Shown piece by piece: positions 1-32,673 of a DNA stretch of 32,673 nucleotides; positions within the stretch are counted from its first letter, which is position 1; every line of letters begins with the position of its first letter. Position numbers and translations under genes: made by a program. The notes under the pieces are model-generated. The model had not been told where the DNA came from. It did no database searches and saw only the letters and a program-made list of their open reading frames with translations. This DNA comes from Candidatus Heimdallarchaeota archaeon. GTDB lineage: Archaea > Asgardarchaeota > Heimdallarchaeia > Heimdallarchaeales > Heimdallarchaeaceae. The stretch spans positions 1-32,673 of the forward strand of contig JAGLRO010000054.1 in NCBI GenBank assembly GCA_023136245.1. Direction: 5' to 3'.

Positions 1-2
1 CC

Positions 3-380
3 ATATGGGGTGTTTTATTGCTCTTTGAAGTAACACTATTTGCTTGGATTCAAGTTATCGTTTTTGGTGGTGGTTTAACTTCCCTATTTATAACTGTAGT
101 AGCTTTAACAGAAAGACACAAAGACGAAACATTCAGTTGGAAAAGAACTGTTATTGCTTTCGTAGCTGTTGCTATAATTGTAGGAATTTTCATATGGGTA
201 ATAATTCAGTACGACATTACTTCGATTACCGGAACAATCATTGGTTTTGGTGATTTATGGGACGAAAGAGCAACAGATATAATTCTTCAAGGAATTATCT
301 TCTTTGCAACTACTGTTGGAATAGGTGTTTTGTTCTTCCATCAGAAGAAAAAGAAACTTAAGGAGAAGACAAAAGTATGA
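3..380 (+). CDS. NuoJ/FpoJ-like membrane subunit, partial (open to the window's 5' edge)
   Basis: Frame is open upstream of the TTG start listed in the track (IWGVLLLFEVTLFAWIQVIVFGGGLTSLFITVVALTER); NuoJ-like TM segment; overlaps the start of a NuoK-like gene. Confidence 0.7.
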   Translation: MWGVLLLFEVTLFAWIQVIVFGGGLTSLFITVVALTERHKDETFSWKRTVIAFVAVAIIVGIFIWVIIQYDITSITGTIIGFGDLWDERATDIILQGIIFFATTVGIGVLFFHQKKKKLKEKTKV

Positions 381-697
381 TTGATCAAGTGCATTTACTA
401 ATACTTGCCGTTATTTTATTCGGTGTTGGGTTATTTGCACTTCTCGGAGAGAGTAATATCATCAAGATACTGATGGGTATTGAGATTATGATTATTGCAA
501 TAAACTTAATCTTCATTGCATTAGGAACAGAAATTACAGCTGAAGGAAACAAATTTACTGCTTTAGCACAAGTATTTCCAGTAATTTCATTGGCAATAGG
601 TGCTGCAGTAATGGCTCTCGGTCTTGCAATTGTTATTAACAACTATCGTCATGCAAAAAGTGTGGATAGTGATGAAATGTCTACATTGAAAAGGTGA
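377..697 (+). CDS. nuoK: NuoK/MrpC-like subunit
   Basis: 106 aa, three TM segments, GVGLFALLGESNIIKILMGIEIMIIAINLIFIALG is typical of the NuoK/MnhC family; 4-nt overlaps with both neighbours. Confidence 0.85.
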   Translation: MIDQVHLLILAVILFGVGLFALLGESNIIKILMGIEIMIIAINLIFIALGTEITAEGNKFTALAQVFPVISLAIGAAVMALGLAIVINNYRHAKSVDSDEMSTLKR

Positions 698-2526
698 TGA
701 TGATGATAGAAACACTCTTTCTACTTTCAATAATAACAGTACTGTCACCTTTAGTAGGAGCATTTATTTCACTGTTGCTAAAAAAATGGACGGCAATTCG
801 AGATATATTCAGTGTGTTAACCATTGCAGTATCTGCAGTTACTGCTGTAATAATCTTCATACTTTTCGATGGAGCTCCAAAACCATATGATTTCAACTGG
901 TTGAGTTGGTCAGCAGGTTCTGATCTTGCTAGCACAACTGATCAAGTGATTCAGTCTGGATTTTATCTAGATACATTGTCCGTGCTGATGACACTTATTG
1001 TGACTGTTCTAAGCATGTTAATCGCATTCTTCTCTTTGGAGTATATGGCTGAAGACAAACATCGTTCAAGATATTGGTTCTTTATGCAATTGTTTGTTGG
1101 AGGAATGTTACTTTTAGTTCTTGCACATGATATGATTTTCCTCTTCCTTGGTTGGGAAATCGTAGGACTTTGTTCATTTTTCCTGATAGCTCACCACTAT
1201 ATGAAGAAAGGTGAAGAAGGAAGAAAACCAGCTTTAAGTGGTATCAAAGCACTAATTATGACTGGTATAGGAGATGTTGGATTTCTAGCATTTCTTGCAT
1301 GGGCTTACTTACAAACAAACAGTCTACTTGTTACTGATTTGACTTCAGGTAGTAATGCAGTATTTATGAGCATACTATTGCTTCTAGCACCAGTAACGAA
1401 ATCAGCTCAATTCCCACTTCAGTCATGGTTAAGTTCTGGGGATACAGTCAATATAGACGCAATGCAAGGTCCAACAACCGTTTCTGCACTAATACACGCC
1501 GCTACAATGGTAAAGGCAGGTGTTTATCTAGTTGCTAGAATCAGCCCATTGTGGGGTGAACCTGTATTCTATGTTATACTGATGATACTCGCTGGTATAT
1601 CTACGGTTGGTGCAGCAATTGCAGCATTAGTTACAACGGATTTGAAGCGAGTTTTAGCTTACAGTACAATCTCCCAATTGAGCTATATGTTCTTAGCATT
1701 CACCATCCGTGATGCTGGGGAGCATGGATTATTTGCTGGACAAGCACATTTACTATCACACTCAATTTTCAAAGCTTTACTGTTCTTATCAGCAGGTGCA
1801 ATAATACACTCTATTGCTGAAGAACGAGATATGAAAAAGATGGGTGGAATGAGAAAAGAACTTCCTTGGATTTATGGTTTCATGCTTGTAGGTGTTATAG
1901 GATTAATGGGTATACCAATAATCTCTAACGGTGGATATTCGAAAGAAATGATCATAACTACAGCATTTGAAAACGGTAATTGGTTTGTCTTTGTGGTTGG
2001 AGTTCTTGCAGCTTTCTTAACAGCTCTTTATGCAATCCGAATGTTTTTAATGATTTTCCATGGAAAGAACAGAGGAGCTAATGTACATAAACCAAAATAC
2101 ATAATGAGAATAACTCTAGGTATTCTCGCAGTAATTGTTGTTGCTTCTGGTTTTGTACTTGAAGGACCATTACAAAATAAGCTAACAGGTCATAATGAAG
2201 CATATACACTTTTACATTTCGTACCTCTACCGTTCTTTGTTTCTTTAGGAGCAATTATCTTAGGTATTGGACTTTCATATCTCCTATATGGAAAAGGACA
2301 AACTGAGGTAAGTCTCATTGAGAACAACAATGTGTTAAGATTTTTACGAGACGTTGTAGCACATGGGTTCTACATGGATCATTTATATAATGCAGTTTTC
2401 GTAAAACCAGTTTTCTGGATTGGAAATCAACTGTCCTTCTTAAAGACTGGAAAGATTAACTGGAACATGATACTTGGCTCATTCGTGGCGATAGCAACCA
2501 TTGTTGTTTTGGTGGTGATTGTCTAA
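694..2526 (+). CDS. nuoL: NuoL/MrpA-like proton-translocating antiporter subunit
   Basis: 610 aa multi-TM; FLGWEIVGLCSFFLIAHHY, QFPLQSWLSSGDTVNIDAMQGPTTVSALIHAATMVKAGVYLVAR and DLKRVLAYSTISQLSYMFLAF motifs. Confidence 0.9.
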   Translation: MMMMIETLFLLSIITVLSPLVGAFISLLLKKWTAIRDIFSVLTIAVSAVTAVIIFILFDGAPKPYDFNWLSWSAGSDLASTTDQVIQSGFYLDTLSVLMTLIVTVLSMLIAFFSLEYMAEDKHRSRYWFFMQLFVGGMLLLVLAHDMIFLFLGWEIVGLCSFFLIAHHYMKKGEEGRKPALSGIKALIMTGIGDVGFLAFLAWAYLQTNSLLVTDLTSGSNAVFMSILLLLAPVTKSAQFPLQSWLSSGDTVNIDAMQGPTTVSALIHAATMVKAGVYLVARISPLWGEPVFYVILMILAGISTVGAAIAALVTTDLKRVLAYSTISQLSYMFLAFTIRDAGEHGLFAGQAHLLSHSIFKALLFLSAGAIIHSIAEERDMKKMGGMRKELPWIYGFMLVGVIGLMGIPIISNGGYSKEMIITTAFENGNWFVFVVGVLAAFLTALYAIRMFLMIFHGKNRGANVHKPKYIMRITLGILAVIVVASGFVLEGPLQNKLTGHNEAYTLLHFVPLPFFVSLGAIILGIGLSYLLYGKGQTEVSLIENNNVLRFLRDVVAHGFYMDHLYNAVFVKPVFWIGNQLSFLKTGKINWNMILGSFVAIATIVVLVVIV

Positions 2527-4022
2527 TGATCTTACCTCTAATACTAATAATTCCTTTAGCAGGAGCATTTTTGTTAACACTATTTGAGCAATTAAAGAGA
2601 TACTTAGGAAAGATTAAGATTGATTCTGACGTCCTAAATCATCTGTTTGCTAATATTCTAGCATTAGGTATTTTTATCTTAGCAATCTTATCTTATTCAA
2701 TAGCAGGACTCAAAAACCTAAACACACTTCCTCCAGATAGATTACTAGAATTTGATTTACTTCAAGTAATTCTTATCTCTATATTCGCTTTCTTAGTCTG
2801 GATGGCAGTTTTGTTTAGTATAAACTACATGAAAGACAAAGGAGGGTTAGGGTACTACTACGCACTAATTTTTACATTGTTGAGTGGTTTAAGCACAGTT
2901 GTGATGGCAAACAACTTCTTTACACTATTTGTTGGATGGGAATTGTTTGCTTTAAGCAGTTACGCACTAGTTGCTTTTGATCGTTTAAAACGAGGAGCAG
3001 TAGAAGCTTCACTAAAGTATTTTATAATGTCAACCGCAGGTAGTTCATTTGTACTCTTAGGTATAGCTTTGACTTATGGAATCTTTGGATCTGTAGATTT
3101 TGCTACACTTAGAAATTCCACAGCAATCACAAGTAACCCACTTACTGGCTTTATCATCGCAATCTTTGTGATAGGTTTTGGAGGAACAGCAGCAATGTTG
3201 TTCCTAAATGCTTGGTTACCAGATGCACACTCTCATGCACCATCTACAATCTCTGCGCTATTGTCAGGTATGGTAGTTAAAGCTGGAGCTTATGGTATCT
3301 ACCGAACAGTGTTCTGGGCATTTGGAGGAAGTAATGATATAGTTGCAAGCTCATCAGTCTTTATCTCTTGGCTTGGAATTTTAACTATGTTTGAAGGAAA
3401 CTTACTCGTATTTGCTCAATTCTGGCGAAAGGATATCATAGATTTCAAGAGAATACTTGCATACTCTACAACAGTACATCTTGGTTTCATAGTACTAGGA
3501 ATAGGTGCTGGTACTGAGGTTGGAATTAGTGCTTCGATTTTCCACATACTTACACACTCATTAGGTAAGGGATCCCTCTTTTTGCTCAGTGGTACAATAA
3601 TAGCTGCTATTGGCTCTAGGGATCTTCGTGAAATGAAAGGTATAGGGAGAAGATCACCCTTTATAGGAATTGTTCTAACTATTGGACTTTTATCACTAGG
3701 TGGCATTCCAATCACTGGAGGTTTTGCATCAAAACTTTATGTTATCTTAGCAATCTTTAATGGAAATCATACAGAAATTATGAATATTTTACTTGTAGTT
3801 TTGGCAATCATCAATGCAGTGTTAGCTCTTGGTGGTTATCTTTACATACTCAAATTCATAGTATTTGATGAGCCTGAAGCTAAAGGGGAAGAAAAACTAA
3901 AAATTCCTGTATTTGAAGCAATTGCCTTAATTATAATGGTTCTAGTAATCATTGTATTAGGTGTATGGCCTACTGAAGTATTCAATCAAATTATTCAAGC
4001 TATTGGAAACTTATTTACATAA
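2526..4022 (+). CDS. NuoM/NuoN/MrpD-like antiporter subunit
   Basis: 498 aa multi-TM; FVGWELFALSSYALVAF, AWLPDAHSHAPSTISALLSGMVVKAGAYGIYR, DFKRILAYSTTVHLGFIVLG; start overlaps the NuoL stop. Confidence 0.88.
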   Translation: MILPLILIIPLAGAFLLTLFEQLKRYLGKIKIDSDVLNHLFANILALGIFILAILSYSIAGLKNLNTLPPDRLLEFDLLQVILISIFAFLVWMAVLFSINYMKDKGGLGYYYALIFTLLSGLSTVVMANNFFTLFVGWELFALSSYALVAFDRLKRGAVEASLKYFIMSTAGSSFVLLGIALTYGIFGSVDFATLRNSTAITSNPLTGFIIAIFVIGFGGTAAMLFLNAWLPDAHSHAPSTISALLSGMVVKAGAYGIYRTVFWAFGGSNDIVASSSVFISWLGILTMFEGNLLVFAQFWRKDIIDFKRILAYSTTVHLGFIVLGIGAGTEVGISASIFHILTHSLGKGSLFLLSGTIIAAIGSRDLREMKGIGRRSPFIGIVLTIGLLSLGGIPITGGFASKLYVILAIFNGNHTEIMNILLVVLAIINAVLALGGYLYILKFIVFDEPEAKGEEKLKIPVFEAIALIIMVLVIIVLGVWPTEVFNQIIQAIGNLFT

Positions 4023-4205
4023 TTTTTCCTTTTTTCTTTTTAGTTTCTCCATCTTTTAATGTTCTTTCTTCGTAGTAAAATGCAAAATTATCATAAGGAT
4101 TTACTTTTTCCTTGTTTTTCATCACCAATGTATAGTAATTAGCTCTATCAAGCATTTAGCCTTGCTCTGGTAAAGCTTTTAAAGACCTTAAAATCCTACT
4201 TTACT

Positions 4206-4574
4206 ATGATTTATGAAACTATTAGTGGAGCTTTTTCCCTTTTGGTGGGGATCTCAATCCTCTTATTCTGGTTAGTCCTTATTATTTTAAAGAAATCAAA
4301 CGAATATATTGAAAAACCATTTGAAAGAACATTTCACATTATAGCTGAAATTATAACTGCTTTGTTCGCGATTGTTGGTGGTATTGTGATATTGACTGAA
4401 CAAATCTGGCGATTTCACTATTTCTTTTTTGCTATGGGATTGGTGATTTACGCTATAACAAACGCTATTGGTATTTACGGACAGAAAAAATTCTGGATTC
4501 TAGTTAGCATCTTGATGATAGCCTTAATTACTACTGCTTCAATATTGATAACTACAATTATTAAAATAACTTAA
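4206..4574 (+). CDS. small four-TM membrane protein, unknown
   Basis: 122 aa ORF with about four hydrophobic helices; no family recognised. Confidence 0.5.
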   Translation: MIYETISGAFSLLVGISILLFWLVLIILKKSNEYIEKPFERTFHIIAEIITALFAIVGGIVILTEQIWRFHYFFFAMGLVIYAITNAIGIYGQKKFWILVSILMIALITTASILITTIIKIT

Positions 4575-4625
4575 TCCTAAACAAATATCAGATATAATCG
4601 AAGAAATAGATAAAGAGAAAAAAAA

Positions 4626-5105
4626 TCATTCCGCTGGAATTTCTTTCTTTTCCACTCCAATTAAATCTTGTTTTAATTTTCCAAGCAATGTTACAATAGC
4701 TGCAACTATATTTTCTGGTCGAGGTGGACATCCATAAACCCAAACATCTATAGGTAAAACTGCATCAATTCCGCCCAGAATAAAAGGGGCTTCTTGGAAA
4801 ACTCCACCTGATGAACAACAGTTTCCTACTGCCACAACAAATTTTGGTAAGGGCATCTGTTCATAAACTCTTTTTACTCTTTCAGCTACCTGAATAGTTA
4901 CTGGTCCTGTGATGACTAGAACGTCAGCTTGACGAGGAGTACCTCGTAAGGTAATTCCATATTGTTCTAAATCATGTCGTGGAGTAAGAGTATCAACAAT
5001 TTCGATATCACATCCATTGCATCCACCTGCATTCATATGAATAATCCAAGGAGATCGAACAGCGCAATTAACTCCAAATCTCTTTAACCAACCCATCATT
5101 CTCAA
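4626..5105 (-). CDS. group-4 hydrogenase small subunit / NuoB-like
   Basis: MNAGGCNGCDIEI, VVAVGNCCSSGG and VYGCPPRPENI cysteine motifs for the proximal [4Fe-4S] cluster. Confidence 0.92.
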   Translation of the reverse strand: MRMMGWLKRFGVNCAVRSPWIIHMNAGGCNGCDIEIVDTLTPRHDLEQYGITLRGTPRQADVLVITGPVTIQVAERVKRVYEQMPLPKFVVAVGNCCSSGGVFQEAPFILGGIDAVLPIDVWVYGCPPRPENIVAAIVTLLGKLKQDLIGVEKKEIPAE

Positions 5106-5569
5106 CCCCTTAACTCCTCAAATTGCTTCATAATTCTTCCGCCTTCTTCGATTAATTCTTCTAGTTTCTTATCAGTCATTTCTCCTTTGTAACTACCTTT
5201 AGCACAAATCATTTCATAGTCTTGTCTATTATTAAATGAGAATAGAGAATTGGATAATGCTGGTTCTCTATCTATATGAATTGCATCTTTAGGACAATAA
5301 GTTTGACAGTGACCACACCACATACACTGAGCTCTCTGTAACCAGATCATACCATTATCCTTGTTATCCTTCTCCATTCCTAGACAATGTGTAGGACAAA
5401 CTTTTACGCAAGTTCCACACATAATGCAACTCTCTTTAACTATCCTAGGAATAGTTCTGATATCTTCTGGAGGAGGGTGTTTTTCTATTCTTTCAAGAAC
5501 ATGGAGAGTTACTGGTCCTTTAATATGATTTTTTATCGCTTCTCTGCCCATAACAAGTATTTTCTTCAT
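5102..5569 (-). CDS. NuoI-like 2x[4Fe-4S] ferredoxin subunit
   Basis: CIMCGTCVKVCP and CMWCGHCQTYCP; overlaps the NuoB-like start. Confidence 0.88.
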   Translation of the reverse strand: MKKILVMGREAIKNHIKGPVTLHVLERIEKHPPPEDIRTIPRIVKESCIMCGTCVKVCPTHCLGMEKDNKDNGMIWLQRAQCMWCGHCQTYCPKDAIHIDREPALSNSLFSFNNRQDYEMICAKGSYKGEMTDKKLEELIEEGGRIMKQFEELRG

Positions 5570-5581
5570 ATTTTTTTCACC

Positions 5582-6835
5582 TCAGAGAAATGGCCTATTG
5601 TATTTTTTAGCTTTGATTGCCTTTCTTGCAAATTCATCTTGATTTATTATCAGTTTTTCACCTGTCTTATCGTTGATAATCATCACTCTATTAGTACAGG
5701 AGAAACACGGATCATAACTTCGTAATATTACTGGTATATCTGCAATGTATTCCCCATCCATCCTTTTTAGTGTAGCGTCAATGTTTCCTAATGAAGGTGC
5801 TCTAATTTTGTATCTTTCAGGTTTATCAGTGCCATTAGCAATTCCGTAATGAAGGTCTTCCCCTCTAGGTGCCTCAGCACGGGTCATGTATTTACCTTCA
5901 GCAATTCTTGGTTTAACCCTAACAAGTAGCTCTCCTTGAGTTGTTTCAAGTTGATCTAGTATTTGTATCAGCATTTGAAGTGATTCGAGGGTTTCATCAA
6001 TTCTAACTAAAGTAGTTGCAAGAATATCTCCTTCATTGTAATAAACAAGATTCCAGTCAATTTTATCATACAATTCGTAAGGATAAGATTTTCTAATATC
6101 AAAGGGTAATCCAGATCCTCTACCAGTTGGTCCATTTGGAGTTGTTTTCTTAGCATCTTCTTTAGTAAGAACACCAACATTTTCCAATCTATTTCTTATT
6201 GATATTTCCTCTGTGAAAACTTTTTTGTGATATTCCACTTTTTTAATAAGTTCATCAATAAGTGGTCTTGCTCTATCTCCCTTTTCTTTTGGAATGTCTC
6301 TTTTCACCCCGCCAGGAAGCATTAAAGCAGGATTAACTCTATTACCGCTTATATCTTCAACTATGTCCATTATCATCTCACGATCTCTCCACGAAATGTG
6401 AAGCATTGTATCGAAACCTGTATCATGAGCAAGAATCCCATACCAGAGAATATGAGAATGAACACGTTCAGCTTCTAAACTAAACATACGTATTAGCTTT
6501 GCTCTTTCAGAAATTTGGTCTTCAACTCCTGCTAGTCTCTCAACTACACGAACATAGACGTTTTGATGAACAGCGCTACAGATACCACAAGCTCTTGGAA
6601 TTAACATGGTATTTTGTCGCCATGTTTTTGCTTCCATTGCTTTTTCTAAACCTCGAAGGTTATAACCTATACGAATGTCTGCTTCTACGACCCTTTCCCC
6701 TTTCACATGAATGATGAAATGTGCTGGTTCTTCAGCCCAAGGATGTTGAGGTCCAATGAAGATGTGATGTTCTGCATTAGGTGGTGCGTCACTCCCATCT
6801 ACTAAAGTTCTGAATCTTGATCTAAATTCTGTCAT
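5582..6835 (-). CDS. group-4 [NiFe]-hydrogenase large subunit / NuoD-like
   Basis: GPQHPW N-terminus; CGICSAVH (L1) and DPCFSC (L2) Ni-binding motifs both present. Confidence 0.93.
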   Translation of the reverse strand: MTEFRSRFRTLVDGSDAPPNAEHHIFIGPQHPWAEEPAHFIIHVKGERVVEADIRIGYNLRGLEKAMEAKTWRQNTMLIPRACGICSAVHQNVYVRVVERLAGVEDQISERAKLIRMFSLEAERVHSHILWYGILAHDTGFDTMLHISWRDREMIMDIVEDISGNRVNPALMLPGGVKRDIPKEKGDRARPLIDELIKKVEYHKKVFTEEISIRNRLENVGVLTKEDAKKTTPNGPTGRGSGLPFDIRKSYPYELYDKIDWNLVYYNEGDILATTLVRIDETLESLQMLIQILDQLETTQGELLVRVKPRIAEGKYMTRAEAPRGEDLHYGIANGTDKPERYKIRAPSLGNIDATLKRMDGEYIADIPVILRSYDPCFSCTNRVMIINDKTGEKLIINQDEFARKAIKAKKYNRPFL

Positions 6836-6837
6836 TT

Positions 6838-7359
6838 CTAATCATCCTCCGAAATCTGTCTAGCCATATTCAATGTGATTTCCTTTAGTTGTTCCCAAGA
6901 GTATTCTTTTCTCATTGGTCTAACATCATCTGGCCATTTTTCAGGCAGAATTAGTCTTTGTAAGAATGGGTGATTTTCGAAGTAAATACCAAAGAAATCA
7001 TAGATCTCTCGTTCATAATAATCTGCTGAAACATACAAGTCTACCATACTTGGAGTTTTAGGATTCCCTTTGTCGATTTTTGTTACTATAAAATTGATAG
7101 GTACTTCTCTAAATTCTTCCTCAATTCTATGTTGTAAATGATAACAAACTTGAAATTCCTTTTTTCTTTCTATTCCTGTAATTGTAGACAAATGATAAAT
7201 TCCAGCATCCCCGTGAAGAATTTTCATTAAGTCGTAAGCAGTATTTATAGCAGTAAGAACATCGAAATGCCCTTCTTCAACTTTAATGACTTCCTCTACG
7301 AGATTTTCAGGTAAACTTATTTTTAAAATCTCTTCTAATTCTTTGTGTGCATCACTCAT
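6838..7359 (-). CDS. NuoC / 30-kDa-like subunit
   Basis: YYEREIYDFFGIYFENHPFLQRLILPEKWPDDVRPMRKEY is the NuoC signature; adjacent to the NuoD-like gene. Confidence 0.9.
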   Translation of the reverse strand: MSDAHKELEEILKISLPENLVEEVIKVEEGHFDVLTAINTAYDLMKILHGDAGIYHLSTITGIERKKEFQVCYHLQHRIEEEFREVPINFIVTKIDKGNPKTPSMVDLYVSADYYEREIYDFFGIYFENHPFLQRLILPEKWPDDVRPMRKEYSWEQLKEITLNMARQISEDD

Positions 7360-7458
7360 CAGAAGTCCTCTTTATCATTTTATTAACACATTTTTCAGTT
7401 ATAAAAAAAGATTATGATAATGCTCAAAAAATCAGAATTTTGGTTAATTAAATGGAAC

Positions 7459-8142
7459 TTATTTTTTGATAAAAACATAATCGCTTCCTTTGAATTTCTC
7501 TGGTATTTCCTGAAAGTACCACCCTCTCGCTTGCAGAACTAAGAGGTTTGCCAACATCCATGGCTTAATATTATTGTTATCACAACGCAAGATTTCCTCT
7601 GATATCCATTCGCCTTCATCTTCCTTAATCTGGATCCACTCATTTATAGATAGATATTTTCCAGTGTAAAGTAAACCATAAACTTTTTCCAATAATTCAG
7701 GGATTGATCGAACAATTGTAGTGAGTAATTCATCACTGTCTTTTTCTTGACATTCCAGAATTGCATCTAGAACAGCTGTTTTGGTTTCGAAATTATCAGA
7801 TAATTTTGGTCTTAATGGTGGAAGTCTTTCAAAGTCAGGAAATATGGCTTTTTCTTCACATAAGAAAACTCTTTCTGTGACAACTCTAAATCTATAACCT
7901 CTAGTTGTCAAAATAAGTATGTAAGCTATTTCAAGATTACTTAGTCTATAGTTACGTAGTAATAATTCAACTCCCTCTCGTGCTGAAATTTTTCGTAACG
8001 CTTCTCCTGAACATTCAATCTGATCTAACGCATCAGAAATAACTTGAGATAAGTTAGTAAGGAAGAATTGATTTGATTTGGTTGAAAAATCTATGAAGTT
8101 TCTAAGGATTTGGGCATTTGCGTCTTTTTCTCTAAGTACCAT
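7459..8142 (-). CDS. uncharacterised 227 aa protein
   Basis: Long ORF between NuoC and HypC on the same strand; no recognised motif. Confidence 0.6.
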   Translation of the reverse strand: MVLREKDANAQILRNFIDFSTKSNQFFLTNLSQVISDALDQIECSGEALRKISAREGVELLLRNYRLSNLEIAYILILTTRGYRFRVVTERVFLCEEKAIFPDFERLPPLRPKLSDNFETKTAVLDAILECQEKDSDELLTTIVRSIPELLEKVYGLLYTGKYLSINEWIQIKEDEGEWISEEILRCDNNNIKPWMLANLLVLQARGWYFQEIPEKFKGSDYVFIKK

Positions 8143-8218
8143 ACTAAAAAGAATGAGATATAGTGCTATTTAACTTATTCGGATTCCTTTGAAAAACACG
8201 TTTTGAAATTATGCAAAA

Positions 8219-8440
8219 TCAGCTGCTTAAAATTTCATCCCACAATTTTAAATCTTCTTGAGCTTGTTTAGGATCTAGTTTGGCTATAATAAAGCCAGTA
8301 TGTATTAAAACATAATCCCCGATTTCTAGTTGATCCTCTAATAAAGAAGTATCAGCTTCACGTTTGACTCCAGTGATGTCTACCATAACTCTCTTATTCT
8401 CAAGAAATTCACAAACTATAGCGGGGATTGCGAGACACAT
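8219..8440 (-). CDS. hypC: hydrogenase maturation chaperone HypC
   Basis: MCLAIPAIV... with the essential Cys2; the start should be at 8440, not 8455, so that Cys follows the initiator Met. Confidence 0.93.
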   Translation of the reverse strand: MCLAIPAIVCEFLENKRVMVDITGVKREADTSLLEDQLEIGDYVLIHTGFIIAKLDPKQAQEDLKLWDEILSS

Positions 8441-8491
8441 AGTTATTTCCTCCATCTTTACATCAATAATTAACTCTTTTTATATGGCAAC

Positions 8492-9604
8492 TTAATCTTC
8501 CCACTGTATTTCCTCGTAAGTTGCTGCAACATTACAAGTTCCTTCATGACTGACCATACATGCCCCAACCGGATGATCAGGTCTGCATGCTTTCATGAAT
8601 AGTTGACATTCATTGGGTTTGGTTTTACCAATGAGAATTTCATCACAAATACAACCTGAATGAAGTTCTTTAAATTCCAATTCGGGGATATCATATTTCT
8701 TTTTAGCATCAATGTGAGAGTATTTGTCACTTATTTCGTGACCTGTAGCAGGCCAAACGCCTAAACCTCTCCATCGAGCTTCAGAAATTACATAGGCATC
8801 ATCTATTGTGCGTAAAGCTGCTGTATTTCCTTCAGGTTTGACCCATCTACCATAGGTATTGTCAACACGAGGAGAATTTGCATTTATCTGGAGAATAAGC
8901 GAATGGATACCCATGAGAATATCAACAGGTTCAAAACCGGAAATAGCAACTGGAAAGTTATATTTCTCAGGAATGAACTCATAAGGTTTAGAACCGATGA
9001 TAGTGGAAACATGACCTGGAGCTAGGAAACCTTGAAATTCAAGATCATCTCGTTGAACTAATAATTCCATAGCAGGAGGAATGACCTTGTGAGAAGAATA
9101 GATACTAAAATTAGGAAGGGTAGTGCGAACGACTTCAGCAGCAGTAACACAAGAAGTGGTTTCAAAACCAACACTAAAGAAGATAACATCTTTTTCAGGA
9201 GAGTTCTCAGCAATTGTAATAGCATCAGAAACACCATAAACAATACGAACGTCAATACCTCGACCTTGAGCTTGATAAAGAGACTCAGAAGAACCGGGGA
9301 CTCGCATCATGTCACCAAAAGTAGTAATAGTAGTATTATGATTATCAGCTATCCAAAGAACCTCATCGACATCTTGAGCACTTGAGACACAAACAGGACA
9401 TCCAGGGCCTGCAATCAATTCTATATTTTTTGGTAAGAGTGATCTCAATCCTGCTTTTACTAAATCATGTTCATGTGTCCCACATACATGCATTATTCTA
9501 ATTTTTTCTTCTGTTTTTTCGCTCTCTTCCTTTATTTTTTTTATCAGAGAATCTACTATTTTTTTATTTCTGTATACTTTTGTTGGTTCTGCCATTATGT
9601 TCAA
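8492..9604 (-). CDS. hypD: hydrogenase maturation protein HypD
   Basis: RIMHVCGTHEHDLVKAGLRSLLP, AGPGCPVCV, C-terminal Cys-rich GCICDEIL...ACMVSHEGTC. Confidence 0.95.
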   Translation of the reverse strand: MNIMAEPTKVYRNKKIVDSLIKKIKEESEKTEEKIRIMHVCGTHEHDLVKAGLRSLLPKNIELIAGPGCPVCVSSAQDVDEVLWIADNHNTTITTFGDMMRVPGSSESLYQAQGRGIDVRIVYGVSDAITIAENSPEKDVIFFSVGFETTSCVTAAEVVRTTLPNFSIYSSHKVIPPAMELLVQRDDLEFQGFLAPGHVSTIIGSKPYEFIPEKYNFPVAISGFEPVDILMGIHSLILQINANSPRVDNTYGRWVKPEGNTAALRTIDDAYVISEARWRGLGVWPATGHEISDKYSHIDAKKKYDIPELEFKELHSGCICDEILIGKTKPNECQLFMKACRPDHPVGACMVSHEGTCNVAATYEEIQWED

Positions 9605-9737
9605 GTTCCACTTTATTCTCTAACAAATGCAAAATCAGTATGATTAAATAATTTCTTCTCTTAGACAAAATATCTGATTTCAATTGTGATATATTTAAGT
9701 ATCATATTATAATTTATCATCTATACTTAAATCAAAT

Positions 9738-10295
9738 GTGAATAAAATGAAGATTCTAGTTACCTATTACTCTGAAACAGGCAATACAAAAATGATTGCA
9801 GAAGCTATTCACGAAATTGCTTCACAGAATAATGATTCAACTCTGAAGGATTTCAAAGAACTTAAAGTGGAAGAATTGGATGACCATGATTTAGTTTTCC
9901 TTGGTTCTGCCTGTCATCATGCTGATTTAGCTCCACTGGTATTGCGATTCGTGAAAAAAATACCTGAATCACCTAAGTTCATGCTTGCTGGTTTCGTTAC
10001 TCATTCCACTTATCCTCCTGAAGGTTCTGAAAGACATGCAGAGCTTTTCGAGCAATGGGCAAGTAAATGCAGTAAAACTTATGAAAAGCTTCAAAGCGAT
10101 AAAAATGTTGATTACAAAGGTTATTTTCGATGCATGGGTGTTCCTTCTAGCCCCATTAAAGGCTTCATTAATGCTGAGATTATAACAGAAGAAGAAGAAT
10201 ATGCAGAATATATTGAAGTAGTTAACAAACATCCAGATGAGACAGATTTAGAAAATGCGAAACAATTTGCTAAAGAAATTCTTGACAAATGCTAG
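9738..10295 (+). CDS. flavodoxin-domain protein
   Basis: KILVTYYSETGNTKMIAEAI FMN phosphate-binding loop; FLGSACHHADLAP. Confidence 0.8.
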   Translation: MNKMKILVTYYSETGNTKMIAEAIHEIASQNNDSTLKDFKELKVEELDDHDLVFLGSACHHADLAPLVLRFVKKIPESPKFMLAGFVTHSTYPPEGSERHAELFEQWASKCSKTYEKLQSDKNVDYKGYFRCMGVPSSPIKGFINAEIITEEEEYAEYIEVVNKHPDETDLENAKQFAKEILDKC

Positions 10296-10359
10296 TTATT
10301 AATAAAACTCTTTTCTTTGTTTCTTTTCATTGATAGAATTTCTTGATACTCTTCACCAC

Positions 10360-11391
10360 TTATTTCTGAAATTCTTCTGGTATACATACAGCAAACTTAC
10401 ATTCTAACTTTCCAGTTAATGGCGTTTCAATCGGTTCAACTTTGACTGATTGATCGAAAATTATATCCCAATACTGCTTGAAAAAGCCTGCACTACAATT
10501 ACAGAAATTATGTGATATCTCTTTTTCTTCACCCTTTTTTATTGCTCCCCGCACCCAAGCACAATAACAAGCATAATATCTCTTCATTCTTTCATCTTCT
10601 GTATTAAGAAATTTTATGATTTGATAAGGGATTTTTGTAACAATTATCTTGTCCCCTTCTCTTATTCCCGGTGTTATTGTTGGTGAGTTTTTCACATATT
10701 CTATAGCTCCTTGATTTATGTATTGGGCATACTCAAGAGTGCCTTCCTTACTGTGTTTTTCAAGTCTCTCAACAAATTCTTTCTTCTTGATTTTTAGAAA
10801 TTCATCAATATCCTTTATTTTTAGAAAATCTTCTCTATCTTTCTTTATTGGTTCAAGTGGTCGACCATGTAAGCATGGAGATAATATCTCAATGGTTTTT
10901 TCTTCCCCTATTTTTTCTTCCATTCTTTTCATTATCTCTTTGGTAAAGGTTGGTTTCTTATCAGGATGTACGCCTAAGGGTGGAATTGTAAGTTCATTAA
11001 AAATCTCATCTCTTGTTTCTTCATCAATTTGCTCTGCAATTCTTGTATAGAGATTGTCCATAGCATTATAACCTTCGACAATATCTATGATTTTAATAGT
11101 GTAATCATAATTTTCTGTGAAATTTGCATAATTAATTAGCGCTCTTAGTACATCAAGAACTTTGTCTTCACCTTTGTTAACCAAATATTCAGTATATTCA
11201 ACAATTTTTCCTTCAGGAATCGAGTTGATATTTATTTCTTCTCTATTAAGAAATTCTTGAAAATCATTTAATCTTTTGATATAAACTGATATTTGTTCTT
11301 CCTCGATGTTGTTTTTCGATAAATACTCCCTAAAACTTTCTTCATTCATAATAATGCTCTCTTGGTTTTCTCTTATAGATCTCTTAACCAA
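10360..11391 (-). CDS. uncharacterised two-part protein with Cys-rich C-terminus
   Basis: 343 aa; helical N-terminus resembling a SAM-like/core-binding fold (LSKNNIEEEQISVYIKRLNDFQEFL); C-terminal YYACYCAWVRG...HNFCNCSAGFFKQYWDIIF...LECKFAVCIP. Confidence 0.6.
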   Translation of the reverse strand: MVKRSIRENQESIIMNEESFREYLSKNNIEEEQISVYIKRLNDFQEFLNREEININSIPEGKIVEYTEYLVNKGEDKVLDVLRALINYANFTENYDYTIKIIDIVEGYNAMDNLYTRIAEQIDEETRDEIFNELTIPPLGVHPDKKPTFTKEIMKRMEEKIGEEKTIEILSPCLHGRPLEPIKKDREDFLKIKDIDEFLKIKKKEFVERLEKHSKEGTLEYAQYINQGAIEYVKNSPTITPGIREGDKIIVTKIPYQIIKFLNTEDERMKRYYACYCAWVRGAIKKGEEKEISHNFCNCSAGFFKQYWDIIFDQSVKVEPIETPLTGKLECKFAVCIPEEFQK

Positions 11392-11470
11392 GAAGCCAAT
11401 TCTTCAAACAGTTATATTTCTTGTTGAGCAGCTATATTGCTTAATAATACATATGAAATGAAAACAGGTT

Positions 11471-12001
11471 TCATTTTCGTATAGAATGAATTCTTTCAGT
11501 AAGTAGTTCTGCAAGTTCTTCTGCTGCTTCTTTACATTCCTTTGATAAAGGTGCTTCAAAATAAATTTGTTTTGGTTGGATTCCTACATACATAGTTTTT
11601 AAATCAGGGATTTCTGGCTTTAGAAACTCTTCTAACATAGTTAAAGATAAAGTATGTGTCGAAAAATGAAATCCCTGCGAGATAGCTTCTTTGGAAAAGA
11701 TTGCTATTGCCCCTGGTATTTCTTTCATATCTGCAGCATCTAAAAGGATTATTCTATTTGGACCTAATTTTCTTATTTTTCCCAGAAAATGCTCAGGTAC
11801 TCTTTCGCAATAGAAATTTGTTACCCAATCAGGGAGTGATTCTTCTTGTAGTATCTTTAGAACATACAATCCTACAGCATCATCTCCATTATCTTCATTT
11901 CCAATTCCAAGAATCGCCAATTTCTTTATTCCAACCAAAAAATCATCAATTGCTTGAACGAATTCAGGAGTGAATTGATTTTTCTTTGCTGCATCTGACA
12001 T
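11471..12001 (-). CDS. hycI: hydrogenase maturation protease (HycI/HyaD type)
   Basis: LAILGIGNEDNGDDAVGLYVL, RIILLDAADM, HTLSLTMLEEFL. Confidence 0.88.
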   Translation of the reverse strand: MSDAAKKNQFTPEFVQAIDDFLVGIKKLAILGIGNEDNGDDAVGLYVLKILQEESLPDWVTNFYCERVPEHFLGKIRKLGPNRIILLDAADMKEIPGAIAIFSKEAISQGFHFSTHTLSLTMLEEFLKPEIPDLKTMYVGIQPKQIYFEAPLSKECKEAAEELAELLTERIHSIRK

Positions 12002-12120
12002 TGAAAACAGACTAAAGTTGGAATTGATAAATTCTTCTTTATGAGAATAAAGCAGTATTGTTATCTTAATCTAACAACCAAAATAGCAATATTTAAATTA
12101 GTCATACACTTTTTGCTATT

Positions 12121-12463
12121 ACTAGAAGCTGAGCTGATAGCAACGGCTAGCCGGGGACCTAGGGCGTCCTTGTACCAGAAGCGCTCTATATGCTGGGGTG
12201 AATGCTGATGCTGAGGCTTCGTTGATGTTGATACGCCTTGCTTGGATAGCGTCGAAGCGTCGACCCGTGGGATTATATATTCTGGAGGCGGTTTCAGAGG
12301 AAATCGTTAGAAAGGATAGGGTCAAAATGGGTCAGGCACGGAAGTGAGCAGCTCTAAGATCAATATGTGATGCTTATGGTAATCGGCGTGGAGCTTATAA
12401 GCTTGAAACGGCTTCTGATTCGTTGTCAAACTTCAGGTCGCTATGGTCAGCTCAGTTGTCTAC
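12121..12463 (+). ncRNA. ffs: SRP RNA (7S RNA)
   Basis: Helix-8 core GTCAGGCACGGAAGTGAGCAGC at 12331-12352; complementary ends GCTGAGCTGA / TCAGCTCAG (archaeal helix 1); TATA-like ATTTAAATTA at 12091; T-rich tract after 12465; GC-rich island. Confidence 0.88.
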
Positions 12464-12553
12464 CATTTTTCCTTTTAGCAGTTAATATCAGTTAATAAAT
12501 AAAAAATAAAAGTAGGATGTACTACTTTTTTTGAAATATTATCAGTGGCATTC

Positions 12554-13156
12554 TTAGTATGTTTCACATAGAATTTCGAAATAATTGCTAGGATGGCTGC
12601 AGCTGGGACAAATGTCTGGGGGCTCTTCTCCTTCGTGGACCAATCCACATTTTTTACAAACCCATTGAACTTTATCAGTTTTCTTAAACACAGTTTTACC
12701 TTCTACTTGTTCTAAGAGTTTTCTAAATCTATTTTCATGATGTTTTTCAGCTTCACCAATTGCTCGAAGACGATCAGCAACTTTTGAGAAACCTTCCTTT
12801 TCAGCAATATCAGCGAATTCAGGATACATTATGGTATATTCATAATGTTCTCCTGCAATAGCTGCCTTAAGATTTGCAATTGTATCATCTAAAACAAGAG
12901 GTGCTGCTGCGTCAACAGTAATTTCATCCTCTTCAAATTTGATTTTTTTCCTAACTTGTTTAAGCATCTGGAAATTCCACTTTGCATGTTCTCTTTCGTT
13001 ATCAGCTGTTACGAAAAATATATCTGCAATTTGTTCATAATCCTCTTTCTTAGCTATTTTAGCATACATAGTATAACGATTTCTTGCTTGACTTTCACCG
13101 ATAAATGCCTTTGCTAGATTTTTTACTGTTTCATTCATATGATCAATACTCTCCAT
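12554..13156 (-). CDS. rubrerythrin (ferritin-like domain plus rubredoxin-like domain)
   Basis: [53 protein letters not shown]-terminal [25 protein letters not shown]. Confidence 0.95.
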
Positions 13157-13240
13157 TCATTTTAGAGAACAGATTATCGAGTTTTTGTTTTGGTTTTCAT
13201 TAAAAATCGTTGTGGTAATAGAGACAAAACAATGAAATTT

Positions 13241-14182
13241 TCACACTTCAAGCTGTCTTTTTAACTGACAACTTCTGCAAGATGTGCTAGTTGTTGCATC
13301 TCCACAGATTTCACAGTCTTTCAGATCTTTATTTGTTTTAATATCTTTCATCATTTCTAGTAATTTATCTTGTCCTCTGACAATGTTGAAAGATAACATA
13401 GGTTGGTTTTCTTGTGTTTTGAAAATGAACTCTCTAACAACTCCTCGATATGCTTCTTCCGCATAGGGACAAGGTATTTCTTGGTATTCCAGATCATTGA
13501 TCATGCAATACATTACAATTTCTGCTTGAGGAGTTGTTCGAAATGGTTTTACTCTTGGAATAAGACTTGGATGTATTTTTCGAGGAGATGGATTTAGTCT
13601 AGCCAATCTTTGAATATCCCCCCTGATGATATTAAGAAGAATGGTCTCAGCTTCATCTTCTAAGTTGTGTGCAGTTACTAAGACATCCGCTCCTACTTCT
13701 TTTGCAGCTTTATTCAGTACTTTTCTTCTCAAAATTCCGCAATACGTGCATGCTCCGAACTCTCTGCTTTCTCCTCTTGTGCCTAGCTTGCTTATTATTT
13801 CATCTAAATCATAACCAAAATCCTTCTTGAATGAAAAAATAGAGTGTTCTATTCCTAATTTTTCAACATGTTTTTTTGCAAAGAAAAGCCCTTCATCTCG
13901 ATAATTCTCTATTCCTTCATCAATAGTTATAGCTACAAGTTCACTTTCCGAGAATTCTTTTTCTATTCTATTTAGAAGGTAAAGCAATGCAATACTATCT
14001 TTACCACCTGAGACACCGATAGCTATTCTCTCTTTTCTCCCAAACATTTTATATTTGGAAATGCTTCGTTTTAATCTTCTCAACATATGTTCATTAAAAT
14101 GTAAAACACAAAGAGCTTGTTTATCATAAGGACGAACATACATTGCATCATTTTCACAGGATGTGCATCTCATTATAACCAC
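13241..14182 (-). CDS. PP-loop tRNA thiolase, TtuA/NcsA (Ncs6/CTU1) family
   Basis: N-terminal CTSC Zn-finger, GVSGGKDSIALLYLL, CTYCGILRR, C-terminal CEICG...CRSCQ. Confidence 0.9.
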   Translation of the reverse strand: MVIMRCTSCENDAMYVRPYDKQALCVLHFNEHMLRRLKRSISKYKMFGRKERIAIGVSGGKDSIALLYLLNRIEKEFSESELVAITIDEGIENYRDEGLFFAKKHVEKLGIEHSIFSFKKDFGYDLDEIISKLGTRGESREFGACTYCGILRRKVLNKAAKEVGADVLVTAHNLEDEAETILLNIIRGDIQRLARLNPSPRKIHPSLIPRVKPFRTTPQAEIVMYCMINDLEYQEIPCPYAEEAYRGVVREFIFKTQENQPMLSFNIVRGQDKLLEMMKDIKTNKDLKDCEICGDATTSTSCRSCQLKRQLEV

Positions 14183-15372
14183 CTGAATTTAAATGCTGAA
14201 AGAACTAGATTCAAAACGATTAGAGCAAGACTGAATAGTCTCATAATGTTTAGTATTCTTTTATGTTTTAAACCATTCTTATTTTTCATTTTAAGATATT
14301 CTTGAATGATTTTATCTCCATCAGTTATTGCTAATGGGAGCAAGTTGAAGAATACTGCTGCAACACTAAGATTAACTATATACAATATCTCTATGTTCCA
14401 GTAGTATGGAAACATTTTGGATAACCAATTCGCTTTAGGAGGGAGATAATTGTAAATACTGATACCCAGAAATATTTTTGTTGTACTATTGGTTTTTGTG
14501 ATTGGGTCAACTTTAGTTGGAACCAAAGAAATATTTCTTCCATCTAAAAGCATGATATAGAGAATACTTGAGTTTAAACTATCAAGTATTATCATAGTGA
14601 AATCATTCACATTGCGAGTTTCTTTGTAATCAATTTGCATACTCTTGTTTGTTTTACCTATACTTTGGATGATATCTCCATTTACTATACCTGCACCTTC
14701 TGCTGGAAAATCATCGAATGTGTTAGTTATCAATACACCACTTGATTCTCCATATCCTATGGAAATGATATAAGGTGATAACAAATATAACCCTAAGAAT
14801 AAAAGTGCAAAAATGGCGTTTAACGCAGATCCATTCATTAGAACTCTGATTCTTTTTCGAGAAGATGCAGCTTCCAGGCTTTCTTTCATTAACTCAACAA
14901 ACGCTCCAAAAAAGATCAAAAGAATAATTATCCCTGAGGATTTTATCTTAATTCCTTCTCGTTTTGCCATAACAGCATGAGCAATTTCATGTGGAACTAT
15001 CATTAATAAGAAAGGGATTATGAGCAACAAAGCCATCTTAAAGTCAACTGTTATACCTGGAATTATTAATTGGATACCTAATCCTGCAGGTGAACCAAAA
15101 AGTATCAAAAATGGGTTTACCAAAAAATATGCAAAGAAACCTATAGCAATAATTAATGCAAGAATTTTGCCAACATTGTAAGTAAATGCCCAAAATCGTT
15201 TTCCTTTCTCTCCCATCTTTTCAAGAATTCTATTGAAAAAATCTGTTTTAAACATAATTCCTAGAGGAAAGAAATGAATTCCAAATCTCTTTAAATCAAA
15301 ATAATTACCTAGGGTAGAAAGAAAAAGAAAAGCCATTACTACTATAAGTATAATCTGAAGTTTAGTAAGCAT
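14173..15372 (-). CDS. membrane-embedded M50/site-2-protease-like metalloprotease with PDZ-like insert
   Basis: HEIAHAVMAKREG (HExxH), multi-TM, FPAEGAGIVNGDIIQSIG PDZ-like, LLPLAITDGDKI. Confidence 0.85.
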   Translation of the reverse strand: MLTKLQIILIVVMAFLFLSTLGNYFDLKRFGIHFFPLGIMFKTDFFNRILEKMGEKGKRFWAFTYNVGKILALIIAIGFFAYFLVNPFLILFGSPAGLGIQLIIPGITVDFKMALLLIIPFLLMIVPHEIAHAVMAKREGIKIKSSGIIILLIFFGAFVELMKESLEAASSRKRIRVLMNGSALNAIFALLFLGLYLLSPYIISIGYGESSGVLITNTFDDFPAEGAGIVNGDIIQSIGKTNKSMQIDYKETRNVNDFTMIILDSLNSSILYIMLLDGRNISLVPTKVDPITKTNSTTKIFLGISIYNYLPPKANWLSKMFPYYWNIEILYIVNLSVAAVFFNLLPLAITDGDKIIQEYLKMKNKNGLKHKRILNIMRLFSLALIVLNLVLSAFKFRWL

Positions 15373-15482
15373 ATATAACCCTTTTAATCACCATTTGCAG
15401 AATAATTTATAAAAACTGCTTTCGTTTGCATTTATCTGTTCAAACTGATTCTTTTTAATATCTGATTGTATTTTTTCTTTCA

Positions 15483-16589
15483 ATGAGAAGAATCACAAAA
15501 TGGTACAACAATCGGGTTTTGGGCTCTCTTCCTAAAGGTTGTCAACTTTGCTCATTAGGTGGAAAACTCGTACTCTTTGTTACAGGAAAATGTGATTCAA
15601 ATTGTTATTATTGTCCTTTGACTAAGGAGAGGAGAAAAGATATCACTTTTGCCAATGAACAAAAAATAAACACAATAACAGAAGCTATTGAAGAAGCCAA
15701 GATGATCTCAGCTCTGGGTGCTGGAATCACTGGAGGTGAACCTTCTTTAACACTGGATAGAACTATTTCTTATCTCTCAGCACTCAAAAATGAATTCGGT
15801 GTTTCATTTCATTGTCATCTTTATACTTCAAAGGCATTAACAATGGAACAATTAGGAGAACTTAATAATTCTGGTTTAGATGAGATAAGATTTCATCCTA
15901 TAAGATTAGAACTTTCAACTTTGATGAAAGAAACGTTAAGGAACGCAAAGACTCTAGATTGGAGTGTAGGAATCGAGATACCTGTAATTCCAGACAAAGA
16001 GGAACTTATAGGCAAAATCATTGATTACTCAATAGAAACTAATCTTGATTTTATAAATTTAAATGAACTTGAAATCACTGAGGAAAACCTCGAAATATTG
16101 GGTAAAATGGGGTATCATTCCAAGAACAATGTTAGTGTAGCAGTTAATGGAAGTGATCGATTAGCTTTTAAGATTTTAAAGAGATACAAAAGAGCTCCAA
16201 TAGATATTCATTTTTGTTCTTCGGGTTACAAAGATGGAGTTCAACTGAAAAATCGCTTCTTAAGAAGAGCAAAAAACTTTGCAAAACCCTTTGATGAAAT
16301 CACAAATGAAGGACTACTCATTCGAGCGAGAGTGCTAGTAAGAAATGAAAACAAAATTTCTGAGATATTTAATAGACTTATACAAGACTATGATATTGAT
16401 CAAAAACTGCTTGAGATTGATGAAAACAATCTCACAATTTTCTTGAATTGGAAAATAGCAAAAGAAATTGCTTCAAAACTTTACAAACAATTTGAAAATG
16501 AAATAAGCAATATGGAAATTATACATCAATATCCTTATTCAAACGGGATAATTACATATTTAGAACCAATTGAAGAAATCTTTTCTTAA
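15483..16589 (+). CDS. radical SAM protein
   Basis: GKCDSNCYYCPLTKERRK (CxxxCxxC) and GITGGEPSLT. Confidence 0.88.
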   Translation: MRRITKWYNNRVLGSLPKGCQLCSLGGKLVLFVTGKCDSNCYYCPLTKERRKDITFANEQKINTITEAIEEAKMISALGAGITGGEPSLTLDRTISYLSALKNEFGVSFHCHLYTSKALTMEQLGELNNSGLDEIRFHPIRLELSTLMKETLRNAKTLDWSVGIEIPVIPDKEELIGKIIDYSIETNLDFINLNELEITEENLEILGKMGYHSKNNVSVAVNGSDRLAFKILKRYKRAPIDIHFCSSGYKDGVQLKNRFLRRAKNFAKPFDEITNEGLLIRARVLVRNENKISEIFNRLIQDYDIDQKLLEIDENNLTIFLNWKIAKEIASKLYKQFENEISNMEIIHQYPYSNGIITYLEPIEEIFS

Positions 16590-17674
16590 TCATACAGAGG
16601 ATATCGTAATAAAGCTGCTATTCCACCTAATTTGGCTAACTGTTCTCCTGATTCATGTTGAACAGACATTAAAACCGTTTTTCCTTTCATTGATGAGTTA
16701 GATTCTACTAATTCATCTACTACCATTCTATGAGATAAATCATCAATCTTTAGCTGATCATCACTTATCAATAATACTTCAACTGCTCCCATAGCAAGTG
16801 CGTTCTTAACCTTTTCAAAGCCATAGGTGACAGTCCCTGTATCTTGACCGATTCTTTTGAAAACTTCTTCCAATAAACGTGTTTCATATGCAACTCGCTG
16901 ATTTTTGGCTATTTTTTCAGGCAACTTTTTAGATAAGACTTCTTTTAATCCAACTCTTCCACCTGAACTTACATGAACCCTTTGAATTTTTTCTATCAAC
17001 ACAGTATCTCTGTTTTTAATAAACTCGAAAAAGTTCTCGGGAGTGAAACCTGGTCCAGCAAGTATTATTACTTGAGGTGTATATTGCTTTTCTAAATCTT
17101 GTAAAACTTGTAATGATTCATTGAAGAATTGCCCCATTTCGCTTGTATGTTGTTTAGTATCACTAAATTTCCGAGCGACTGACGATGTATATTCACTGAT
17201 TATCTTTAATGAAAATTGAGTAACTAATGCAAAACATGCAGAATTATCTTCTATTGTCAAAATAAGAATCTGAGCTAACATTGAAGCTTTTTCAACATCT
17301 TCTAATACTTTTTTCTCCATAGTTGCCCATTTAATTTTGTAAATTCTGACCTTTTCCATGAGTGATAAGGATATTGTATGATACGTTCCTAAGGAAACAA
17401 GATCTTCAGGACCAGCTGTAATCTTACCTTTAAAACGGAGATTATCACCAAAACCATGAAATGCGAATTCCTCAATTTCAACTTCTATAGTCATTTTAAC
17501 ACGTTCGCCTGAATCAGCTCTTATTTCCTCTTCTTTTCTTTTAACTCTTCTAGAGGTTTTTGCACTGACTTTATCTCCAATTTTGAGAATTCTATAGATT
17601 GCATATAGATCATCTCCATTTTCTGGAATGAGTTCTACGAATCCATGTTTGTAATCTTTCTTTAGTATCTTCAT
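16586..17674 (-). CDS. pelA: Pelota/Dom34, mRNA surveillance ribosome-rescue factor
   Basis: SAKTSRRVKRKEEE, IEVEIEEFAFHGFGDNLRFKGKI, VIILAGPGFTPENFFEFI, TYGFEKVKNALAMGAVEVLLISDD. Confidence 0.95.
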   Translation of the reverse strand: MKILKKDYKHGFVELIPENGDDLYAIYRILKIGDKVSAKTSRRVKRKEEEIRADSGERVKMTIEVEIEEFAFHGFGDNLRFKGKITAGPEDLVSLGTYHTISLSLMEKVRIYKIKWATMEKKVLEDVEKASMLAQILILTIEDNSACFALVTQFSLKIISEYTSSVARKFSDTKQHTSEMGQFFNESLQVLQDLEKQYTPQVIILAGPGFTPENFFEFIKNRDTVLIEKIQRVHVSSGGRVGLKEVLSKKLPEKIAKNQRVAYETRLLEEVFKRIGQDTGTVTYGFEKVKNALAMGAVEVLLISDDQLKIDDLSHRMVVDELVESNSSMKGKTVLMSVQHESGEQLAKLGGIAALLRYPLYD

Positions 17675-17702
17675 TTTCTAGTCAGCTCAATTTATTGTCG
17701 AT

Positions 17703-18164
17703 TCAGACACCATCAATTATTTTTTTGTTACTTTTGACCTTTGTGTTTTGTGGATTTATTAATGTAAGAAAATCTTCTCCTGTTTCTACAACATCTGATA
17801 ATGAGACTCTGAAACTGTCACCTTTGCTTTTAACTAGAGAATTTGGTACTGACAGAAATTTGAAATCCATTCGTTTTCCAACAAATTTTACAGCTAAATA
17901 TGGAAGAGCACCTATTCGTTCTGCAAATTCCATCAATCCTTCTATTTGTTCCTTTTGGACATAGAAGACATTTTGACGGCATGTTTTGATTTCAATAGCA
18001 AACATCATACCTTTTTCTGCTGATCCTGCCAGTACATCAGGTCTCGGCATCTTACTTGTACCAGAAGATGAAGGTGCTCTCATCACTGCAAATCCATGGT
18101 CCCAAAAGCGGTTCACAATCATTCGTTCATAATCAGAAGCTCTTTTTTTACTCAAATCAGTCAT
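17703..18164 (-). CDS. hjc: Holliday junction resolvase Hjc
   Basis: KKRASDYERMIVNRFWDHGFAVMRAPSSSGTSKMPRPDVLAG...MFAIEIKTCR nuclease core. Confidence 0.92.
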   Translation of the reverse strand: MTDLSKKRASDYERMIVNRFWDHGFAVMRAPSSSGTSKMPRPDVLAGSAEKGMMFAIEIKTCRQNVFYVQKEQIEGLMEFAERIGALPYLAVKFVGKRMDFKFLSVPNSLVKSKGDSFRVSLSDVVETGEDFLTLINPQNTKVKSNKKIIDGV

Positions 18165-18322
18165 CTCGTCATACTAGATAAATCTATTATTACGCAAACT
18201 ATAATCGTATAAAAATATGCTTTCTATGATGTAAGATGATTTAGAAAGATAAAAATATGCTTTATTGTTTGTCAAATTAGAAGAAAGAATATGAGTTTTG
18301 CTGGAATATTGACTTATATTCG

Positions 18323-18802
18323 GTGTTTGCAAAATTAGTGATGATTGTGACAGATGAAAACATAACTTTGAGACATATGCGAGAAGAGGATATATCTTTA
18401 GTATTAGAAATTGAACGAAAGAGTTTTCCGTATCCATTCGGCGAGGTTTTGATTGGCAATATATATTACGGAGCTCCAGAGTTATGTTTCATAATAGAAG
18501 AAGAAAGTAATATTGTTGGTTTCCTACTGTGCGGTTACACAGCAACTCTAAAACAAGCTCATATACTATCGTTTGCAATTAGACCAGACTGTAGAGGAAG
18601 AGGTTTTGGAAAAAAAATACTGGATTATTCTCTAGAAAAAATGAGAATTTTAGGATATTCGAGTATTAAGCTAGAAGTACAAGTAGATAATGAAAATGCA
18701 ATAAGCTTGTATGAAGAATTAGGTTTCAAGAAAGTTTCAAAAATTAGAAAATATTATCAAGATAATTCCGATGCATTCCTAATGATTATGGATTTTGATT
18801 AA
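18323..18802 (+). CDS. rimI: RimI-like GNAT N-acetyltransferase
   Basis: AIRPDCRGRGFGKKILDYSLEKM acetyl-CoA site; EVQVDNENAISLYEELGFKKVSKIRKYY. Confidence 0.88.
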   Translation: MFAKLVMIVTDENITLRHMREEDISLVLEIERKSFPYPFGEVLIGNIYYGAPELCFIIEEESNIVGFLLCGYTATLKQAHILSFAIRPDCRGRGFGKKILDYSLEKMRILGYSSIKLEVQVDNENAISLYEELGFKKVSKIRKYYQDNSDAFLMIMDFD

Positions 18803-18844
18803 TTTATTCGCTTTGAACAGGAAACATAATCTTGCATATGTTAT

Positions 18845-20098
18845 CTACAGTTTCATTATTTCTCGTAAGAATTCTGTCGCATAAGATCCTTTTTTTATTT
18901 CAAAAGATAACCTTATTTTACTTCTTTTTTCATTTAATTCATCATTTCCACTATCAATAATCTGAAGTTTTTCAGGTTTGAAACTTATTGATCTTAGAGC
19001 CCCTTTTCCTCCTATTTTCTTAATGAAAGGTTTGAGAAAATCTTCTTTACTAATCTTCTCCATCTCGAAAATTTCATTATAAATTTCCTCAACTTCTCTA
19101 TCGAGATGTGTTTTTGCTCCAACTAGAGGTACACAAATATTTCCTTCTTTTATCACTTCTCCTGCCAGAGGCTTCTTTAAATTATCACTATAATTCTCAA
19201 TTCTGATACGGAGATAATTATTGAAAAGATATGATTGATATGCATGAATAAACAATTTTCGAAATTGATTTGGTAAGGAATTAAAAGCTTGTAAATAATC
19301 GTTTTTTCTTCTGTTTAGCAGATTTAACAGTTTTTTTTCAATTCGTAGATGAGAGGGTAATAAATTCAGAGTATCTCTTGCATTCTCCGTTTCCCAAAAT
19401 CTAGTTCGTGCTTCTTTAACCTCATCTGATTCTCCTTCAAAGACTTTACCTATATAGATTTTTATTGCTCCTCTCACATCTTCTTCAAGCAATTTTTTCC
19501 CCACGATGTGGGTAATAGGTCTTTGTTCACCAAATCTTTGAAGACCAAAACCGTTTAGAATTCCACCTTTAGATTCTATTTCATCTAAAGTAGAAAGTGT
19601 TATTTTTTTGGTTTCCTCTCCAGTAGATTTTATGTTCCTAATTATAATATCAAAGAAATTCCCCCATAGATTTCCTAGTCTAATTTCATTTAATCGTAAA
19701 CAGGGAGCTTTTGTTTTCATAGTTGGAAAATCTAAATTCCTTAACCTACCTTGTTCGAATTTTTCCTTTGCACCCCAAAGTGAAACTCTTTGAGCAGTTA
19801 ATGCTTTTTTATCTTTAGTTCCAGCTATGCTCAAATTATTTCTGGGTATTTTCCATATTTTTGAAATCCAATCTAATGCACTAGATGTATCTATATTGTT
19901 CTTTATTAAAACAAAATGAAGAAACAATCCACTTTTGCCAGGGAGATTAAACGATTCTAATCTAGGATCTATAATTTGATGATTCTCAATGATTTCAGCA
20001 ACTATAAAATCCTCAGAAGTTTGTTTAATTCTTCCTCCAATCCCTTTTGTTGTTGATATGAAAGGGGTGATGATTTTGGATGAATTTGAGGAATTCAT
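18845..20098 (-). CDS. truD: tRNA pseudouridine synthase TruD
   Basis: IGGRIKQTSEDFIVAEI, GTKDKKALTAQRVSLWG, NGFGLQRFGEQRPITHIVGK. Confidence 0.93.
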   Translation of the reverse strand: MNSSNSSKIITPFISTTKGIGGRIKQTSEDFIVAEIIENHQIIDPRLESFNLPGKSGLFLHFVLIKNNIDTSSALDWISKIWKIPRNNLSIAGTKDKKALTAQRVSLWGAKEKFEQGRLRNLDFPTMKTKAPCLRLNEIRLGNLWGNFFDIIIRNIKSTGEETKKITLSTLDEIESKGGILNGFGLQRFGEQRPITHIVGKKLLEEDVRGAIKIYIGKVFEGESDEVKEARTRFWETENARDTLNLLPSHLRIEKKLLNLLNRRKNDYLQAFNSLPNQFRKLFIHAYQSYLFNNYLRIRIENYSDNLKKPLAGEVIKEGNICVPLVGAKTHLDREVEEIYNEIFEMEKISKEDFLKPFIKKIGGKGALRSISFKPEKLQIIDSGNDELNEKRSKIRLSFEIKKGSYATEFLREIMKL

Positions 20099-20111
20099 AC
20101 CTTCAGCCTTC

Positions 20112-20552
20112 TTATAATAAGGGTAAATCTCCGGATATTTTATCTACTATTTGATTTCGTGTTGGGCCTATACCTATGACTGTTGTTGTTCCTGGAGGTA
20201 ATTGTGTCAGTCCTGCGTCGTTAATTACCGAAAATGGAACTTCAAGTCGTTTTGCATTGTTTGCTAATTGTAAAATTTCCTCTTCTGATTTTACTTTAAC
20301 CGTTATTTTCTTTTGTCCTTCAGAAAACCAATTGTCTGCCCAATCTGGATATATTCTCTTTGTTTTTACATAAGCTGAAAGCGATCCATGTGCAACTTGA
20401 ACAGCTGTTTTACCTTTTGACATCTTTAGGTCTGTACGAACAGCAATCACTTGTTTATATTCAAAAGTCATACGATTCTGAAAATAACTTCTCTTGTTTA
20501 AAATCCTACCTATTGATATTATTTCCAACAATTCGCACCTAATATCTAACAT
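20112..20552 (-). CDS. pth2: peptidyl-tRNA hydrolase, Pth2 type
   Basis: QVIAVRTDLKMSKGKTAVQVAHGSLSAY, VINDAGLTQLPPGTTTVIGIGP; the true start may be internal (around MTFEYKQVIAVRTDL). Confidence 0.94.
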   Translation of the reverse strand: MLDIRCELLEIISIGRILNKRSYFQNRMTFEYKQVIAVRTDLKMSKGKTAVQVAHGSLSAYVKTKRIYPDWADNWFSEGQKKITVKVKSEEEILQLANNAKRLEVPFSVINDAGLTQLPPGTTTVIGIGPTRNQIVDKISGDLPLL

Positions 20553-20602
20553 AAATTCCGTAGGAGAAAAATGAAAATGGATTCAGGTTTTTGCATACAA
20601 TT

Positions 20603-21106
20603 CTACACATATTCCATAAACGCATCTGTCCCTAGAACTGATGTTATTGTTTGAACTATTACTTCTTCAGGAATAGGTAATTTTCCTTTGTATTTTTTTT
20701 CAATTTCAACTTTGTACTCCTTTTCACTAAATGGTGGGAGATACAAGGTTGAGACATTTAAAACAGGTATTGGGTAAAGAAGGCTTTCAACAAGTTTCTT
20801 AGGGTCCTTGGTTCTTTCTAGAAAACGTACATCTTTTTTTGTATGTTGTTTTATACTATCAATAACATCTGGTGAAGATAAAAGAGGAACATCTTGATTT
20901 TTTGTAACAATGATGACAACATCTTCTAATTCAACAGAAGAATGAATTGTTATGTTTTTCAATTCCTTATTTGATTTCGATACGTCAATAAGTATCTTTG
21001 ATAGCTCTATATCAATATCGTTAATTTTTCCTTCACGATAGAGTTGTTTGCATTTTCTACATAAAGTATTGGTCTGGGCATCAATCACACAAATAGGTAG
21101 CTTCAA
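20603..21106 (-). CDS. archaeal NusA-like/KH-domain protein (putative transcription elongation factor)
   Basis: N-terminal CxxC region (NTLCRKCKQLYREGKINDIDIELSKIL), VVIIVTKNQDVPLLSSPDVIDSIKQHTKKDVRFLERTKDPKKLVESLLYP. Confidence 0.6.
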   Translation of the reverse strand: MKLPICVIDAQTNTLCRKCKQLYREGKINDIDIELSKILIDVSKSNKELKNITIHSSVELEDVVIIVTKNQDVPLLSSPDVIDSIKQHTKKDVRFLERTKDPKKLVESLLYPIPVLNVSTLYLPPFSEKEYKVEIEKKYKGKLPIPEEVIVQTITSVLGTDAFMEYV

Positions 21107-21252
21107 ATTTTATCCACCAAATCAATTTGTGTTACTCTATTGTAGAGATGTTTTAAGAATTGTGAATGTGGTCTTGAAAACCAGACTTCTAGAAAAAGAA
21201 ACAAGAATACTTGTTTTGAGAAAGAAATTTGATATATTGAATTTAAAAAGTG

Positions 21253-22152
21253 CTATATTAATCCTCTTTCCATCAGGACTTTAAACTCGTCTAAAGTTAA
21301 TTTATTACCATCATTGAATCTTACAAGAATTTCTTTAGCTTTAGCGTCTAATTTCTGATCGCGAGCTTTCTTTACTTCCATCCTTTTAGCTTTTCTTACA
21401 GCTTGAACTCTCTGTCCAAATTCACTGGAAAGTTTCTTTACTTCTTGAGTAAGAGAATCTAATTCTTTACGAATCATATTTATGGAAGAGCTAATTGCAA
21501 TGATTTCAGCATGAGCTTCGTCTGCTTCTTCCTTTATTTTCTTTGCTTCTTTTGTTGCACTAATCATCTTTTCCTGATGAATCTGTGATTCTTGGGCAAG
21601 TGTTGTAACACTAGTATGATAAGTTTTAATCTCAGTTTGCATATAACGAAGCTTATTTTGTATCTCTCTGAATTCACTTCTCAGATCTTTAAACTGTTCA
21701 ATTCTCTCAAATTCCGAACTAAGCTCTTCAAGTTGATGAAGAGTCTGCTTCTCCATTTCTTTTGTCAGAAAAGGTGTGGTTTCGAGTTGTCTTTCAAGAC
21801 GACGAATTTTGTCTCCTACCCTTTTATTTCTAGGAACACCAACATTCTTCATTTGTGATCCTAATTCAACAAGTCTTTTCCCAATTTTGTCTGCATCTTC
21901 ACGAAGTATGTCTCTCATTTGTTTGCGAACTTGAACCTCTTCATTTATCTGATCTCGTTTTTCTCTGGAAGTCTTTGCTTCTTTAAAAAGAGTTTTTGAT
22001 CCTTGGTTATTCTTATCTCTTATACTTCTTAATTCATTTCGTCTATTGTTAAGTTCATGCAATCTACCTATCTGTTCTCGTCGTTTCTGTCTTACAGAGT
22101 TAAGATGCTCTTTTTTTTCATCCAAGCTCATTTCTTCACTTTCAGTACTCAT
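21253..22152 (-). CDS. long coiled-coil protein (COG1340-like)
   Basis: 299 aa, almost entirely heptad-rich charged sequence (LNSVRQKRREQIGRLHELNNRRNELRSIRDK...). Confidence 0.6.
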   Translation of the reverse strand: MSTESEEMSLDEKKEHLNSVRQKRREQIGRLHELNNRRNELRSIRDKNNQGSKTLFKEAKTSREKRDQINEEVQVRKQMRDILREDADKIGKRLVELGSQMKNVGVPRNKRVGDKIRRLERQLETTPFLTKEMEKQTLHQLEELSSEFERIEQFKDLRSEFREIQNKLRYMQTEIKTYHTSVTTLAQESQIHQEKMISATKEAKKIKEEADEAHAEIIAISSSINMIRKELDSLTQEVKKLSSEFGQRVQAVRKAKRMEVKKARDQKLDAKAKEILVRFNDGNKLTLDEFKVLMERGLI

Positions 22153-22375
22153 AGGTATATCACGTTGTAGGAGAGTCGAACTATATTAGACCATTTATAT
22201 ATTATAATCAAATAACGTAGAAAAATAAACTACATTTAAATCTTATGATTCAATGTTGTATTGCATTTTCAAAGGCATTAAGATAAATCGAAATTAATGC
22301 TTTATCCTAAATTGTAATTAGTAGAAATAAAATCTCACTGACTCAAAAATCAAATGAAAAACAGCATTAATGTTA

Positions 22376-22534
22376 CTATTTTTTGTTAGATCTTTTCATT
22401 CGAAGTTCTTTTGACCTGCATTTACGACATTTCTTTGCAGATACAGGATTGGTAGCGTAACATTTACGGCAAACTTTTTTTTCCATTATATGTGCACGAG
22501 CTATTGCACGGTATTCAGGATTTGTTACTGGCAT
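22376..22534 (-). CDS. rpl40e: ribosomal protein eL40 (L40e), 52 aa, below the ORF-track cutoff
   Basis: Hand translation: MPVTNPEYRAIARAHIMEKKVCRKCYATNPVSAKKCRKCRSKELRMKRSNKK*; C4 zinc-ribbon. Confidence 0.95.
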   Translation of the reverse strand: MPVTNPEYRAIARAHIMEKKVCRKCYATNPVSAKKCRKCRSKELRMKRSNKK

Positions 22535-22649
22535 GCTAGGTCACCTCAACAATTCTGTTCTTTGCATTAATCTTGTTATTAAAAGCGTTTCTATTTTGTG
22601 CTTTTGACTTTTAGTAAATTATAGCTAAAAGTGTTTTTGAAAGGAAAAA

Positions 22650-23102
22650 TTAAGTGTATCTATAACGCATTTTTTCTTTTGCAAAGTCTAGCAATTTTTC
22701 AATGCTTTCCCATTTATTTTCTTCTTTTTCCTTGATTTTCTGTTCCAACTCTGATTGGTAATCCCTAAGATCTTCAATATCTGAAATGGAAATACGAATT
22801 TCTTCCTTATTTTCATCGATTTTGGTTGGGATATTCTCTAGTGTAATTTGTAGTGTTGTAAAAGAAAGATCGTTTTTTTCCATTACAATCATAAGTTCTG
22901 TTATTTCTGAATCGAGTTTTTTAATTCTATTATTTAATGAATGAATTCTCTGATTTATCATAACAATCATCTCTCTAGTTCTTACAGCTAAAGGATGTTC
23001 CTCTTTCTTTCTTTTCTTCAGCCTAAAGTATATCATCAGAATAGATGCTATTAGCAAAATCCCTCCGATGATAAAGAAGTACCAATAGTCCATATTATTC
23101 AC
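22650..23102 (-). CDS. single-TM coiled-coil membrane protein
   Basis: N-terminal TM (YFFIIGGILLIASILMIYF) followed by a charged coiled coil. Confidence 0.5.
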   Translation of the reverse strand: MNNMDYWYFFIIGGILLIASILMIYFRLKKRKKEEHPLAVRTREMIVMINQRIHSLNNRIKKLDSEITELMIVMEKNDLSFTTLQITLENIPTKIDENKEEIRISISDIEDLRDYQSELEQKIKEKEENKWESIEKLLDFAKEKMRYRYT

Positions 23103-23541
23103 TAAATAAATCAGAGTTTAAAGTTATTTAAAGGTAAGCAAAATAATCCACAAAATGATTAGAAAGGAATCAACTGTGAATAATGAGATTGCATGAGAAT
23201 TTTTATAATTTCTATGTGTAATATGGTAACTTTTTTAACAAAGAAAGTTTAATGTTTCCTTGAACTGTGAAAGATTAGTTCGACATGTCAGACTTACAGG
23301 TAAAAACAAATACACCTGAAACATTGATATGAAATTAAGATTACAGGAAATTAAATAAAAGTCTGATGGATATCACACTTACAAATCCTATCACGATCAA
23401 AATTGATCATTATCACAATAATATTACACACATAAGGTGTGTATTTAATGAAAATAACACAAAAAGTGTATAGTATAAGAAGGACAGAATAGGGTAAGGG
23501 ACAGAGTAAGTATCCATCTTTTCTTGTAATTTAATGCAACT

Positions 23542-25050
23542 ATGACACATAGCAACAAAAAAAAGGTGAAACAAATGGGTGTAAAAACAGATGCTTCAAC
23601 AATGAAATATGAAATAAAAGCATCATTTGAAATTGATGGGGTTGTAGAAAAACCAGATATTATAGGAGGAATCTATGGGCAAACAGATGGACTTCTCAGT
23701 GAAAATCTGGATATCAGAGAACTCCAAAAAACTGGTAGAATTGGAAGAATTAGTGTTAAACTTGCCAGTAGAGGTGGGAAAACAAAGGGAAAAATAATAA
23801 TACCTTCAAGTCTTTCCAGAATGGAAACAGCTATTCTTGCAGCAACATTAGAAACTGTAGATCGTGTTGGTCCATGTAGCAGTCAAATTAAACTCGAAGA
23901 AATCGTTGATGTTAGAATTGATAAAAGGAAATCTATCGTTGATAGAGCTTCTGAAATAATTCGTCAATGGGATCAAAATGTCAGTCCGTTTTCTTCAGAA
24001 ATAACATTAAAGGTTAAGAAATCATCAAAAACTAGTCAAATTCTTAGTATTGGAGATGAAGGAATTTCTGCAGGACCAGGATTTGAGAAACAGAAAAAGG
24101 TTGTTCTAGTTGAGGGAAGAGCTGATGTTGTTAATCTTCTCAAAAGTGGAATTGATAATACTGTAGCAGTTAACGGTACAAGTGTATCACCAAAATTACT
24201 TAATCTAATAAAGAAAAAGACTGTTACAGCTTTTCTAGATGGTGATAGAGGAGGAGACTTGATTCTTAAAGAACTACTTCAAGTAGCTAAAATCAATTAT
24301 GTTGCAAGGGCACCAAAAGGTAAAGAAGTAGAAGAATTGAACAAAGATCAGATAAAGAAAGCTCTTAAGGAATCTTTACCAATCGATAAAGCTGTTTTTC
24401 TTACTGGTGGAGATGAAGGACTAACTGTTAAAGAGTTTCAAGCTAAGGATACTGTAAAGGTTAAGAAAACAAAAATTGAACCTATATCCAAACAAAAACC
24501 TAAATCCGTTCCAACAAAGAAACCTATTCGTGTTGATAGACCTAAAACTGAGGGCCCTAAGGTTGAAAGAAAACCTATAGAAAGGTCAAAACCTGAAAGA
24601 TATAGAACTGATAGACCTCCTTCAGATAGAAGGTACACTCCTAGAACTTCTTCTACAACTACTAGAAGACCATCTACTACACGTAGAGGTCCTTCAGCAA
24701 GACCATCTACTACACGTAGAGGTCCTTCAGCAAGACCACCAAGGCATGAGATTAGGAAAGTTGAATTACCAGAACATCTTTCCAAAGCTGTTGGTGAGAT
24801 AAAAACAAAACTTGAAGCAGTAATCTTTGATGATGACAATAAGGAAATACTAAGGAGTCCAGCAGCGGAGATTTTTGATAAATTGGAAACAATAGAAAAC
24901 GGCAATACTATTGTAATAGATGGTGTTATCACACAAAGACTGCTTGAGAGATCTCATTCAAAAGGGATAAAAATGGTTATTGGAGCAAGAAAAGGAGAGA
25001 TATCTAAGAAACCAAATGGTATCCGAATAATCGAGTTTAAACAAATTTAA
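23542..25050 (+). CDS. dnaG: DnaG-type primase (archaeal, Toprim)
   Basis: KYEIKASFEIDGVVEKPDIIGGIYGQTDGLL, GRISVKL, VVLVEGRADVVNLLKSGIDN (Toprim), VTAFLDGDRGGDLI. Confidence 0.94.
   Translation: MTHSNKKKVKQMGVKTDASTMKYEIKASFEIDGVVEKPDIIGGIYGQTDGLLSENLDIRELQKTGRIGRISVKLASRGGKTKGKIIIPSSLSRMETAILAATLETVDRVGPCSSQIKLEEIVDVRIDKRKSIVDRASEIIRQWDQNVSPFSSEITLKVKKSSKTSQILSIGDEGISAGPGFEKQKKVVLVEGRADVVNLLKSGIDNTVAVNGTSVSPKLLNLIKKKTVTAFLDGDRGGDLILKELLQVAKINYVARAPKGKEVEELNKDQIKKALKESLPIDKAVFLTGGDEGLTVKEFQAKDTVKVKKTKIEPISKQKPKSVPTKKPIRVDRPKTEGPKVERKPIERSKPERYRTDRPPSDRRYTPRTSSTTTRRPSTTRRGPSARPSTTRRGPSARPPRHEIRKVELPEHLSKAVGEIKTKLEAVIFDDDNKEILRSPAAEIFDKLETIENGNTIVIDGVITQRLLERSHSKGIKMVIGARKGEISKKPNGIRIIEFKQI
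24667..24732 (+). repeat. two perfect tandem copies of a 33-nt unit within dnaG
   Basis: agaccatctactacacgtagaggtccttcagca at 24667-24699 and 24700-24732, encoding (RPSTTRRGPSA)x2. Confidence 0.95.
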
Positions 25051-25215
25051 TTCTTCCTTTTTTTTCTTTTTTTCCAAAAACTTTATGAGTTAGAGTGAGA
25101 TTGCTAGCGAGAGATGATGCCCTTGGAATATCGATGGCGATAACTAAAGGACTTTTAGCTAGTATTAAAGTAGGGCAATTGTTTTCATTTAATTCTCAAA
25201 ATTCATTGGTGATAT

Positions 25216-26286
25216 GTGATGTCGATTGAAGAAAGATTGGAACTGGTAACTAAAAACGCGGAAGAAGTTATTCTTGAGGAAGAAGTACGAAAGATACTGG
25301 AAGAGAAAGAGAAACCACGAGCTTATATTGGTTTTGAACTCTCAGGTTTAGTTCATTTAGGAACTGGTTTAGTATGTGGAAACAAACTGAAAGATCTAGC
25401 TAAAGCAGGTTTTGAAACAATTGTATTTCTAGCAGACTGGCACAGTTGGATTAATAACAAGCTAGACGCAGATTTAGATAAGATTCAACTCGCTGGTGAA
25501 TACTTCCAAAAAGCCTTTGAGTCACTTGGGGTAAAAGGTTCTAATGTTAAATACATATGGGGTTCTGAATTTGTTGATGATAGTAATTATTGGGCTAAAG
25601 TTATCAGAGTAGCAAAATCAAACACACTATCAAGAATCTTGAGAACAATGCCTATAATGGGGAGAAAATCTGAAGGTGAAATGGAATCTGCATTTCTTTA
25701 TTATCCTGCAATGCAAGCTGCTGATATATTCCATATGAAATTAGATCTTGCTGTAGGAGGAATGGATCAAAGAAAAGCACATATGCTCACTAGAGATACC
25801 GCAGAAAAACTGGGGTATAAGAAACCAGCAAGTTTACACACTCCTCTGTTAACTGGGTTAGAAGGATATGGTAAGAAGATGGATTCTGAATCTGCACCAG
25901 ATCTATCTATGCAAATTGATGCAAAAATGAGTAAATCAAAACCTGATTCTTGTATTTTTATACATGATACTGATGATGAAATACTTAAAAAAATCCAGAA
26001 AGCTCAATGTCCTCCGAAGAAAATTATAGGTAATCCAGTAACCGAAATAGTTCAATTCATAATTTTTGATGTATTCAACGAATTCAAAATTGAAAGAGAT
26101 GTGAAATTTGGTGACGATTTACACTTTGATTCATTTAATGCTTTTGAAGAAAGTTATGTATCAGGTGATGTACACCCTATGGATGTAAAGATGAGTGTAG
26201 CTAAAGTTCTTCAGAAAATACTAAAACCAGCACAGGATTATTTTGATAAACATTCAGATCTCGTAGAAGAAGTCAAACAATTATAA
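25216..26286 (+). CDS. tyrS: tyrosyl-tRNA synthetase (archaeal/eukaryotic type)
   Basis: GFELSGLVHLGTGL (HIGH-like), DWHSWINNKL, YPAMQAADIF, VGGMDQRKAHMLTRD, AKMSKSKPDS (KMSKS). Confidence 0.9.
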   Translation: MMSIEERLELVTKNAEEVILEEEVRKILEEKEKPRAYIGFELSGLVHLGTGLVCGNKLKDLAKAGFETIVFLADWHSWINNKLDADLDKIQLAGEYFQKAFESLGVKGSNVKYIWGSEFVDDSNYWAKVIRVAKSNTLSRILRTMPIMGRKSEGEMESAFLYYPAMQAADIFHMKLDLAVGGMDQRKAHMLTRDTAEKLGYKKPASLHTPLLTGLEGYGKKMDSESAPDLSMQIDAKMSKSKPDSCIFIHDTDDEILKKIQKAQCPPKKIIGNPVTEIVQFIIFDVFNEFKIERDVKFGDDLHFDSFNAFEESYVSGDVHPMDVKMSVAKVLQKILKPAQDYFDKHSDLVEEVKQL

Positions 26287-26334
26287 TGCTTGGTTTTTCT
26301 TGTATTTTTTAAATATTGTTCAAGACAAAAAACT

Positions 26335-26610
26335 TCAAGATTAATAGTTCGTAAACTATCTTGCCTTTTATCGAGGACTTTCTAGAGGTGGCTGATGCCA
26401 ACAAGGAAAGAAAGTGCAAAAAAAAGGCAACAGACTACCATACGGGCCCCTATTGAGTAGAATGTGTCATTCTAAACTATGAGATAGAGTCAACCCTGGA
26501 AGTCAACAGTTGCTCCTGAGGAGCTCAGCTAACGGATATAGGGTAATCCCTGAAAATGATGTTTAGAGTTAACCTCAGGGGCATATTATCTTGCTCTCAT
26601 TCTATCTTTT
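26335..26610 (+). ncRNA. unassigned structured-RNA candidate
   Basis: Intergenic region with a TATA-like box (about 26305-26316) and several perfect stems: TTGCCTTTT/AAAAGGCAA, ACTTTC/GAAAGT, TGGC-TGAT-GCCA, TAGAATG-TGT-CATTCTA, GCTCC-TGA-GGAGC, GCCCCT/AGGGGC. Confidence 0.45.
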
Positions 26611-26663
26611 TGAGAAGCAACAGAAAGAATAAATATTGTTTATTTTTACGAAGTGTGTGAAAG

Positions 26664-26742
26664 GGGGCAGTGATCTAGCTCGGTTTATGATACCACTCTC
26701 ACACAGTGGAAGTCGGTGGTTCAAATCCGCCCTGCCCCACCA
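26664..26742 (+). tRNA. tRNA-Val (anticodon CAC), CCA encoded
   Basis: Acceptor GGGGCAG/CTGCCCC; anticodon arm CCACT-CTCACAC-AGTGG; T-arm GGTGG-TTCAAAT-CCGCC; discriminator A then CCA. Confidence 0.93.
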
Positions 26743-26798
26743 GTTTCTCAGATTGGTTCACAAAAAAAATCCAATAGGGTTCCAAACTTGGTGAAAAA

Positions 26799-27785
26799 AT
26801 GTCCAATTCCCAAAATCACTCATATACTTTTGTAGACCTCTTCTCGGGAGCTGGAGGTTTTAGTTTGGGTTTTTTTCAAGAAGGGTTTCATGATTTGTTA
26901 GCGATTGAAATGAACGTGGATGCAGCAGAAACATATCGAAGAAATTTCCCAAAATCTACAATTATCTCAAAGGATATACGTGAAGTTCATTCATTAGAGA
27001 TTCTAGAAAGAATAAAACAATCTCCAGATGTTGTTATAGCATCTCCTCCATGTGAATCATTTACTTCAGCAAATCCTAGAAGATTAAAAAAACCTTGGTC
27101 TCGGTTTTATGAAGATTCACAGGGAGATTTAGTTTTTCATGCTATTAGATTGATAGGTGATTTATCTCCAAAGTATTTTGTTATAGAAAATGTTGTTCCA
27201 ATTATTGATGGTGAAGGAAGGAGTATTTTGAGAGATGAATTACAGAAAATTGGTTTCACTAAAATACACTTCAACGTAATATCAGCTGAAAAATACGGTT
27301 GTCCAAGTGTAAGAAATCGTGTATTTATTTCAAACATACATTTAGGTTTAAAAAATGTAAGAAAAGCTTCTGTTGGAGATTCATTGTCGGGTTTACCTTC
27401 CCCATCACTCCCAAATAACATTTCTAATCATACATATGTACATTTCACACATCGAGTAAAGAATAAAGCATATAAAATTAGAAAAGGACAAGCCGCGGTG
27501 TATTTCAGAGGAGCAACAGGTGAAAAAAAACATTGGATAAAACTAGATGAGCGGTTGTTATCACCGACAATTATGGGTAAATCAAGATTTATTCATCCGT
27601 TTGAAGACAGACCATTAACACCGAGAGAACATGCAAGATTAATGACTTATCCAGATACATTTGAATTCGTTGGCTCAGTATCTAGCATCTACAACCAAAT
27701 TGGAGAATCGGTACCACCTATTCTCTCTAGACAGATTGCAAAAAAAATCAAGCTAAAGTTAGATGATATTTCTAGAATTGAGTGA
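26799..27785 (+). CDS. C5-cytosine DNA methyltransferase
   Basis: DLFSGAGGFSLGF (motif I), SPPCESFTSANP (motif IV, Cys present), ENV (VI), SVRNRVFI (VIII), RPLTPREHARLMTYPDTF...QIGESVPPILSRQIAKKI (IX-X). Confidence 0.94.
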   Translation: MSNSQNHSYTFVDLFSGAGGFSLGFFQEGFHDLLAIEMNVDAAETYRRNFPKSTIISKDIREVHSLEILERIKQSPDVVIASPPCESFTSANPRRLKKPWSRFYEDSQGDLVFHAIRLIGDLSPKYFVIENVVPIIDGEGRSILRDELQKIGFTKIHFNVISAEKYGCPSVRNRVFISNIHLGLKNVRKASVGDSLSGLPSPSLPNNISNHTYVHFTHRVKNKAYKIRKGQAAVYFRGATGEKKHWIKLDERLLSPTIMGKSRFIHPFEDRPLTPREHARLMTYPDTFEFVGSVSSIYNQIGESVPPILSRQIAKKIKLKLDDISRIE

Positions 27786-28443
27786 AAATATCACGAAAAT
27801 TACAAAATGCTTGATTTAGAGGAACTCTAATGTTTTGATCAAAATGCTTTCGTGCTTTCTTTATAGAAAAAACGTCAGATAATCTCTTAATTTTTCCATT
27901 TCTTTTAACTACAAGTATTTCTCTTTTAGATAACCAAAAAAGTTGTCCCTCACCTCTTCTTCCAATTATCTCTGTTGGACTGATAAAATAAGTGGTTCGT
28001 GGTCCTATGAACCACATTGCTCCTTTCTTCAACGTATGTATAAGTACTCCTTTGCTTTTAGTTTGAGAGTTATCAATACTACCTATAAAATTAAACTTAA
28101 AGTTTCGAATTATCTCTTCATAAGGGGACATATTTTCAACAGGTTTTATTTCTTTAACATGGTCAAGAGATAGGAAAGGAGGATCAATAGGAAAGACCAA
28201 AATATGAGAATACGTTTCTTCAATGATTTCACCTACAGCTCCATCATCAGAGTGAACTAATAAGTCTGCTATCAGTCCTATGGGTCCATCTATAAGAAAA
28301 CCAATTTGCTTGTTTTGTCTTTCGTTGAAAACAGGAAAGAGGAGAGAATGCTTTGATAAGGTGATCTTAGCATATTTGTTATCAAAGGTATATTCGTAAC
28401 TATGAGAGATTTTCAAAGGTCTGTTTTTAATGGATAGTTTCAC
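27772..28443 (-). CDS. uncharacterised beta-rich 223 aa protein
   Basis: ORF convergent with, and overlapping by 14 nt, the methyltransferase; no family recognised. Confidence 0.55.
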   Translation of the reverse strand: MKLSIKNRPLKISHSYEYTFDNKYAKITLSKHSLLFPVFNERQNKQIGFLIDGPIGLIADLLVHSDDGAVGEIIEETYSHILVFPIDPPFLSLDHVKEIKPVENMSPYEEIIRNFKFNFIGSIDNSQTKSKGVLIHTLKKGAMWFIGPRTTYFISPTEIIGRRGEGQLFWLSKREILVVKRNGKIKRLSDVFSIKKARKHFDQNIRVPLNQAFCNFRDIFTQF

Positions 28444-28460
28444 TTCGAAATCCCCTTTAG

Positions 28461-29837
28461 TTAGTCTTCAATATCTATATTGATAGCTTCATCCTCTTCC
28501 TCTGTGCGTTTTTTGCGTAAATATATCATTTCAGCTAATTTAATAGCTTCAATACCCAGCTGAGTGATTAGGTACCTTCCTCTGATAGCTTCACGTGTAA
28601 TAAAGTCAACATCTTGAAGAATATCGGTGTGATGTTTGAAAGTACCACCTCTTAATCCTGTGTCTTCTGCTAGTTCTTTTTGATATTGAGGAGAATCCTC
28701 TAGAATCTTTAGAATCTTTAATCGATTGTCATCACCAAGAGCAGATAATAATGCTGAAGCTTTATCGTAAAATTCATCTACTTCTTCTATCGAATTATTA
28801 TCTTCGTAAACTTTAGAAGTAGTGACGTGACGACCTTTAACGGCAGCTCGTGTTGCATGTCGAATTGCTTTTAATGGTGCCTTAACGCCACCTTCAAAGG
28901 TTGTACGAAATGTGTTTTCCAAGCTTTTGCCAACTGAATCCATAACCTTAGTGATATATTCAGACATGGTACTATCAACATCTGCATCTCCAATTCGGAT
29001 TACATGGGGTGGACTCTTTCCCTTTTGCGCTGAATGAATTCTACCCGCTCTTCTTTGTAATCTAGCAAATTCTCGTTTAGATTGGGCTAGATCAGAACGA
29101 CTGTCTCGAATGTCTTCTTCAGCATCGTTTAATGATTCAATACTATCTTGGAGCGATTCTTCAGCTTCTTTTCTATCCTCTGAATCACCATGGGATCTAG
29201 CTCGTTCAATTCGTCTTTGAGCACTTCTTACTTCCTCTCTAGCTTGTCTTAAACGATGACGTGCAGAGTCAATCTCATGTTGATATGAACCAATTTCATT
29301 TCTAGCAACATCGATTTCGGAATTTATCTCATTAAGTTCTTCTTTACTAATTTTAGATGCTTTAGTAATTCTAGCAGTTTCCTTTTCTAATAGTTTACCG
29401 AGATCTTTGGATATTTTTACAGAAATATCTTTAGCGGTTTTCATACCTTCAGTAGTGGCTTTCTCAACTTTGTTTTTAATATCCTCAATTTTCTTTTTGA
29501 ATTCTTCACTATTAAAATCAAAATGGAATTCAGGTTGAATTGGTTTCATAGGAATTCGCGGAGCTTTAGGAGCTCTAGGAGCTTTAGGTGCTCTAGGGGT
29601 TCTGGGACGAATGGGTTCGCGATGAATTCTGGGTTTTTTATCTTTAAGCTCAGATACATCATTATCAAGCTGTTCTTCAGCTTCGGACCTAGGACTTCGT
29701 TTAGTTCTAGGTTTAGGTTCAGGAGGAATATCAAGATCTTTGTAAGATTCAGATTTGTTTTTAGCTAAATTCTTAATTAATTCTTTAAGTTCTTCAATTT
29801 CCTCTTTCATTTCTTTCATTTCTTCATCTTTTGACAT
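28461..29837 (-). CDS. coiled-coil, Pro/Arg-rich protein with C-terminal ArsR-like winged helix
   Basis: N-terminal coiled coil, RTPRAPKAPRAPKAPRIP repeats, long central coiled coil, C-terminal LLSALGDDNRLKILKILEDSPQYQKELAEDTGLRGGTFKHHTDILQDVDFI. Confidence 0.75.
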   Translation of the reverse strand: MSKDEEMKEMKEEIEELKELIKNLAKNKSESYKDLDIPPEPKPRTKRSPRSEAEEQLDNDVSELKDKKPRIHREPIRPRTPRAPKAPRAPKAPRIPMKPIQPEFHFDFNSEEFKKKIEDIKNKVEKATTEGMKTAKDISVKISKDLGKLLEKETARITKASKISKEELNEINSEIDVARNEIGSYQHEIDSARHRLRQAREEVRSAQRRIERARSHGDSEDRKEAEESLQDSIESLNDAEEDIRDSRSDLAQSKREFARLQRRAGRIHSAQKGKSPPHVIRIGDADVDSTMSEYITKVMDSVGKSLENTFRTTFEGGVKAPLKAIRHATRAAVKGRHVTTSKVYEDNNSIEEVDEFYDKASALLSALGDDNRLKILKILEDSPQYQKELAEDTGLRGGTFKHHTDILQDVDFITREAIRGRYLITQLGIEAIKLAEMIYLRKKRTEEEDEAINIDIED

Positions 29838-29851
29838 ATAGTCACCTCAAT

Positions 29852-30016
29852 TTAATCGTAAATCCCTCCCTCTTCGAAAGATTCGCAGGAGTCAAAAGTG
29901 TCTTTGACTTCATCTTTAAGATAGGAAAAATCTTCTTTAAAATCCAGTATTAAATCACGGATGGATTGAGTGATTTCCTTAACACTATCTTCAATTGTGT
30001 CCTTTAATTCAGACAT
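29852..30016 (-). CDS. small acidic helical protein, 54 aa
   Basis: Hand translation: MSELKDTIEDSVKEITQSIRDLILDFKEDFSYLKDEVKDTFDSCESFEEGGIYD*; upstream of the wHTH gene on the same strand. Confidence 0.5.
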   Translation of the reverse strand: MSELKDTIEDSVKEITQSIRDLILDFKEDFSYLKDEVKDTFDSCESFEEGGIYD

Positions 30017-30072
30017 AAAATCATCGAAGGGGAAAAAAGAAAAATCAGCAGATTTTTCTTTGTAGTCTTTAT

Positions 30073-30201
30073 TCAGTAGATGTCTACTCCATGTTGCTTT
30101 TTCTTTATACTTCTTTTAGCTCTTTCAAGTTGGCTTAACTCACCCTTAAGCCTGCGGATCTCATCATCCAAATTCTTTAGAGTTTCAGTTTGTTTCATCA
30201 T
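30073..30201 (-). CDS. small coiled-coil protein, 42 aa
   Basis: Hand translation: MMKQTETLKNLDDEIRRLKGELSQLERAKRSIKKKQHGVDIY*; co-oriented with the two genes downstream. Confidence 0.45.
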   Translation of the reverse strand: MMKQTETLKNLDDEIRRLKGELSQLERAKRSIKKKQHGVDIY

Positions 30202-30515
30202 GTTTCTCACCATTTACTAGGGATGTTTTACAACTCTGTAGTGGAAATCACAGAAAGTTGTAAGTTATCTTGAGATTACTTTTGATACAACAATATATAA
30301 ATATTTTGATTTAAGTACATTTTTCTGTAATTATTCAGTGATGCGTTTTAATGTGTATTTAAATGCATTCTACTGCTTTTGCTGTTTATCATGAACATAG
30401 GTTGGAAGAGGATTCACTTTTTAAACGCACAATTTTTTAGTTATTATTAAATCAATTTAGGTAATCAAAAAAAAGAACTATATTTGAAATAAAGAGAAAA
30501 AAAAGGAAAGAAAAG

Positions 30516-31628
30516 TTAAACAAGTATTTTGTTTATAATGAGTTGAGCTACATATATCAGATATTGTCCTTCCATATAAGGAATGGATTCACTTTCAAGT
30601 AATACTTGAACATGTTTGATAAAAACATCTAAATGGTGAGCTGTTTGAAGATCTTTACCATTGTTCCAATGATTGGTCGCAGCATCAAGTTTTGCTAGTA
30701 AGGATTCAGCGGAACCTGCAGAAATGTCCCCAGATACTTCCAATCCCGAAACTTCATCAAGAAGTAGATTTAGTCCTTCAGTTACAGTCTCAAATTCTAT
30801 ATCATCTGTATAAAGACCTTGAAATAGAATAATTGCTGGGGGATCATCCTTTAGTATTTGTTGAATTTCTGAAAATATTGCAGAATCAGCTGAACCAGAT
30901 CCAACAGCTTGTACTTCAAAGTATAAGTTTTCATAATTCTCATTGTTATATTGATAGAAATTAAAGGATTCCTCATGTACATATGTATCGCCAGTCCAAT
31001 ATACCACATCGTTCTCCAAAGCAAATCCGTAACCTACTGCAAACATATCATAACCTCCTTCATCAAAAGCAGGTATAATAGTTGAAGGATCATTATCAAA
31101 TAAAGCAGGATGACCGAAAGTTCGGGATATTATTTCACCCCAATCCGTCACTACATGATCTACTGCTATTCCAATTTGTCTTAGATTTTCTGCGAACATT
31201 TCTGTCCAATTTATTCGATGTTGATTTGTGGATGGAGTGAGTATAGTAAAGCTTAGTTCTTCTACCGAATATCCTGCACTTCTTATAAGTTGTAAAGCAT
31301 AGTTTGAGTTATATTCATCATATTGAATTGAAGAATCAAAACCATAGGATGTGGGGTTGACAAAAGTAATTCCTGGATACAAAACCCCAATTTGAGATGC
31401 ACCCATCTCTATAGTTGCTTCTCGATCTGCAAGATGGGATAATGCTCTTCTTATGAGAGGATCTGAAAGTATAGGATGCTTGCAATTAAAAGCAATTTCT
31501 TGCCAAGCACCATAATCCCATTCAGGTAAACTTGTAGTGTTTTGTACGCTTCCCAGTAATGTAGGTATCATTAGGAACAAAATTAGTATCCCTGTTCGTT
31601 TTAATATTGTATTTCTCTTGTTCTTCAT
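30516..31628 (-). CDS. family-5-like extracellular solute-binding protein, N-lobe missing
   Basis: Signal peptide (KRTGILILFLMIPTLLGSVQN), then HPILSDPLIRRALSHLADREATIEM...LYPGITFV, typical of the second half of SBP_bac_5 proteins. Confidence 0.7.
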   Translation of the reverse strand: MKNKRNTILKRTGILILFLMIPTLLGSVQNTTSLPEWDYGAWQEIAFNCKHPILSDPLIRRALSHLADREATIEMGASQIGVLYPGITFVNPTSYGFDSSIQYDEYNSNYALQLIRSAGYSVEELSFTILTPSTNQHRINWTEMFAENLRQIGIAVDHVVTDWGEIISRTFGHPALFDNDPSTIIPAFDEGGYDMFAVGYGFALENDVVYWTGDTYVHEESFNFYQYNNENYENLYFEVQAVGSGSADSAIFSEIQQILKDDPPAIILFQGLYTDDIEFETVTEGLNLLLDEVSGLEVSGDISAGSAESLLAKLDAATNHWNNGKDLQTAHHLDVFIKHVQVLLESESIPYMEGQYLIYVAQLIINKILV

Positions 31629-31797
31629 TTTATCACCTTTTTATTTTATAATTTTTCTTACGACCTCAAAGTGTCGTATTGGTGTAGGAACAAGTGTTCT
31701 ATTAATAAAGGTTACATTTTTACAATTTTCGCAGATTTTACCGTCTCTACTTCACTGCTTCGATTAGATTTTTAAGTACTATTTGTACCATTCTTTC

Positions 31798-32673
31798 ATG
31801 TCAAATCACGAATCTCCTGTTTTGGTTACCGGCGCTAGTACTGGTATTGGAAGAAAAACTGTAGAGTTACTTATTCAGCAAGGTAAGGAAGTTTATGCTT
31901 GTGCTAGAAAACAAGCTGATCTCGATAAACTGAACAAACTTGAAAACACTACAGCTTTCAAGTTAGATGTTACTAAACCTGCAGCAATATCTAGTGTAGT
32001 TAAAGCGATAGAGAAACAAGGAAAAGGCTTATACGGTTTAGTCAATAATGCTGGTATTCTTAATGCAGGATCCGTATATACTCATTCAGAAGAAGCCGTT
32101 TATGAAATGCTTAACATCAATGTTCTTGGACCTCATCGAATGACAAATGCAATGTTACCTTTCCTTTTCAAATCTAAAGGAAGAATAGTTAACATTAGTT
32201 CTATTAGTGGTATCTTGACAGGCCAGTTTTATGGATTATATAGTATGAGTAAGCATGCCTTAGAAGCTTATTCAGATGCTCTCTACCAGAATCTGAAGGA
32301 ATTCGGGATTGGTGTTAGCATTATTGAACCTGGTAATTTCCAATCTTCTATAGGTTTAAACTTTATAGAAAGAAAAAAACAAGAGAAAAAAGAACTGCGA
32401 TTATTGATGACTGATGCACAAAGAAAACAACAAATTAAACAAATTGAAGAAAGATTCGGACACTATCATGACTTTCCAGAACCAGATGCAGTAGCTGAAG
32501 CAATATATGATGCTCTTTATTCCGAAACTCCAAAACCACGCTATTTAGTTGGATCTCGAAATGAAGTGGAATGGGTTCTTAAGAGAATGTTTGTTGAATT
32601 AGCTCAAATGAACTACAATCACAAACATAGCTTGACAAGAAAAGAACTGATCCAGTTACTTGATGAGGTACTT
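31798..32673 (+). CDS. short-chain dehydrogenase/reductase, partial (runs off the window end)
   Basis: VLVTGASTGIGRKT, LVNNAGILNAG, NISSISG, YSMSKHALEAYSDAL; no stop before 32673. Confidence 0.92.
   Translation, partial: MSNHESPVLVTGASTGIGRKTVELLIQQGKEVYACARKQADLDKLNKLENTTAFKLDVTKPAAISSVVKAIEKQGKGLYGLVNNAGILNAGSVYTHSEEAVYEMLNINVLGPHRMTNAMLPFLFKSKGRIVNISSISGILTGQFYGLYSMSKHALEAYSDALYQNLKEFGIGVSIIEPGNFQSSIGLNFIERKKQEKKELRLLMTDAQRKQQIKQIEERFGHYHDFPEPDAVAEAIYDALYSETPKPRYLVGSRNEVEWVLKRMFVELAQMNYNHKHSLTRKELIQLLDEVL

Follow-up and report, generated by a model that had tools for sequence, protein, structure and literature searches.

The window, a stretch of 32,673 nucleotides from a Heimdallarchaeota genome, very probably encodes a membrane-bound, complex-I-like group-4 [NiFe]-hydrogenase of the Hfo or Asgard complex-I-like kind, the two gene blocks of which, on opposite strands, form one complex. 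The sequences show a peripheral arm composed of B, C, D and I in which the Ni-Fe site is complete. The membrane arm, H-(A)-J-K-N-L, includes two antiporter-like subunits, and genomes of the window's family contain a single arm of this type. The Asgard host belongs to the archaeal group closest to eukaryotes, and its enzyme adds a Heimdallarchaeota-type two-antiporter hydrogenase, NuoA-bearing in close relatives, to the series linking hydrogenases with respiratory complex I. The kind of enzyme itself has already been published (Hfo in 2021; the Asgard complex-I-like hydrogenase in 2024).

The eight-gene map of the first-pass annotation, with a block on each strand, agrees in position with the genes found here, all eight of which give significant family matches (table 1). 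The window NuoJ lacks its 5′ end because the contig start falls inside the gene; in relatives, the uncut subunit is 167–171 aa long. X122 closes the membrane operon and, therefore, the facing operon ends are 51 bp apart; X122 also adjoins N in a relative whose layout differs (L070). The HypC, HypD and HycI-type protease genes are found upstream of B-I-D-C, and the 227-aa gene next to C is retained in nearly all members of the window's family.

Table 1. Genes of the membrane and catalytic blocks and associated maturation genes in the window.
Feature	Position	Strand	Evidence or remark
NuoJ-like membrane subunit	3..380	+	Pfam Oxidored_q3 7.1e-8
NuoK-like subunit	377..697	+	Pfam Oxidored_q2 5.3e-20
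NuoL-like distal antiporter subunit	694..2526	+	family match 8e-59
NuoN-type antiporter subunit	2526..4022	+	Pfam Proton_antipo_M 9e-60; tree
122-aa membrane ORF (X122)	4206..4574	+	no family match; last gene of membrane-arm operon
NuoB/small hydrogenase subunit	4626..5105	-	Pfam Oxidored_q6 1.9e-31
NuoI-like subunit	5102..5569	-	4Fe-4S domain matches; two 4Fe-4S motifs
NuoD-like [NiFe]-hydrogenase large subunit	5582..6835	-	49 kDa family 8e-60; NiFeSe_Hases 1e-11
NuoC-like subunit	6838..7359	-	Pfam Complex1_30kDa 5e-28
227-aa protein	7459..8142	-	no known family match; adjoins C
HypC-like maturation chaperone, 78 aa	8219..8455	-	by reading: MCLAIP start
HypD maturation protein	8492..9604	-	Pfam HypD 1.5e-137
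HycI-type hydrogenase maturation protease	11471..12001	-	Pfam HycI 6.5e-12

The motifs CGICSAVH and DPCFSC, from which D had been read as a hydrogenase subunit, are both present, and the four Ni-Fe cysteines (C83, C86, C377 and C380) occupy the same alignment positions as in MbhL, HycE and HyfG, MbhL being also the top PDB match for window D. A 34-residue C-terminal tail of the cleavable type follows R383, and B exhibits a CxxC...C...C pattern (GGCNGCD, GNCCSS, YGCPP), in which the CxxC is of the hydrogenase type. These features bear on the reading of the complex as a true complex I or an Fpo-like quinone oxidoreductase whose cysteine motif would be vestigial, as might be suggested by the NuoD and FpoD profiles, which outscore hydrogenase profiles on D, and by the Fpo-like set of subunits. 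However, the Ni-Fe cysteines are complete (4/4) in each aligned D of the window's family, the maturation tail of D is accompanied by a protease gene, B bears the hydrogenase-type CxxC, and window D falls outside the Ni-less clade. Indeed, in the D tree all Ni-less complex-I-type rows lie on one side of a branch (support 99/96 to 100/100), and the window shares a clade (98/98, or 100/99 when rooted) with f4, f5 and a Borrarchaeum hydrogenase, so that the large subunit stands among hydrogenases, outside Nuo/Fpo, as had been claimed. The cysteines and the D tree together rule out a true complex I, leaving this reading extremely improbable.

As for the membrane arm, NuoH had been suggested to lie to the left of the window. 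A NuoH fragment (149 aa) and a complete HypF form the end of another contig of the window's own genome (C112), and H heads the + block in relatives, the gene order of which suggests that C112 would be joined to the window contig (C215). In relatives, a NuoA-like gene also separates H from J; a search of the window genome returned none, the expected place of the gene being an assembly gap. A NuoA-like gene adjoins the large subunit in 63 of the 72 related group-4 loci, and the NuoA-like profile of the window's relatives gives no match to MbhI. The predicted structure of the f1 NuoA-like protein, with three long helices, is uninformative because of its low pTM (0.43) and lack of PDB matches; the sequence profile is the better evidence. 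The presence of NuoA in a hydrogenase was considered as a novelty and rejected, an 11-subunit hydrogenase with Fpo/Nuo subunits having already been described (PMC7886697); in one paper, no relatives of NuoA were reported (PMC13399641).

In the H tree, the window is found in the same grouping as in the D tree (98/94), and in the L and N trees it stands beside the hydrogenase subunits of the sister families (f4/f5); thus, D, H, L and N all group the window's family with the hydrogenases of other Heimdallarchaeia. B-D docks onto NuoH, a subunit that Mrp does not have. A single NuoH was found in each of the 13 searched genomes of the window's family; where the locus is complete, the strong antiporter matches are one L and one N, with weaker Mrp-like matches elsewhere. 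It is because of the concordant trees and of the single NuoH per searched family genome that the two blocks are regarded as one complex. That the + genes instead make up all or part of a different complex or of an independent Mrp-type antiporter, the hydrogenase having its membrane arm elsewhere, could be argued from the location of the blocks on opposite strands, from the roughly 17–20 kb separating them in four genomes (G005, G007, G009 and G012) and from the Mrp-like antiporter genes present elsewhere in some family genomes (G021:C48). Yet the trees and the NuoH counts largely refute a separate Mrp antiporter, and the + block of relatives begins with H, a subunit foreign to Mrp, making such an arrangement highly improbable; the first-pass annotation is upheld on this point, the kin of H, L and N being hydrogenase-linked, as are those of D.

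The single NuoH of the searched family genomes would also fit a membrane arm on which a hydrogenase B-C-D-I and a Ni-less B-C-D-I could replace each other as peripheral arm. A second D without Ni-Fe cysteines exists, D proteins of that type being found in 10 of the 24 family genomes and all five loci inspected being B-C-D-I clusters devoid of membrane genes, and the hydrogenase and membrane operons are physically apart. However, no second B-C-D-I is seen in over half of these genomes, including the window's (the genomes being incomplete), and the Ni-less arm may be soluble. The proposal, which covers the ten family genomes with both arms and not demonstrably the window genome, is considered very unlikely.

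In two relatives (G001 and G003), HypF-H-A-J-K-L-N and X122 face B-I-D-C on a single contig, and in a third (G023) the same facing blocks share a contig, but X122 is missing and a HycI gene lies between them. The convergent layout occurs in only seven genomes of the window's family, at least five others being laid out differently, and the suggestion of a conserved convergent synteny of functional significance did not hold: convergent order as a functional trait was rejected on the grounds that layouts vary inside the family. Since the layout is confined to the family and already broken up within the genus, the split of the gene blocks is a lineage-specific rearrangement without apparent functional meaning, rather than a mechanism.

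Only L and N are found as antiporter subunits at the window locus, a NuoM-type subunit being absent. The second antiporter subunit had been correctly recognized on the + strand, but as either M or N, an ambiguity which the tree settles in favour of the NuoN type; therefore, NuoM would be the part missing from the two-antiporter complex. Window L retains the channel residues E144, D178, K229, H254, H338, K342 and K399 (E. coli numbering); K retains the transmembrane Glu36, with a Val at the Glu72 position, and the N-type subunit has a Thr in place of the TM7 lysine. This lysine is considered essential in complex I. Owing to its loss, the role of N may be modified and, with K also devoid of Glu72, the pumping stoichiometry may be low.

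By analogy with what is known of the enzyme family, the enzyme would couple ferredoxin oxidation to ion pumping. Electrons supplied by reduced ferredoxin (or flavodoxin) would enter via I and travel by way of B to D, at whose Ni-Fe centre protons would be reduced to H2. Where D, B and H meet, the redox step would power the passage of ions through H, L and the small subunits. The reverse direction may also be possible, with the membrane potential being used for ferredoxin reduction with H2.

Among known systems, Hfo is an 11-subunit Fpo-like energy-converting hydrogenase of subgroup 4g, for no member of which was biochemistry available as of 2021 (Loh et al. 2021, PMC7886697). With the window enzyme it shares a complex-I-like set of subunits along with a complete Ni-Fe site, a cluster without NADH or F420H2 input module and a proposed ferredoxin/H2 coupling. 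Hfo differs in having three antiporters rather than L and N, and a single nuoA-N-like operon rather than two facing blocks; moreover, H and A are shifted into the membrane block in the window's family, and the large subunits fall in separate clades. The Asgard complex-I-like group-4 hydrogenase of Freyarchaeia and Atabeyarchaeia (Valentin-Alvarado et al. 2024, PMC11291895), compared here by its published description, also combines a group-4 Ni-Fe site, an L with lateral helix and two antiporters, and is related to Heimdallarchaeia hydrogenases in the published tree; its genes, however, are reported to lie in one syntenic block with Hdr, a group 3 hydrogenase and ATP synthase, and the main text mentions neither NuoA nor NuoN. 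The Mbh of Pyrococcus furiosus (group 4d) shares the catalytic core, but has an Mrp-like Na+ module and, at the arm junction, MbhI instead of NuoA (PMC7684303), whereas the window complex has a NuoL-type L and a NuoN-type second subunit, with a NuoA-like subunit in relatives. With respect to complex I/Fpo, 10 of 11 core subunits are matched in the window or close relatives, but complex I lacks the Ni-Fe cysteines present in window D, NuoEFG/FpoF do not adjoin the window locus and NuoM is absent. The H-J-K-L-N block of relatives differs from Mrp, an MrpA-G cluster without NuoH.

Window L has a short lateral helix, like the L of other complexes with two antiporters; in the AlphaFold model of L, the core is good and this helix is of low confidence. 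With two doubtful exceptions, the lateral-helix segment measures 44–52 residues in two-antiporter loci and 74–162 in three-antiporter loci. That its length tracks antiporter number is a directly testable sequence result, as are the NuoN-type identity of the second antiporter and the frequency of the NuoA-like gene beside the large subunit.

The eight Nuo-like genes recognized by the first-pass annotation (J, K, L and a second antiporter gene on the + strand; B, I, D and C on the - strand) are all found where it had placed them, each with a significant family match, J being truncated only by the start of the contig, which is the window itself, inside the gene. The reading of D, the large subunit, as hydrogenase-like also stands: Ni-Fe cysteines C83, C86, C377 and C380 are retained, the four being found in all hydrogenase sequences compared and in no Nuo/Fpo sequence, and the best relatives of solved structure are MbhL and HycE. 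In the structure, the arginine that follows the final cysteine is the very last residue of MbhL; the window D extends 34 residues past the corresponding arginine, as expected of an unprocessed precursor. D proteins 86-90% identical to it come from MAGs whose titles read Candidatus Heimdallarchaeota or Asgard group archaeon.

The - strand operon is transcribed in the order HypD, HypC, U227 (a 227-aa protein with no assigned family), C, D, I and B, the last gene, at 4626; a HycI-type protease is encoded further upstream on this strand, with a + strand flavodoxin gene between HycI and HypD. In several members of the window's family (f1) the membrane operon likewise ends with the gene of the membrane protein X122. 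A 343-aa protein is retained near HypD/HycI in relatives.

Coordinates of features in the window and in compared loci (L-numbers)
Feature	Position	Strand	Remarks
Second antiporter subunit (N)	window 2526-4022	+	
X122, membrane protein, 122 aa	window 4206-4574	+	downstream of second antiporter gene; without known family
343-aa protein	window 10360-11391		C-terminal part rich in cysteine; Pfam gave no convincing match
Bathyarchaeum tardum cluster	L142:2132-11889		A-B-CD-H-I-J-K-L-M-N, canonical complex-I order; Ni-Fe cysteines present
J-like ORF, B. tardum cluster	L142:5972-6436		
Ni-less NuoB-C-D-I cluster	L049:8038-10550		Heimdallarchaeota-type genome
Ni-less NuoB-C-D-I cluster	L050:8522-10992		Heimdallarchaeota-type genome
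Ni-less NuoB-C-D-I cluster	L066:8056-10541		Heimdallarchaeota-type genome
Ni-less NuoB-C-D-I cluster	L067:9371-11853		Heimdallarchaeota-type genome
Ni-less NuoB-C-D-I cluster	L068:9427-11912		Heimdallarchaeota-type genome
NuoI-, NuoB-, NuoD-like fusion, 671 aa	L069:8609-10624		family f6; NuoC-like gene adjoins

NuoH lies outside the window, as had been proposed: the sole match in the genome (G000) is a 149-aa fragment cut off by the end of another contig, C112, where a complete HypF adjoins it. In G001 and G003 a single contig bears HypF-H-A-J-K-L-N-X122 facing B-I-D-C-U227-HypD; therefore, the window is probably the right-hand part of one locus begun on C112, and the gap should be ~1.1 kb. 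G023 shows the same order up to N, with a HycI gene before B; X122 and U227 were not found at its locus. The convergent layout holds for neighbouring blocks in seven f1 genomes (G000, G001, G003, G006, G013, G019 and G023); elsewhere the blocks lie on the same strand ~17-20 kb apart (G005, G007, G009, G012), the membrane block is upstream on the same strand (G021), or the two blocks are on different contigs. In families f3-f7 the inspected genes are on one strand in nearly complex-I-like order; other phyla often have the antiporter block apart from A-B-C-D-H-I, in L091 on the opposite strand. The peculiarity of f1 is that H and A move together with the antiporter block.

That the + genes derive from a separate Mrp antiporter is unlikely, because trees of D (also rooted on two group-3 sequences), H and the antiporters agree, each grouping the window family with subunits linked to hydrogenases in f4 and f5, two families of the same class, and because exactly one NuoH match per genome was found in 13 of 13 f1 genomes checked. 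This grouping is also joined by f3 in the L tree and by one Borrarchaeum hydrogenase in the D tree.

Between H and J, relatives encode a 130-136-aa protein matching NuoA/ND3 (PF00507) above the curated cut-off. With a profile built on 20 NuoA-like proteins linked to hydrogenases, partly from the same loci later scanned, such a gene was detected no more than 4 kb from D and in the same orientation in 63 of 72 related loci (five of the nine negatives having little upstream sequence) and in 9/9 other Heimdallarchaeia hydrogenase loci; the Alkanophaga match is weak and part of a larger ORF. Searched against the PDB, the profile matched NuoA/ND3 chains (best 1e-10) and not MbhI.

In quick antiporter trees, L falls in the NuoL clade and the second subunit with E. 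coli NuoN, not NuoM. Key channel residues of L are retained; in N the TM7 lysine, mostly retained in other members of the NuoN-type clade, is replaced by Thr in f1, f3, f4 and f5. The TM15-TM16 segment of L, the lateral helix in complex I, spans 44-52 residues in two-antiporter loci versus 74-162 in three-antiporter loci, the two doubtful exceptions being the Alkanophaga locus L052 (78 residues, two antiporters detected, one frame cut short) and one sequence that is not an L subunit. The mechanism is inferred by analogy with complex I and Mbh.

The window system belongs with the published Hfo-type, B. tardum and Asgard hydrogenases. Hfo, a subgroup 4g hydrogenase that resembles Fpo and has 11 subunits, was regarded by its authors as the closer connection to complex I (Loh et al. 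2021, PMC7886697); the Asgard form, which has two antiporters plus a lateral helix, was related by its own authors to Heimdallarchaeia (Valentin-Alvarado et al. 2024, PMC11291895). An Hfo-like cluster was reported in B. tardum with NuoJ given as missing (2023, PMC10477458); contrary to this, a J-like ORF was matched there. In the rooted D tree, whose root consists of only two distant outgroup sequences, the Ni-less complex-I clade (100/100) is nested inside hydrogenases with NuoA-like genes, adjoined by B. tardum and a Thermoprotei sequence (99/90).

A further D, of Ni-less type, occurs in 10 of the 24 f1 genomes. All four Ni-Fe cysteines are absent from it (five checked), the accompanying B is NuoB-like by profile, and membrane genes are absent beside B-C-D-I within the flanks read at all five loci inspected; this module may be soluble or may use the membrane arm of the hydrogenase. 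The f6 I-B-D fusion is a related form, with which a 669-aa Borrarchaeum frame groups.
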